Source: a virus
IMG/VR virus record: IMGVR_UViG_3300043403_000054
Coordinates: 1-47,322 of that record
Length of the DNA stretch: 47,322 nt
Reading direction: 5' to 3' (one strand)
Shown here: positions 1-47,322 of the stretch, piece after piece
Position numbering within the stretch: the first letter of the stretch is position 1
How the letters are laid out: each line of letters opens with the position of its first letter
Notes under the pieces: generated by a model
What the model was told of the DNA's origin: nothing
Databases searched by the model: none
Seen by the model: the letters and a program-made list of their open reading frames with translations, nothing else
Program-made: the position numbers and the translations under genes

Positions 1-69
1 AACCAAAGCCCTGCTCTGCTTCATCATCGGGGTTAGCATCGGAGCGGGCAATTGACTTATCGTGGAACC
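1..69. repeat. Terminal direct repeat, left copy
   Basis: These 69 bases are identical to 47254-47322. The repeat lies inside a gene that continues across the join, so it is most simply the overlap of a circular assembly rather than a physical genome end. A true short terminal redundancy cannot be excluded from sequence alone. Confidence 0.97.
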
Positions 70-262
70 GCTTCGCCACGTCTGCCGACTGCCGATATGC
101 CTGCCTCTGCGCCGCAGCGACAAGCGCCTGCACCTCCGGCAATTCGGCCAGCACGGCGGGGTCGCGGCGGACGTATTCCACAACTCTGTGCTTTGGATCA
201 GGATCGACCATAGCCTCCAGCCAGCCAGCAAGAGGCCAAATGAAATCTGGCACGTCACTCAT
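1..262 (-). CDS. Hypothetical protein, 5' part of a gene split by the window ends
   Basis: The ATG at 262-260 overlaps the stop of the upstream zinc-ribbon gene (ATGA) and is preceded by AAGGA. Reading runs off the left edge of the window and resumes at the join, ending with TGA at 47197-47195. The joined product is 106 residues. It starts MSDVPDFIWPLAGWLE and has an acidic C-terminal part. I do not recognise a family; no membrane segment or metal-binding motif is visible. It belongs to the leftward early operon and its stop overlaps the start of the next gene at 47198. The intact frame across the join is itself evidence that the genome is circular. Confidence 0.75.
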   Translation of the reverse strand, partial: MSDVPDFIWPLAGWLEAMVDPDPKHRVVEYVRRDPAVLAELPEVQALVAAAQRQAYRQSADVAKRFHDKSIARSDANPDDEAEQGFG

Positions 263-495
263 TCCTTGGTCTCCTGCAACGGCGGCTTCCACATCGGCGG
301 CATGGTGAATACACCTGATTGAAAGAAGTCTCTCTGGTGACGTGCCCTCAAATCGCCGACCTCGCGCAATGCTTTGTAAGAGCAGGCCATGCAGTAGGCA
401 CCAGATGCGCCCAACACTGACACATGCCGCCAGTCGCGCTCGCCACAAATCGCGCAAGCCGAAATGGGAAGGTTGATGGTGTAGGTGGCAGTCAT
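259..495 (-). CDS. Small zinc-ribbon protein (78 aa)
   Basis: The 78-residue product carries two CxxC pairs, C14/C17 and C35/C38, spaced as in a treble-clef or zinc-ribbon fold, so it probably binds one zinc ion. The role is unknown; such small knuckle proteins in phage early operons often bind nucleic acid or partner proteins, which is inference here. The ATG overlaps the stop of the coiled-coil gene (ATGA), with AAAGGA just upstream, and the stop overlaps the next ATG. Translation is therefore likely coupled on both sides. Confidence 0.75.
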   Translation of the reverse strand: MTATYTINLPISACAICGERDWRHVSVLGASGAYCMACSYKALREVGDLRARHQRDFFQSGVFTMPPMWKPPLQETKE

Positions 496-1283
496 TCCTT
501 TGTCTCCGCAAGTGCGGCGATTTCGTATTGGAACTCCGCTTCAAAAGCACTTCCGTAGTAGAAACGCCGGAAAGAATTTAGCGTGCTATCTAGCGCCTCC
601 GTCAGCCGTGCTACCTTGGGCTCTGCGGCTTCGGCGCGGTCTCGCCATTGCACCAGTGCCCATGCCGCCAACGAAGGCCACTCTGACCTGTCGTTCTCGT
701 GCCAGTCCTTGAAATCAACGGGCATAACCTCGGAAAGCTTGGCTTCATATTCCGCCAACCGGGCAGTTTCCTTCGCCGCCAGCCGGGTTTGCCCGGCGAG
801 TTGCGAAAGCGTGTTGCGATGCTTTGCCTTAAGGTGCGAGTGTGCTTGCTTTGCCCGCGCCAAGGTGTCGCGCTCCTTGTTCAGGCGGGTGTTAGCGCCG
901 TGCAAAGCTTTCTCCAACTCGGCCACCCGAGCGGCGAGGGCATCACGTTCAACCCGCACGGCATGAAATGCGTTGGCATACTTCTTCCCGACGCTGCGGG
1001 CGGCGGATGACCGCGTGACTTCCGCATCTAATTCACCAGCGAGTTCATCAACGAAATCAATCCATTCGTTCTTGCGAGCCTCCACCTCGGCCAGCCGGGC
1101 GGCAAGGTCTTCCAGCGGCGCGTCAATCCGCTTGAGGTATTTTCGCCAGAAGAAGGCTGGTTCGCGTGGTTCGCCAAACCATCGCCCCTCAAGCGGACCA
1201 GTTCCGTCAAGGAACTCACGCAATTCCGTAGCCTGTGCCAGCATCCGCGACACGTTCTCGGGGGTGATATCGGAGACGGTCAT
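492..1283 (-). CDS. Coiled-coil protein of unknown function (263 aa)
   Basis: The central part (roughly residues 55-185) is rich in Ala, Glu, Arg, Lys and Leu with heptad-like spacing (for example LAARVAELEKAL), predicting a long coiled coil. The flanks contain conserved-looking aromatic motifs (FFWRKYLKRI near the N-terminus, DFKDWHENDR and WPSLAAWALVQWRDRAE later). It resembles the accessory coiled-coil proteins common in phage early operons, but I cannot name a family. Both ends overlap neighbouring genes by 4 nt (ATGA). It ends ETKE, as does the next product, because the shared Shine-Dalgarno plus start overlap dictates those codons. Confidence 0.75.
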   Translation of the reverse strand: MTVSDITPENVSRMLAQATELREFLDGTGPLEGRWFGEPREPAFFWRKYLKRIDAPLEDLAARLAEVEARKNEWIDFVDELAGELDAEVTRSSAARSVGKKYANAFHAVRVERDALAARVAELEKALHGANTRLNKERDTLARAKQAHSHLKAKHRNTLSQLAGQTRLAAKETARLAEYEAKLSEVMPVDFKDWHENDRSEWPSLAAWALVQWRDRAEAAEPKVARLTEALDSTLNSFRRFYYGSAFEAEFQYEIAALAETKE

Positions 1284-1939
1284 GCCCGCACCAAAACGCG
1301 AGTGCGTTCCTCGATCAGTGCCGCGTCAAGCATGTCGGCTTGGGGGCCGATGCGAAGCGCGCCGTCAAGCGCGTCAAGGTATGGCGTCCAGTCAAAGGGT
1401 TGCCCCCCCTCCGCCGCCCACGCCGCCGCCCACGCCACCGCCCTCGCCCTCGCCGTCGCCGCCGTCGCCGTCGCCGCCGCCCGCGCCGCCCGCGCCGCCC
1501 ACACCGCCGCCGTCTCCGCCGCCGTCTCCGCCGCCGCCCGCACCGCCTTCTCAAGTTCTGCAATCGAACCCGCCGCAGCAACCGCATCCGCGTGTTCGCC
1601 TAGCCCTGCCGAACGCAGCGCCACAACGGCGGCGGGTTTGCCGGCGTTCATCACCAGATATTCAGCGCGCGCCCGCTCCTCCGCATCCGTGCCGCGCGTG
1701 CTGGTCAGCCGGGGAACGAATGCCATAAGCCGCTGGCGCTGATCGTCCGGCATAGCGTCGTTAAGCCAGATCACATAGGCCCCGATTACGCGCGACATGC
1801 ACTTTGGAAGGTAGTTCTCGGACTTGACCCCGCGCCAGCCGAAGCCCCCTGCCAGGCAGGCAATTTCCATGGTGCAAGACCCTTCGGATGGCAGCTTGTG
1901 CGATCCGGCCTTTATCGTGGTGTTGAGGTGGAAGGTCAT
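1280..1939 (-). CDS. Hypothetical protein with Ala/Arg-rich low-complexity segment (219 aa)
   Basis: The N-terminal ~100 residues look globular (WLNDAMPDDQRQRLMAFVP motif). The region around residues 125-175 is an Ala-rich run with Arg, Trp and Thr, encoded by a GCC/GCG trinucleotide-rich tract. A short folded-looking tail follows, containing PFDWTPYLDALDGAL. Function unknown. The start ATG overlaps the stop of the upstream 41-residue membrane protein (ATGA), and the stop overlaps the start of the coiled-coil gene. Several shadow frames are open across the tract on both strands. This frame is chosen because of the operon overlaps on both sides. Confidence 0.7.
   Translation of the reverse strand: MTFHLNTTIKAGSHKLPSEGSCTMEIACLAGGFGWRGVKSENYLPKCMSRVIGAYVIWLNDAMPDDQRQRLMAFVPRLTSTRGTDAEERARAEYLVMNAGKPAAVVALRSAGLGEHADAVAAAGSIAELEKAVRAAAETAAETAAVWAARAARAAATATAATARARAVAWAAAWAAEGGQPFDWTPYLDALDGALRIGPQADMLDAALIEERTRVLVRA
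1385..1560. repeat. GC-rich trinucleotide tract (GCC/GGC-type)
   Basis: About 175 bases consist mostly of CCG, GCC and near variants in triplet register. In the minus-strand gene they encode an alanine-rich stretch. Changes by whole triplets would alter length without breaking the frame. The strand bias (C on plus, G on minus) is extreme here. Confidence 0.85.
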
Positions 1940-2061
1940 TTAATAAATCCTACAAGGTAAAGCGCCCCGGTGATCCATGGCACATAGATGATTGACAGGC
2001 ACAACAGCCAGACGCCGATGGTGCAGGTCCACAGAAAGACGGTGACGGCGCGGTCAAGCAT
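1936..2061 (-). CDS. 41-residue membrane protein
   Basis: A short frame encodes MLDRAVTVFLWTCTIGVWLL followed by a second hydrophobic stretch and a closing Lys. It is almost wholly hydrophobic with one or two membrane segments and few charges. The start has GTGAGGTG five bases upstream, its ATG overlaps the end of the preceding small gene, and its TGA overlaps the next ATG in an ATGA. The operon fit on both sides makes it credible despite its size. It may be a membrane-targeting toxin-like, exclusion or regulatory peptide; the sequence gives no further clue. Confidence 0.65.
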   Translation of the reverse strand: MLDRAVTVFLWTCTIGVWLLCLSIIYVPWITGALYLVGFIK

Positions 2062-2281
2062 GGGGGCACCTCACAAGGTGAAGGGCCAATCGGTAAATGG
2101 CGTCACGGGTGTCGCGCGGCATGGTTGCCAGTGGGCCAAGCGGACGGCCCAAGCGGCGCTCAATGATCTGTCTGGCCGTTTGGTGACTTGGCGGCTCATT
2201 GATGCACAACGGAAATTGCCGAATTGTGGATCTGGGGGTCCCCCGTTCGAGCCGGGGAAGCTGTACCATTCTTTCAATCAC
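2054..2281 (-). CDS. Small protein whose frame spans attP (75 aa)
   Basis: A GTG at 2281 has a strong Shine-Dalgarno (AGGGAGGA, 7-base spacer) directly downstream of the integrase stop. The frame runs through the tRNA-like attP core and on to residues such as TARQIIERRLGRP and DTRDAIYRLALHLV, which look like genuine helices. The part encoded inside attP (PRLERGTP) is the usual signature of a translated tRNA arm and need not be functional. The stop overlaps the start of the 41-residue membrane protein. If translation starts at 2281, integration would separate the start and ribosome binding site from the body of the gene. An internal start downstream of the core is the alternative. Confidence 0.5.
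   Translation of the reverse strand: MIERMVQLPRLERGTPRSTIRQFPLCINEPPSHQTARQIIERRLGRPLGPLATMPRDTRDAIYRLALHLVRCPHA
2222..2268 (+). other. attP: Phage attachment site attP: 3' half of a tRNA-His gene
   Basis: Read on the plus strand, the segment gives a 7-base anticodon loop TTGTGGA with anticodon GTG, the 3' strand of the anticodon stem, a five-base variable loop, a perfect T arm (CCCCG-TTCGAGC-CGGGG), the 3' acceptor strand AAGCTGT, discriminator A and CCA. There is no matching 5' half upstream, so it is not a tRNA gene. It lies 43 bases beyond the integrase stop, the usual position for attP. Integration would restore the 3' end of the host tRNA-His gene. A73 agrees with the unusual histidine tRNA known from a clade of alphaproteobacteria. 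Confidence 0.85.
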
Positions 2282-2310
2282 TTAGTGGTCCTCCCTCTGT
2301 GGTGGCTGCG

Positions 2311-3489
2311 TCAGCCTGCGTCACGGGTGTTCGCAGTCCGTGCGCGAAGCTGGATGACGGTCTGCGCGTTCTGCTCGCGGGCCCGGATGTATCTCTCGGT
2401 CGTGTCCGAGTTCAGGTGCCCAGCTGCGTGCTGCATCTGAAGCTTGTTGGCCCCGTGCATCATCGCGTCGTTGATCGCCCCGGCCCGTGTGTCGCGCATC
2501 TGGACCTCGGGCGGCACGCCGACCTGCTTGGCAATCCGGCGCCAGAGGTTGCTGTAGGCTTCCTTCTCGAAGGGCTTGCCGTCGCGCTTGATGACCGGGC
2601 CGATCCGTTGGTCCTCGGGGATAGCCCGCAGCATGTCGAGCAAACCGGGGATCGGGTTCAAGTCCCAGGTGATCGCGGTCCCGTCGTGCCGCTCTGTCTT
2701 GGACGCGGCCTTGGTGATGGTGCCGGCCTTCAGGTCCACCATGTCCCACGTCAGACCGTCGGCCCACCGACGGGTCCTGCCCTCGGTCAGCCACTGGCCG
2801 CGCACGTCGACGGCCCGGAGTGCCAGCCACCACTGGAGCGAGATCCCCAGCGCGAAGCCGTGCTCTGCCAGCGCCGTGGCCCGGTCGATGATGGACTGCA
2901 CCTGTGCGGCCGTCGGAGAGGTCGTGCGCGGCTTTGGTGCCCGGACCTTCATGGCCCCGGACGCCAACACCGAGCAGATGTCGCGGAACAGGCTTGGCTG
3001 CACGGCCAGCCCGTAGTTGGCCACCATGCGAAGGTGCGTGAACTTCCGGTGGATGAACGCGACCGATCGACCGTTGGCTTCCATCCCCTTCTTGATCCGC
3101 TTCAGCGTCTCGAAGCTGGTGCCGGCCACAAAGCTTTCGCCGATGGCATCTTCCCAATAGGAAATCTCCTCAAGGTAGGACTTCCGCGTGTTCGGCTTCA
3201 CCTCTTGGAACGGGGACAGGTCGTCACTCCGGTAGCGCGCGATGATCCAGCCCCATGTTCCGGCAACCATCTTCGGCCTGCCGTCTCGCCATTGCAGCAG
3301 TTCGCGGGTGAGCTCCCGGCAGCGGGCGCATTGCTCATCGTCCGTGCCGGTCAGGCGATAGGACTTGATGCTGTAGCCCGCCTTGATGTCAACCTTGGTC
3401 GGCCGCCAGTAGGGGGTTCCGTTGTCGTAGACGCGCCCCGGCGCATATGTCGGATCGCCGTCAAGGCGCCGCAGGTCATAGCTTGGCAA
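2311..3489 (-). CDS. int: Tyrosine site-specific integrase
   Basis: This tyrosine recombinase integrates and excises the phage at attP. In the 392-residue reading, the C-terminal catalytic domain shows the first Arg in LRAVDVRG, the second in MRDTRAG (R335), a His in AAGHLNSDT (H358) and the nucleophile in TERYIR (Y367). The box usually starting HxxR begins with Met-Arg here, a variant seen in phage integrases. I choose the TTG at 3489 because GAGGGG lies seven bases upstream; the frame stays open to a GTG at 3594, but that part overlaps the excisionase gene. The gene follows xis with a 14-base overlap and precedes attP, so excision and integration functions are cotranscribed. Confidence 0.93.
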   Translation of the reverse strand: MPSYDLRRLDGDPTYAPGRVYDNGTPYWRPTKVDIKAGYSIKSYRLTGTDDEQCARCRELTRELLQWRDGRPKMVAGTWGWIIARYRSDDLSPFQEVKPNTRKSYLEEISYWEDAIGESFVAGTSFETLKRIKKGMEANGRSVAFIHRKFTHLRMVANYGLAVQPSLFRDICSVLASGAMKVRAPKPRTTSPTAAQVQSIIDRATALAEHGFALGISLQWWLALRAVDVRGQWLTEGRTRRWADGLTWDMVDLKAGTITKAASKTERHDGTAITWDLNPIPGLLDMLRAIPEDQRIGPVIKRDGKPFEKEAYSNLWRRIAKQVGVPPEVQMRDTRAGAINDAMMHGANKLQMQHAAGHLNSDTTERYIRAREQNAQTVIQLRARTANTRDAG

Positions 3490-3730
3490 AATGTATCCCC
3501 TCGGATGAAATGTGGTGATTGCCCGTGGTGTGGGCGGGAACAGCATCCGCCACTTGCCGCCGTCTGGCAATCCATGCCTCGATGTCCGCAACACAGGTCA
3601 GGCCGATCAGCCCGTCCACCCGCGGGAAGCCCTCACGCTCCAGCCGGGCGCGGTTCACCTTCAGCCAGCCGCGGGACTTGCCAAGGATAGCCGCCACGCC
3701 GGGTTCGTTCACATAGGCGGGGGCTACCAT
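3476..3730 (-). CDS. xis: AlpA/MerR-like excisionase or directionality factor (84 aa)
   Basis: The product has a winged helix-turn-helix of the AlpA/excisionase type: VNEPGVAAILGKSRGWLKVNR followed by a wing and a helix ending VADIEAWIARRR. Its place directly upstream of the integrase argues for a recombination directionality factor. A role as a small transcription regulator is possible too. The ATG at 3730 overlaps the end of the methyltransferase gene by seven bases and has a strong GGAGGTGG upstream. The longer open frame upstream is a shadow of the methyltransferase. Confidence 0.8.
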   Translation of the reverse strand: MVAPAYVNEPGVAAILGKSRGWLKVNRARLEREGFPRVDGLIGLTCVADIEAWIARRRQVADAVPAHTTGNHHISSEGIHFAKL

Positions 3731-5250
3731 GTGTCCACCTCCGCAATCCTCTCTCCAATCCAGTCGGCGCAGTTCACCGCCCAGCTGTTGCCCAGAGCCT
3801 TGTAGCGGGGGCCGTCGGAGGCGGGCTTGCCGCGGTAGGGGATCAGCGTGAAGTCGTCGGGGAAGCCCTGAAGGCGCTCGCACTCGCGCGGAGTTAGGCG
3901 GCGCACGGCCCAAGGTGCGGCGACGTAACTGCGGCTGGACCCGCCCGAAGCCGCTCGGATGTTGGCGGTGTCGTGCGGGCCTTCGGGCATAGCCCCGCCC
4001 TTGCGACCGCGCAGGTCAAAGGCTACGGCCAGTTGCCCGCCGCCGTTCTGGTGGCTATCCGCGTGGCCCATCGCCCGGAGCGTTGGCGCTGTGCCAGTCT
4101 CGTCGGTCTGGACCTGCGTGCCCTTGCTGTCGAAGGCGACGGCTGGATAGCCCTGCCCCGGCTTCCCTCCGCCTGTGGTCAGTTGCGGCGACGTGTCGGA
4201 AATCCTGATCTCGCCGCGCTGGTTCTCGGCGAACGCCACGGCCTGCACCTTATTGCGCGCCTCCAGCGTGTAGGCTGCGCCTTCGGTGCTGATGCCAGAG
4301 CCGCCCGGCCCGGCGTTCACGTTCTTGCTGACGGCGCGCTCCTGAATGGCAATCGGCACCAAGGGCGTGCCACGCCCGGTCCCGTCCTCGCTGGCGTCGA
4401 AACCCTCGCCGCGCAGGGCATGGGCGACCAGCAGGCCCTCGCGGCTTTCGTGGTCGCCATATGGGTTGCTTGTGACGGAAGGCGAGAACGGCGCGACCGC
4501 GATCAAGGTCTCGGTCTCGGCGTCGAGGCTTTGTTGCGCGCTGGCTGTCAAGCAGTATCCGACCTGACCGGAGTTAGCGATCAGTCCCCCGTCGAGGTCG
4601 AAGTCGGTTCCAAGCCCGCCACCGCCTGTAGGGCGTGCGCTAATTGTGGGGGCAGGTCTTTGCCCCGTTTCCCGGCGCGGCGCAGGATGCCCCGACAGGC
4701 TTTCGCGGTCAAAAAGAACCGCTGCGGCACGTCGCCAGTCTCCAAGATATCCGACAACGAACACACGGCGTCGGCGCTGTGGGACGGCATGGGGGAAGCG
4801 GCGTGTTCGGACGTGCTGAGCGTCAAGCACGCGGTAGGACCACCCATACCCGAGTTCGCCCAAGAGCCCGAGGAAGGCTGCGAAATCCCGTCCGCCGTTG
4901 GATGACAGGACGCCGGGGACGTTCTCCCAAACCAGCCAGCGGGGGCGATAGCGTCCAGCAATGGCGCCGAAGGTGAGCATGAGGTTTCCCCGAGGGTCAG
5001 CCAAGCCCTGTCGCAGGCCCGCGACGCTAAACGACTGGCAGGGGGTTCCGCCGCAAAGAAGGTCAACTGTGTCATCCGGCCAATCCTGAAACTTGGTCAT
5101 GTCGCCCCGGTTCGGGACATCGGGATAGCGGTGCGCCAAGACCGCAGACGGGAATGCCTCGATCTCGCTGAACGCAACCGGGTGCCAGCCGAGCGGGTGC
5201 CAGGCTTGGGTTGCGGCTTCGATGCCAGAGCAGACGGAAAGGTATCTCAC
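3724..5250 (-). CDS. dcm: DNA (cytosine-5-)-methyltransferase (508 aa)
   Basis: It transfers a methyl group from S-adenosylmethionine to C5 of cytosine. Motif I is SVCSGIEAATQAW, motif IV has the catalytic Cys in TPCQSFS (C71), motif VI is ENV (E109), motif VIII is QRRRRVF, and motifs IX/X are RLTPRECERLQGFPDDF and GNSW near the C-terminus. Between motifs VIII and IX lies a long variable region of about 220 residues with short AVAF-type near-repeats, the target-recognition part. Phage enzymes of this type often protect against host restriction and may be multispecific; that is inference. The GTG start overlaps the upstream stop (GTGA). No partner endonuclease is evident. A second frame is open inside the gene (4581-5075). 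Confidence 0.95.
   Translation of the reverse strand: MRYLSVCSGIEAATQAWHPLGWHPVAFSEIEAFPSAVLAHRYPDVPNRGDMTKFQDWPDDTVDLLCGGTPCQSFSVAGLRQGLADPRGNLMLTFGAIAGRYRPRWLVWENVPGVLSSNGGRDFAAFLGLLGELGYGWSYRVLDAQHVRTRRFPHAVPQRRRRVFVVGYLGDWRRAAAVLFDRESLSGHPAPRRETGQRPAPTISARPTGGGGLGTDFDLDGGLIANSGQVGYCLTASAQQSLDAETETLIAVAPFSPSVTSNPYGDHESREGLLVAHALRGEGFDASEDGTGRGTPLVPIAIQERAVSKNVNAGPGGSGISTEGAAYTLEARNKVQAVAFAENQRGEIRISDTSPQLTTGGGKPGQGYPAVAFDSKGTQVQTDETGTAPTLRAMGHADSHQNGGGQLAVAFDLRGRKGGAMPEGPHDTANIRAASGGSSRSYVAAPWAVRRLTPRECERLQGFPDDFTLIPYRGKPASDGPRYKALGNSWAVNCADWIGERIAEVDTW
4581..5075 (-). CDS. Overprinted ORF inside the methyltransferase gene (164 aa)
   Basis: On the same strand but in another frame, an ATG preceded by AGGA opens a 164-codon frame starting MTQLTFFAAEPPAS and containing NSGMGGPTACLTL, VCSLSDILETGDVPQRFFL and ACRGILRRAGKRGKDLPPQL. 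Unlike most shadow frames here it is not Arg/Pro-rich and looks like a protein. From memory, similar proteins are annotated next to or inside phage cytosine methyltransferase genes; I could not check this. It may be a real overprinted gene or a frame kept open by constraint on the methyltransferase. No function can be proposed. Confidence 0.35.
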   Translation of the reverse strand: MTQLTFFAAEPPASRLASRACDRAWLTLGETSCSPSAPLLDAIAPAGWFGRTSPASCHPTADGISQPSSGSWANSGMGGPTACLTLSTSEHAASPMPSHSADAVCSLSDILETGDVPQRFFLTAKACRGILRRAGKRGKDLPPQLAHALQAVAGLEPTSTSTGD

Positions 5251-5621
5251 ACCAGATCCCCGTCGCTGACCGTGATGATGCCCAATGCCACCAGCCGGGC
5301 CTGCGTCTCGACAAGCGCGTCGGTCATCCGGGTTGCCACGGCGGTTGGCATGTTCTGGATCAGGTATTCCGCTCCGGCCCGGTCCCGACCATCAAGCAGG
5401 TCGTGGCAATGCTGGCATCCGGCGGCCACAGCGAGATCCGTCACCTTGGTCCCCATGCCCTTGCCGATGGTCGGCAGGTGGCACCCTACGACGGTGTTCT
5501 GCGGCGCGCACTTCCGGCCAGGAATGAAGGACGCAATCCGCAGCGCGCAGGGAAAGTGCTGCATGGCCTGCATGATCGCCTCGGAGCGGATCTTTGGCAG
5601 AAGGTGCGGGTTGGTGATCAT
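5247..5621 (-). CDS. DUF1364/YbcO-like putative nuclease (124 aa)
   Basis: The sequence CALRIASFIPGRKC, then a His in VVGCHLPT, then GKGMGTKVTDLAVAAGCQHCHDLLDGR, follows the pattern of the DUF1364 family. Its member YbcO of Escherichia coli has an HNH-related (beta-beta-alpha metal) fold. The Cys and His positions would bind the metal. A role in recombination or DNA processing fits its place beside recET-like and methyltransferase genes but is inferred. Start and stop both overlap neighbours (ATGA and GTGA). Confidence 0.75.
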   Translation of the reverse strand: MITNPHLLPKIRSEAIMQAMQHFPCALRIASFIPGRKCAPQNTVVGCHLPTIGKGMGTKVTDLAVAAGCQHCHDLLDGRDRAGAEYLIQNMPTAVATRMTDALVETQARLVALGIITVSDGDLV

Positions 5622-5842
5622 TTGCTCATCTCCGCCATAAGCACCGCTCGGATGGCGTCGGCCCTGTCCGCTCGCACCTGAACCGCGATTGTCACCATGT
5701 CCGACGACGGAAGCCCGACCTCATCTACCCGGCCCAAGTCCAGCGCCCGACAGATGGTAGCCATGCTTACGCCAAGAGCACGCGAAGCTCCCCGAATGCT
5801 GGGGTAGTCGACGCCACGGATGCGGACTGGAACCTTCCTCAC
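5618..5842 (-). CDS. Small helix-turn-helix protein, NUMOD1-like (74 aa)
   Basis: The segment YPSIRGASRALGVSMATICRAL resembles the NUMOD1 DNA-binding module found with phage homing nucleases, here on its own. The GTG at 5842 overlaps the stop of the upstream gene (GTGA), and the TGA overlaps the ATG of the nuclease-like gene that follows. It could act as a DNA-binding partner of that nuclease. A longer open frame upstream is a shadow. Confidence 0.65.
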   Translation of the reverse strand: MRKVPVRIRGVDYPSIRGASRALGVSMATICRALDLGRVDEVGLPSSDMVTIAVQVRADRADAIRAVLMAEMSK

Positions 5843-6123
5843 GGTTGCCCTCCGGCCCCGCAGTAGCCGCGCGTCGGGACAATGCCCAACTCGGCCAGGT
5901 TCTCCGCCACCCACTTGGAGGCCTGTGGCCGCGACGGGGTTGTCTCGCCCGTCTCGGCCGCGCGCTTCTGGACTGCCGGAAGCCAGAGAGGGTGCTTCGT
6001 GGTGATCGTCTCGTAGCGCCACAGGGCGCACTCGGGACCGCGGCATCCGCGTTCGGCTTGGGGCAGCGCAAAGGTTCGGGCAAACGGGCAGAGCAGGCTC
6101 TTGGCTTCTTCTGGGGTTTTCAT
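5839..6123 (-). CDS. Small cysteine-containing phage protein (94 aa)
   Basis: The N-terminal half reads LLCPFARTFALPQAERGCRGPECALWRYE. The spacing CPFA...CRGxxCALWR recurs, from memory, in small proteins of alphaproteobacterial prophages and suggests metal binding, although only three Cys are seen. The C-terminal half looks helical (QASKWVAENLAELGIVP). The function is unknown. Its ATG overlaps the upstream stop by one base (TGATG). Confidence 0.65.
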   Translation of the reverse strand: MKTPEEAKSLLCPFARTFALPQAERGCRGPECALWRYETITTKHPLWLPAVQKRAAETGETTPSRPQASKWVAENLAELGIVPTRGYCGAGGQP

Positions 6124-6380
6124 CAGGTGTGATCCGTCTTGATGATGATCTGACAGCAGGGGTCGTCGCAGATGTCGATCCGGTCAGCCCGGAACTCCAC
6201 GCTGTCCTCGTCGATGGTCAGCCCGCGCTCTGCCGTGAAGCTCTCGAACTCCGCGCTCACCTCCAGCACGGTCTTGTCCAAGACGAATGCCTCGATCCGG
6301 CTGGACGTGCGAAGGTCGATCGGGCACTCAAGGACCGCCTCGATGAACTCTGCGGCTTGGTCGGCGGTCAGGCGGGTCAT
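6123..6380 (-). CDS. Hypothetical acidic protein (85 aa)
   Basis: Unrecognised 85-residue product, rich in Asp and Glu, beginning MTRLTADQAAEFIEAVLE and with two Cys near the end (DDPCCQIII). It sits in the overlap-coupled early operon between two other small unknown genes, with ATGA at its start and TGATG at its end. The acidity would suit a protein-binding or DNA-mimic role, but nothing specific shows this. Confidence 0.6.
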   Translation of the reverse strand: MTRLTADQAAEFIEAVLECPIDLRTSSRIEAFVLDKTVLEVSAEFESFTAERGLTIDEDSVEFRADRIDICDDPCCQIIIKTDHT

Positions 6381-6691
6381 GCCGGCACCTCGAACTCGCG
6401 CTGATCATCTGGCGACAGCACTGCGTCCGAGGCAAACCTGGCGATTACTTCGGGGCGCCACCCTTCCATCGCTTGCGGGCAAGCTGCCTGAAGGAACCCC
6501 ACATAGCGAAAGACTTCAGCCGCCAGCCTCTCGTCGTTGTTAGGCAGCTTCATATCCACGGAGCAGACGCCACCAAAGTATCGTTCCTCGCCGTGTGCGC
6601 GACATAGGCGCTGGATAAGAACGCAACGATGAACCGAGCCGCGCTTCAAGGCGATTGCCTGCCACGGCCCAATGAATTGCATGTCAGTCAT
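6377..6691 (-). CDS. Hypothetical protein (104 aa)
   Basis: Unrecognised product beginning MTDMQFIGPWQAIALKRGSV. It has scattered Cys residues (CVLIQRLCRAHGEERYFGGVC) that might bind a metal, and a helical C-terminal half. It lies directly downstream of recT, sharing an ATGA overlap, so it may act in the same recombination step; this is inference from position only. Confidence 0.6.
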   Translation of the reverse strand: MTDMQFIGPWQAIALKRGSVHRCVLIQRLCRAHGEERYFGGVCSVDMKLPNNDERLAAEVFRYVGFLQAACPQAMEGWRPEVIARFASDAVLSPDDQREFEVPA

Positions 6692-7725
6692 TCGCTTGCC
6701 CTCCGCGCGCCTTGGTGCCCGCCAAGCCAGTCGTTCGCCTGCTCCGTCCCTTGGTCATACGGGCACTCGCGGGCCGGGATGCCATCCTTGGCCGCGTTGA
6801 CGCCCTCGGTGAACGCTGGTGTGCCGGGGAAGAAGTCCGGCGGCGGCGCATCCGTCCAGTGGGTCTCAGGGGGTGCTTCCTGCGTCTCCGGCGGCATCAC
6901 CTCCCCATCAAGCACAGGAGCGATGTCCGTGGCCGGTCGGGCGGCCAATCGCTGTGCAAGGTTCGGACCCTTGGGCTTCTCCTCTGGCGTCACGTCGCGG
7001 GGCGACTGGTCGAAATCCGTCTCGTCGCGGTTCAGGATGAAGTCCATATCTTCGGCGGAAAGAGGCAGGCGCTTGGAGTGCCGCTTCATCACGGCCACCT
7101 TGGCCTTCTCCGAGAACCACCCGTCCCAAACGTTCTTCGTCTTGGCGGACGCCTTGACCTTCTCGATCTCCTTGCGCGGCATGGCCTCACAGTCGATGGT
7201 CGCATCGTCATAGATCGCCACCGAGTAGGCCCCGATGATGTCCTTGTCCTCGCCGCGCCGCATGGGATCAAAATCGTGGACCGGGCGGGCAAAGCCGTTG
7301 GTCTGGTCGATGGTAAAGCTTTCGCCCTCGTAGACCACTTCGGCCCGGAACAGCCGGATCTTCCCGCTCCGCATGACCCGGTTCACAATGCCGCGGATCA
7401 TGGGCAGGTAGGTCACTTTCTTGACCCAGATGTCCTGTCCGTTCGGCCCCTTGACCTTGGAGTTGTAGACCTGGAGCGTGGCCTCATTCCCGTCCGGGGT
7501 GACACCATGCTGCGCGCACATGCGGATCGCGCCCATGAAGGACTGCCGGTCAGCTAGCAGCAACTCCGGATCTTTCGTGACCGCAACAATGGCGGCCGAC
7601 TTCATGCGCGACTTCGCTTTGTCGTCCAGCATGTCCAATTCGCGCGCAACCACGGCCTCCATGTCCCGCTTGAACTGCACCATCGGGTGCGTCGGGCGGT
7701 CGTCCTTTGTGATCAGGTCGTTCAT
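6688..7725 (-). CDS. recT: RecT-family single-strand annealing protein (345 aa)
   Basis: It anneals complementary single strands and promotes strand invasion in phage recombination. The body matches the RecT family: ELLLADRQSFMGAIRMCAQ, HGVTPDGNEATLQVYNS, KVTYLPMIRGIVNRVMRSG and the acidic YDDATIDCEAMPRKEIEKV region. From about residue 260 on lies a Pro/Glu-rich tail that is probably disordered. The ATG at 7725 overlaps the stop of the exonuclease gene, as in recET-type pairs where the exonuclease supplies the single strand. The open frame upstream of 7725 is a shadow. Confidence 0.92.
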   Translation of the reverse strand: MNDLITKDDRPTHPMVQFKRDMEAVVARELDMLDDKAKSRMKSAAIVAVTKDPELLLADRQSFMGAIRMCAQHGVTPDGNEATLQVYNSKVKGPNGQDIWVKKVTYLPMIRGIVNRVMRSGKIRLFRAEVVYEGESFTIDQTNGFARPVHDFDPMRRGEDKDIIGAYSVAIYDDATIDCEAMPRKEIEKVKASAKTKNVWDGWFSEKAKVAVMKRHSKRLPLSAEDMDFILNRDETDFDQSPRDVTPEEKPKGPNLAQRLAARPATDIAPVLDGEVMPPETQEAPPETHWTDAPPPDFFPGTPAFTEGVNAAKDGIPARECPYDQGTEQANDWLGGHQGARRASE

Positions 7726-8714
7726 GCTGCGGCCCTCTCGATTAGCGGAAGATCCCCGTTTGCCTGCATTTCCCCAAAGCGGTGCAGCAGGGACGGCGGG
7801 AATGAGTAGGTGGAGAAGCCTTTGGCCCGGCCCGGCCAGTCGCCGGTCTTGAGCCCGTGGGCGATCTTGTTCAGGCCGTCGCGCATCAGCACCCGGCCCC
7901 AATGGATTGCATCCTCGTCCAGCATCAGAGGCACCGGCTCGTAGGGCTCGGATGTCTGAATGAAGATCAGCGCGCACCGGGTTGCCGACGTGCCGAAAAT
8001 CCGCTCCGCCCCCTCGACTGCCATCGCCATCTGGACCGCATAGCCGTGATCCGTGACGGCCCGCATGGCAGACAGCATCAGGTCCGGGCCCTTGGGGGCA
8101 AAGGTCTTGAGATCCCCGAAGTCGACACCGTTGGACGGAATGCAGTCCGGGCGGCTCTTGACCCACAGGCCCGTGGCCTCGTCCTGCCAGACCATGCTGA
8201 TCTCGGTCAGGTCGCCAAGCAGCGCCTCACGGGCCTCCGGCAATGCCGCCAGGTTCTCGGCCATGTAGCCGATCTTCGTCACCTGCTCGGCGGTCAGGAG
8301 GGATCGGCCGGCGGCTTCTGCGTCGAACTTGGCCCAGAACTCGGCTCCATCTTTGGCCGCTTCAGACCAAAAGCCATTCTTCTCGAACGCTGCAATCTGA
8401 GGCGCCGTCGGGCGGCGCGGCGCATCTTCTGGGACATAAGCAAAATTCTCCGCGAACACCTCGTCACCGAGGATCAGGCAATGGGCGGCTTTCCCGAGGA
8501 TCAGCGCATCGCCTTCCTCTTTTGGCGGATAGCGATCCGGGTTCAGGTCCGAGGTTTTCCAGAAGGCAAGGGGCGATGCCAGCGCGGCCTTGCGGATGCC
8601 GGTCGAGGACACGGACACGCCCGGACACACGGCCTGCGAGTGATAGAGCCGCATCGACATGCGGTAGGCGCCGGGTTCGGTCACGGCGCCTCTGTCGGGG
8701 ATGAAGCGGATCAT
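7722..8714 (-). CDS. RecE-like 5'-3' exonuclease, PDDEXK superfamily (330 aa)
   Basis: It should degrade one strand of a duplex DNA end so that RecT can load. The PDDEXK-type core is visible: H78 in GKAAHCLILG, E171 in DLTEISMVWQ, D190 in KSRPDCIP and D201/K203 in FGDLKTF, as in the C-terminal nuclease domain of exodeoxyribonuclease VIII. The ATG at 8714 overlaps the upstream stop (ATGA) and the stop overlaps recT. Its length fits phage stand-alone RecE-type nucleases, which lack the long N-terminal part of E. coli RecE. Confidence 0.88.
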   Translation of the reverse strand: MIRFIPDRGAVTEPGAYRMSMRLYHSQAVCPGVSVSSTGIRKAALASPLAFWKTSDLNPDRYPPKEEGDALILGKAAHCLILGDEVFAENFAYVPEDAPRRPTAPQIAAFEKNGFWSEAAKDGAEFWAKFDAEAAGRSLLTAEQVTKIGYMAENLAALPEAREALLGDLTEISMVWQDEATGLWVKSRPDCIPSNGVDFGDLKTFAPKGPDLMLSAMRAVTDHGYAVQMAMAVEGAERIFGTSATRCALIFIQTSEPYEPVPLMLDEDAIHWGRVLMRDGLNKIAHGLKTGDWPGRAKGFSTYSFPPSLLHRFGEMQANGDLPLIERAAA

Positions 8715-9040
8715 TCCAGCACCTCGCGGACACGGATGACGCTCCACGTCGCAAAGCCCACAAACAAGTTTTCTTCTTTTAGCTGGTCAAGAAAATCCTG
8801 CGCTTCCGCTTCCGTGTCTTTCACGGACGGTCCAACAATCCACCACTCGCGCGGCTTGGGCGACGCCGGTTTGACGCGGTAGACGGTTCCGGCGGCCCAA
8901 GCTGCGCCTGACAGGCTGGTATCTAGCCAATCGCCCCCGTCGTCGTAAAACTCCCACGGCCCGCTATGCGCCGTGAGCGCAGCCCGCGTTTCGTCGTCAA
9001 GCAGGCCAAACGGCATGGTAATCTTGGTCAAGTCGGTCAT
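8711..9040 (-). CDS. Hypothetical phage protein (109 aa)
   Basis: The product begins MTDLTKITMPFGLLDDETRA and contains aromatic-rich segments (GPWEFYDDGGDWLDT, GTVYRVKPA, EWWIVGP). I recall similar small proteins with a YRVKP motif in alphaproteobacterial phages, all without known function. The ATG at 9040 is fixed by its ATGA overlap with the upstream stop. The frame upstream of it is a shadow of the helix-turn-helix gene. Confidence 0.65.
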   Translation of the reverse strand: MTDLTKITMPFGLLDDETRAALTAHSGPWEFYDDGGDWLDTSLSGAAWAAGTVYRVKPASPKPREWWIVGPSVKDTEAEAQDFLDQLKEENLFVGFATWSVIRVREVLE

Positions 9041-9486
9041 GGCAAAAACTCCAGAAGATCGGGCCGCCGGAGTGCTTGAAAAGCATCGCGGTAGGTGTAG
9101 CCCTTGCGTTTGAGCAGCAGCAGGTCGTCGATCTCTGCCGGGGACAGGCGGTCGCGCACCATATCCATGACAGGCTTCCGGTAGCCCGCCTTGTCCGCGA
9201 ACCTCACTTTCCACTGTCGGCACCATCTCTCGATTGTATTAAACGGCACGTCCAGCATGGCGGACATCTCCCGGCGACACTTTCCCTGTGAGGCAAGCGT
9301 CTCGACACGTTCGCGCATAGCGGCCAAGTCGCGGTCCCGCTTGCACGGCCGCACATCAAACCCCAGCCCGTGCCGCTTGTTCATCTGCCGAATGGCAGTA
9401 GTCGTCACGTCATACAGCCTTGCAGTCTCGGCAACCGACATGCCGCGCGCTGCGCAAAGCCGGTAACGTTCGGCGCGGGGCAGCAT
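9037..9486 (-). CDS. Helix-turn-helix DNA-binding protein, resolvase/transposase-like HTH (149 aa)
   Basis: Two helix-turn-helix candidates are visible. The first is residues ~5-35, GMSVAETARLYDVTTTAIRQ. The second is ~60-80, GKCRREMSAMLDVPFNTIERW. The repeated HTH layout is typical of proteins that read a DNA site in tandem. The C-terminal part is helical (RDRLSPAEIDDLLLLKRKGY). It may regulate the early operon or bind the replication or recombination region; no catalytic motif is seen. The start at 9486 overlaps the upstream TGA by one base. Confidence 0.7.
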   Translation of the reverse strand: MLPRAERYRLCAARGMSVAETARLYDVTTTAIRQMNKRHGLGFDVRPCKRDRDLAAMRERVETLASQGKCRREMSAMLDVPFNTIERWCRQWKVRFADKAGYRKPVMDMVRDRLSPAEIDDLLLLKRKGYTYRDAFQALRRPDLLEFLP

Positions 9487-10025
9487 CACATGCCCTCCCA
9501 ATCGAGAAGCACAACCTGACCTGTGAAACCCTCCATGACGGTAACTTCACAACTCGCCGGCAGGCACAGGATGCCCTCTGGCGGGATGACAAGAATGCGG
9601 TCTGCGCCAATCAGAGGCTCCGCATCCCAAGTGAACTCGATTTCCGCCACCAGACCGTCGACGGCGATGAAGTAGGTTCCGTCGTCCTGCCCGTCGTTCA
9701 CATAGCGGTTGTCCAGCGTGACCACGGCCAGCTGACCGGGCTTGTCGGATGGACGAATGTTCACCGTCGTCTGGGTCTGCGCGGTCCCGTTGATGTAAGA
9801 GTTGTTCCCGATGCGGATCGTGTCCTGTGCGTCCGCCGGGAAGCCACAGAAGCACAGCAAGGCCACCAGCCCCTGCTTCAATTCGCGGCGACGCAACTCG
9901 ATGATGTTCTTGATCCGGGGCGTCATCTGGCCCGCTTTGACCAGCCAGCCCTCCGCGCCCTCCAGTTCACCAAGGTCCGGCAGCGCGCGTATCTTCTCCT
10001 CAATGGTAGGTTCAGCGCGGGTCAT
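9486..10025 (-). CDS. Protein with internal signal-like segment (179 aa)
   Basis: The first ~50 residues are hydrophilic and helical (AEPTIEEKIRALPDLGELEG). Then comes RRRELKQGLVALLCFCGFPA ending in an ADA-Q cleavage-like site, followed by about 110 residues that read as a small beta-rich domain. Either the protein is exported with a long N-terminal extension, or translation also starts at an internal Met (MTPRIKNIIELRRREL), which would give a classical signal peptide. The ATG at 10025 is supported by an ATGA overlap with the 31-codon gene upstream. Family not recognised. Confidence 0.6.
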   Translation of the reverse strand: MTRAEPTIEEKIRALPDLGELEGAEGWLVKAGQMTPRIKNIIELRRRELKQGLVALLCFCGFPADAQDTIRIGNNSYINGTAQTQTTVNIRPSDKPGQLAVVTLDNRYVNDGQDDGTYFIAVDGLVAEIEFTWDAEPLIGADRILVIPPEGILCLPASCEVTVMEGFTGQVVLLDWEGM

Positions 10026-10117
10026 TCGTCGTCGTCCCGGTTGACCGCCAAGCAGCACCAGAGGCAGTAGGCGGCGACGGCAGAGGCAGCGATGCCCAAT
10101 GCGATCAGCGCCTCCAT
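10022..10117 (-). CDS. 31-residue membrane protein
   Basis: A 31-codon frame encodes MEALIALGIAASAVAAYCLW followed by CCLAVNRDDDE: one membrane helix with a charged acidic tail. Its ATG overlaps the upstream stop (TGATG) and its TGA overlaps the next ATG (ATGA), so it fits the operon perfectly on both sides. Its topology suggests N-out/C-in or a small membrane-protein regulator. It is immediately before a gene with a signal-like segment and could act with it. Confidence 0.6.
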   Translation of the reverse strand: MEALIALGIAASAVAAYCLWCCLAVNRDDDE

Positions 10118-10680
10118 CACGAGACCTCCGCAAGTTGGGGAAAGTTGGGGCGAGCAAATGCGCCAAAGTGCTGAAGCGCCGCAACGTCGTAGGCGCGCGC
10201 TGCATCAATTTCGTCATCGAAGAAGCCCAAGTGCTTGTTCAGCCCGCCGACCGTGATCTGCGCGTGCCACTTCTGTCCGCGACCGGACCAACTGACGCCG
10301 AGATACTGGCTCGAAGATCCAGAGCGGCTGCGGCTGTTGCACATGTTCTCAGTGCGCGATGCTTTGCGAAGGTTCGCCCAAGCGTTGTTCCTGGGGCTTC
10401 CATCAGCGTGGTCAATCTCCCCGTCAGGCCATTCGCCAGTCTGCATGGCCCAGATCACACGGTGAGCCTTTTGCATCCGGTCAAAAATCCGGCCAAGCCG
10501 ATAGCCGCCGCTGATTGTCGTGAACGCCTCATTGTCGGCGTTCTTTGCATTCCACGCGGCGCAAGAGTGTGCTGCCGACTTGCCGCCATCAGAAAACATA
10601 GAAACCGGGCGCTCGCGCCAAAACAGCTTGCCAGTCTCCGGGTCGTATTTGAGCAGTTGGTTCAGCAGATCAGGGCTCAT
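10117..10680 (-). CDS. HNH homing endonuclease with AP2 domain (187 aa)
   Basis: The central segment has HRVIWAMQTGEWPDGEIDHADGSPRNNAWANLR, split here into the HNH core (HRVIW, EIDHADG, NNAWANLR). It is followed by an AP2-type DNA-binding module (YLGVSWSGRGQKWHAQIT and LGFFDDEIDAARAYD). This is the usual build of free-standing phage HNH-AP2 endonucleases, which spread by cutting sites in related genomes. It is related in layout to the gene at 16052-16567. It sits inside the operon with overlaps at both ends, so it has adapted to the transcription unit. Confidence 0.9.
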   Translation of the reverse strand: MSPDLLNQLLKYDPETGKLFWRERPVSMFSDGGKSAAHSCAAWNAKNADNEAFTTISGGYRLGRIFDRMQKAHRVIWAMQTGEWPDGEIDHADGSPRNNAWANLRKASRTENMCNSRSRSGSSSQYLGVSWSGRGQKWHAQITVGGLNKHLGFFDDEIDAARAYDVAALQHFGAFARPNFPQLAEVS

Positions 10681-10898
10681 GACTGCCCCCGGCTCAAAAT
10701 CTGCACATTACGAACGGTGAGGTCGGCAAGCCGGGACGCTTCGTTTGCCCCCCTGCGATTAACCCAGTCCAAGGCTATCGCATAGGCCCGCGCCTCATCC
10801 GTCGACCGAGGCACCTCGCCCATGCCGATCACCTCATCGGCAGACCTTCTTGGCCGCTCGACCGGACGCACCGGCCAGAACACATCCTTCAGCTTCAT
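10677..10898 (-). CDS. Hypothetical protein (73 aa)
   Basis: Unrecognised 73-residue product beginning MKLKDVFWPVRPVERPRRSA, with a helical C-terminal part (DEARAYAIALDWVNRRGANE). The ATG at 10898 overlaps the stop of the zinc-finger gene (ATGA) and has AAGGGA upstream, so this start is preferred over in-frame ATGs further upstream. The stop overlaps the ATG of the HNH/AP2 gene. Confidence 0.6.
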   Translation of the reverse strand: MKLKDVFWPVRPVERPRRSADEVIGMGEVPRSTDEARAYAIALDWVNRRGANEASRLADLTVRNVQILSRGQS

Positions 10899-11062
10899 CG
10901 TCCGTATCCCTTCCCATTGCATGACCAGCACCGCTCCGACACGCTCACTTGCCCGCTGGGCCGATGCTCGATGTCGACCAGAACGCCGGAGCCACGGCAC
11001 AGACGGCAGAAGTCGTCCGGGTGGGGAGGGCTGACGGGTGTGTCTGGGTGCTTCGTTTCCAT
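10895..11062 (-). CDS. DnaJ-type zinc-finger protein, first gene of the leftward operon (55 aa)
   Basis: The 55-residue product has two CxxCxGxG-like knuckles, FCRLCRGSG (C19/C22) and RCWSCNGKGYG (C45/C48), as in the DnaJ central zinc finger. It probably binds one zinc ion and an RNA, DNA or protein partner. It is the first gene after the predicted leftward promoter. No Shine-Dalgarno precedes the ATG at 11062. The predicted -10 lies only seven bases upstream, so the message may be leaderless. Its stop overlaps the next start (ATGA). Confidence 0.65.
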   Translation of the reverse strand: METKHPDTPVSPPHPDDFCRLCRGSGVLVDIEHRPSGQVSVSERCWSCNGKGYGR

Positions 11063-11069
11063 GAAGGGA

Positions 11070-11098
11070 ACATTACGTTGGAAAAATCAAACGCGCAA
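11070..11098 (-). promoter_or_regulatory. Predicted leftward early promoter PL
   Basis: On the minus strand, TTGCGC (11098-11093), a 17-base spacer and TAATGT (11075-11070) form a sigma-70-like promoter. The -10 ends seven bases before the ATG at 11062, predicting a start of transcription at or next to the start codon. A 16-bp operator-like dyad fills the spacer. Confidence 0.55.
11077..11092 (-). promoter_or_regulatory. Operator-like dyad OL2 in the PL spacer
   Basis: Minus-strand sequence GTTTGATTTTTCCAAC, a near-perfect inverted repeat (GTT-GA....TC-AAC). It shares GTTTGA and TCCA with the sites at 11107-11122 and 11608-11623. It occupies the gap between the predicted -35 and -10, where bound repressor would block RNA polymerase. 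Confidence 0.55.
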
Positions 11099-11106
11099 GC
11101 GGCAAT

Positions 11107-11122
11107 AATGGATATTTCAAAC
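11107..11122 (-). promoter_or_regulatory. Operator-like site OL1 upstream of PL
   Basis: Minus-strand sequence GTTTGAAATATCCATT. It matches 15 of 16 bases of the site at 11608-11623 beside the cro promoter. It lies just upstream of the predicted -35 of PL. The stretch 11123-11243 between it and the repressor gene holds no further gene that I can support. Confidence 0.6.
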
Positions 11123-11243
11123 GCAGGCGAGTTCGCCTATGGTGCCACAACCAACACAGAGGGTGGTATGGACCGACAAGGAGATATGCGGGCGCTGCTG
11201 GCGGCGGCGTCCGATGCTCAGGTGGTGGCGCTGGCGCTGCTGG

Positions 11244-11558
11244 TCAGTCGGGCTTGTTCAGCCAAGCCTGCGCCGTCTGTAGCAGGCGCTCCTGGTCGTG
11301 TCGTGGCAGGCTTGCAAACGCCTCAAGGATTGCGCTTTCAGCCTCACCCCGGCGTCGCTCCAGAAGAAGATCAATGACCGTTGTGTCCAGGGCCGCAGCA
11401 ATCTTTTCGACGGTTGCAAGAGTAGGGCTTCCGGTCTTTCCCGACATGATGTCAGCCACGCCCGTCTGACCGAGCCCCGCGCGCCGTGAAAGTTCGTTCA
11501 TGCTGATGCCCCTTGCTTCGATCAGGCTTCGCAAGTTGGGGATAAGGTGGTTTTGCAT
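11244..11558 (-). CDS. cI: Short cI-like repressor, XRE-type HTH (104 aa)
   Basis: It is a likely immunity repressor. The N-terminal XRE domain is clear: NLRSLIEARGISMNELSRRAG, then LGQTGVADIMSGKTGSPTLATVEKIAAAL. The remaining ~35 residues are a helical tail (LPRHDQERLLQTAQAWL). There is no LexA-like peptidase domain, so RecA-driven self-cleavage is not expected. GGAGA lies nine bases before the ATG. It is divergent from the cro-like gene, with operator-like sites between them, the classical lambdoid switch. It is a regulator with good certainty; the repressor role is inferred from context. Confidence 0.85.
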   Translation of the reverse strand: MQNHLIPNLRSLIEARGISMNELSRRAGLGQTGVADIMSGKTGSPTLATVEKIAAALDTTVIDLLLERRRGEAESAILEAFASLPRHDQERLLQTAQAWLNKPD

Positions 11559-11607
11559 AATGGGTGTCTCCGGGAAAATCTCTAGTGGAAATAACCTGTT
11601 GGCGCGA

Positions 11608-11623
11608 GTTTGAAGTATCCATT
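11608..11623 (+). promoter_or_regulatory. Operator-like site OR1 between cI and cro
   Basis: GTTTGAAGTATCCATT on the plus strand, 15/16 identical to OL1. It lies 22 bp (about two helical turns) from the next site at 11630-11645 and overlaps the start of the predicted -35 of the cro promoter. Confidence 0.6.
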
Positions 11624-11650
11624 GAAGTCGTTGGATTTATCCGTTAGCGT
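11622..11650 (+). promoter_or_regulatory. Predicted rightward promoter PR
   Basis: TTGAAG (11622-11627), a 17-base spacer and TAGCGT (11645-11650). The -10 is a weak match. It ends nine bases before the ATG of the cro-like gene, which has no Shine-Dalgarno, so this transcript too may be leaderless or nearly so. The dyad at 11630-11645 lies in the spacer, the same layout as PL. Confidence 0.45.
11630..11645 (+). promoter_or_regulatory. Operator-like site OR2 in the PR spacer
   Basis: GTTGGATTTATCCGTT on the plus strand, 12/16 identical to OR1, with half-site GTTGGA and TCC in the second half. Its place between -35 and -10 mirrors OL2 in PL. Confidence 0.5.
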
Positions 11651-11659
11651 GCTGCGCTT

Positions 11660-11878
11660 ATGGAAACATCACTCTCCCTTGATCCGCTGCTGATCGACAT
11701 CGAGGCTTACCTCGGCAAGACCGGCATGAGCGCGCAGGCTTTCGGCCGCGCAACCGTCAATGACAGCGGCTTCCTGACCACGCTTCGGCGCGGTCGAGAG
11801 GTCCGTCGCAAGACCCGGCAGCGGGTTTTGCAGTTCATCCAGGACTACCCGACGGGGTTTCCCCAAGCTGATCGCTGA
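11660..11878 (+). CDS. cro: Cro-like small HTH regulator (72 aa)
   Basis: The 72-residue product has a helix-turn-helix-like segment, IEAYLGKTGMSAQAFGRATV followed by NDSGFLTTLRRGREVRRKT. It is the first rightward gene, divergent from the repressor, which is where Cro sits in lambdoid phages. It is expected to bind the shared operators and favour lytic growth. The start lacks a Shine-Dalgarno and lies just downstream of the predicted -10. Confidence 0.72.
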   Translation: METSLSLDPLLIDIEAYLGKTGMSAQAFGRATVNDSGFLTTLRRGREVRRKTRQRVLQFIQDYPTGFPQADR

Positions 11879-11996
11879 AGCTTTACGCCAGCGTGCCGCG
11901 GACCCGTTGGGTCTTGTTTCATAGGCCGCAAACACTGGCATCAGGCGCACGCACCCGGCGAGACAGGGGCACTCACGCCATGCAGGAGGGCACCCT

Positions 11997-12491
11997 ATGG
12001 CACGCAAGACCAAAGAAGCACCTACCGAGGTCCGGCACGCAATCACCGGCCCCGAGATCGACCACGACAAGCTGATCGGCAAGATCGACAAGTGGAACGG
12101 CGAGGACCGGGCCCGCGCTTCGACGGCGGCGGAAACCCGGAGCGAGATCGGCGACTTCACCGAACGCACCGGCATGAACCCGAAGGCGCTGTCCATGCTG
12201 CGGACCATCAAGAAGGCCGCGATGAAGGACGGCGGGCAGGCAAAGGCCATGGACATCATCCGGTCGCTTGAGGCCGGGCTATCCATGGTCAAGGCCGACA
12301 TCAGCGGCCAGCAATCCGAGATGGACCTGGGCCAGAAGCCCGATGATCCCGTGACGGAAGCGATCGAGCCCGAGGAAGCGCCGGTCCTGACGCGGCCGAC
12401 CTACGGCGATGACGGGCACTTGGGCGACCCCGAACTGGCGGAGAAAGCCGTCGCGTTTGAGGACCATCTGGCCGAGGTGGCAGCACAGTGA
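11997..12491 (+). CDS. Hypothetical early rightward protein, possibly GapR/DUF2312-like (164 aa)
   Basis: The product is highly charged and helical. The segment LIGKIDKWNGEDRARASTAAET followed by RSEIGDFTERTGMNPKALSML and a basic helix recalls the layout of the GapR/DUF2312 DNA-binding family, but the match is loose. The C-terminal third is acidic and probably disordered. AGGAGG lies seven bases upstream of the ATG. It is the first gene of the replication block, with a GTGA overlap to the nuclease gene that follows. The 118-base gap before it holds no gene I can support. Confidence 0.65.
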   Translation: MARKTKEAPTEVRHAITGPEIDHDKLIGKIDKWNGEDRARASTAAETRSEIGDFTERTGMNPKALSMLRTIKKAAMKDGGQAKAMDIIRSLEAGLSMVKADISGQQSEMDLGQKPDDPVTEAIEPEEAPVLTRPTYGDDGHLGDPELAEKAVAFEDHLAEVAAQ

Positions 12492-13033
12492 TCATCCTCG
12501 CGCTTGATCTTGCAAGCGTCTCAGGCGTCGCCGTCGGGTCTCCCGGCGGCGCACCTACCGCATGGTCTGTGGATTTGGGTAAGGCGCGGTCAGAGGACTT
12601 CCGCTTTTCCCAAGCCCTCGCTCTCACGCACAAGCTGATCGAGCACCACAGGCCGGATCTGATTGCGCTTGAGGCGCCCGTCGGTGGCCCCAAGACCTCG
12701 CACTTCCTCGTCGGGCTGGTGGCCTGCGTCCGGGGCTGTGCCTTCAACCGCAAGGTGCCGATCGAGGCTTACAACATCGCCAGCATCCGCAAGCACTTCG
12801 TCGGCGGGCACGTCACGTCCGCAGCCTACGGGCATCTGGACCCGAAGAAGCGCAAGGGCGCGGCAAGGGCGGCGGGGAAGAACCTGGTCATGCAGCGGTG
12901 CCGTCAACTTGGCTGGAGCGCAGAGGACGACAACGCGGCGGATGCTGCGGCGCTGTGGGATTACGCCTGTGCGCTGTCAAGCCGGTCACATCAACTGACT
13001 TCAATCCCAGGGCTTTTTGAGGGGGCACGATGA
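12488..13033 (+). CDS. RuvC-fold Holliday-junction resolvase-like nuclease (181 aa)
   Basis: The RNase H-like fold is shown by its acidic positions: D7 in LALDLASVSG, E62 in LIALEAPVGG and the C-terminal Asp cluster in AEDDNAADAAALWDYA (near residues 147-152). This is the pattern of phage RuvC-like resolvases, which cut branched DNA during replication and before packaging. The GTG start overlaps the upstream stop (GTGA); the end overlaps the initiator gene by 4 nt. It lies in a typical replication operon. Confidence 0.85.
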   Translation: MIILALDLASVSGVAVGSPGGAPTAWSVDLGKARSEDFRFSQALALTHKLIEHHRPDLIALEAPVGGPKTSHFLVGLVACVRGCAFNRKVPIEAYNIASIRKHFVGGHVTSAAYGHLDPKKRKGAARAAGKNLVMQRCRQLGWSAEDDNAADAAALWDYACALSSRSHQLTSIPGLFEGAR

Positions 13034-13743
13034 GCATCAAGATCATGAACGAGGTGATTGAGGCGGCGCCAGTCGATCAGGGCGCGCTTCTGGTGATGAT
13101 CATGCTGGCCGACAGTGCCGACGAACACTCGCGCCAGTGCTGGCCCTCGGTCTCGACCATTGCCCGCCGGTCCCGGCTTTCAGAGCGGCAGGTGCAGTAT
13201 TGCCTGAAGGATCTTGCGGCAGACGGAATGATCGAGATTGAGACAAATGCGGGACGGCATGGAACCAATCTATACCGGGTGACACGTCCTGAAACATGGG
13301 GGGGTGCAAAAACTGCGGGGGTGAAGCCCATTGCACCGGGGGGGGTGCAATCCACTTCACCGGGGGGGGTGAAGCCCATTGCACCCGAACCGTCATTAGA
13401 ACCGTCATTAGAACCGTCATTGCGTGTGCGTGAGCAACTAGCCCTTCTCAGCGAAGATCCGACACCAGCCAAGAGCGACAGGTTCGATGAGTTCTGGAAG
13501 GCGTTCCCCAAAAAGGCCGGCAAGCCTGCTGCAATGAAGGCATGGCAGAAGGCGATAAAGACCGCGGGCGCGGACAAGATCATCGCGGCGGCCAAGGTCT
13601 ATGCCGGGTCCGAGACGGTGCAGCGCGGCTTCGTCAAGCATCCGCAAGGCTGGCTGAACGAGGAGCGGTTCAACGACCCTGACCTCCAGCCGTCACAAGC
13701 CACGCAGAAGATCACATGGGTTCCGGGGGGCTATGTCCGATGA
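13030..13743 (+). CDS. Phage replication initiator, O-like, with internal iterons (237 aa)
   Basis: The N-terminal winged helix reads DQGALLVMIMLADSADEHSR then CWPSVSTIARRSRLSERQVQY, an HTH_36-type domain as in phage replication initiators. Residues ~97-130 are a repeat-encoded linker (GVKPIAPGG units and EPSL repeats). The C-terminal part contains FDEFWKAFPKKAGKPAAMKAW and GWLNEERF, a region common to these proteins that probably contacts the helicase. The gene stands directly before dnaB with an ATGA overlap, like lambda O before P. The DNA of the linker is probably the origin. Confidence 0.87.
   Translation: MSIKIMNEVIEAAPVDQGALLVMIMLADSADEHSRQCWPSVSTIARRSRLSERQVQYCLKDLAADGMIEIETNAGRHGTNLYRVTRPETWGGAKTAGVKPIAPGGVQSTSPGGVKPIAPEPSLEPSLEPSLRVREQLALLSEDPTPAKSDRFDEFWKAFPKKAGKPAAMKAWQKAIKTAGADKIIAAAKVYAGSETVQRGFVKHPQGWLNEERFNDPDLQPSQATQKITWVPGGYVR
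13320..13422 (+). repeat. ori: Iteron array inside the initiator gene, candidate replication origin
   Basis: Three 18-bp units start at 13320, 13344 and 13368, exactly 24 bp apart. The first and third are GGTGAAGCCCATTGCACC. The middle is GGTGCAATCCACTTCACC, which matches the others in inverted orientation at 15 of 18 positions. They are separated by G runs. Directly after come three 12-bp repeats (GAACCGTCATTA type) at 13387-13422. Iterons inside the initiator gene are known from lambda O, so this is the best origin candidate. Confidence 0.65.
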
Positions 13744-15173
13744 GCGAGATCCGCGCGTTGCGTCCGCAGATGGACCTTTCGACCGAGACGGCGGCAGAGC
13801 AACAGTTACTCGGTGCGATCCTGAACAACGGGTCAACCTATGACTTGGTGAGCGACATCCTGTCGGCGGAGCACTTCGTCGATCCGGTTCATGCGAGGAT
13901 CTATGAGATTTGCGCCAGCCGGATCAGCAAGGGGCACTTGGCATCTACTGCGGCGATGGCTGGCGTCTTGTCGGATGAGGAAAGCCTGAAGCCTCTTGGT
14001 GGGGTCGGGTATCTGTTCCGCCTGGCCGGTTCGGCGCTGTCGTCCAGCATGGCCCGCGACTACGCGATGGTGATGGTCGAGTATGCCTGCCGTCGCAAGC
14101 TTCGCCAGTTGACCGAGGACGCGGCACAGGGCCTTTCCGTAGGGGTGGATGCCGCCGAGGTGCGCGCGGCCCTCCAGCAAGGCTTATACGCGCTGCCAGA
14201 GGTGGCCGGGGCGGAAAGCAGCGTTTCCATCCTGAAGGCGATGACGCAAGCCGTGGATCAGGCGGCGGAAGCCTATCAGGGCAACACCTCGTTTCTGAAA
14301 ACTGGCGTTCCCGCGCTGGATCAAGTCTTGAAGGGCTTGGCACCGGGTGATGTGATGCTTCTCGGTGGCGCGACCTCGATGGGCAAGACATCGCTGGCGC
14401 TGGAGATTGCGGCCAACGTGTCGCTGCGTGCGGAGAATCCCGGCAAGGTGGCGTTCTGGTCCTTGGAGATGACGCCGGAGCAGTTGGCAACCCGGATGGC
14501 GTCGGCTGCGTCCAGCGTGCCCTATTCGGCGCTGCGTGATGCCGCCACGATGGAGGAAAGCGAGTTCAAGAAGTGGATTTTGGCGAGCAGGACCGTCGGG
14601 AATGCTGGCCTGCGGATCGTGCCGCGCCACATCCGGGACATTGCCGCCGGCCATGCTGCCTTGCGTCGGATCAAGCGGGAGTTCGGCGGCCAGTTGGACT
14701 TGGCAATCATCGACTACGCGCAGCTGATCCGCGGCACCGGCAAGTCCCGGTTCGAGCAGATGACCGAGGTGTCGATCGGGATCAAGACGCTGGCCGGGCT
14801 TCTGGAGTGCCCCGTTGTGGCGCTGGTCCAGTTGAGCCGGGACATTGGGTTCCGCGATGAGAAGCGCCCGCAACTCTCGGACATCAAGGAAACCGGCCAA
14901 TTCGAGAACGACGCGGATCAGGTCGTGTTCTGCCACCGGGAAGGCTACTGGCTCCAGCGCCAAGGGCCCAAGTTGAGCAAGGACGGGACTATCTCGGTCG
15001 AGGCGCTGGCGGATCATGAGGCGGAAATCACCCGCACCAAGAACCTGCTGGAGTTGATCGTGCGGAAGAACCGGCACGGGGCACTGGCGACGGCGCAAGT
15101 CGGGTTCCATGAGGCCACGAACAGGTTCTGGGCTCTCGGGCACCGTGACGTGCAAGACGGGGAGTTTGAATGA
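13740..15173 (+). CDS. dnaB: Replicative DNA helicase DnaB (477 aa)
   Basis: An ATP-driven 5'-3' replicative helicase. The N-terminal domain (to ~residue 150) carries AAEQQLLGAILNN and HFVDPVHARIYE. The RecA-like core has Walker A GGATSMGKTS (about 209-218), FWSLEMTPEQLATRMAS (motif H1a region), Walker B LAIIDYAQLI and ALVQLSRDIGFRDEKRPQLSDIKE, then NDADQVVFCHREGY. Full family length. The ATG overlaps the initiator stop (ATGA), so initiator and helicase are coupled. The phage relies on host primase and polymerase, as none is visible here. Confidence 0.96.
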   Translation: MSEIRALRPQMDLSTETAAEQQLLGAILNNGSTYDLVSDILSAEHFVDPVHARIYEICASRISKGHLASTAAMAGVLSDEESLKPLGGVGYLFRLAGSALSSSMARDYAMVMVEYACRRKLRQLTEDAAQGLSVGVDAAEVRAALQQGLYALPEVAGAESSVSILKAMTQAVDQAAEAYQGNTSFLKTGVPALDQVLKGLAPGDVMLLGGATSMGKTSLALEIAANVSLRAENPGKVAFWSLEMTPEQLATRMASAASSVPYSALRDAATMEESEFKKWILASRTVGNAGLRIVPRHIRDIAAGHAALRRIKREFGGQLDLAIIDYAQLIRGTGKSRFEQMTEVSIGIKTLAGLLECPVVALVQLSRDIGFRDEKRPQLSDIKETGQFENDADQVVFCHREGYWLQRQGPKLSKDGTISVEALADHEAEITRTKNLLELIVRKNRHGALATAQVGFHEATNRFWALGHRDVQDGEFE

Positions 15174-15664
15174 ACCCGGATTTTCTCCGCAAGGCTCAGG
15201 TCGAGGGGTGGAACGTCATCACGGCGGACAAGGAGTTTGTCTGGCTCGGATGTGCGCGCGCTGGCTGTAATTTCCAGTTCAAGGTGCGCGATGGTGCTGC
15301 GATCCCGTCAACGTGCAGGCCGCAGCCGGTGCTGGCTGAAATACCGATTGAAAGCTTTGACGACATGCGCGAGGCGCTAAGGGCGCGGCGCGAACAGTTG
15401 TGCTTGTCGATCAAGGATGTGGAGGATGCGGCCGGCCTTGCGACCGACCACCTTGCCAAGTTCGAGAAGGACCAGAGCCTCAAGATCCCGAACATCATGA
15501 CGGCGATGGATTGGGCTCAAGCCTTGGGCTACACGCTGGTTCTGCGCCAGACCGGAATGCCGCAAGTCACGCTCGGGCTTATCGCCCGGACGCGGCACCT
15601 GCTGTCAAAGCGGATGAGTTCTTTCCGGCACTTTCGGGAGTTCCGGGCAAAACGGAAGGAATGA
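15170..15664 (+). CDS. HTH-containing protein with N-terminal Cys motif (164 aa)
   Basis: The N-terminal part includes FVWLGCARAGCNFQFKVRDG, a CxxxxC element followed by a later Cys. Residues ~65-120 form an XRE-like helix-turn-helix (LRARREQLCLSIKDVEDAAGL then KIPNIMTAMDWAQALGY). The C-terminal tail is strongly basic. It follows dnaB with an ATGA overlap. The last 86 bases overlap the convergent gene at 15579-15932, so the basic tail may be partly a by-product of that overlap. A regulator is likely; the target is unknown. Confidence 0.7.
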   Translation: MNPDFLRKAQVEGWNVITADKEFVWLGCARAGCNFQFKVRDGAAIPSTCRPQPVLAEIPIESFDDMREALRARREQLCLSIKDVEDAAGLATDHLAKFEKDQSLKIPNIMTAMDWAQALGYTLVLRQTGMPQVTLGLIARTRHLLSKRMSSFRHFREFRAKRKE

Positions 15665-15932
15665 TTGCCGCCAGGACAGTTGCGATCCGGTCAAGGCTCT
15701 GGACCACGGCCACCAGTTCCTGCCCGAGTTTCGCCTCACAGAGCGAGTGCAGCGCGTAAAGGGCCATGAGCGGCACCTTCTGATCGTTCCGCCAGTTCTG
15801 GATGGTCTTGGTCGTGATCTCCAAGGCTTCGGCGCATTCGCCTTGTGTGCGAAACAGGGCGCCGGACAAGTCATCGAAAAGTTGCGTCCGGCCCTTGGGG
15901 GTAAGTGTCGCTATATCATTCCTGTTAATCAT
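15579..15932 (-). CDS. Small HTH regulator, convergent (117 aa)
   Basis: The segment LFRTQGECAEALEITTKTIQNWRNDQKVP is a helix-turn-helix, followed by a long amphipathic helix and an unstructured Ser/Ala tail. GGGAGA lies five bases before the ATG, and a promoter-like sequence is present further upstream (15978-16006). Its 3' end overlaps the plus-strand gene by 86 bases tail to tail. It may be a transcription regulator made from its own promoter in the lysogen. Confidence 0.65.
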   Translation of the reverse strand: MINRNDIATLTPKGRTQLFDDLSGALFRTQGECAEALEITTKTIQNWRNDQKVPLMALYALHSLCEAKLGQELVAVVQSLDRIATVLAAIIPSVLPGTPESAGKNSSALTAGAASGR

Positions 15933-15977
15933 GGTTTCTCCCTTGGCCTCGGCCAGTTGCGGTTGCTTGCATCGTGA

Positions 15978-16006
15978 AGTATTGTCGGAGCCGGGCGGCG
16001 CTGTAA
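15978..16006 (-). promoter_or_regulatory. Predicted promoter for the 15579-15932 regulator
   Basis: On the minus strand, TTACAG (16006-16001), a 17-base spacer, and AATACT (15983-15978). Both boxes match the sigma-70 consensus in four of six positions. The start would give a short leader before GGGAGA and the ATG. The hairpin at 15990-16017 overlaps it. Confidence 0.4.
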
Positions 16007-16017
16007 CGCCACCCGGC
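15990..16017 (+). other. Strong inverted repeat upstream of the second HNH gene
   Basis: GCCGGG-c-GGCG pairs with CGCC-a-CCCGGC around a CTGTAA loop, giving ten pairs with one mismatch. No T run follows on either strand, so it is not a clear terminator. It could shape the leader of the HNH gene or act on the divergent promoter. Confidence 0.6.
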
Positions 16018-16051
16018 CCCTAACCAGACAGACCGCAGGAGGGTCAATGTC

Positions 16052-16567
16052 ATGGCTTCAAGAGCCCTACGTCCAATTCGTATCGAAGGCAACGTTGCCT
16101 ATATCCCGCTTACCCAAGGCTATGAGGCCAAGGTTGACGTTGAAGATATTCAAATCGTCGAAGGCTTTAACTGGATGGCTTGCGTGACGCGAGACGCCGA
16201 TGGCCTTGCTCGGTCGGTTTACGCAGCGCGAAAGTGCGGCCGCAAGATGTATATGCACCGAGAGATAATGCAGCCTGCAAGTCATGTTGAGGTTGACCAC
16301 ATCGACGGTGATGGGCTGAACAATCTGCGCGAAAACCTTCGGGTCGCAACGGCGTCTCAGAACGCAAAAAACCGCCGCGCGCTAAGGTTTGGCGTTTCGG
16401 GTTTGAAGGGCGTGGTGTGGCATGTCGGAACGCAAAAGTGGCAGGCTCAGATCGGCGTGAACGGTCGCACGGTTTACCTAGGTCTGTTTGACAGCGCAGA
16501 AAATGCCGCCGCCGCTTATGCAGCGGCCAGCATTCGGATGCATGGAGTATTTGGGCGCACCATCTGA
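16052..16567 (+). CDS. HNH homing endonuclease with AP2 domain (171 aa)
   Basis: The HNH core reads YMHREIMQPASHVEVDHIDG then DGLNNLRENLRVAT, with His and Asn in the expected places. The AP2 module follows as GVVWHVGTQKWQAQIGVNG and LGLFDSAENAAAAYAAA. AGGAGG lies upstream. It stands alone between two converging or diverging units, as a mobile free-standing homing endonuclease often does. It shares layout with the gene at 10117-10680 but is clearly divergent. Confidence 0.9.
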   Translation: MASRALRPIRIEGNVAYIPLTQGYEAKVDVEDIQIVEGFNWMACVTRDADGLARSVYAARKCGRKMYMHREIMQPASHVEVDHIDGDGLNNLRENLRVATASQNAKNRRALRFGVSGLKGVVWHVGTQKWQAQIGVNGRTVYLGLFDSAENAAAAYAAASIRMHGVFGRTI

Positions 16568-16639
16568 CTGGAAGCGGCACGGCATGGCTGTTATAGCGCC
16601 CCGGCGCCATCCTCTAGGCGTGATCATCGGCCGGTGGTC

Positions 16640-16666
16640 GGGCGGCAGTTGTGGTGACTGCCGCCC
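16640..16666. other. Perfect 10-bp hairpin near the 3' end of the accessory operon
   Basis: GGGCGGCAGT and ACTGCCGCCC pair perfectly around a seven-base loop, TGTGGTG on plus and CACCACA on minus. The loop nearly equals the ACACCAC loop of the shorter hairpins upstream in the same operon. No T run follows on either strand. Apart from this hairpin I see no supported gene in 16568-16775. Confidence 0.7.
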
Positions 16667-16775
16667 ACTTCACGGATGGGCCCGTGCGCTTCGTAGGACG
16701 CGCCAGAAATGGCCTTCTCTGGTCCGGATATGTCAGGGTAGCCAAGAGCACAAGTTGCGCTCCCGCGTGGCGGTA

Positions 16776-16823
16776 TGGCGCACGGTGAAGGGGCCTCCGT
16801 AGAAGCCCCTCTGCGATGCGTCA
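16776..16823 (-). ncRNA. Intercistronic stop-codon hairpin A (last in operon)
   Basis: In the minus-strand RNA the element starts at the stop codon of the clamp-motif gene: TGACGCAT pairs with GTGCGCCA at the other end. Inside, AGGGGC pairs with GCCCCT around a ten-base loop. It belongs to a set of five (A-E) that share this layout and begin at stop codons, while their stems differ. Confidence 0.7.
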
Positions 16824-17165
16824 TCCGAACAGGCCAAGTTGCGCGGGCTTGCCGTTGTCGATCGGCTTGCGCTCGCAGCCGGGGATCAAAAGCTGCGGCC
16901 CGGCTGCGGTCAGTTCCTCGCGGTAGGGCGCGGGGTCGACCGTCGCGCAGTTGCGGTAAAACTCGGACTTGTCCACCTCGCGCACAGTCTCCAGCCGGTC
17001 AACGATGGGGCCAGGAGCGCGAGGGTCCAGTTTCATCCGGTCCAGCCATGCCCGATATTCGGCATGGTATCCGCTGACAAGAAGCCAGCGCCCGGCGTCG
17101 GTGTAGACAACCGTTTTCGTTCCGTCATCAACAAGCCGGATCGCCGATTTTACATGCTCGCCCAC
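16821..17165 (-). CDS. Accessory protein g8 with C-terminal clamp-binding motif (114 aa)
   Basis: An unknown small protein ending AQLGLFG. QLGLF fits the bacterial beta-sliding-clamp binding consensus (QLxLF), and such motifs often lie at a protein terminus. The rest includes TKTVVYTDAGRWLLVSGYHA and RAWLDRMKLDP. I choose the GTG at 17165, because the junction GGAGGCTTGACC followed by GTG is the same as at the g3/g4 boundary, where an ATG follows; a TTG six bases upstream is the alternative. It is last of eight genes in the operon. The clamp link suggests a role at replicating or repaired DNA. Confidence 0.65.
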   Translation of the reverse strand: MGEHVKSAIRLVDDGTKTVVYTDAGRWLLVSGYHAEYRAWLDRMKLDPRAPGPIVDRLETVREVDKSEFYRNCATVDPAPYREELTAAGPQLLIPGCERKPIDNGKPAQLGLFG

Positions 17166-17167
17166 GG

Positions 17168-17338
17168 TCAAGCCTCCCGTGTGATAGTGAAGATCAGCCC
17201 GCGGCGGCCCCGGATCGAAAGCCGCCGCGTTGCCAAGTTGCGCGCCTGGTCGAAGTCTGCCGCCACCAGCGCGAAGGATGCGCCGCCAAGGTTGCCCCCA
17301 GCGGTCTTATAGGTCGCGGTGCAGAAAAACCGGATCAT
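17168..17338 (-). CDS. Accessory protein g7 (56 aa)
   Basis: A 56-codon frame starts at an ATG overlapping the g6 stop (ATGA) and ends two bases before the g8 GTG. The product begins MIRFFCTATYKTAGGNLGGA and ends in a basic beta-like stretch (RGRRGLIFTITREA). Function unknown; it looks like a small alpha/beta fold. The tight coupling on both sides makes g6-g7-g8 one translational block without an intervening hairpin. Confidence 0.6.
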   Translation of the reverse strand: MIRFFCTATYKTAGGNLGGASFALVAADFDQARNLATRRLSIRGRRGLIFTITREA

Positions 17339-17598
17339 GCTGGCACCCGGTCGGCCAGTTGCAACTCGGGCATGTCGTGGTCATGCGTTGCAAGCCACCA
17401 ATCGGCGCTTTCCGACAGGACTTCCCAAGCGTCTTGCCAGTTGTCCGGCATCGGTCCGTCATCGTTCCAAGCTGCGGACCGCTCCCAAGCTTCGGCGCAA
17501 AGTTCGTGACAGCGTTTGTCCCGAGCGGCGGCTGTGCTGAATAATTCGCAGTCCGTGCCGCCGTCGCTGTCGATAACAAGGCTGTAAATCGTTGCCAT
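17335..17598 (-). CDS. Acidic accessory protein g6 (87 aa)
   Basis: I count 19 Asp/Glu against 5 Lys/Arg in 87 residues, with many Trp (DNWQDAWEVLSESADWWLAT). Such a charge surplus is known from DNA-mimic proteins such as antirestriction factors, but no family is recognised, so this is only a suggestion. AGAGAGAGGAAACACC precedes the ATG, and an ACACCAC-loop hairpin lies just upstream of that ribosome binding site. Confidence 0.65.
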   Translation of the reverse strand: MATIYSLVIDSDGGTDCELFSTAAARDKRCHELCAEAWERSAAWNDDGPMPDNWQDAWEVLSESADWWLATHDHDMPELQLADRVPA

Positions 17599-17615
17599 GG
17601 TGTTTCCTCTCTCTG

Positions 17616-17632
17616 GCCCGGTGGTGTCGGGC
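17616..17632 (-). promoter_or_regulatory. ACACCAC-loop hairpin upstream of g6
   Basis: GCCCG-ACACCAC-CGGGC in the operon RNA: five perfect pairs and a seven-base loop. It ends three bases before the purine-rich ribosome binding site (AGAGAGAGG) of g6. The loop is identical to those at 18132-18148 and 18690-18706, while the stem differs. Confidence 0.7.
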
Positions 17633-17645
17633 GGTTCTCATGCGG

Positions 17646-17691
17646 TGGCGCATGGTGACAGGCCCCGGATAGGGCCTGCTGCAATGCGTCA
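17646..17691 (-). ncRNA. Intercistronic stop-codon hairpin B
   Basis: It begins at the stop codon of g5. The outer stem is TGACGCAT with ATGCGCCA, the inner stem CAGGCCC with GGGCCTG (seven pairs). The third outer pair (A with C) is mismatched, as in all five elements. Confidence 0.75.
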
Positions 17692-18111
17692 GAAGGTCAG
17701 GCGCGCCCAGCCCTTATCCTTTGAGCCCTTGGTCCAAAGCTTGACCATCGCCCCGCGCGGATCGCCGGACGTTTCAAGGTCGATCCGTTCGCCCCAAGTT
17801 GCGCCATAGATGACCGCCAGAGCGGCCTTAACCTTGGCCTCTGCCCGGTCGTCTGACCGTTCGGCGCTGGCCTCGTCTGCATCGGTCCAGCTTGCCAAGA
17901 CCATGCGGGCTTTCGCGTCATAGCGTTCAATCCCGTTGCAGCGTTTCACTGCGTTACGCTCCAAGGTCCGGCTGGCCCTGATGGTGGCTTCGACCGCATC
18001 CGATACTTGCCACATGGTCGCGCCTTCCGTGATCTGGAAGCCGGGTTCCACGTCGTGCAGCCGGTAAATCGTTTTGACCTGTGCAAGCGTTTCCTCTTTT
18101 ACCGTGGTCAT
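17689..18111 (-). CDS. Accessory protein g5 (140 aa)
   Basis: Unrecognised product beginning MTTVKEETLAQVKTIYRLHD and ending KGSKDKGWARLTF. The middle is helical and charged (DADEASAERSDDRAEAKVKA). The ATG at 18111 follows CAGAGAGAGCACCAC and a hairpin with an ACACCAC loop. The long open frame upstream is a shadow through intercistronic sequence. Its stop codon is the first three bases of hairpin B. From memory, genes of this type occur in Rhodobacterales mobile DNA, but I cannot name a family. Confidence 0.6.
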   Translation of the reverse strand: MTTVKEETLAQVKTIYRLHDVEPGFQITEGATMWQVSDAVEATIRASRTLERNAVKRCNGIERYDAKARMVLASWTDADEASAERSDDRAEAKVKAALAVIYGATWGERIDLETSGDPRGAMVKLWTKGSKDKGWARLTF

Positions 18112-18131
18112 GTGGTGCTCTCTCTGTGGTG

Positions 18132-18148
18132 GGGCGGTGGTGTCGCCC
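18132..18148 (-). promoter_or_regulatory. ACACCAC-loop hairpin upstream of g5
   Basis: GGGCG-ACACCAC-CGCCC in the operon RNA: the same loop as the hairpins before g6 and g3 on a different, fully paired 5-bp stem. It ends just before CACCACAGAGAGAG, the ribosome binding region of g5. Confidence 0.7.
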
Positions 18149-18160
18149 GGTGGCATGGGT

Positions 18161-18206
18161 CGGCCCATGGGATGCCAGCCCCGCAAGGCTGGACACCGAT
18201 GGGTCA
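18161..18206 (-). ncRNA. Intercistronic stop-codon hairpin C
   Basis: It begins at the stop codon of g4. The outer stem is TGACCCAT with ATGGGCCG: relative to B and D, a G became C on one side and a C became G on the other, so pairing is kept. The inner stem is CCAGCC with GGCTGG. Confidence 0.75.
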
Positions 18207-18455
18207 GGCGACGCGGCGCGGGCTGTATGCCTCCAGCGGCTTGCGGTCCTTGGCGGCCTGTTGAACCCGCGCCCGAATGTCGGCGACAGGTTCGGCGGTC
18301 AGGACCGAGCAGGCCCATACCAGCGCCGCGACTGTGTGGCTTGCCCCGGTCTTACCCAAGGCCGTCATGGCGTTGCTGTCGGCCAGCTGTTGCGCCTCAA
18401 TGGCCCGGCTTTCGAGGATCGCGGCCTTGACCGCCAGTTGCGTTGCGTCCTGCAT
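18204..18455 (-). CDS. Accessory protein g4 (83 aa)
   Basis: Helical, Ala-rich product (MQDATQLAVKAAILESRAIE, then VADIRARVQQAAKDRKPLEAY) ending RRVA. It could be a small DNA- or protein-binding helical bundle; no family is recognised. GAGGAGG lies seven bases before the ATG at 18455, which is two bases past the g3 stop, so g3 and g4 are coupled. A TTG at 18461 is a less likely start. Confidence 0.6.
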   Translation of the reverse strand: MQDATQLAVKAAILESRAIEAQQLADSNAMTALGKTGASHTVAALVWACSVLTAEPVADIRARVQQAAKDRKPLEAYSPRRVA

Positions 18456-18457
18456 GG

Positions 18458-18664
18458 TCAAGCCTCCTCGTCCGAGTTTACCCAGACCCCAAGGAAGGCC
18501 GATCCGCAGGCGTTGCCGTTCACGTCGCGCAGGCTGAATTGCCCCTCTGCGCCGTCGTCGATCCGCTGCGCTAAGGCGCGAAGGATGCGGGCGACCTCTT
18601 GGGCCGGGTTGTCAGTGAATGCCGCGTTTCCGCTGGCAAGCGTCAGGTCAAGCCGTGCTGTCAT
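18458..18664 (-). CDS. Accessory protein g3 (68 aa)
   Basis: Product MTARLDLTLASGNAAFTDNP followed by AQEVARILRALAQRIDDGA and a short beta-like part (LRDVNGNACGSAFLG), ending DEEA. The pattern 'FTDNPAQEVARILR...NGN' recurs, from memory, in small proteins of plasmids and prophages, without a known role. The start follows CAGAGGACGAAACACC and an ACACCAC-loop hairpin. It is coupled to g4. Confidence 0.6.
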   Translation of the reverse strand: MTARLDLTLASGNAAFTDNPAQEVARILRALAQRIDDGAEGQFSLRDVNGNACGSAFLGVWVNSDEEA

Positions 18665-18689
18665 GGTGTTTCGTCCTCTGGTGTGTGTC

Positions 18690-18706
18690 CCGCAGTGGTG
18701 TTGCGG
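18690..18706 (-). promoter_or_regulatory. ACACCAC-loop hairpin upstream of g3
   Basis: CCGCA-ACACCAC-TGCGG in the operon RNA: a third stem sequence with the same seven-base loop. It lies about ten bases before the ribosome binding site of g3. Confidence 0.7.
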
Positions 18707-18712
18707 TCATGC

Positions 18713-18762
18713 TGGCGCATGGGATGGGCGCGACCCTATGGCCGCGCCTCACCGATGCGTCA
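18713..18762 (-). ncRNA. Intercistronic stop-codon hairpin D
   Basis: It begins at the stop codon of the RadC-like gene. The outer stem is TGACGCAT with ATGCGCCA; the inner stem is GGCGCG with CGCGCC. The CGGTG and CATCCC flanks are shared with hairpin C. Confidence 0.75.
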
Positions 18763-19260
18763 GAAGTCGCCTGCGGCCCGCATGGAGTAGGTGCTAGGCC
18801 CGCCGGTGACAACGTGGTCATGCAGGGTCGTGCCGAACACGCGCAAGACCGCCTCCATCTCGCGCGTCATGGCCTTATCGGCATCGCTTGGCATCGGATC
18901 GCCCGAGGGGTGATTATGGGCAAGGATGACGGCGCTGGCGTCCAGTTGCAGGGCGCGCTTGGCAATCTCGCGGGGATACACCGGCACATGGTCGATTGTG
19001 CCGCGCGCTTGTTCCTCGTCCCTGATCAGGCGATTCTTGCGGTCAAGATACAGAACGCGGAAGCTTTCCGCCCGCAGGCCGCCCATGGTGCAGGCGAGGT
19101 AATCTTTCAGCGCGTCCCAGCTGCTGATCAGGGGCTTGCTGGCCACAAGTTGCGCTAGGATCGCCCGCGCCGCTTCAATGGTCGCGCGGTCGGCATCGGT
19201 CAGGCTGTCGCGGTAATCCGCGTTCGGCAGGTCGCCGAAAAGGTGCATCTGGTCGAACAT
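18760..19260 (-). CDS. RadC/JAB-domain protein g2 (166 aa)
   Basis: This is a RadC-family (DUF2466) protein with an MPN/JAB metalloprotease-like core: HNHPSGDPMPSDAD carries the conserved HxH...SGDP..SxxD pattern, preceded by FRVLYLDRKNRLI and followed by VLRVFGTTLHDHVV. The molecular function of RadC proteins is unsettled. On plasmids they often travel with antirestriction genes. The N-terminus reads MFDQMHLFG, close to a clamp-binding QxxLF motif. It lacks the helix-hairpin-helix part of full-length RadC. Its ribosome binding site is overlapped by a TGCAA/TTGCA repeat. Confidence 0.88.
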   Translation of the reverse strand: MFDQMHLFGDLPNADYRDSLTDADRATIEAARAILAQLVASKPLISSWDALKDYLACTMGGLRAESFRVLYLDRKNRLIRDEEQARGTIDHVPVYPREIAKRALQLDASAVILAHNHPSGDPMPSDADKAMTREMEAVLRVFGTTLHDHVVTGGPSTYSMRAAGDF

Positions 19261-19279
19261 GGTGCAATTCCCTCTGTTG

Positions 19280-19298
19280 CATGGTGTGGTGGCCCATG
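19280..19298 (-). promoter_or_regulatory. Variant leader hairpin upstream of g2, alternative to hairpin E
   Basis: CATGG pairs with CCATG around the loop GCCACCACA in the operon RNA. The loop carries CACCAC, as in the ACACCAC hairpins. The 5' strand reuses bases of the outer stem of hairpin E, so the two structures exclude each other. Confidence 0.5.
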
Positions 19299-19335
19299 GT
19301 GCAGCCCTTGACGCGCAAGGGCTGGCGATAGGTCA
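19290..19335 (-). ncRNA. Intercistronic stop-codon hairpin E (first in operon)
   Basis: It begins at the stop codon of g1. The outer stem is TGACCTAT with ATGGGCCA (one G-T pair and the usual A-C mismatch). The inner stem is the longest of the set: CAGCCCTTG with CAAGGGCTG, nine pairs around CGCGT. Confidence 0.75.
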
Positions 19336-19500
19336 CGGCAGGCGGTGGCCATCTTGGCCGGTGGCAAGGCGCACGTCGCGCAGCCCTTCCAGCAGCCGCC
19401 GCGCATATGCCTTATCTGCGGGATAGGTCTTGGGCTGGCGCAATGCGGCCCGAGCGGCTGCAAGGTCAATCGCCGTCAAGGCGCGGTGGTATCCCATCAT
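19333..19500 (-). CDS. Accessory protein g1, first gene of the operon (55 aa)
   Basis: A 55-codon frame begins ATG ATG; AGAGGAG lies nine bases before the first ATG. The product, MMGYHRALTAIDLAAARAAL followed by a basic helical region (KAYARRLLEGLRDVRLA), is small, helical and basic, so nucleic-acid binding is possible. It is the leading gene of an operon with repeated RNA hairpins and could be examined as their binding partner; this is speculation. Its TGA starts hairpin E. Confidence 0.6.
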   Translation of the reverse strand: MMGYHRALTAIDLAAARAALRQPKTYPADKAYARRLLEGLRDVRLATGQDGHRLP

Positions 19501-19521
19501 AGTCTAGCACTCCTCTAACAG

Positions 19522-19544
19522 CTGCCGCCCGTGGTGCGCGGCAG
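19522..19544 (-). promoter_or_regulatory. Leader hairpin upstream of g1
   Basis: CTGCCGC pairs with GCGGCAG (seven pairs) around the loop GCACCACGG in the operon RNA. The loop again carries CACCAC. It lies about five bases before the ribosome binding site of g1. Confidence 0.6.
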
Positions 19545-19622
19545 GTGAATAAGGGGTCCATAATGCCGGGTTATCGCTTGAGGCTATCCGGCGGACATTG
19601 ACGGGGATAAAGAGCGTATGCC

Positions 19623-19638
19623 GTTGGGCATATCCAAC
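19623..19638. promoter_or_regulatory. Operator-like dyad at the accessory-operon start site
   Basis: GTTGGGCATATCCAAC on plus: an inverted repeat of GTTGG and CCAAC sharing ATATCCA with OL1. It overlaps the last base of the -10 and the predicted transcription start, so repressor binding there would silence the accessory operon. Confidence 0.5.
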
Positions 19639-19666
19639 AGATAGGCCATGCGTTCCGGCATGTCAA
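19638..19666 (-). promoter_or_regulatory. Predicted promoter of the accessory operon
   Basis: On the minus strand: a perfect TTGACA (19666-19661), a 17-base spacer and TATCTG (19643-19638). It is the best sigma-70-type match I see in the window. Transcription would start near 19631 and give a leader of about 130 bases before g1. Confidence 0.7.
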
Positions 19667-19735
19667 CAGGGAAAGCGAAAATAATTCGTAGGGGCCAGAT
19701 GGTGCCGTGCATGGATCGGCGCTAGGTTCTGCCGG

Positions 19736-20224
19736 ATGGTCCGGCACATGAACGCACAAACCCACATCAAACCCGCCCAGGACGCGCCCAGACTGCCGAA
19801 ACTCCGGGCCGCGCTATCCCGTGCCCTAGACGGCATTGCAATAGAGGGACAAACGCAGAGAGAGGCTGCCCGCAGGGCGGGGATGAACGAAACAGCCCTT
19901 TCCCGCGCACTAGGCAAACCACACATTGCCGCAGAGCTTGAACGCAGGAAAGCAGAAGCCGCATTGTCGCTGGATGTCCTCAAAGGGGTGGCCAAGGCAT
20001 CCGCCTACCGAGTAGGGATCGATCTCATGCACAACAGCCCAGACCACAAGGTAAGGGCGAAAATGGTCGAGTTATTCGCAAGCGAGGCACGCCAACCCAC
20101 TGTTGCCGTTCAGATAAACAACAGCCCGGCACAGGGATACCTATACCGCAAAACAGATCAGGCATCTGGCCAAGATGACGCGCAAGTCATTGAAGGAAAA
20201 GCAGAAACTGCCAAGCCTGCGTGA
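19736..20224 (+). CDS. terS: Terminase small subunit-like DNA-binding protein (162 aa)
   Basis: The segment GQTQREAARRAGMNETALSRALG is a helix-turn-helix of the type found in small terminase subunits, which recognise the packaging site. It is followed by a helical part (ERRKAEAALSLDVLKGVAKA and DHKVRAKMVELFASEA). It opens the packaging and structural block, five genes ahead of terL counting inclusively. The first ATG (19736) lies in the loop of a six-pair hairpin, TGCCGG with CCGGCA; an in-frame ATG at 19748 just after it is the alternative. Neither has a strong Shine-Dalgarno. Confidence 0.7.
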   Translation: MVRHMNAQTHIKPAQDAPRLPKLRAALSRALDGIAIEGQTQREAARRAGMNETALSRALGKPHIAAELERRKAEAALSLDVLKGVAKASAYRVGIDLMHNSPDHKVRAKMVELFASEARQPTVAVQINNSPAQGYLYRKTDQASGQDDAQVIEGKAETAKPA

Positions 20225-20447
20225 CGCGCCAAGTCTAGGACCGCACCAGCGCCCCGGATCGGACCGGATCGGCCCCCCACCCCCCCCCTACCCCCACCCC
20301 CCCCGAGGGGAAAAACGGGCGCGCGCCTAGTCTCTACTCCACCCTCGCCCGCGCCGATCTTTTTTTCTTTTTTCTTCTGTCGGTGCATGGGGGGATTTTT
20401 GGAAATGTTTCACCGCTACGGGGGTCGCATAAACGCCGGGGCTTGAA
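20225..20447. other. Non-coding segment with C-tracts and a T-rich tract
   Basis: After terS come a direct repeat (CCGGATCGGA twice, last base variable, near 20255-20273), then about 30 bases of nearly pure C (20274-20303), then a T-rich stretch (about 20358-20380) preceded by GC-rich sequence that could form a weak terminator. No supported gene. Its place between terS and terL makes it a possible packaging-site region. Confidence 0.5.
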
Positions 20448-20891
20448 ATGGGTGAAAACGGGCTTGTTGGGGTTCGTTCTGGGACGATGGGTCGGTTTTG
20501 GGCTCGGGTTCGGAAGCAAGGTGACTGCTGGGTGTGGCAGGGGGCTCGGGATAATCGCGGGTATGGGGTTGCGGGGATTGGCGGTGTTCAGGGTGCGCAT
20601 CGGGTTTCGTGGGTGTGGAAGCATGGGTATCGGCCTGATGGGGTTTTGAGGAACCGCTGCGGGGATGCGGCGTGCGTAAATCCTTCTCACTGGCGGGTTG
20701 AGGGGAAGCGTCCTTTGTCGGCGATGCAGGTGCGTCATGCGGAGATCCGCCGGCTGTTCTCGGAGGGTGTGGGCATAGGTGAGATCATGGACCGGATTGG
20801 ATGTTCTCGGGCAACGGTATGGAGGCGGACGCATGGCATTGTTCGACAGGAGCCTTTCGCGGCTGAAGAAGAAGCGGGTGGCCAAGGTTGA
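20448..20891 (+). CDS. HNH-like protein with C-terminal HTH, catalytic His apparently lost (147 aa)
   Basis: The N-terminal part follows the phage HNH pattern: CWVWQGARDNRGYG, AHRVSWVWKHG, then RNRCGDAACVNPSHW. Members I recall have RHxCDNxxCVNPxHL; here the first His is Asn. The C-terminal part (MQVRHAEIRRLFSEGVGIGE then IMDRIGCSRATVWRR) is a resolvase-like helix-turn-helix. HNH proteins beside terminases help packaging in several phages, but this one may only bind DNA. Its end overlaps the next gene by 59 bases. An ATG at 20487 is an alternative start. Confidence 0.7.
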   Translation: MGENGLVGVRSGTMGRFWARVRKQGDCWVWQGARDNRGYGVAGIGGVQGAHRVSWVWKHGYRPDGVLRNRCGDAACVNPSHWRVEGKRPLSAMQVRHAEIRRLFSEGVGIGEIMDRIGCSRATVWRRTHGIVRQEPFAAEEEAGGQG

Positions 20892-21582
20892 TGCTCCGAC
20901 AGTTCGGGGTCTGATTGCGGCTTCTGGCGGCGGGCTGACGGCCGAGCAGGTGGATGACCGGGTTGCGGGGCTTCTGGTGGCCGGAACCAATGTCACGCTC
21001 ACCTACAACGACGGCGCCAACACGCTCACGGTCGACGCCTCTGGTGGCGGCACGACGAACCTGGCCTACACGGCATCGACGCGGCTTCTGGAAAGCAGCA
21101 CGGGCGCGGATGTGACGTTGCCGCTGGTTGTTGCCGGTGGTGACGCGGGCCTGATGACAGGGGCGGACAAGACCAAGCTGAATGGCGTTGCTACCGGAGC
21201 GACGGCGAACAGCGCAGACGCGACCCTGCTGGCGCGGGCGAACCATACCGGATCGCAACTGGCCGCGACGATCTCGGACTTTGCCTCTGCGGTAGCGGCG
21301 CTGATCACCGGCAAACAGAACACCATCCTCTCGGGAACCGCGACGGTAACGCCGGACCGTCAGGCAATGGAGTGGCGCGAAACGGTGGCGGCGGTCGGCG
21401 TCACGGGCTCCAGCCGGATCTCGCTTGATCTGGGATCGCACGCAGATACCGATGAAAATGATCCCGAACTCCTCGACATCGGTGCGATCTCCGCAATCCC
21501 CGGCACCAATACCATCACATTCATCCTGGCCTTCCTTACCCCGACCGCAGGGCCAATCAAGCTGAACTGGAGTGCGCTCTAA
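20833..21582 (+). CDS. Tail/fibre-type structural protein (249 aa)
   Basis: The start MALFDRSLSRLKKKR is basic. Residues ~55-75 give NVTLTYNDGANTLTVDASGG, and the middle has GLMTGADKTKLNGVATGATA and LLARANHTGSQLAATISDFA. These are typical repeats of phage tail fibres and collar proteins. The C-terminal ~85 residues form a separate beta-rich domain. Its location between terS and terL is unusual for a fibre gene. GGAGG lies seven bases before the ATG at 20833. It may be a second receptor-binding or decoration protein. The next gene overlaps by one base (TAATG). Confidence 0.7.
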   Translation: MALFDRSLSRLKKKRVAKVDAPTVRGLIAASGGGLTAEQVDDRVAGLLVAGTNVTLTYNDGANTLTVDASGGGTTNLAYTASTRLLESSTGADVTLPLVVAGGDAGLMTGADKTKLNGVATGATANSADATLLARANHTGSQLAATISDFASAVAALITGKQNTILSGTATVTPDRQAMEWRETVAAVGVTGSSRISLDLGSHADTDENDPELLDIGAISAIPGTNTITFILAFLTPTAGPIKLNWSAL

Positions 21583-22352
21583 TGGCTTCCCTCGCCCGCC
21601 TTCTCGGAAACGGCCTTCTCGGCACCCCAGCCCTTCTCCACCCCAGAGAAACGCTGTTCAAGACGTTCAACCTCTCAGCAATCAACACCGAAGATGTCAT
21701 CGACGTGGACGGCTGCGCCTCTGTCGTCCTCGATCTGCGCGGAACCTTCAGCGGAACGATCGAAGTCGCCGGAACCGTCGATGGAACGAACTGGACGCCC
21801 ATCCCGGTTCGCCCGCTCAATCAGGCGTCGAAACTCTATGTGGCGTCCGTGGTTGGCGCTGTGCCGGGTGTCTGGGTCGGTAGCTGTGCCGGCTTCCGCC
21901 GCGTCCGTGCCCGCGCAACCGCATGGACCTCCGGCACCGTCACTATCGCCTTGGCCGCAAACCTCGCCGCCATAGAGCAGGGTCTTGAAGGGCTCGTAAC
22001 CAGTAACCTTGGCGTGGCAACCGGCGTTGCCAGTGCCGCCGTCACCCTGACCCTTGCGTCGCCCGGCGCGGGCCTCAGACATTATCTGACCTATCTCACC
22101 GTTGAGAGACACGCCTCGGCGCTTCTGACTGCCGCGGCTACCCCCGTGATTGTCACCACGACCAACCTGCCCGGATCGCTTGCCTTCTCGATCCCGGTTG
22201 AAGCCGCAGCCCAAGGCACGGTCTATGAAAAGCGCCGCGATTTTCCGAGTGCGCTGGCGTCATCTGCGCAAAACACCGCCACAACCATCGTTTGCCCGGT
22301 CTACACCGGCGTCATCTGGCGCGTGGAAGCAGGGTTCTACGTCGCGCCATGA
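21582..22352 (+). CDS. Putative virion protein, beta-rich (256 aa)
   Basis: The sequence is rich in Thr, Val, Ala and Gly with alternating hydrophobic pattern, as in virion beta-sandwich proteins: DVDGCASVVLDLRGTFSGTI, EVAGTVDGTNWTPIPVRP, and a second half with AAVTLTLASPGAGLRHYLTY. The two halves may be two related domains. Its function is unknown. It pairs with the fibre-like gene upstream (TAATG overlap) and precedes terL with an ATGA overlap. A capsid decoration or fibre-associated role is likely. Confidence 0.65.
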   Translation: MASLARLLGNGLLGTPALLHPRETLFKTFNLSAINTEDVIDVDGCASVVLDLRGTFSGTIEVAGTVDGTNWTPIPVRPLNQASKLYVASVVGAVPGVWVGSCAGFRRVRARATAWTSGTVTIALAANLAAIEQGLEGLVTSNLGVATGVASAAVTLTLASPGAGLRHYLTYLTVERHASALLTAAATPVIVTTTNLPGSLAFSIPVEAAAQGTVYEKRRDFPSALASSAQNTATTIVCPVYTGVIWRVEAGFYVAP

Positions 22353-23869
22353 ACCAACTGATGCTCTACGAACCAGACGGCGTGGTCCTCGAACAATACT
22401 TCTGGGACCGTTCAGAGCTGGCGGTCATCCAGGGTCCGATCGGTTCCGGCACCTCCACATGCTCCTGTCACAAGATCTGGGCGGTGTCCTGCGATCAGGC
22501 CCCGGACAACGACGGCGTGCGCCGGACGCGCTGGCTGATCGTGCGGAATAACTACCGCGAACTGAAAAAGACGACGGTGAAAACGTGGCTGGAATGGTTC
22601 CCGGAAAACATATGGGGCGAACTGGTCCGATCCGAACCCATGACCCACCACCTCAAGAAAGCGCACCCCTCTGGGGACGGAACTACCATCGACTGCGAAG
22701 TGATCTTCATTGCTATCCCGGACGCGGAAACCGCCGAACAGGTCGCGGCGTCCTTCGAGATCACCGGGTTCTTCATGAACGAAGCGCAGTTTCAGGACAA
22801 AGCCGTGGTCGACGAACTCCTCTCGCGCTGCGGCCGATATCCCTCGATGCGGAACGGACCCGGCGCCAGCTGGTATGGCGGCTTCCTCGACCTCAACGCG
22901 CCAACCGAAGGCCACTGGATCCCCTACATGCGCGGCGACATGCCCCTCCCCCCCGAGTGGTCCGAAGAACAGAAGGCGGAAATGCAGATCCCGCGCGACG
23001 AGGTGACGGACAAACAGGTGTGGAAGTTCTTCCTCCAGCCGCCCGGCCTGATCGAAAAGAAGATTGACGGCAAGATCGTCTACCTGCCGAACCCCCGCGC
23101 CGAAAACCAGCGCCACCTTAAGAAGCCCTATCTCGTTCAGATTCGCGGCAAGCGGAAGGAATGGATTGACCGCCGGATCTTGAACAAGGTCGGCATCTAC
23201 ATGGACGGAAAAGCCGTCTATCCCGACTTCACCGAGGCCGAACACGTCCTCCCGAGAGAGGAAGATCCGATCTTCGGAGCCCCAATCATCGTCGGACTGG
23301 ACTTCGGACGCGATCCGGCCGCAGCCTTCATGCAATGCGTGAACGGGCGCTGGGTGCTTCTGTCGGAACTGATCGGCGACAACGAAAGCGCGCAACTGTT
23401 CGCCCCTCGCGTGAAACGCCACCTGGCCCAAAAATATGCCGGTTTCAAAGCGGAATTCTGGGGCGACCCCCGAGGCGCAGACCGGACGCAATCGGTCGAG
23501 ACAACGGCCTATGACATTTTCTCGGCCAACGGAATGCGCGTGCTGCCCGCAACAACCGACAACAATCCAGAAATGCGCCGATCGGCCATCGGTGCCGTCC
23601 TTGCCCGGCGGAACGGCTTTGGCATCAACCCGTCCAACCTCGTCGCCAAGACAGGCTTTGCCGGCGGCTACCACTACCCGAAGATCAAGGGCACCGGCAT
23701 GTATTCCGAACGCCCAAGAAAGAACCGCTTCAGCCACATCGTTGAAGCCGTGGAAAACGCGGTCCTTGGCGGCGGGGAAGGGGACGCTATCGTCCAGACC
23801 TCCCGGCCCCAGCGCAGCGCGCCCTCCACCCCCTACCGGCACTCCATCCGCAGAAGGACAGCAGCATGA
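22349..23869 (+). CDS. terL: Terminase large subunit (506 aa)
   Basis: The packaging motor ATPase-nuclease. The ATPase P-loop reads GPIGSGTSTCS (residues 29-39): the usual Lys is Thr35. The Walker B-like strand is ITGFFMNEAQF with Asn-Glu, as I recall in this terminase family, followed by RCGRYPSMRNGPGASWYGG. The RNase H-like nuclease domain shows IIVGLDFGRDPAAAF, FWGDPRGADRTQS and SHIVEAVENAVLGGGEG. The ATG overlaps the upstream stop (ATGA); the frame further upstream is a shadow. The rest of the ATPase region looks intact, so the Lys change may be tolerated or compensated. Confidence 0.93.
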   Translation: MNQLMLYEPDGVVLEQYFWDRSELAVIQGPIGSGTSTCSCHKIWAVSCDQAPDNDGVRRTRWLIVRNNYRELKKTTVKTWLEWFPENIWGELVRSEPMTHHLKKAHPSGDGTTIDCEVIFIAIPDAETAEQVAASFEITGFFMNEAQFQDKAVVDELLSRCGRYPSMRNGPGASWYGGFLDLNAPTEGHWIPYMRGDMPLPPEWSEEQKAEMQIPRDEVTDKQVWKFFLQPPGLIEKKIDGKIVYLPNPRAENQRHLKKPYLVQIRGKRKEWIDRRILNKVGIYMDGKAVYPDFTEAEHVLPREEDPIFGAPIIVGLDFGRDPAAAFMQCVNGRWVLLSELIGDNESAQLFAPRVKRHLAQKYAGFKAEFWGDPRGADRTQSVETTAYDIFSANGMRVLPATTDNNPEMRRSAIGAVLARRNGFGINPSNLVAKTGFAGGYHYPKIKGTGMYSERPRKNRFSHIVEAVENAVLGGGEGDAIVQTSRPQRSAPSTPYRHSIRRRTAA

Positions 23870-24159
23870 GCCCGCCCAAACTCTCGGTCCACAAGTCGAA
23901 CCTTGAGAAGCGCGAGCGGCGCACCGTCAAGCGAGAAGCGGTAGGGTCGCTGAATGCTCTGCTCGCGGGAAAGGAAATCGTGGCCTATGCGATCGTCGTT
24001 TTCGACAAGAGCGGAAATGCCTGGGCCGCCTTTGACACCGGACGGATCATGCCCCTGTGGGCGTTCCCAGGTGCATGTGAGTATGTTCTGAAGTCCGAAG
24101 TAGAGCGGGTTGATGAGGATTTTGAAGCGCCGCTCAAGCACGAGCGGCCGTTCAAGTGA
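23866..24159 (+). CDS. Hypothetical protein downstream of terL (97 aa)
   Basis: A basic N-terminus (KLSVHKSNLEKRERRTVKRE) is followed by IVAYAIVVFDKSGNAWAAFD and an acidic C-terminal helix. The middle looks like a small beta sheet. No family recognised. It overlaps terL by 4 nt and the next gene by GTGA. It is probably a head-assembly or packaging accessory. Confidence 0.65.
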   Translation: MSPPKLSVHKSNLEKRERRTVKREAVGSLNALLAGKEIVAYAIVVFDKSGNAWAAFDTGRIMPLWAFPGACEYVLKSEVERVDEDFEAPLKHERPFK

Positions 24160-24578
24160 TCTTCGAGTGGTATGTCGGCTTCTTCCGGCCCTACCTGCGG
24201 AATGCTGAAGGCTACCTGACCGTTCGCGGCATCTTTGGTCATTGCGAAATCTGGGGCTGCACCGATGACGGCACATGGCTGTTCATGGACCCGCAGTCCA
24301 GAGGCACCCGCATCTGCGTCGAGCACCGGCTGGAGGACGTTCAGCGACACCTTCACTTCCGTCTGGAACTCTGCGACCTGATCCTGCGCCTGCCTGCGGA
24401 CGAGCCGACATTCCGCCTGCCAATCTTCGGTCCGATGACCTGTGCGGCAATCTGCGGCCACATCACGGGCGTCCGTGCATTACTCCCGCGCACCCTCAAA
24501 CGTAGGTTGCTCGCCAAAGGGGCAGAGGTGGTTCATGGGCAATCGACCAAAGGAAAGCCGACAGGCGCGAGCGGATAG
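24156..24578 (+). CDS. Hypothetical protein (140 aa)
   Basis: The product starts at a GTG overlapping the upstream stop. It contains FEWYVGFFRPYLRNAEGYLT, HCEIWGCTDDGTWLFMDPQS and LCDLILRLPADEPTF. The layout hints at a small papain- or CHAP-like domain (Cys and His in the first half), but active-site residues cannot be assigned safely. It is in the block between terminase and portal. The last 44 bases overlap the next small gene. Confidence 0.6.
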   Translation: MIFEWYVGFFRPYLRNAEGYLTVRGIFGHCEIWGCTDDGTWLFMDPQSRGTRICVEHRLEDVQRHLHFRLELCDLILRLPADEPTFRLPIFGPMTCAAICGHITGVRALLPRTLKRRLLAKGAEVVHGQSTKGKPTGASG

Positions 24579-24744
24579 GTCTCGTGAGCGCCGCGTGACC
24601 GATCTGGAGCGTTCAGTCGCCGGGCAGGACATGGCCGCATCTCTAACAACCGACTTGCGCGCGGTCTACGGTCAGCCGCGCAACAAGAAGCTCAACCCCC
24701 TGAAGTCGGCCGTGCCCGCGCCAAAAGCGATGGGCGGCAAGTGA
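24535..24744 (+). CDS. Small basic protein upstream of the portal (69 aa)
   Basis: The ATG at 24535 follows GCAGAGGTGG. The product MGNRPKESRQARADRSRERR is very basic at the N-terminus, then has an amphipathic stretch and a basic tail with KKLNPLKSAVPAPKAMGGK. It overlaps the preceding gene by 44 bases and the portal by 4 (GTGA). Disordered basic proteins in this position could bind DNA or assist the connector; this is inference. No family recognised. Confidence 0.6.
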   Translation: MGNRPKESRQARADRSRERRVTDLERSVAGQDMAASLTTDLRAVYGQPRNKKLNPLKSAVPAPKAMGGK

Positions 24745-26267
24745 AGAAGCCGACAGAAAACTTCTCTACCCGCCTCTCGGCCGCCAAACGGCATCGGGAC
24801 GCCCAAAAGCCGCTCATTGAGCAGGTTTTCCGCTTCTGCGCGCCGGATCGGCACCGGGACTTCGTGACCAATCAGATGATCACGCCCGGCACCGAGAACA
24901 CCGACACCTTTACCTCAATCGGCGAAGAACTGGCGACGGACCTCGCCGGGGATCTCGTGACCTATTACCTGCCGCCCGAAGTGCGCTGGTTCGAGTATGA
25001 GGTCATTGCCCCCATCCCGCAGGATCAGGCCAAGGCCGTTCTCGAAATGGTGCAGAAGCGCGAGAACGACCTCGTGGCGCTGATCCAGTCAACGAACCTC
25101 GCCGACATTTCGCCGAGCCTGATGTTCGAGACAGCCACGCACGGCACGCCCGCAATCTGGGTCGATGTTCACCACATCCAGCAGCCGATCTACTGCGAAG
25201 TGGTCCCGCCACACGAACTCCTGCTCACACCCGGCCACGCGGGCGTTCTGGACCGCTTCCGCGAAAAGACCATCTACGCCCAGCACCTCACCAGCACGCT
25301 TCAGTCATTCATCGCCGAAGGGCTGGTGGACCTCGGCGACTTCAAACTCCAAGAGAAGATCAAGAAGCCCGGCGCGACATGCGTTCTGTGCTGGGGTTTC
25401 TGGGTCGACTGGTCAGACCCCGGAAACCCGCTATGGCTTTGCGAAATCACCGTCGATGGCAAGCGCGTCTCCCCGGACGAACCCATCATCATGGGGCCCA
25501 TGGCGGGTTCTTGCCCGCTTTTGGTGGGCCGGTTCAATCCGCGCCCCGGAAGGGCATGGGGCAGAGGGCCGGGCATCAAGGCGCTGCCGGACTTCCGCAC
25601 CCTCGACACCATCACTGACACGGTTCTGTCCGGCCTCGACCAGAGCCTCATGAACACGATCATCTACCCGGATGACGGCTTCATCGACCTGTCGAACGGC
25701 ATTGTGGCAGGAACGGCAATTCCGGCCCACCGGGGATTCACCCGCGACCAGATCTATGACCTCTCGCGCAACGTGAACGTCGACCAAGGCTTCTTCACCG
25801 AGGAGCGTTTCGAGAACCGGCTGCGGACGGCCTTCTATCAGGACGGCCCCCGCCAGCGTGGCGAAACTCCCCCGACAGCGGCGCAATGGCTGGACGAGCG
25901 CCGCCGGGTTCAGCAGCGCCTTGGGAAGCCCTCTGCCCCGATGTGGACCGAGATGATCCTGCCCATGGTGCAGCGGTTCGAGTATCTGGCCGTGGAACTT
26001 GGCAAGATCGAAGAAGCGATCACCCATCAGGGCAACGTCATTTCCGTCATCCCGCTCTCGCCGCTCCAGAAGGCGCAGAACCAAGACAAGGTGATGGTCA
26101 CGCGGTCCAACCTCGACATGTTCATGGGTCTGGCCGGTCCCGAGGGCATGGGGCAGGTCATTGACCTTGTTTCCACCGGCAAGAATGTCGCCAAGGCATC
26201 CGGCGACGAACTCATCGTCTTTGCAGAAGGGCAGACCAGTGCAGCACCTCCCGCTACCGATCAGTGA
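24741..26267 (+). CDS. Portal / head-to-tail connector, T7 gp8-like (508 aa)
   Basis: It forms the portal ring through which DNA passes. The sequence fits the podoviral head-to-tail connecting protein family: N-terminal FCAPDRHRDF, EELATDLAGDLVTYYLPPEV, LMFETATHGTPAIWVD, the middle GRAWGRGPGIKALPDFRTLD, then RGETPPTAAQWLDERRR and MWTEMILPMVQRFEY near the C-terminus. Length matches this family. The GTG start overlaps the upstream stop. The presence of this connector type, not a siphoviral portal, sets the short-tail morphology. Confidence 0.92.
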   Translation: MKKPTENFSTRLSAAKRHRDAQKPLIEQVFRFCAPDRHRDFVTNQMITPGTENTDTFTSIGEELATDLAGDLVTYYLPPEVRWFEYEVIAPIPQDQAKAVLEMVQKRENDLVALIQSTNLADISPSLMFETATHGTPAIWVDVHHIQQPIYCEVVPPHELLLTPGHAGVLDRFREKTIYAQHLTSTLQSFIAEGLVDLGDFKLQEKIKKPGATCVLCWGFWVDWSDPGNPLWLCEITVDGKRVSPDEPIIMGPMAGSCPLLVGRFNPRPGRAWGRGPGIKALPDFRTLDTITDTVLSGLDQSLMNTIIYPDDGFIDLSNGIVAGTAIPAHRGFTRDQIYDLSRNVNVDQGFFTEERFENRLRTAFYQDGPRQRGETPPTAAQWLDERRRVQQRLGKPSAPMWTEMILPMVQRFEYLAVELGKIEEAITHQGNVISVIPLSPLQKAQNQDKVMVTRSNLDMFMGLAGPEGMGQVIDLVSTGKNVAKASGDELIVFAEGQTSAAPPATDQ

Positions 26268-26586
26268 GCCCGGCCCGATCCTGACCTACCTTGCTGGCCT
26301 GCGGAAAAACGGGCCGGCCTTTTCCAAGCAGGCCGAAGCGGCAGAGAAAGCCGTCCAATCCCTTCTTCAAACAAGCGACGGCGCTATCCTTCTGGATTTG
26401 CTTGAGAAAGCCGTTTCACTTTCTCAGATGCCAATCGTTTCGGACGAACGTGCATTGGTTGGACGCAACGCTCAGACGTTCATTGTCAGCGATCTTAGGA
26501 GGATCGCAAGCAATGAAACCGAACAACTTCTGGCACAACGTGCCGCGCAATACCGGAGAGTCGGCAGGGGCGACGCCGCCGGCTAA
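26239..26586 (+). CDS. Hypothetical protein between portal and scaffold (115 aa)
   Basis: A GTG at 26239, after AGAAGGG, opens a frame that overlaps the portal end by 29 bases and the scaffold start by 74. The product is helical: AEAAEKAVQSLLQTSDGAIL, LDLLEKAVSLSQMPIVSDE and SNETEQLLAQRAAQYRR. Otherwise 26268-26512 would be empty in a tightly packed region, which supports it. T7-like phages often have a small gene here. No family recognised. Confidence 0.55.
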   Translation: MQHLPLPISEPGPILTYLAGLRKNGPAFSKQAEAAEKAVQSLLQTSDGAILLDLLEKAVSLSQMPIVSDERALVGRNAQTFIVSDLRRIASNETEQLLAQRAAQYRRVGRGDAAG

Positions 26587-27268
26587 TCCAGCACCGGCCC
26601 CAGCACCGGCCCCAGCACCGGCCCCAGCGCCCGCCGCTGGCCCGGACCTGTCTTTCATCCCGGCAGATTTCCACAAGGACGGCGCACCCGACCTTGCCGC
26701 GTTTCAGGCGCACTATCAGGAAGTCATCGCCCGCGACGCACAGCGCGCAGAGCGTGAAGGGTCCATCCCGGAAGCCTACGAGTTTGGCCTTCCCGATGGG
26801 CTTACCTACGCCGGGATCGACGGGCTTCCCGAGGATTTTCAGGTCAACCTGACTCCCGATGATCCGGCCATGAAGCCGCTCTACGACGAGGTGGGCGCGC
26901 TTCTGAAAGAGATCGGCGCACCCGGCGATGCCGGCAAGAAGCTGATGGGCGTCCTCGCCAGATATGAGGCGGTCCAATACGCGCAGGGTGTCAAGGACAT
27001 GCAGGCTGATATGGCAAAGCTTGGCTCCCAAGCGCAAGTCGAGGCTCGCGTTGGAACGCTTGCCCGCGCCATCGAAACCCGACTGCCCGCAGAAGAAGCC
27101 ACGGCCCTCAAAAGCCTTCTGCGGACCTCTGGCGCCATCAAGGCGGTGGAGCGGCTTCTCACTCCCGCCCGAGGCGCTAACCCCGCGCCCTCTGCTCCTC
27201 CCGGCCCGAACACCGAAGGCATGACGGCCGGCCAGAAACTCGCACTCGCCAACTCGCAGTCCCGCTAG
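26513..27268 (+). CDS. Capsid scaffolding protein (251 aa)
   Basis: Placed between portal and major capsid protein, acidic and helical, with a Pro-Ala-rich linker near the N-terminus and QVEARVGTLARAIETRLPAE and LKSLLRTSGAIKAVERLL towards the end. This is the usual make-up of a scaffold that guides procapsid assembly and then leaves. The middle contains YEFGLPDGLTYAGIDGLPED, also found in T7-like scaffolds in my memory. AGGAGG lies ten bases before the ATG at 26513. Confidence 0.82.
   Translation: MKPNNFWHNVPRNTGESAGATPPANPAPAPAPAPAPAPAPAAGPDLSFIPADFHKDGAPDLAAFQAHYQEVIARDAQRAEREGSIPEAYEFGLPDGLTYAGIDGLPEDFQVNLTPDDPAMKPLYDEVGALLKEIGAPGDAGKKLMGVLARYEAVQYAQGVKDMQADMAKLGSQAQVEARVGTLARAIETRLPAEEATALKSLLRTSGAIKAVERLLTPARGANPAPSAPPGPNTEGMTAGQKLALANSQSR
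26583..26632 (+). repeat. Tandem 12-bp repeat in the scaffold gene
   Basis: Near-identical copies of CCAGCACCGGCC follow one another and encode a Pro-Ala linker. Slippage by whole 12-bp units would change linker length without a frameshift. Confidence 0.8.
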
Positions 27269-27293
27269 GGGCTCCGAAGAAAGGAACTGACAA

Positions 27294-28268
27294 ATGCCCG
27301 TCCACACCCTTGTCGAATACGCCAAGACGGTTACTGACCTGAAGGCGCAAGCGGTGATCGAGCTTTTCCCAGAGGAAAGCGACATCCTCCGCGTCATCCC
27401 GTTCAAGAATGCCCCTGGCGGCCGCTACGGCTACTTCCGTGAAGGCGCCCTGCCGACCAGCATGGCCTTCCGTGGGATCAACGAAGTCCCGACCGACGGC
27501 TACGGTCTGATCAACGACTTCACCGAGATGTGCTTCCCCATGGCGGGGCAGATCAACGTGGACCGCGTGCTTCTCGACCGCTACGGCATGGAGCGCCGGA
27601 CCATGGAGGAACGCCTCCAGATCAAGGCCAAGGCGCACCTGTGGGCGCAGACCTTCATCAACGGTGACAACCAGTCGAGCCCGCGTGCGTGGACCGGCCT
27701 TCGCCAGCGCCTGCGTGCTGTCGGCTCCGGCAACTCCTCGGTGGACGGCTCCAACCAGGAAAGCCGGGTTTTTGCAAACTCGACCGCATCAGGTGGCGCT
27801 CCGCTTTCGCTGACCAACCTTGACCTAGCAATCTCGCTGGTGCAGGGCGCGACCCACATCATCATGCCGCGGCAACTGAAGTTCCGGATGCCCGCTGCTG
27901 TTCGGAACGTTGGCGTCGGCGGCGTCTACACCAATGATGTCGAAGATATGGGTCGCCGGGTCGAACGCTATCAGGGCCTCCAAATCCTGACTGGCTACGA
28001 GGTGTCCCGTCACGGCTATCTGCTGAACTTCGACGAGGTGGCCTTCGGTGGCGGCGCTGCCGTGACCGGCTCGATCTACATCGTCTCGTTCGGCGAAATG
28101 GGCGTGTGCGGCATCGAAACCAAGCCGATGCAGGTCACGGACATGGGCCTGATCAACAACGGCGTCCACTACCGGACGGACGTTCACCACGACAACGGCA
28201 TCTGCATCGAGAGCCCGTACTCCGCATTGCGGTTCTCCTCGATCACCAACGCCGCCATCGTTGCGTAA
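27294..28268 (+). CDS. Major capsid protein (324 aa)
   Basis: Head shell protein directly downstream of the scaffold, with GAAAGGAACTGACAA before the ATG. Features: VIPFKNAPGGRYGYFREGAL, the helix RRTMEERLQIKAKAHLWAQT, FINGDNQSSPRAWTGLRQRL (capsid FxxGDxxxxxxFxGL-like signature) and IYIVSFGEMGVCGIETKPMQ in the C-terminal half. An HK97-type fold is the expected one. No separate capsid protease is visible. The next gene follows after 12 bases. Confidence 0.87.
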   Translation: MPVHTLVEYAKTVTDLKAQAVIELFPEESDILRVIPFKNAPGGRYGYFREGALPTSMAFRGINEVPTDGYGLINDFTEMCFPMAGQINVDRVLLDRYGMERRTMEERLQIKAKAHLWAQTFINGDNQSSPRAWTGLRQRLRAVGSGNSSVDGSNQESRVFANSTASGGAPLSLTNLDLAISLVQGATHIIMPRQLKFRMPAAVRNVGVGGVYTNDVEDMGRRVERYQGLQILTGYEVSRHGYLLNFDEVAFGGGAAVTGSIYIVSFGEMGVCGIETKPMQVTDMGLINNGVHYRTDVHHDNGICIESPYSALRFSSITNAAIVA

Positions 28269-28280
28269 GGAGCAATCAAA

Positions 28281-28724
28281 ATGACAACCCCCGCTTTTTC
28301 CCGCACCTACGCCTTCGATGCCGCGCCAGGCATGGAAAAGCGTGCAGCCGCCCAAGCCGCCGTCACGACGACCGGCTACATCGGCACGCAGCTTGACCAA
28401 GGCGCGGCTGCGATCACCGACATGGTTCTCGTTCTGAACGTGGAAGCCGTGGACGTGGCGTCGGCCGATGAGGTCTACACCTTCCGCGTCATCGGCTCGA
28501 ACGTCGCCAACCGCTCTGACGGCCGCATCCTTGCGGTCATGCAGATCGGCGCGATTGCCGGCATTGCGCCGGAAACGGTTGCTGCTGCTGTCGGCGATCA
28601 GCTTCAGACGCTGTTCCGGACAGAGCGCAACCGCACCCCGTTCCGGTATGTCGACCTGCACCTGACCGTTGCCGGCACCACGCCGTCGATCAACTTCAAC
28701 GCTTACTTTTCGAGGCAGCACTGA
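28281..28724 (+). CDS. Capsid accessory/decoration protein (147 aa)
   Basis: TAAGGAG precedes the ATG by eight bases. The product is beta-rich: ITDMVLVLNVEAVDVASADE, VYTFRVIGSNVANRSDGRIL and FRYVDLHLTVAGTTPSINFN. A small beta protein directly after the major capsid gene is usually a stabilising or decoration protein. The strong ribosome binding site fits high expression. Family not named with certainty. Confidence 0.72.
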   Translation: MTTPAFSRTYAFDAAPGMEKRAAAQAAVTTTGYIGTQLDQGAAAITDMVLVLNVEAVDVASADEVYTFRVIGSNVANRSDGRILAVMQIGAIAGIAPETVAAAVGDQLQTLFRTERNRTPFRYVDLHLTVAGTTPSINFNAYFSRQH

Positions 28725-29098
28725 TGGTCCAGATGGTGCGTATGGGCGCGAACCCCAGCTACAAGCTTCCCGCTGAAAAGGAACAGGCCGCTGCTCTGGC
28801 GCCGGTCTGGGCCAGCATCAAGAAGCAAGCGATCCGCACGGTGCCCTATGTGGTCGCCGTGGAAAACGCAAAGAACTCGGGCGGGATGTATGCCATCCTG
28901 GCTGAGGAAAAGCCGGAAGCTTCGGTTGGCGCGATCCGGATGCCAGAGGACATGACGGCCGACGAACTGAAGCTGACGGCGCTGCAACTCGGCGTCGACC
29001 TGAGAAAACCCATGAAGAAGGCTGATCTGGTCGCGGCTGTCCGCAGGGCAATGGATGCCGTCATTCTGATGGATGACGACAGTGAAGATGAGACCTGA
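28724..29098 (+). CDS. Head protein with C-terminal HeH/SAP-like motif (124 aa)
   Basis: The N-terminal half contains WASIKKQAIRTVPYVVAVEN. The C-terminal segment MTADELKLTALQLGVDLRKP followed by MKKADLVAAVRRAMD is a helix-extended-loop-helix (HeH/SAP-like) motif, often DNA-binding in phage head proteins. The tail is very acidic. It starts in a TGATG overlap with the preceding gene. It is probably a minor head or head-completion protein. Confidence 0.68.
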   Translation: MVQMVRMGANPSYKLPAEKEQAAALAPVWASIKKQAIRTVPYVVAVENAKNSGGMYAILAEEKPEASVGAIRMPEDMTADELKLTALQLGVDLRKPMKKADLVAAVRRAMDAVILMDDDSEDET

Positions 29099-29483
29099 CG
29101 CGATCCTCCCTCGGCGCTAAAGGTCTCCTCGCGGGCGGCAGGGCAACTTGCCGCCCGCACCATTTTGGGGTATTAGGAGCGTGAGCGGCGGCGTGGAAAG
29201 CAGACACGCTAATCAGCAGAGCGAGACCAAAGCCCGGTGTAGCGATACGGCGCGGGTGTAGTCGGCGAGATGAGTATGGTTAGCCGGCAGGGTTCGGGGT
29301 AAAACGAGGCGTCGTCACCAACACGCCTATCGCCTGTATAAATGGAGTAGCGCCCATTCCCTCTTTGGTCGTCCCGCCGCAAAGGGGTTCCAGTGTGCAC
29401 GCTGGGCCTGCCGAGCGCCGGGGCGACCATATCATTTCCAGACGTGCATAGCGTGAACTCGGCCCCTGTCGCACGTTCGCGCC
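29099..29483. other. Non-coding gap between head and tail modules
   Basis: About 385 bases without a supported gene, in an otherwise tight late region. It holds the strong hairpin at 29131-29158, further inverted repeats (AGCGTG with CACGCT at 29178-29210, AGGCGT with ACGCCT at 29307-29328) and a -10-like TATAAA at 29337. A structured RNA, a promoter for the tail genes or remnants of a lost gene are possible. Confidence 0.55.
29131..29158 (+). terminator. Strong hairpin after the head genes, possible terminator
   Basis: GCGGGCGGCA pairs perfectly with TGCCGCCCGC (ten pairs, eight-base loop) 30 bases after the last head gene. The following ACCATTTTGG has only a short T run, so termination may be partial. 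Confidence 0.6.
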
Positions 29484-30080
29484 ATGAGCACATCCTTCTC
29501 CATGCTTGGAATTATGAACGCGGCCCTCGTTGCTGAGGGCTGTGACGAGGTTTTCTCCGGGGACGACAGTTCGGTCGAGTGGCGGCTTCTCAGCCGAAAC
29601 TGGCCGCTGATCGTCGAAGCCGAACTGGAGGACGGCAACTATCACTTCACGCGCAAGCAGGCGGAACTGCTGACCCGGATCGACGGTAGGTTCGGCTACC
29701 CGGATGGTTACATGGTGCCGAATGAGGCGCTGCATGTGCGGCGGCTTTGGACCGAAGATGCGCAGGGCAACCGCGACTTTGACGTGGAATGGATGCAGGA
29801 CGGCACGCACGTTTATGTCGATAAGAACGATGGTGTCTGGGTCGAGTATGCAACGGCGGAAGATCCCGCCCTGTGGAGCGCCAACTTTGCCCGCGGCGTG
29901 CAGATGAAGCTTCAGGCGATCCTGCTGACCTTCCGCGAGGAGCGTTCGGCGGCGGCGCAGATGGAGGCGGCTGCGGAAAACTACTTCCAGCGCGCACGCA
30001 CCAACTCGTCGCGGGGCCGGTCCCCCACTGAACCCTATCGCCGGAGCCGCTACGCAAAGGCGAGGTTCGGAAGTGCCTAA
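29484..30080 (+). CDS. Tail tubular protein A-like adaptor, T7 gp11-like (198 aa)
   Basis: The protein likely forms the adaptor ring under the portal. The pattern fits the T7 gp11 family: AALVAEGCDEVFSGDDSSVE, LLSRNWPLIVEAELEDGNYH, the helix LWSANFARGVQMKLQAILLT and a basic C-terminus ending YAKARFGSA. It stands directly before the gp12-like nozzle gene, with an 8-base overlap. No good Shine-Dalgarno is visible before the ATG, which follows the long non-coding gap. Confidence 0.82.
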   Translation: MSTSFSMLGIMNAALVAEGCDEVFSGDDSSVEWRLLSRNWPLIVEAELEDGNYHFTRKQAELLTRIDGRFGYPDGYMVPNEALHVRRLWTEDAQGNRDFDVEWMQDGTHVYVDKNDGVWVEYATAEDPALWSANFARGVQMKLQAILLTFREERSAAAQMEAAAENYFQRARTNSSRGRSPTEPYRRSRYAKARFGSA

Positions 30081-32184
30081 GCAAACCATCACGCAACGCA
30101 GCTTTGTGATCGGAGAGCCGCGCGAGGAGTTCCTTGAGGCGGATGACCTTGACCTGCGCCTGGCATCGCTTCGCAAGGCTCGAAACGTCCGCATTAAGGC
30201 GACCCGCACGATTGATCAGAAGCTGGGCTCTTGGTTTCAGAGGCCGCTTTTCTACAACGTTCTGCAATTTGAGGTCCGCCCCACGAATGACGAAACCTAT
30301 GTTTTGGACATTGGGTCAACCGCAATCGAGGTGCGGGACCAGAACGGCATTACGAAGTTTTCCAACTACGTCACAAACTTTGGCGACAAGAACAAGATTT
30401 GGGTCCAAGGGTTTAGCAAAGACATCATCATCGGGTGTGCAAACGGCCTGTTTCGGCTTCGCTACACCAGCGCGTCAAGCTGGTCCCTGAGCGCGTTTTC
30501 CTTTGCTGCCGCGCCGGGTGGCGAACTGGCGCAGCCATATTGGTCCTTTGTCCAAGGGATCACTTTGCAGCCTTCAGCCCTCACCGGAGCAATCACACTT
30601 ACAGCGTCGCAAGCGGTATTCACGACGCAGTATGTCGGGCAGCGGGTCCGATATGCCAACCGGGAAGTCCTGATTACCAGCTTCACCAGTTCGGTGTTGG
30701 TGTCTGGAACGGTGATTTCGCGCCTGCCGCCGACCTATCGACTAAACGTTGCGTCATCGACCGACTTCAATGTCGGGGATGCTGTCATCGGGCAGGACAC
30801 AGACTATCAGGGTATTGTGGCCGCAAAGGCGGTCGGAACGATCGACGTGGTGACGCTTCGCTTTCTGGACGGCCCGGACATCAGCGAAAAGATCGACGGG
30901 CCCTCGTCCACAACGACGGTTACGGGGAAAACTTCAATCACGCCGGCCGCCACGACAATCTGGGATGAACCCCTCATTTCTCCGGCTCGCGGATACCCTA
31001 GGGCTGCGGCGGGCGGCACGGGCCGACTGATCATGTGCGACTTCCCCCAAGCCCCGGACGTGATCTGCGCGTCCTCCGTGCGGGAAATCTTTGACTTCCT
31101 TGCCGGGGATGAGGATGACGACGCCATTGTGCGGGCCGCTGGCGACAACAGCCCGCGCTTCCTGCATGTAGTGAATGCCGGGGATCTCCTGCTTCTGGCC
31201 GACCGGGGCATCTACATGGTCGAACTGCGGAACAACACGCCGCTGTCCCCATCATCCTTCGTGCCGCGCCTGGTGGATCGGCGCGGATCATCCACGGTGA
31301 AGCCAGCATTGATTGACGACGGCGTGATATTCCTTGAGGCGTCCGGTCAAGCTATTGCAGTCGCTCAACTGGACGGCAACATCTACCTGAAGTGGTCGGT
31401 GCGAACTATCTCTACGTTCCACGCGCACCTGATCAAATCACCTGTGTCCCTCTGCGGCCCGCCGGAGAACGCGGTCCTGCCGGAGAAATACCTGTTTGTC
31501 GTGAATGGCGACGGAACCATGGCGGTCATGTCTTGGGTTGACGGGTTTGACGCTGAAAACGTGGGCTTTGTCCTTTGGGAGACGCAGGGCCAGTTCAAGG
31601 ACGTTTCCCCTGCTTTTGGAAAGTATCAGGTCATTGTAGATCGAGTGTTTGCGACAGGGGCGGCCCCTGTCGTCGAGGTGTTGGACCAAGATGTCTATCT
31701 GGACTGCGCCGTGCCTCTCAGCGCCAGCATAAACAGCACCTTTTATGGGCAAGAACTGTCAGTTTGCGGCGTGGGCTGGTATGCCGGATTGGGAACGGTC
31801 GACAATGTGGGCAACTTTGTTCTTCCGGGGCCAGCCCAAACCTTACCGGCCGACGCCAGGGTTGGCTTTTCCTACACCTGCACGGTGGGCCTTTGGCCGC
31901 AAGAGCAGGTAAACCATCCCAAGGCGGGCATCTTGGCGGCGCGCGTGATCCGCATGGGCGCCTCTATGTTGAGCACCGGGCCGTTTGCTATCCGCTGCAA
32001 CAATATCACGCGCCGGTTCGGCGGCTATACTGTCGGGGCCGATCTCTCTGATGTGGCCGCCCCTGAAACGCGGCTTTACCGCTGTTCGGTCATAGGGCGG
32101 CGGGATCATCCCGAGATTGAGATCATCAAGGAAAAACCGGGTCTGTTTCAAATTCTCGCGGCCACCCAGGAGGTGACGTTCTAA
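30073..32184 (+). CDS. Tail tubular protein B-like nozzle, T7 gp12-like (703 aa)
   Basis: This large beta-rich protein is expected to form the tail nozzle. N-terminal QRSFVIGEPREEFLEADDLD and LRKARNVRIKATRTIDQKLG, repeated IEVRD and GLFRLRY elements, then LLLADRGIYMVELRN and HAHLIKSPVSLCG fit podoviral nozzle proteins that start 'xxxSFxxGExSPxLxxRxDL'. It starts with GTG inside the end of the adaptor gene. The length is near that of T7 gp12. Confidence 0.83.
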   Translation: MPKQTITQRSFVIGEPREEFLEADDLDLRLASLRKARNVRIKATRTIDQKLGSWFQRPLFYNVLQFEVRPTNDETYVLDIGSTAIEVRDQNGITKFSNYVTNFGDKNKIWVQGFSKDIIIGCANGLFRLRYTSASSWSLSAFSFAAAPGGELAQPYWSFVQGITLQPSALTGAITLTASQAVFTTQYVGQRVRYANREVLITSFTSSVLVSGTVISRLPPTYRLNVASSTDFNVGDAVIGQDTDYQGIVAAKAVGTIDVVTLRFLDGPDISEKIDGPSSTTTVTGKTSITPAATTIWDEPLISPARGYPRAAAGGTGRLIMCDFPQAPDVICASSVREIFDFLAGDEDDDAIVRAAGDNSPRFLHVVNAGDLLLLADRGIYMVELRNNTPLSPSSFVPRLVDRRGSSTVKPALIDDGVIFLEASGQAIAVAQLDGNIYLKWSVRTISTFHAHLIKSPVSLCGPPENAVLPEKYLFVVNGDGTMAVMSWVDGFDAENVGFVLWETQGQFKDVSPAFGKYQVIVDRVFATGAAPVVEVLDQDVYLDCAVPLSASINSTFYGQELSVCGVGWYAGLGTVDNVGNFVLPGPAQTLPADARVGFSYTCTVGLWPQEQVNHPKAGILAARVIRMGASMLSTGPFAIRCNNITRRFGGYTVGADLSDVAAPETRLYRCSVIGRRDHPEIEIIKEKPGLFQILAATQEVTF

Positions 32185-32693
32185 TGCAGGCACTCATTGC
32201 GCCGATCTTGACGGCAACGGGCGGCGGCGCTGCGGCGGCAGGAACGGCTGCGGCGGCAGGAACCGGACTGGCAGCTATCACCAGCGGCGTAACGGCGGTC
32301 GGGGCTCTGGCCGGTGGTCTTGCCGCGAATGCCGAAAGCAAGGCGGTCGAGGAGCAGAACCGGGTCAACGCCTTTATCGGGCGAACGCGCGCCATGCAGA
32401 CAGACGTGGCGGCCAAGGAAAACCTGTCGGCTGAACTTGGGTCGTTGCGGGCCACCTTCGCAGCCAATGGGCAGAGGCCGACTGTTGGGACCGAGACGAT
32501 CTTCAACGAACTGCGCCGCGTGCGTGGCCGGGACCGCCGGATCGAGTTTGGCAACCGGATGCAGGAAGCATCGGCCTACAGCATGGCGGCCAAGAACGCG
32601 GCATCGCAGGGCAAGGCTGGGCTTATGGAGGGCATGTTCAAGGCCGCGCCGTCCGTATTCGATATCTACAAGATCAAGAGGGCGGGTTACTGA
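32184..32693 (+). CDS. Internal virion protein B-like, T7 gp14-like (169 aa)
   Basis: The N-terminus is Ala/Gly-rich and hydrophobic (GGGAAAAGTAAAAGTGLAAI) and likely inserts into membranes. The rest is helical (SAELGSLRATFAANGQRPTV, IEFGNRMQEASAYSMAAKNA). Size, composition and location between nozzle and the large internal proteins match T7 gp14, the first ejected internal protein, which forms an outer-membrane channel. The start overlaps the upstream stop (TAATG). Confidence 0.78.
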   Translation: MQALIAPILTATGGGAAAAGTAAAAGTGLAAITSGVTAVGALAGGLAANAESKAVEEQNRVNAFIGRTRAMQTDVAAKENLSAELGSLRATFAANGQRPTVGTETIFNELRRVRGRDRRIEFGNRMQEASAYSMAAKNAASQGKAGLMEGMFKAAPSVFDIYKIKRAGY

Positions 32694-35278
32694 TGGCAAC
32701 CATCCGGCAGATTGTTCCGTCCTCGTCGATCTCGGAGTTCCGCCCGGTCAGACAAGAGGGCGGCAGAGGGTTCCGTGCTCTCGCCGGAGCAATGGATGTT
32801 GCCTATGAGGCCCTGAAGCCCGCAGCGATCGACCAGATGACCAAGGCCGGGGATGCGCTTGGCCGGGATATGGCAAAGCAGCAGATCGGCGCGACAGCCC
32901 CGGTGGTTACGGCATCTACGAAAAACCCCGCAGATCCGAACGCGGCGCTGGCATCAGACGCGATGACGGCGCTGGGAAAGGGAAGCACGCGATACCGCGA
33001 CGCAATCGCCTCGATTGAGAGCGCGGGCAGCGGCGACTATGCTGCGGTCGGCCCGACCAACGCAAAGCTGGGGCGCGCTCTCGGTCGCTATCAGATCATG
33101 GAAGCCAACATTGGCCCTTGGTCCAGAGAGGTTTTGGGTCGAGAAGTATCGGCCAATGAGTTCCTTGCAAATCCTGACATTCAAGACGCGATCTTCGACC
33201 ACAAGTTTGGTGGATACGTTCAGCGGTTTGGCGAGGAAGGGGCGGCGCAAGCGTGGTTTGCTGGTGAGGGTGGTGTCGGCCAGACCGGACGGAGCGACGT
33301 GCTTGGCACGACCGTTGGGGGTTATGGGCAGAAGTTTACCGCAGCCTTGGCTGGCAATGTCACCGCCTCCACGATGGACGGCGCACCTGCCGCCCCCACC
33401 GTCCTGCGGGATGCCGATGGGAAGCTGACCTCACGGCTGTTCGGCCCGACCTCCAACCCGATCATGGCGGCGCACGATGCGGCCGCGGGCGCGGCTTGGC
33501 AGTCCGAGGTGTTCCTCAAGGCCGGGCCGGACTTCATGTCCATGTCGGAGCAGTTTGCTTTGAACCCCGAGGGCTTCAAGCAGGCGTCCGACGAGTATGT
33601 CACCGCCATGGTCGAGCAGGCCCCGGAAGCGTTCAAGATGGACGTGCGGGACAATCTGGAAAAAGAGGCCAGCCGCCGGTTCCTTGGCCTGATCGACGAG
33701 AAGCACAGCGACATCCGGCAGCGCGCGAACAACAGCACGTCGGCGCTTGCGGACAAGTGGGCCGATGACCTTGCGTCGGCAATCGCCACGGGCAACCCGG
33801 AGGAAATCGCAGCGGCCCGGTCGGAACTGCAATCCGTCCTTGCGGTGCGCGAGCGGCTTCCCGGCCTGTCCTGGACCCCGGAGCAAAGCGTGAACTACAT
33901 GGGAAGCGCCGAACAGGAAGGCCAGCGCCGAATTGCTGCGGCGGCCGACGAGCAGAAGGCGGGGTGGAAAACTTCGCTGTCCGGCATAACAGACGCCGCC
34001 AAGCTTGGCCTGACTTCGGCGGATGAGACGCTTCTGGACAACCCAATGGTGCAGCAAATGCTGCCGGAGGAATGGAAGCGGGCAGCGGCGTTCACGACGC
34101 TCCGGGATCAGCTGCCGACGTTCAACGCGATGCCGCCGTCACAGCAAGCGGCGGCCTTGGCAGAAATGGCAAAGCAGCCGGTCACGTCCCCTGTCGAGAC
34201 GGAAATCTACGGCGCGGCCAAGGAGACCGCAGCGGCCAATGCGATGGCGTGGATTGACGACCCAATCAAGCGCGCGGGCGAGGTGCTGACAGATGATCCG
34301 CCTCCGGTCCTTCCAGAGTTCGACATCAACAACCCGGATGGGTTCACAGCGGCCCTGACCGCACGGGCGGACTATGCCCAGCGCCTTGTCGATGGCGAAT
34401 ACATAAAGTCGCCAACCTACATCACCGACGATGAAGCCAAGGCCATCGGCGCGGTGTTTGGCAAAGGCGTCCCGCCCGAGATCAAGGCGGCGGCCGCTGG
34501 TGCCATTGTCGGCGCGATGGGCGATGACGCCGCCGGGTTCTTCGCGCAGATCAGCACCACAGATCCTGTCATCCCCCATGTTGGCGCGCTGTTGGCGCGG
34601 GGCGGCAGCACGACGATTGCGACCGAGGCCATGACCGGGCAGGCACTTCTGGACGAGAAGGCTGTGCAGGCGCCAACAGCATCGGCTGTGAGTGAGGGCA
34701 TGAAGGGTGTGAAGGACGCGCTGGAAGCCACTCCCGGTGCCATGGGGTCAATCAAGGCCCTGACGGACACGGCGCGGGCAATCTACGCGGCGCGCATTTC
34801 CGCAGGGGCTGATGAGCAAACGCAGAAGTCCGTCATGGCAGATGCCTGGCAGGCGGCCCTGGGTCAAAGCACAAAATTGGGCAGGACAGTGGGCGGCGTG
34901 CAAAACGTGGGCGGTCGGCCGGTGCTTCTGCCCCCGACGATGAGCGGCGCGGATCTTACTCAGGCCATGGACAAGGCGTTCGGTCTGGAAACCGCGTCTG
35001 GCATTGCCGGGCTGTTCGGCACAAAGGATTGGGTCAGCAACGATCCGGCGATGTGGATGGCCGCTGCCGGTGGCGTTCCGGCCCTTGGCGGTCAGCCAAT
35101 CAACCCTTCCGCATGGCGCAATGGAGAAATGACCCTGACCCCTGTGGGTGGGTCAAAATATCGCCTGTCGGTCACACGCAACGGTGTCGTCATCGACATT
35201 GGGGTTCAGGGTCAGGCGGACGACGTGCCGTTCATCTTTGACGCAGAACTCCTCCTCAAAGCATCCTTGGTGCCCTGA
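32693..35278 (+). CDS. Internal virion protein with lytic transglycosylase domain (861 aa)
   Basis: An ejected internal protein that opens the peptidoglycan during DNA entry. Residues ~101-215 form an SLT-like domain: the catalytic Glu is E109 in AIASIESAGSGDY, followed by ALGRYQIMEANIGPWSREVL and AQAWFAGEGG. The rest is long and helical. In T7 this activity lies in gp16; here it is on the first of three large internal proteins. The start overlaps the upstream stop by one base (TGATG). Confidence 0.87.
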   Translation: MATIRQIVPSSSISEFRPVRQEGGRGFRALAGAMDVAYEALKPAAIDQMTKAGDALGRDMAKQQIGATAPVVTASTKNPADPNAALASDAMTALGKGSTRYRDAIASIESAGSGDYAAVGPTNAKLGRALGRYQIMEANIGPWSREVLGREVSANEFLANPDIQDAIFDHKFGGYVQRFGEEGAAQAWFAGEGGVGQTGRSDVLGTTVGGYGQKFTAALAGNVTASTMDGAPAAPTVLRDADGKLTSRLFGPTSNPIMAAHDAAAGAAWQSEVFLKAGPDFMSMSEQFALNPEGFKQASDEYVTAMVEQAPEAFKMDVRDNLEKEASRRFLGLIDEKHSDIRQRANNSTSALADKWADDLASAIATGNPEEIAAARSELQSVLAVRERLPGLSWTPEQSVNYMGSAEQEGQRRIAAAADEQKAGWKTSLSGITDAAKLGLTSADETLLDNPMVQQMLPEEWKRAAAFTTLRDQLPTFNAMPPSQQAAALAEMAKQPVTSPVETEIYGAAKETAAANAMAWIDDPIKRAGEVLTDDPPPVLPEFDINNPDGFTAALTARADYAQRLVDGEYIKSPTYITDDEAKAIGAVFGKGVPPEIKAAAAGAIVGAMGDDAAGFFAQISTTDPVIPHVGALLARGGSTTIATEAMTGQALLDEKAVQAPTASAVSEGMKGVKDALEATPGAMGSIKALTDTARAIYAARISAGADEQTQKSVMADAWQAALGQSTKLGRTVGGVQNVGGRPVLLPPTMSGADLTQAMDKAFGLETASGIAGLFGTKDWVSNDPAMWMAAAGGVPALGGQPINPSAWRNGEMTLTPVGGSKYRLSVTRNGVVIDIGVQGQADDVPFIFDAELLLKASLVP

Positions 35279-35279
35279 A

Positions 35280-37787
35280 ATGACCTTCTTCCTTGACGGG
35301 AAAATCGACATGCCCCGTCGCGGGCCGAACGTGGCGCTGCCGGACAACAGCGACGGCATTGGGGCGGGCTTTAGGTCGGCACTCCGAGGCGCGGACCAAT
35401 TCATCGGGCTCGAGGCCACGAAGCAAAAGGAAGCCACGCCGCTTGCCGTCCAGGCGGGGGAGAGGATGGGCGTCGACGCGCTGCACACATACTTCTCGGG
35501 CCGGGCGCAAGAGACCATGCCGGGGGCGCAGACCCCGAAGTATCCCGATGTGCAGACCTACATCGACGTGCTGGGTCCGGACGCGGTTCTCAACGCGGCG
35601 CGGGAGCAGGCCAAGACCGACCCTGCCGCTTGGGCGGACATGGACTTCTCGCAAGAAACCATCGACGCCAAGGCGACGGAGCGGCAGAAGGCAGAGGGAG
35701 CCGCCGATCAGGAACTCATCGCATTGTCGCCGAACCCGGTTCGCAACGCGCTGGTTGGTGGCCTTGGGGCCGGGGTGGTGGACCCGATCAACATCGCAGC
35801 CATGCCTCTTGGCCTTGGCGGCGGATCGTTCCTTCGGGTTCTTGCGCGAGAGGCCCTGATCAACGGCGGGATCGAGGCGGTCGAGTTTCCGACCCGTGCG
35901 AAGGTGGCGGAACGGCTTGGTCAGGAAGCCCCCAGCCTGATCGGAAGCGTGGCGATGGGCGCGGCGGTCGGTGGCGTCTTTGCGGGCGTTTTTGACGGTC
36001 TGCCGCGGGCGCTGCGGGGCATCGGCTATTACCGCGAGATGAAGAAAGTCCGGCCGGACGCGACCATCCGGCCCGAGACGCAGGAAGTGGCTATCCAGTC
36101 GGCGGAGCGCGCGATCACAGAGGGGACGGACCCGCTCAAGGCCGTGCAGCAGGCTATCCTGTCAGAGCCGCCACCGGCCCGGCGCCCGCTGATCCTCGAC
36201 GACAGCATGAGGGTGGCAGATCCGGTCGCTCGCGCACCGTCGGCAATTTATGGCGATGACGCCCGCAATGATGTTCGGATCACAATCAACGACATTTTTG
36301 AGGAGGCTCTCGCGCAGAAGGAGAGGGGCAACGTAGCTGGGGTTTCGGTGACGCGCATTGACTTGGATCAGGTCAGTGCTGGTGCAGATGCTTTTCTGAA
36401 CGGTGAAGCAGCGCCGCCGAAGATGAAATCACGAGAAGGCCAAATTCTCGCAGACTTTGGCTACAACAAAGCGAAGCAGCAAGTCGAAAGCCTTGGCTAT
36501 GAGCCTCAAACACCAGAGCCGACCGCTTTGGCCCCGGACCCGATCAGCACGCAGCCGCTGGAGCCTGTGCCGGGCATCCCGAACACCACGGACCAGATTG
36601 CGGCGGTTGCCAAGAAGGGCATCGCCAAGGCCAAAGAGCCGACCTCTCTCAAGACCTTTGTGGTCAACATGGGCGGCATCTGGAAGGGCAGCGACGGCGG
36701 CGAACTAGCTGCGATGGGGTATCGCAGGCCCGGCTTTCTCAAGAAGGAAAAATTCAAGAGGTCGACCGCTGGCAACAACGGCGGTGGTCGGGATGTTGAC
36801 GAAATGCGAGAACTGGCGGCCGAGGCCGGCTATCTGCCAATGGACAGCACCGTGGCGGATTTTCTTGACGCTCTCGATGGGGATGTGCGCGGCACCAACC
36901 GGCGGTATGCCCAAGGTGAGGCTGGCCCGACAACACGCAAGACATATGACCCGGACTATGTGCCGGAGCGCGCATGGGCCGACCCGGACCCAGAGGGCCG
37001 CGGGTTCATGGTCAATCTGGACAACTATGAGTTTGCCCACGGCGCCGACGCCCCGAATGCCATTGCCCGCAATGTGGACGAATATCTGGCCGAAAAGGGC
37101 TACACCCTCGGAGATCAGGACAAGCGGGAAATCTTGGCGGTTCTGACGACCCGTGGCGGCGACGCTGAAGATCTGATACATTCGGCCATAGCGCGCGAGA
37201 TCGAGGAGGGCGAATACGCCGTCCTCCGTGCCGAAAGAGGAGAGGCATATGGCGGAGCAGCCACAGGCGACCCGTATCCAACGGAAAGAGGCGTGGGTGA
37301 TGAAGTCGATCTCGCGGGCCGAGGCGCTTCTGGCAAACCCGAAGCTGCCACCGGAAATGCGCCCGAGCCTGGAGCGCGCCCTGGCGAACCTGCGAGTGAG
37401 CGCACAGACATCGGCGACCAGTTCCTCATCCCCGACACCCGGAAGCTAGACGATTATTCTAAGCGCATCGCCAAGGCGCAGGCAGGGGCTAAGGCCCTGC
37501 AATCCGCCATGCGGTCCAGCCTTCCCCAGCAAAGGGTCGAAGATGATGCTGGCGGCCTGTTTGGCGGGGCGCAGCAAGACATGTTTTCCGACCCGGCTGA
37601 TCCGAAATCCAAGCCAGCGCAGATCGCCATGGTTGAGGGGCTTCGGGATGATCTTTCGGCCAACGGTGACTTCATGGTCGACGTGGGCAACGGGCCAGTG
37701 AGGGCTTCCACCATGCTTCGAGAACTGGACGACGATCTTGACTTCGAGGACATTCTGACCGCCTGCGGCAAGAGGGGACCGGCATGA
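35280..37787 (+). CDS. Large internal virion protein (835 aa)
   Basis: The N-terminal third contains hydrophobic Gly/Ala-rich helices (NALVGGLGAGVVDPINIAAM and SLIGSVAMGAAVGGVFAGVF) suited to membrane passage. Residues ~470-560 show FVVNMGGIWKGSDGGELAAM, GFLKKEKFK and LAAEAGYLPMDSTVADFLDA, a module shared by large polyvalent phage proteins. The C-terminal third is a low-complexity linker and an acidic tail. I place the start at the ATG two bases after the upstream stop. A coherent reading frame is nested within its linker region (37249-37449). Confidence 0.78.
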   Translation: MTFFLDGKIDMPRRGPNVALPDNSDGIGAGFRSALRGADQFIGLEATKQKEATPLAVQAGERMGVDALHTYFSGRAQETMPGAQTPKYPDVQTYIDVLGPDAVLNAAREQAKTDPAAWADMDFSQETIDAKATERQKAEGAADQELIALSPNPVRNALVGGLGAGVVDPINIAAMPLGLGGGSFLRVLAREALINGGIEAVEFPTRAKVAERLGQEAPSLIGSVAMGAAVGGVFAGVFDGLPRALRGIGYYREMKKVRPDATIRPETQEVAIQSAERAITEGTDPLKAVQQAILSEPPPARRPLILDDSMRVADPVARAPSAIYGDDARNDVRITINDIFEEALAQKERGNVAGVSVTRIDLDQVSAGADAFLNGEAAPPKMKSREGQILADFGYNKAKQQVESLGYEPQTPEPTALAPDPISTQPLEPVPGIPNTTDQIAAVAKKGIAKAKEPTSLKTFVVNMGGIWKGSDGGELAAMGYRRPGFLKKEKFKRSTAGNNGGGRDVDEMRELAAEAGYLPMDSTVADFLDALDGDVRGTNRRYAQGEAGPTTRKTYDPDYVPERAWADPDPEGRGFMVNLDNYEFAHGADAPNAIARNVDEYLAEKGYTLGDQDKREILAVLTTRGGDAEDLIHSAIAREIEEGEYAVLRAERGEAYGGAATGDPYPTERGVGDEVDLAGRGASGKPEAATGNAPEPGARPGEPASERTDIGDQFLIPDTRKLDDYSKRIAKAQAGAKALQSAMRSSLPQQRVEDDAGGLFGGAQQDMFSDPADPKSKPAQIAMVEGLRDDLSANGDFMVDVGNGPVRASTMLRELDDDLDFEDILTACGKRGPA
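37249..37449 (+). CDS. Nested out-of-frame ORF inside the internal virion gene (66 aa)
   Basis: An ATG preceded by AGGAG at six bases opens a second frame within the 835-residue gene. The product begins MAEQPQATRIQRKEAWVMKS and continues ISRAEALLANPKLPPEMRPS then LERALANLRVS: a plausible helical domain, unlike the Arg/Pro-rich shadows elsewhere. In the main frame the same DNA encodes a Gly/Pro/Glu-rich linker, so the constraint seems to lie on the nested frame. It is probably a small overprinted protein or a domain that was once in frame. Function unknown. Confidence 0.42.
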   Translation: MAEQPQATRIQRKEAWVMKSISRAEALLANPKLPPEMRPSLERALANLRVSAQTSATSSSSPTPGS

Positions 37788-40306
37788 GCCTTTTCGATTG
37801 CATCCAGCGCGCGATGGACGATCCGGAAATCAAAGCCGACAAGGCGCGTGGTGAGCGGGCGCAAGCAATGTGGCGCGAACTGTCGGATCGGTATGCGCGC
37901 GACGGACACCCGCGCCATGCCGCTGAACAGTTGGCCGGCGACGACGTGAAGGAAGCATTCCGCCGTGAGGCCGGGGAAAGGCGTCACGTCTATCTGGCGC
38001 AAGCCTCTTTCCAGAGGAAGGCGCAGGCTCATGTGATGAACACCGCCGTCCCAGACATGACGCGCCGGATGGAAAAAGCCCACTTTGCGCGAACCGCCCT
38101 TGTGCGACGGTTCAACGGACGGCTTGGGGAATACCTGAAGCGTCATGCCCCCCGAAAGCGGGATCTGGTAAAGGGAAAACCGCGTGACCTGGCAGAGCAG
38201 ATGGAAATCGCTGACGAACTGGCCGGAGTGGCAAGCGGGAACCCAATTGCCAAACTTCTTGCTGACGGCATTCGGGATGCACTCGAAGATCTCCGCCTGA
38301 TGTTTAACGAGGCGGGCGGGCTGATCTCCAAGCTGGAAAATTGGGACGTGCCCCACATGCACGACGAGCTGGCACTGAAGCGCGCCGGTTTTGATGAGTG
38401 GTTCAAGAAGATTGACGGCCAGCTTGCGTGGGAGCGAATTGTCGATCCTCTGACCGGCCGCCCCATGATGGTCGACGGTCGAACCGGCAGGCCATCCGAC
38501 GCCAGCCGCCGGTCATTCCTTCGGTCGGCATATGACAACATCGTCTTTGGGCGCGACACCGAGAACGTGGTCTATGGCAAGCCGCAGGGTGTGGCGACCT
38601 ACCGCAAGCACCAAGACCAGCGCCACCTGCACTTCAAGTCAGGCCGCGACTGGATGGAATACAACCGGGATTTTGGCACCGGAGGCCTTCACCAGACACT
38701 CATGGGTCACGTTCACCGCATGGCGCGGGACATCACGCTCATGCGTGAGTTCGGCCCAAATCCGAAGCTGGGCGCGCAATACGAGGCGGACCTCTGGAGG
38801 GCCAAAGCCAAGAAGTCGCAGGATGAGCCGCTTTTGGCGGGCATCACGTCGGACAGCGCGCAGGCCATGCGGATGATGAATGTTCAAAGCGGCGGTGCGG
38901 CACCGACCGAAGGCTGGATGCAATGGGTGGCTACAACCGGGTCAACTACGCGGCATGTCTTGTCGTCGGCGCACTTGGACCGGGCAATCATTGCCTCGAT
39001 CTCGGACTTGAACACCATGCGCGTAGCCGCCAACGCGATGGGCATGAGTGGTCGGAACCTCATTGCCAAGCAGATTGGCCTTCTGCCCTCTTTGTCGCGC
39101 GAACAGCTGCTTCGGGCAGGATGGGTGGGTGACACACAGGCAGACGGCGGAACCGCGCTTGCCCGGTTTCAGCAAGAGGTTGCCCCGCGAGAGTTTGCCG
39201 AACGACTGTCGAACCTTGCCATGCGCGTGCAGGGGCTTGCGGCTTGGACCGACCGGGCGCGGGCCATTTCCTATCAAGAGTTCTCGGGCGCGATGGATGA
39301 TTTTGTCGGCCGCCCGCTTGCGGACATGCCGCTTGCGCTGCGAAACCACTTTCAGAAGTGGGGCGTGACCGAAAAGGATTGGGCGGAGTTTTCCCGTCCT
39401 GAAAACCGCTTTGTCGCGGACAACGGCGCAACGTTCCTGATGCCGATCTACTGGCGGAACACGACGGACATGCGCCCTGATTTGGCCGACAGGCTGTTCT
39501 TCAAGATCCAAGGCGCGACCGAGGAGTGGATGAACGAAGCGGTCGTGACCGCAAGCCCGTTGATGCAAGGCTGGACCGATCCGTCGGCTATCAATCTGCC
39601 GCCGGGGCACCCCATCTATGAAATCGTGAAGTCCGGGACGATGTATAAGTCCTTCCCTCTGACTTTCACGATAAACCAGATCCGGCGGGGATTGGCGGTG
39701 TTCAACGAAGCCGGAGGTGGATGGAAGGGCGCTGGGGCCGCGTCTGGGTATGCGATCAACGTTGTCGCGGGCGCCACCGTTTTGGGGGCCGTTTCATTGC
39801 AGATTGGAGACATCGGGCTTGGGCGCGACCCCCAAGACATGACGACGCCGGAGTTCTGGGCGCGAGCGACGCTCAAGGGTGGTGGATTTGCCGTTCTGGG
39901 GGATCTCATCGCATCCGGGCAGTCCGTATATGGCGGCGACTTCAAGGACTGGCTGATTGGCCCGTTTGTGCCAGCAATTCAGGACGCATGGGGCCTGACC
40001 GGAGGCGCGGCCATGACTGCGATCTGGCAGGCCGCCAATGGCGAAGATATCGACCTGAAATACGCCAAAAGCCTTACCGACGCCATGCGCCGCTACACCC
40101 CCATGGGGCAAACGCCACTCATCGGCCCGGCCTACGAGCGGCTGATCATCGACCGGCTTCTCATGCTTTTGGACCCAGAGGCCATGGAAAACGTGGCAAA
40201 GGCCGCCAAAAAGCGGGACAAGGACGTTGGCGGCGGAAGCTACTGGATGCCCGGAAGCCCGCTGCCGGGCCGGATGCCAAACTTCGGGAACGCGATTGGT
40301 CAGTAA
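37784..40306 (+). CDS. Internal virion protein D-like, T7 gp16-type position (840 aa)
   Basis: The product begins MSLFDCIQRAMDDPEIKADK and is largely helical. It contains SAYDNIVFGRDTENVVYGKP, HRMARDITLMREFGPNPKLG, TTRHVLSSAHLDRAIIASIS and, near the end, hydrophobic segments (ASGYAINVVAGATVLGAVSL). The C-terminus GSPLPGRMPNFGNAIG resembles tails of podoviral ejection proteins. It has no obvious enzymatic motif. The start overlaps the upstream stop (ATGA). It ends the three-gene ejection block. Confidence 0.75.
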   Translation: MSLFDCIQRAMDDPEIKADKARGERAQAMWRELSDRYARDGHPRHAAEQLAGDDVKEAFRREAGERRHVYLAQASFQRKAQAHVMNTAVPDMTRRMEKAHFARTALVRRFNGRLGEYLKRHAPRKRDLVKGKPRDLAEQMEIADELAGVASGNPIAKLLADGIRDALEDLRLMFNEAGGLISKLENWDVPHMHDELALKRAGFDEWFKKIDGQLAWERIVDPLTGRPMMVDGRTGRPSDASRRSFLRSAYDNIVFGRDTENVVYGKPQGVATYRKHQDQRHLHFKSGRDWMEYNRDFGTGGLHQTLMGHVHRMARDITLMREFGPNPKLGAQYEADLWRAKAKKSQDEPLLAGITSDSAQAMRMMNVQSGGAAPTEGWMQWVATTGSTTRHVLSSAHLDRAIIASISDLNTMRVAANAMGMSGRNLIAKQIGLLPSLSREQLLRAGWVGDTQADGGTALARFQQEVAPREFAERLSNLAMRVQGLAAWTDRARAISYQEFSGAMDDFVGRPLADMPLALRNHFQKWGVTEKDWAEFSRPENRFVADNGATFLMPIYWRNTTDMRPDLADRLFFKIQGATEEWMNEAVVTASPLMQGWTDPSAINLPPGHPIYEIVKSGTMYKSFPLTFTINQIRRGLAVFNEAGGGWKGAGAASGYAINVVAGATVLGAVSLQIGDIGLGRDPQDMTTPEFWARATLKGGGFAVLGDLIASGQSVYGGDFKDWLIGPFVPAIQDAWGLTGGAAMTAIWQAANGEDIDLKYAKSLTDAMRRYTPMGQTPLIGPAYERLIIDRLLMLLDPEAMENVAKAAKKRDKDVGGGSYWMPGSPLPGRMPNFGNAIGQ

Positions 40307-40377
40307 ACCAGCGTTGTAAGCCAGCCTGCGGCCAGCACGATGACGATCGACAGCGCCACGATCCGATTGTCCGTCAT
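40300..40377 (-). CDS. 25-residue antisense membrane peptide
   Basis: On the minus strand, GGAG lies exactly seven bases before an ATG that opens a 25-codon frame: MTDNRIVALSIVIVLAAGWL followed by TTLVY. This is a single membrane helix with a short charged N-terminus. It overlaps the stop of the internal virion gene by seven bases, tail to tail, and uses the gap that follows. A tiny gene against the direction of the late operon would need its own promoter, so expression in the lysogen is possible. The long antisense frame that contains it is otherwise a shadow. Confidence 0.5.
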   Translation of the reverse strand: MTDNRIVALSIVIVLAAGWLTTLVY

Positions 40378-40452
40378 TCTCGTTCTCCAAAGTGCATGAG
40401 TGAAATCTCTCTGTGCGGGCAAGGGTAGCACAACCTTGCATGGGAGACCATT

Positions 40453-40689
40453 ATGCCCGCTTTGACCGTTACCGACGCCTGGCAGAGCCGCACGCTCGCG
40501 GCCAACGAACTCTGGCAATGCTGGTCCGGTGTCCTTCAGATCGACACCTCTGCCAGCGTAGACGGGTCTGGCGTCCGGCTTTTTGGCGGCAACAGCCAGA
40601 ACTGCGCCATTGCCCTGCCGAACGGTGCGACCATCTTCTACCGCAGCATTCACGGCCCGTGTGTGGCCGGGTATGTCCCGCAGGCGTAG
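40453..40689 (+). CDS. Small structural protein before the tail fibre (78 aa)
   Basis: GGGAGACCATT precedes the ATG. The product ALTVTDAWQSRTLAANELWQ followed by CWSGVLQIDTSASVDGSGVR reads as a compact beta-rich domain, of the kind found as small decoration or fibre-head proteins. It is followed after three bases by the tail fibre, so fibre attachment is a possible role. Family unknown. Confidence 0.65.
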   Translation: MPALTVTDAWQSRTLAANELWQCWSGVLQIDTSASVDGSGVRLFGGNSQNCAIALPNGATIFYRSIHGPCVAGYVPQA

Positions 40690-40692
40690 TGA

Positions 40693-41952
40693 ATGGCAAC
40701 CGTCCCCGCCACGCCCCGCACGAACCGGATCACGCTGGCGTCGCCGTCTGCCGGTCCTTTCCTTGTCGGCTTCCGGCTGTTCGACACTTCCATCGACGTG
40801 TATGTCAACGGCATCAAGGTGGTTACGGGCTGGACCCTGACATTCACGCCGGTCAACGGCTACGACGACGCCGCCTCGATCACCTTCGCCAGCGCGCAAA
40901 TCGCCGGGACCGTAATTCAGATTGACGGGGCGTCCCTGCCAGCGCGGGCGGATGATTATATCTCCGGCGAGCCCAACCTCACCGCCAAGATGAACGCCGA
41001 ACTTGCCGACGTGTGGGCGGCCCTGTCGGACATCAACCAACTGCTTCGGCGATCCGTGCGAACCATGGATGGTGTTGCTCCGGTTCTGGGCCTGACCGAC
41101 GCCCTGATCCAGGCGCTGCCCGCTACGCTTCAGAACCTTCAGGATGCGATCATCCAGGCCGGAAACGTCCCATCGCCGACCGCGCCAGATGTGGGCCGCT
41201 CGCTTCGGGCAACGGGCGTCAGCACGTTCGGCTGGGTAGACAATCCGCTGCCGCCCGGTCGCAACAAGATCATCAACGGGCAGGGCCGGGTCAACCAGCG
41301 AGGCTATGTCTCGGGCACGGCTACCGTCGCTGCAAACCAATACACGCTGGACCGCTGGCGCGTGGTCGTGTCAGGGCAAAGCCTGACTTTTACCGGCGAC
41401 AACTCCGGACGGGTGATGACGGCCCCGGCGGGCGGTGCGGAGACTGTGATCGAAGGCGGCAGCATGGAGGGCGGCACCTATGTCATCAACTGGACCGGAA
41501 CGGCGACCTGTCAGGTAAACGGGGTGTCTCGGGCAAAAGGCGCAAGCTTTGTGCTTCCGGCCTTCACTCAGGCAACTGTTCGTTTCATCGGGGGGACTTA
41601 CTCCGCCGTGCAGCTGGAACTTGGGACGGTCCCGACGCCGTTTGAATACCTGCATTACGCAGATGTAGAGCGCCTTTGTATGCGGTATTTCTATCCCACA
41701 CCCACAGCGCTTGCCACAAGACTTTATGCAGACGCGGCAACTACAAATTGGCTTGTTCGCAGGTTGATCCTCCCTGTTCCTATGCGGATAACGCCGACCC
41801 CAACAATTATCGGAGCGCCAGCCTATTTAAACTGTTCCGCGTTGACCGTCACTATGGAGGGCAACAACTCATGGGCCGAGAGGGTGACTATTACGGCGCC
41901 GGGCAGCTATCTGGTGAACGTCTACTCAGTCGAATTCAACGCGGAGATTTGA
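40693..41952 (+). CDS. Tail fibre protein with T7-like N-terminal part (419 aa)
   Basis: The N-terminal ~140 residues (FLVGFRLFDTSIDVYVNGIK, VNGYDDAASITFASAQIAGT, LPARADDYISGEPNLTAKMN) resemble the particle-binding part of T7-type tail fibres. The C-terminal part has NKIINGQGRVNQRGYVSGTA, YTLDRWRVV, VQLELGTVPTPFEY and LCMRYFYP, a carbohydrate-binding-like module common in tail fibres. It should contact the host surface. The stop overlaps the next gene's start. Confidence 0.85.
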   Translation: MATVPATPRTNRITLASPSAGPFLVGFRLFDTSIDVYVNGIKVVTGWTLTFTPVNGYDDAASITFASAQIAGTVIQIDGASLPARADDYISGEPNLTAKMNAELADVWAALSDINQLLRRSVRTMDGVAPVLGLTDALIQALPATLQNLQDAIIQAGNVPSPTAPDVGRSLRATGVSTFGWVDNPLPPGRNKIINGQGRVNQRGYVSGTATVAANQYTLDRWRVVVSGQSLTFTGDNSGRVMTAPAGGAETVIEGGSMEGGTYVINWTGTATCQVNGVSRAKGASFVLPAFTQATVRFIGGTYSAVQLELGTVPTPFEYLHYADVERLCMRYFYPTPTALATRLYADAATTNWLVRRLILPVPMRITPTPTIIGAPAYLNCSALTVTMEGNNSWAERVTITAPGSYLVNVYSVEFNAEI

Positions 41953-42362
41953 TGATGCGCAATGAAATGACCAAGGCGCAGGCGCAAAAAGAAGCAAACG
42001 CCTTCAAGCGCCAGTTCGTCTACAAGTCTGATGGATGGCTGGACAGCTTCCGCATCCTCGACGGCGAGGGGCGGCTGGAAGGCGATTGCGACGACGCGGC
42101 GGTGTCGATGCTCTGGCGGGTCGAAGGCCGGGATATGGGGCGCTTTTGGGGCGCTCTGAAATCGGGCGAGGCCGTGATCTGGTATTGCAAGATAGCCCCC
42201 TCGGGCGCTCGTCACGCAATCCTGTGGCATCGGTCCTACGGCTGGATTGAGAACGGCAGTTTCAAGTGGACGCCGGAACCCGCGAAAGATTTGAAGCTGG
42301 GGCGCAAGATGTCCGTGCTGTGGCTGCGGGCGAAAATGCTGCTCGGCCGCTTGGGTGCTTAG
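41952..42362 (+). CDS. Transglutaminase/cysteine-protease-like protein (136 aa)
   Basis: The core GEGRLEGDCDDAAVSMLWRV, with Cys followed by acidic residues, then RHAILWHRSYGWIENGSFKW with a His after a strand, resembles bacterial transglutaminase-like cysteine proteinases (Cys-His active site). Whether it is active is uncertain. It lies between the tail fibre and the putative spike, with GGAGATTTG before the ATG, and could process or cross-link fibre proteins. The TGATG overlap couples it to the fibre gene. Confidence 0.62.
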   Translation: MMRNEMTKAQAQKEANAFKRQFVYKSDGWLDSFRILDGEGRLEGDCDDAAVSMLWRVEGRDMGRFWGALKSGEAVIWYCKIAPSGARHAILWHRSYGWIENGSFKWTPEPAKDLKLGRKMSVLWLRAKMLLGRLGA

Positions 42363-42418
42363 GTAGATATAGAGCCCCTGACATAGCCTCCGCGCAACAC
42401 AAGCCGGAGACTGTTAAG

Positions 42419-45400
42419 ATGAGATTGCAGGTGCGAATGGGTCTATCTCGGGCGCGGGCAAGCGGAGCCGCGACCGTCCCATCTGCAATTACGGTAGGCC
42501 AGTGGACGCTCACCGACGTTCCGTCAGCCGGCGGCGACACTCTCAGCATCAACATCAACGCGCTGCCGCCCAACGGTGGCTCGGCCATCACCGCCTTGCA
42601 GTATCGGCTGAACGGCGGCGTCGCCACCGCCCTGACGGGGGTTGGCACGGGCTCGCGGTCAATCACGGTGCCGGCGACGGCGCTGGCTCAGATTGAGATC
42701 CGGGCGGTCAACGCCATCGGCAACGGTGCTTGGTCTGACCTGAAGTCGGCCACCCCAACCGTTGCGGCTACGGCGCCGGCAACGATCACTGTGGGCCAGT
42801 GGACACTTGCGGACAGCCCGAGTGCTGGCGGCGACACTCTGACGATCAACCTGATCTCTGCCCCGGCAAATGGGGGCTCTGCGATCACTTCCTACGAGTT
42901 CCGGCGCAACGGAGGCGCCTGGTCCACGCTTCCCGGCGGCACGGGCCTTGGGTCGCGGAACATCACCGTCCTTGCAACGACCCTGGCCAACATCGAACTG
43001 CGCGCTGTCAATGCCATCGGCAATGCCGCAGCATCCGACACCAAGTCGGCCACGCCGACGATATCCTCGGGCTACACGGCCCGCTTCGGTGCGGGTGCGG
43101 ATCAGGGTAGCGGCACGGGCGCGTTCAACACCGCCCTCTATACTGGATCGACCCCGGCCAACGGCACCTACGGCAACTTTACTGTCTCGGGCGGAATCAT
43201 TACGCCGAACGGGTCTCAGACTGTCGGCACCTACAGTGTGGGCGGTTGGCCGGTGCAGGTCATCAGCGGCTACAAGGCGGTAGCGAACCAGACCGAGTGG
43301 AACGCGCTGACCCCGGCCAACATCGGCGGCAAGACCGTCCTTGTTCGTGAGGCGGCAGCATTGTCGGTTTCGACATCGTGGAACCAGAACTCAGACTTCA
43401 ACTGGGCCACGATCCTTGGCGACGGGGATGATCCGCGCATTGACACGAGCAGCGGGAAAGACAGCCGGAAACACTTCGTCACTTGGGGCACCTTGAGCAG
43501 CAAGAGACTAATCCTTGACCGGCTGCGTTTTGTCACGGGATCAGCCGCAGGGGCTAAAGTTGGCGGCATCTACTTTGGTTCTCTTGGCGGGAACCCTTCT
43601 AATGACCTTCAGGTCTTGCGGTGCGCTGTTATTGCTTCGCGGCCTGATCCGTTTGGCAACTTCACAGGGGGCGTCAGCAGTTTCCCTGGCGGTGATGGCA
43701 TAAGGTTTGTTGCGCCTGTCAGCCGCGTCTCTGTTCGGGACAATTATGTCATTGGCGGTTGCGGAGCGCCTGCAACTATCTCGCTTGACGAGGTGACGGG
43801 CTTTGCCGAGATGATCGGGAACTGGGTGGATATGGCCTATCTGGACGGGATCAACCCGCCAGCCTCCGGTTCCGCGAATGCCGTTCTGATGGGCGGCAAC
43901 CTTGTCACCCGGCCCATGTCGGCGGGCGCGGCTGACGTGGGAGACCCTCACGCAGACGGGACGCAATTTCAGGGCTCCGCGCATGGCGTGGTTGAGGCCA
44001 ACGCCTACATCATCGGTTCAAGCCGTGGCGAGTGGCAAAGCTTCTTTGCCCAAGACGGCGACTGCGCCTTGATGGTGCGAAACATCGTCGTGGCTGACCT
44101 GTCGCCTAATCAGGTATCTATTGGGGACCCCATCGGGTCGCGGATCGAAAACTGCACTTGGCTACCCCCAGCCGGGGCAAGCTTCCCGATTGCCGGGTCA
44201 AGGGGCGGCATTCGAGACAACCTTCGGTTCCGTGGGTCACTGCTGGGAACCAACGATATCGTCAACTGCGTCTATCGTGTCGCCGCTTCCGACATCAATG
44301 CGGGCGTGACCCAGACGGGCGCGCTTGATGTTCAGACGTGGCTGGGATTGGACTGGGACACAAATTTCCCGAACTGGTCGATCAGCGGACTGCCGACCCT
44401 TCAAAACGTGTTCCAGGTTCATGCGGTCGGTGTTGGTGCAGCCGCAGGGAAGGGTGCTGCCGCAGGCATCAATTCTTGGGGGGCAGAACGGTCAAGCTAT
44501 GTCCTGAACGTCACCACGCCCGTCGTCAGCAGCATCGCAATCACTCCCGCCGCTGACGGCTTCACCGGAACGCTTCGGACCAGCGTGGGGCATAACAACG
44601 TGTTCTACTGCCTCGTCCCGCAAGCGCAGGGCAACCCGACATGGCGCGAGATCAAGGAGCGCCGGGTTCCAAACGGGGTCTGCTACGGGCAGGTCTGGTG
44701 CAGCCGGGCCGCAGCGGGAACAACGGATTTGGCGATCTCGGGCAACACGGCGTCACCGGGCACGGCCTACAAGCTTTGCGCAGTGGCCGAAAACGGCTGG
44801 TCCGTCCAGTCGGCAGTGACTACGGCCAACTTCTCGACGACCGCAGCCGGCATCACCCGAGTTGGTGTCGGAACGCTGGTTTCCTACAACAGCGCAGCCG
44901 ACTGCGTGATGCCGATCCCGACCGCGATCAACGGCGATTACCTTGTGGCCTTTGTGTGCCACCTTGACAGCACCCGCGAGCCGACCACGCCGTCCGGCTG
45001 GACAAAGATCGGGAACGGTGTCGCATTTACTTCCGGCTTCCCTGCTGTGGAGGTTTATGGCCGGTTCCGGGATGGATCGGAGGGCTCGACCCTCACGGTC
45101 AACACGCCGTCCGGCAGCGGCCAGCTGGTCGGCTTTGTCGCTGCCTATCGCGGGGTATCCGGCCCCGGAAACCAAGCCACGATAGACGCCTTCAACGTGG
45201 CCTCGCGGGCAACTCCAAGCCTGACCGCAACGGCGGGAAGCTGCCTTCTGCACGTCTGGGCCGCTTGGGGTGACAGCCAGACCCTGCCGACACCGGGCGA
45301 TCTTATCGCGGCGGGTTACACCCCCGACCTCAATGTGTGGCTGGGGGCCGAGAACCTGCTGTCTACATCAGGCGGAGCAACGGCCACGCGGACGGCAACT

Positions 45401-45454
45401 GTGGCAAGCGTTGTGTCATGGAACGCCATGCAGATCGAACTTTTGAAGGCGTGA
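42419..45454 (+). CDS. Large putative tail spike with Fn3-like repeats and beta-helix region (1011 aa)
   Basis: Residues ~21-117 and ~120-216 are two Fn3-like domains that repeat each other with a period of 99 residues (ITVGQWTL...VNAIGN...KSATPT). From ~280 to ~690 the sequence has short strand-turn repeats (IDTSSGKDSRKHFVTWGTLS, CAVIASRPDPFGNFTGG, RDNYVIGGCGAPATISLDEV), as in right-handed beta-helix spikes. The last ~300 residues form further beta domains. It probably binds or degrades a host surface polysaccharide. GGAG lies nine bases before the ATG at 42419; the longer frame upstream is a shadow. Confidence 0.8.
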   Translation: MRLQVRMGLSRARASGAATVPSAITVGQWTLTDVPSAGGDTLSININALPPNGGSAITALQYRLNGGVATALTGVGTGSRSITVPATALAQIEIRAVNAIGNGAWSDLKSATPTVAATAPATITVGQWTLADSPSAGGDTLTINLISAPANGGSAITSYEFRRNGGAWSTLPGGTGLGSRNITVLATTLANIELRAVNAIGNAAASDTKSATPTISSGYTARFGAGADQGSGTGAFNTALYTGSTPANGTYGNFTVSGGIITPNGSQTVGTYSVGGWPVQVISGYKAVANQTEWNALTPANIGGKTVLVREAAALSVSTSWNQNSDFNWATILGDGDDPRIDTSSGKDSRKHFVTWGTLSSKRLILDRLRFVTGSAAGAKVGGIYFGSLGGNPSNDLQVLRCAVIASRPDPFGNFTGGVSSFPGGDGIRFVAPVSRVSVRDNYVIGGCGAPATISLDEVTGFAEMIGNWVDMAYLDGINPPASGSANAVLMGGNLVTRPMSAGAADVGDPHADGTQFQGSAHGVVEANAYIIGSSRGEWQSFFAQDGDCALMVRNIVVADLSPNQVSIGDPIGSRIENCTWLPPAGASFPIAGSRGGIRDNLRFRGSLLGTNDIVNCVYRVAASDINAGVTQTGALDVQTWLGLDWDTNFPNWSISGLPTLQNVFQVHAVGVGAAAGKGAAAGINSWGAERSSYVLNVTTPVVSSIAITPAADGFTGTLRTSVGHNNVFYCLVPQAQGNPTWREIKERRVPNGVCYGQVWCSRAAAGTTDLAISGNTASPGTAYKLCAVAENGWSVQSAVTTANFSTTAAGITRVGVGTLVSYNSAADCVMPIPTAINGDYLVAFVCHLDSTREPTTPSGWTKIGNGVAFTSGFPAVEVYGRFRDGSEGSTLTVNTPSGSGQLVGFVAAYRGVSGPGNQATIDAFNVASRATPSLTATAGSCLLHVWAAWGDSQTLPTPGDLIAAGYTPDLNVWLGAENLLSTSGGATATRTATVASVVSWNAMQIELLKA

Positions 45455-45458
45455 TAAC

Positions 45459-45767
45459 ATGCTGAACAAGCCCATCGAATACTGGTTCGTCCTGATCGGC
45501 ATGATCCTTTACGTTGCCACCCGCGATGCGGAGCGCCAGCCAATCCTCAAGCGCACCGGAAAGACGCTGGCCAGCGCGGCGCTGGCGGTTGGCTTGTCGC
45601 CGGACATCGCAGCATGGGTCAACGCCTCCGAAACCATCGCCACGGTGGGCATTATGGCCTTTGGCATGATCGTATTGGATGTTGGCACCGCCATTGTCTC
45701 GGATCGCAATTTCATCAAGGAACTTGTCCGCAACCGCTTGGGAGGGCCGGGCGATGGAAAGTCTTAA
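45459..45767 (+). CDS. Holin (102 aa)
   Basis: The protein should make the inner-membrane lesion that releases the amidase. Two clear membrane segments are visible, YWFVLIGMILYVA near the N-terminus and ETIATVGIMAFGMIVLDVGT further on, with a weaker hydrophobic stretch between them (TLASAALAVGLSPDIAAWV). The C-terminus is basic. It opens the lysis cassette directly after the spike gene. Family assignment rests on position and topology. Confidence 0.75.
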   Translation: MLNKPIEYWFVLIGMILYVATRDAERQPILKRTGKTLASAALAVGLSPDIAAWVNASETIATVGIMAFGMIVLDVGTAIVSDRNFIKELVRNRLGGPGDGKS

Positions 45768-45903
45768 AGGCTCGGCGCGCAACTTGCGCGGTTACATACT
45801 GATCCTCGTCGGAAGCCTGATCTTGGCCTTTCTGACCGGACCAGATCCAAGGACCGCCCATCAGGAGCCGGTCGCAACCAGTGAGGCGCGGCCCTATGAC
45901 TGA
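45754..45903 (+). CDS. 49-residue membrane protein of the lysis cassette, possible second holin or antiholin
   Basis: The ATG at 45754 follows GGGAGG. The product MESLKGSARNLRGYILILVG followed by SLILAFLTGPDP has a basic N-terminus, one membrane helix and a hydrophilic acidic tail. It overlaps the holin end by 14 bases and the amidase start by 8. A single-helix protein here could be a pinholin or antiholin. The role is inferred from position. Confidence 0.68.
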   Translation: MESLKGSARNLRGYILILVGSLILAFLTGPDPRTAHQEPVATSEARPYD

Positions 45904-46354
45904 CAATCCAATCCGGCAGGGGAAGGCAGGCTATGAGGTCCGCGAGATCATCCTGCATTGCGCGGCCGTCACTGGCGACTGGCACAAGGGCAAGACGCCC
46001 GCCCAGATCAAGGCAGAGATCGACGGCTGGCACCGCGCCCGCGGCTTCACCAATGGCTTCGGCTACCACGGCTTCTTCATGCCGGACGGATCGTTCCATG
46101 AGGGGCGGCCGTTCACAATGATTGGGGCTCATGTGATGGAACGGAACCGGGGCACCCTAGGCTTCCTGATGATCGAGAGCGCCAAGATCACCAAGATGGG
46201 CCGGTTCGAGGACTGGTTCACCGAAGCGCAGCGCAAGGGTGTGAAGGCCAAGATCGCCACGGTGCCGGGCATCCGCTGGGTCACGGGCCACAATGACTAT
46301 GCGGCGAAGCTGTGTCCCGGCTTCAAGGTGCAGGGCAAGGGCTGGCTGCCATGA
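45896..46354 (+). CDS. N-acetylmuramoyl-L-alanine amidase, T7 lysozyme type (152 aa)
   Basis: The endolysin, a zinc amidase that cuts between muramic acid and the peptide. Zinc ligands and catalytic residues line up with T7 lysozyme: H21 in IILHCAA, Y57 in FGYHGFF, H132, K138 and C140 in TGHNDYAAKLCPGF. The H/K/C spacing (+6, +8) equals that of T7 H122/K128/C130. The size matches. No signal peptide is visible, so release needs the holin. The T7 protein also inhibits its RNA polymerase, which cannot apply here as none is encoded. Confidence 0.94.
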   Translation: MTDNPIRQGKAGYEVREIILHCAAVTGDWHKGKTPAQIKAEIDGWHRARGFTNGFGYHGFFMPDGSFHEGRPFTMIGAHVMERNRGTLGFLMIESAKITKMGRFEDWFTEAQRKGVKAKIATVPGIRWVTGHNDYAAKLCPGFKVQGKGWLP

Positions 46355-46638
46355 TCCGCATCTATGCCATTGCCGGACTTCTTCTGTTGGTCGCCGGACT
46401 GCTCTGGCACGACAACCGGATGGTGGTCAGGGCCGAGACCGCCGAACGCGCCCTTGCCGCAGCCACGGCGCGGCTACAGCAGGTCGAGGCGGCCGATGCG
46501 GTCCACAGAGAGCACATCGCGGCCATGGCCCGTCAGCAAGCCGCCTATGAGGCCCTGGTGGGCGAACTGGATCAACTGGAGGGTGGCGATGCACCGCTGT
46601 CTGATTATCTGCGCGCTCTTGATGAGCGGCTGCGCTAA
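46351..46638 (+). CDS. Rz: Rz-like inner-membrane spanin subunit (95 aa)
   Basis: The N-terminal membrane anchor IRIYAIAGLLLLVAGLLW is followed by a periplasmic coiled coil (AETAERALAAATARLQQVEA), the make-up of an i-spanin. It spans from the inner membrane and acts with Rz1 to fuse the membranes at lysis. The ATG overlaps the amidase stop (ATGA). The Rz1 gene starts within its 3' end in another frame, as in many phages. Confidence 0.88.
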   Translation: MIRIYAIAGLLLLVAGLLWHDNRMVVRAETAERALAAATARLQQVEAADAVHREHIAAMARQQAAYEALVGELDQLEGGDAPLSDYLRALDERLR

Positions 46639-46822
46639 GCCCGCACCGGAGCCCGTGCAGACCTATGTGCCGGCGGATCTGTTGCAGCCGTGCCTGACAC
46701 CGAAGATGAAAGCTGAGACGGAGGCGCAGCTGGCCCGGAAGATGCTGCGGATCGCATCAGACCGGGACTGCGCCAATCAGAAGATCCGGTCGATCAACAA
46801 GATCGTCAGCCCGGCACAGTGA
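46589..46822 (+). CDS. Rz1: Rz1-like outer-membrane spanin lipoprotein (77 aa)
   Basis: The start MHRCLIICALLMSGCAKPAP is a lipoprotein signal with lipobox LMSGC; the Cys would be acylated after cleavage. A short Pro-containing part and a helical tail follow. GGAGG lies six bases before the ATG, inside the Rz gene and out of frame with it; the two overlap by 50 bases. This is the o-spanin partner of Rz. Confidence 0.88.
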   Translation: MHRCLIICALLMSGCAKPAPEPVQTYVPADLLQPCLTPKMKAETEAQLARKMLRIASDRDCANQKIRSINKIVSPAQ

Positions 46823-46854
46823 CGCCGAAGCGCGGCCAGTTCTTCCTGTGTCAT
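46777..46854 (-). CDS. Possible 25-residue protein ending the leftward operon
   Basis: After the ATGA overlap with the gene at 46851-47198, a 25-codon frame reads MTQEELAALRRHCAGLTILL followed by IDRIF. It overlaps the end of Rz1 in antisense by 46 bases. The start-stop overlap and a helical, partly hydrophobic product make it possible. The small size and the antisense overlap make it uncertain. Confidence 0.35.
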   Translation of the reverse strand: MTQEELAALRRHCAGLTILLIDRIF

Positions 46855-47198
46855 GCCTTCCCCTCCTCAATAGCGATCAGTGCTGCAAGACAGGCCAGAA
46901 GCAGGGCGGTGGCGGGGTTGTCGGCGTCGGCGTGAAAGTAGTGGGGTGCAGTATCGTTCGCTACAACGACCCACCAGCGCCGCGAAAAGCCATCCTGCGT
47001 CATGTCATGCACGATTGCACCCGGCAGCGTGGCTGCGATCAGCGCAAGGGCGTCGTCAACGGAGCCGTGGTAGGCTTGTATGCAGCGATACCCGGTGTTG
47101 AAGTCGTTCTCAAAGTAAGTCGGGCACACAAGCTCATCTGGGAGCGTCCCGCTCGCCACCGCGTCATATAGACCGCGCAGGGCTTCAAGTCTGGTCAT
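46851..47198 (-). CDS. Phage ABA-sandwich-type protein (115 aa)
   Basis: The C-terminal part, DADNPATALLLACLAALIAI, matches the 'PAxALLxAxLxAL' pattern closing small phage ABA-sandwich proteins, and the N-terminal half begins MTRLEALRGLYDAVASGTLP. The function of these proteins is unknown. It is near the end of the leftward operon: its ATG overlaps the stop of the gene that crosses the join, and its own TGA overlaps a possible last small frame. It converges with Rz1. Confidence 0.7.
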   Translation of the reverse strand: MTRLEALRGLYDAVASGTLPDELVCPTYFENDFNTGYRCIQAYHGSVDDALALIAATLPGAIVHDMTQDGFSRRWWVVVANDTAPHYFHADADNPATALLLACLAALIAIEEGKA

Positions 47199-47322
47199 TG
47201 GGGCACCTCGGGGGTAAGGGCGCGGATGGCATGTTCAATACTGCCAGAGGCACAACCAAAGCCCTGCTCTGCTTCATCATCGGGGTTAGCATCGGAGCGG
47301 GCAATTGACTTATCGTGGAACC
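47195..47322 (-). CDS. Hypothetical protein, 3' part of the gene split by the window ends
   Basis: This is the continuation of the frame that begins at 262 and runs off position 1. Bases 47254-47322 repeat 1-69; the unique part encodes the last 19 or so residues (ASGSIEHAIRALTPEVPQ) and the TGA at 47197-47195, which overlaps the start of the next gene. See the entry at 1-262 for the whole product. Confidence 0.75.
   Translation of the reverse strand, partial: FHDKSIARSDANPDDEAEQGFGCASGSIEHAIRALTPEVPQ
47254..47322. repeat. Terminal direct repeat, right copy
   Basis: Identical to 1-69. Removing one copy gives a 47253-bp circle with an intact gene over the join. Confidence 0.97.

Follow-up and report, generated by a model that had tools for sequence, protein, structure and literature searches.

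The five hairpins described here belong to a conserved RNA family whose members begin with the stop codon of the gene before them and keep their secondary structure while the letters of that structure change. The stop codon forms part of the helix foot, where one mismatch is nearly invariant. Viral contigs, Rhodobacterales genomes and RcapNL, a cultured phage of R. capsulatus SB1003, together yielded more than 120 distinct homologues. Judging from the sequences and their predicted folds, we tentatively propose, with a little less than even confidence, that the element may act after the stop codon as a portable insulator of the mRNA or a barrier to its decay, i.e. a cistron-end cap resembling the puf hairpin.

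Five hairpins in a minus-strand phage operon

The window, i.e. the whole stretch of DNA analysed, comprises 47,322 bases and carries an exact 69-base direct repeat at its two ends (1-69 is identical to 47254-47322). These repeats make it probable that the phage genome is complete. Encoded on it are a large terminase, a major head protein, a DnaB-like helicase and a RecT-like protein. All five elements reside in one operon on the minus strand, running from 19500 to 16821, for which blastn against cultured phages gave no match. The genes preceding the elements, all on the minus strand, are a 55-aa gene (19333..19500, upstream of E), a radC-like JAB gene (18760..19260, PF04002, E 6e-40, upstream of D), an 83-aa gene (18204..18455, upstream of C), a 140-aa gene (17689..18111, upstream of B) and the last gene of the operon, which codes for 116 aa from a TTG start (16821..17171, upstream of A). 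The 140-aa protein as query yielded two weak loci only, which we left out of the analysis. Elements A-E fill the non-overlapping gene junctions of the operon, and overlapping junctions carry no element. Element A follows the last operon gene and faces a convergent gene on the plus strand (16052-16567), whose product has HNH_3 and AP2 domains and is likely a homing endonuclease; no confident same-strand gene comes next.

Three further features of the genome were recorded. The gap between the convergent genes holds, beyond A, a strong 10-bp hairpin without a T-tract (16640-16668, GGGCGGCAGT...ACTGCCGCCC). Dense GCC-rich tandem repeats occupy 1393-1578 on the plus strand, within a minus-strand ORF (1280-1939) that possibly encodes a glycine-rich repeat protein, and an unusually long C-rich tract lies in intergenic DNA at 20272-20305.

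The initial annotation had located the five elements correctly, to be read on the minus strand, and each indeed begins with the TGA of the preceding gene: every one of these TGAs is the stop of an open frame, and all belong to the one operon. Our covariance model scored element A (16776..16823; outer arms TGACGCAT / GTGCGCCA) at 53.7 bits, B (17646..17691; outer arms TGACGCAT / ATGCGCCA, inner stem CAGGCCC / GGGCCTG) at 50.0 bits, C (18161..18206; class I core, outer arms TGACCCAT / ATGGGCCG) at 51.9 bits, D (18713..18762; class I core CGGTG...CATCCC, outer arms TGACGCAT / ATGCGCCA) at 57.0 bits and E (19290..19335; outer arms TGACCTAT / ATGGGCCA, inner stem CAGCCCTTG / CAAGGGCTG) at 34.5 bits. 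In a scan of the window with this model, A-E were the sole clear matches. The folding z-scores of the five elements are -4.2, -3.4, -2.1, -3.8 and -1.9. All arms read as they had been listed, but the 8-nt outer arms do not pair perfectly, as the third base of the TGA faces a C in all five. Their outer stem consists of a U-A pair (U.G in C), a G-C pair, this A.C mismatch and five further pairs.

Taken by itself, the window offers only moderate evidence for a selected structure. Of the compensating changes that had been claimed, only one in the outer stems is a true double change, with the G-C pair turned into C-G in C and E; two others alter one side only and give G.U pairs. When the window was searched for any stop codon combined with a clamp of 5 bp and an inner stem of 6 or more, 9 places fitted versus 4-6 in dinucleotide shuffles, and thus the layout by itself is not rare. 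What sets A-E apart is that they have homologues and that each of the five coincides with a genuine stop in a single operon.

Covariation and dispersal among homologues

Homologues were first sought by a loose pattern scan of viral contigs, in which most rows were chance matches without an inner hairpin, and by a stricter scan of genomes. Both pattern scans, of contigs and of genomes, turned up copies built like A-E in their inner and outer parts. The collection grew to 131 distinct matches in 88 loci; 127 were analysed, with few doubtful ones (e.g. L232, L244, L249). In an alignment of 104 distinct sequences, 93.9% of the pair cells are standard (68.0% when shuffled) and the covariation score is 0.605 (0.177 when shuffled; 0/500), and slid control alignments reached at most 48.0% standard pairs and a score of at most 0.148. 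This alignment was fitted to the model and hence leans towards structure. A free-position scan for class I carries no such bias, as neither the positions of the outer stem nor those of the inner loop were constrained. Among its 52 distinct matches, all four free outer pairs are standard in 36 (permuted mean 18.6, maximum 27 in 2000 permutations), and 51 have a strong inner hairpin. The homologues thus make the structure claim strong and take the paired changes far beyond chance. The initial annotation had tied its proposal of a selected RNA structure, held in position at stop codons, to covariation in homologues; this covariation was found, and the proposal stands.

The consensus of the commonest class reads TGA CGCAT CGGTG x (inner stem-loop) CATCCC ATGCG CCA. 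Within the helix foot, the last base is paired with U1 in 121 of 127 elements, and G2 pairs with a C in all 127, while A3 of the stop lies opposite a non-pairing base, nearly always C, in 124. The clamp occurs as CGCAT/ATGCG, CCCAT/ATGGG, CCCAC/GTGGG, CGTAT/ATACG, CCTAC/GTAGG, CGCAC/GTGCG and others. The inner stem is variable and GC-rich and begins ~9-11 nt past the TGA, approximately at the edge expected for the footprint of a terminating ribosome. A T-rich tail is present in a single element and absent from the other 126. When the scan did not require a TGA, it was nevertheless in place in 34 of 39 matches; the three genuine exceptions show a stop (TAG or TGA) displaced upstream by 1-2 bases and a re-paired foot, e.g. 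AGGC/GCCT.

Two coding explanations were rejected. The right arm is not conserved as a start codon, as it also reads ATA, GAA, AAA and others. A SECIS, readthrough or selenocysteine function finds no support, as there is no clear frame preference, with frames 0, 1 and 2 open for at least 40 codons in 44, 37 and 31% of cases, and in the window the in-phase frame after the UGA closes after 16 (B), 31 (C) and 7 (D) codons.

All nine structured genome matches come from records whose titles place them in Rhodobacterales. Model scans scored the best 15-20 candidates per genome, and their counts are therefore lower bounds: at least 11 of 296 genomes of one family have the element, at one locus each (the weakest, e.g. 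L181 and L182, are doubtful), and 385 genomes of the class gave, among these best candidates, the already known one only. The elements are rare in Rhodobacterales genomes, with about one locus per genome, and occur nearly exclusively in phage and prophage-like loci. In multi-copy host genomes most copies cluster in one stretch, which fits a prophage. Wherever a locus has several copies, they share one strand (24 of 24 loci, none with both strands). Of eight cultured Rhodobacterales phages whose whole genomes were searched, one, RcapNL, carries a clear copy, located behind gp42 at 27998-28044 of NC_020489 (z -5.7). The same phage (L279) contains two more strong post-stop hairpins of other sequence, at 30151 and 21937 (-). 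Genes upstream of copies include ArdA, ArdC-type, DUF932, DUF3560, DUF4942, RadC, methyltransferase and beta clamp genes. In 74 of 105 close pairs, near-identical copies lie between unrelated flanks. The element has thus been dispersed between unrelated genes, either by spreading alone or by being homogenised through recombination.

Several matches were set apart. A blastn search with one class I element gave no convincing phage or plasmid copy, and a match on a Haematobacter plasmid lies inside an integrase gene and is due to chance. Exact-pattern matches in Sphingobium (L136, L145, L165) have another fold and were excluded from the counts; they have another conserved hairpin in common, with the element's outer arms, that seems to lie immediately upstream of an accA-like gene. 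At L201:6580-6615 (+) and L213:6306-6341 (-), a class I core occurs without TGA or full outer clamp and not obviously after a stop; these cores are possibly decayed or recombined copies.

Possible functions at the end of the cistron

As an insulator, the element would form one long hairpin whenever no ribosome occupies the stop codon, with the stop codon in its foot, then the 5-bp clamp and the variable GC-rich inner stem. Such a hairpin would insulate the upstream coding region and block 3'-to-5' decay entering from the linker, and it may block the passage of ribosomes or RNases from the linker as well. Each gene would become its own mRNA stability unit, as with the Rhodobacter puf hairpin, and access to the hairpin would be controlled by the terminating ribosome. 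We favour a 3' insulator because of the missing U-tract, the use after a last gene, the consecutive use within an operon, the hairpins at plasmid gene ends and the lower stability at host gene ends. The position of A after the last gene and L186, in which an intrinsic-terminator-like hairpin comes after the element, fit a 3'-end role and not a role for the next gene only. Homologues of the DUF932 gene on Rhodobacterales plasmids lack the element, but in 6 of 6 cases their stop is directly followed by a plain GC hairpin, as if a 3' hairpin itself mattered; these loci (L254-L259) include pDE of C. sphaeroides 2.4.1. On a host chromosome, post-stop stability averages about -12 kcal/mol versus -23 kcal/mol for the elements, and such stability is not general at ordinary host gene ends. 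A plain barrier would, however, work without the conserved letters TGACGCATCGGTG...CATCCCATGCGCCA and without placing the stop codon in the helix; both features suggest some additional function or a specific binding partner, and the A.C mismatch in the foot also counts against a plain barrier. The conserved letters could instead stem from recent dispersal.

These surplus features, together with an alternative pairing, make a switch a viable rival. About half of the copies carry a second repeat, a2 (e.g. CGCATGA), just downstream, which can pair with the right arm. The two pairings of the right arm, P1 with the upstream and P2 with the downstream partner, are mutually exclusive. In the window, a2 lies on the minus strand at 17640..17644 for B (CGCAT, partner of the right arm ATGCG at 17649-17653), 18155..18159 for C (CCCAT, partner of ATGGG at 18164-18168), 18709..18712 for D (GCAT, partner of ATGC) and 19281..19284 for E (CCAT, partner of ATGG). 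The a2 pairing is part of the predicted minimum-energy fold of B with its downstream flank, and for D the energies are -38.3 versus -37.8 kcal/mol with the first 9 nt occluded. In C, a2 and the other two arms all depart jointly from the usual sequence (CCCAT, ATGGG, CCCAT), and L135 and L149 show a corresponding three-arm change (CGCAC, GTGCG, CGCAC). A ribosome on the stop codon should favour P2 over P1. A termination-gated two-state switch would thereby set coupling to, or initiation of, the next gene: the ribosome on the stop would cover the left arm and allow P2, and its departure would allow P1. We regard this as possible though rather unlikely. It agrees with the pairing of the first two stop-codon positions described above and with the closeness of the P1 and P2 energies in the window. 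Moreover, when folding was computed with the first 9 nt occluded, 111 of the 127 copies paired their right arm with downstream sequence, versus a mean of 71.5 and a maximum of 85 once that sequence was shuffled. An altered right arm is tracked by a2 with at least four Watson-Crick pairs in 15 of 53 cases (permuted mean 6.1, maximum 14), a permutation test inflated by related sequences. However, an a2 of at least 4 bp is present in only 60 of 127 copies, A has neither a2 nor a clear next gene, and the Shine-Dalgarno sites lie downstream of the element, outside both hairpins. The fuller version, an RNA switch that would read translation termination by flipping the partner of its right arm, couple or insulate neighbouring phage genes and spread as a unit, is in our view doubtful. 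As a separate matter, the TGA within a2 was rejected as a backup stop, since it shows no frame preference (24/21/19).

From the sequences, we infer 3' protection, gating by the terminating ribosome and P2 pairing in vivo. The suggestion of the initial annotation that a terminating ribosome melts the outer stem fits the geometry, the stop in the helix and the downstream alternative pairing; the sensing of translation, the protection of mRNA and processing, which it had named as roles, are all candidate functions.

Intercistronic sites of phage T7 are RNase III substrates, and the element might likewise be cleaved as a double strand by this enzyme, or by an RNase of phage or host origin, so that the cistrons are separated. 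Its long stem with fixed internal mismatches, present once per junction, would suit such a processing site, and stem-loops serve as cleavage signals in the cip-cel operon (PMC10311766). Yet the left arm would be occluded during termination and a cut in the stem would separate the clamp from the stop codon, and we consider processing unlikely. We see very little probability in a DNA-level element, i.e. an attC-like recombination site or transposable hairpin that moves cassettes and whose stop position marks a cassette boundary. The near-identical copies in unrelated flanks and the cassette-like small genes are what it would predict, but the strict strand, the TGA placement, the U.G pairs and the stop in the helix favour RNA, and the conserved arms are TGACGCAT / ATGCGCCA in place of the attC core boxes GTTRRRY / RYYYAAC of integrons. 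A transcription terminator or attenuator is most improbable of all: the GC-rich hairpin does sit in intergenic gaps, but the T-rich tail is missing, A-E are not among the predicted terminators of a terminator scan and in most copies an SD-and-ORF rule places the start of the next gene 12-61 nt further on, with a median of 31; the element is not an intrinsic terminator.

Relation to known intercistronic elements

The initial annotation knew of no family with this layout, and no Rfam 15 covariance model matched the elements at E<=1 (window 15500-20500; L135 2200-5200). We found no paper describing the element in the open-access literature searched, and the words hairpin, stem-loop, terminator and intergenic are absent from the accessible part of a paper on R. 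capsulatus phages including RcapNL. As far as checked, the RNA family and its stop-codon design are new, and the intercistronic hairpin as a kind is already known. The phage group concerned, in which post-transcriptional processes have been little studied, thereby gains a well-supported RNA family. With its stop codon built into the helix, the family offers a clean test of whether translation termination can set mRNA fate, and its position after anti-restriction and early DNA genes is relevant to the dosing of these genes by phages.

T4-type promoter-stem-loop cassettes reportedly carry an early promoter; here, a scan confined to sigma70-like sites found none on the minus (coding) strand of 14000-22000. 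Like the element, these cassettes are short regulatory units that are mobile and place a stem-loop between genes of a phage (Arbiol 2010, as cited in PMC4177764). The SAS/ESAS sequences of cluster K mycobacteriophages are likewise intergenic repeats by many non-structural phage genes, mostly in one orientation, and ESAS has inverted repeats (PMC3203893). They differ in lying at starts and containing AGGAG, and their authors find little support for an RNA hairpin (PMC3203893); our elements begin at stops, and not with the 13-bp GGGATAGGAGCCC at start codons. The cutF-cutO stem-loop of R. capsulatus is a hairpin between a stop and the next gene, too, and responds to a ribosome positioned close to the end of the preceding gene, but it hides the next Shine-Dalgarno site (PMC9973294), which in our elements is not paired in the hairpin. 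Programmed-decay hairpins of E. coli operons are protective, lack a U-tract and stand just after genes, several consecutively per operon, as the elements do. Unlike these, they are not presented as one homologous family and are not from phages, and a stop in the helix is not described for them (PMC5927463).

The puf hairpin of R. capsulatus, an mRNA decay terminator from the same host group, shares with the element a stable, GC-rich, intercistronic hairpin without a U-tract. It has reportedly been proposed to stabilise the upstream segment. In contrast to the element, it occupies one chromosomal site and is not known to have a stop-codon clamp or to belong to a dispersed sequence family. This precedent goes back to Klug 1987 and Chen 1988, as cited in PMC6238624 and PMC5927463. 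With the RcapNL copy, the element becomes testable in R. capsulatus SB1003, where the puf intercistronic decay barrier was studied.
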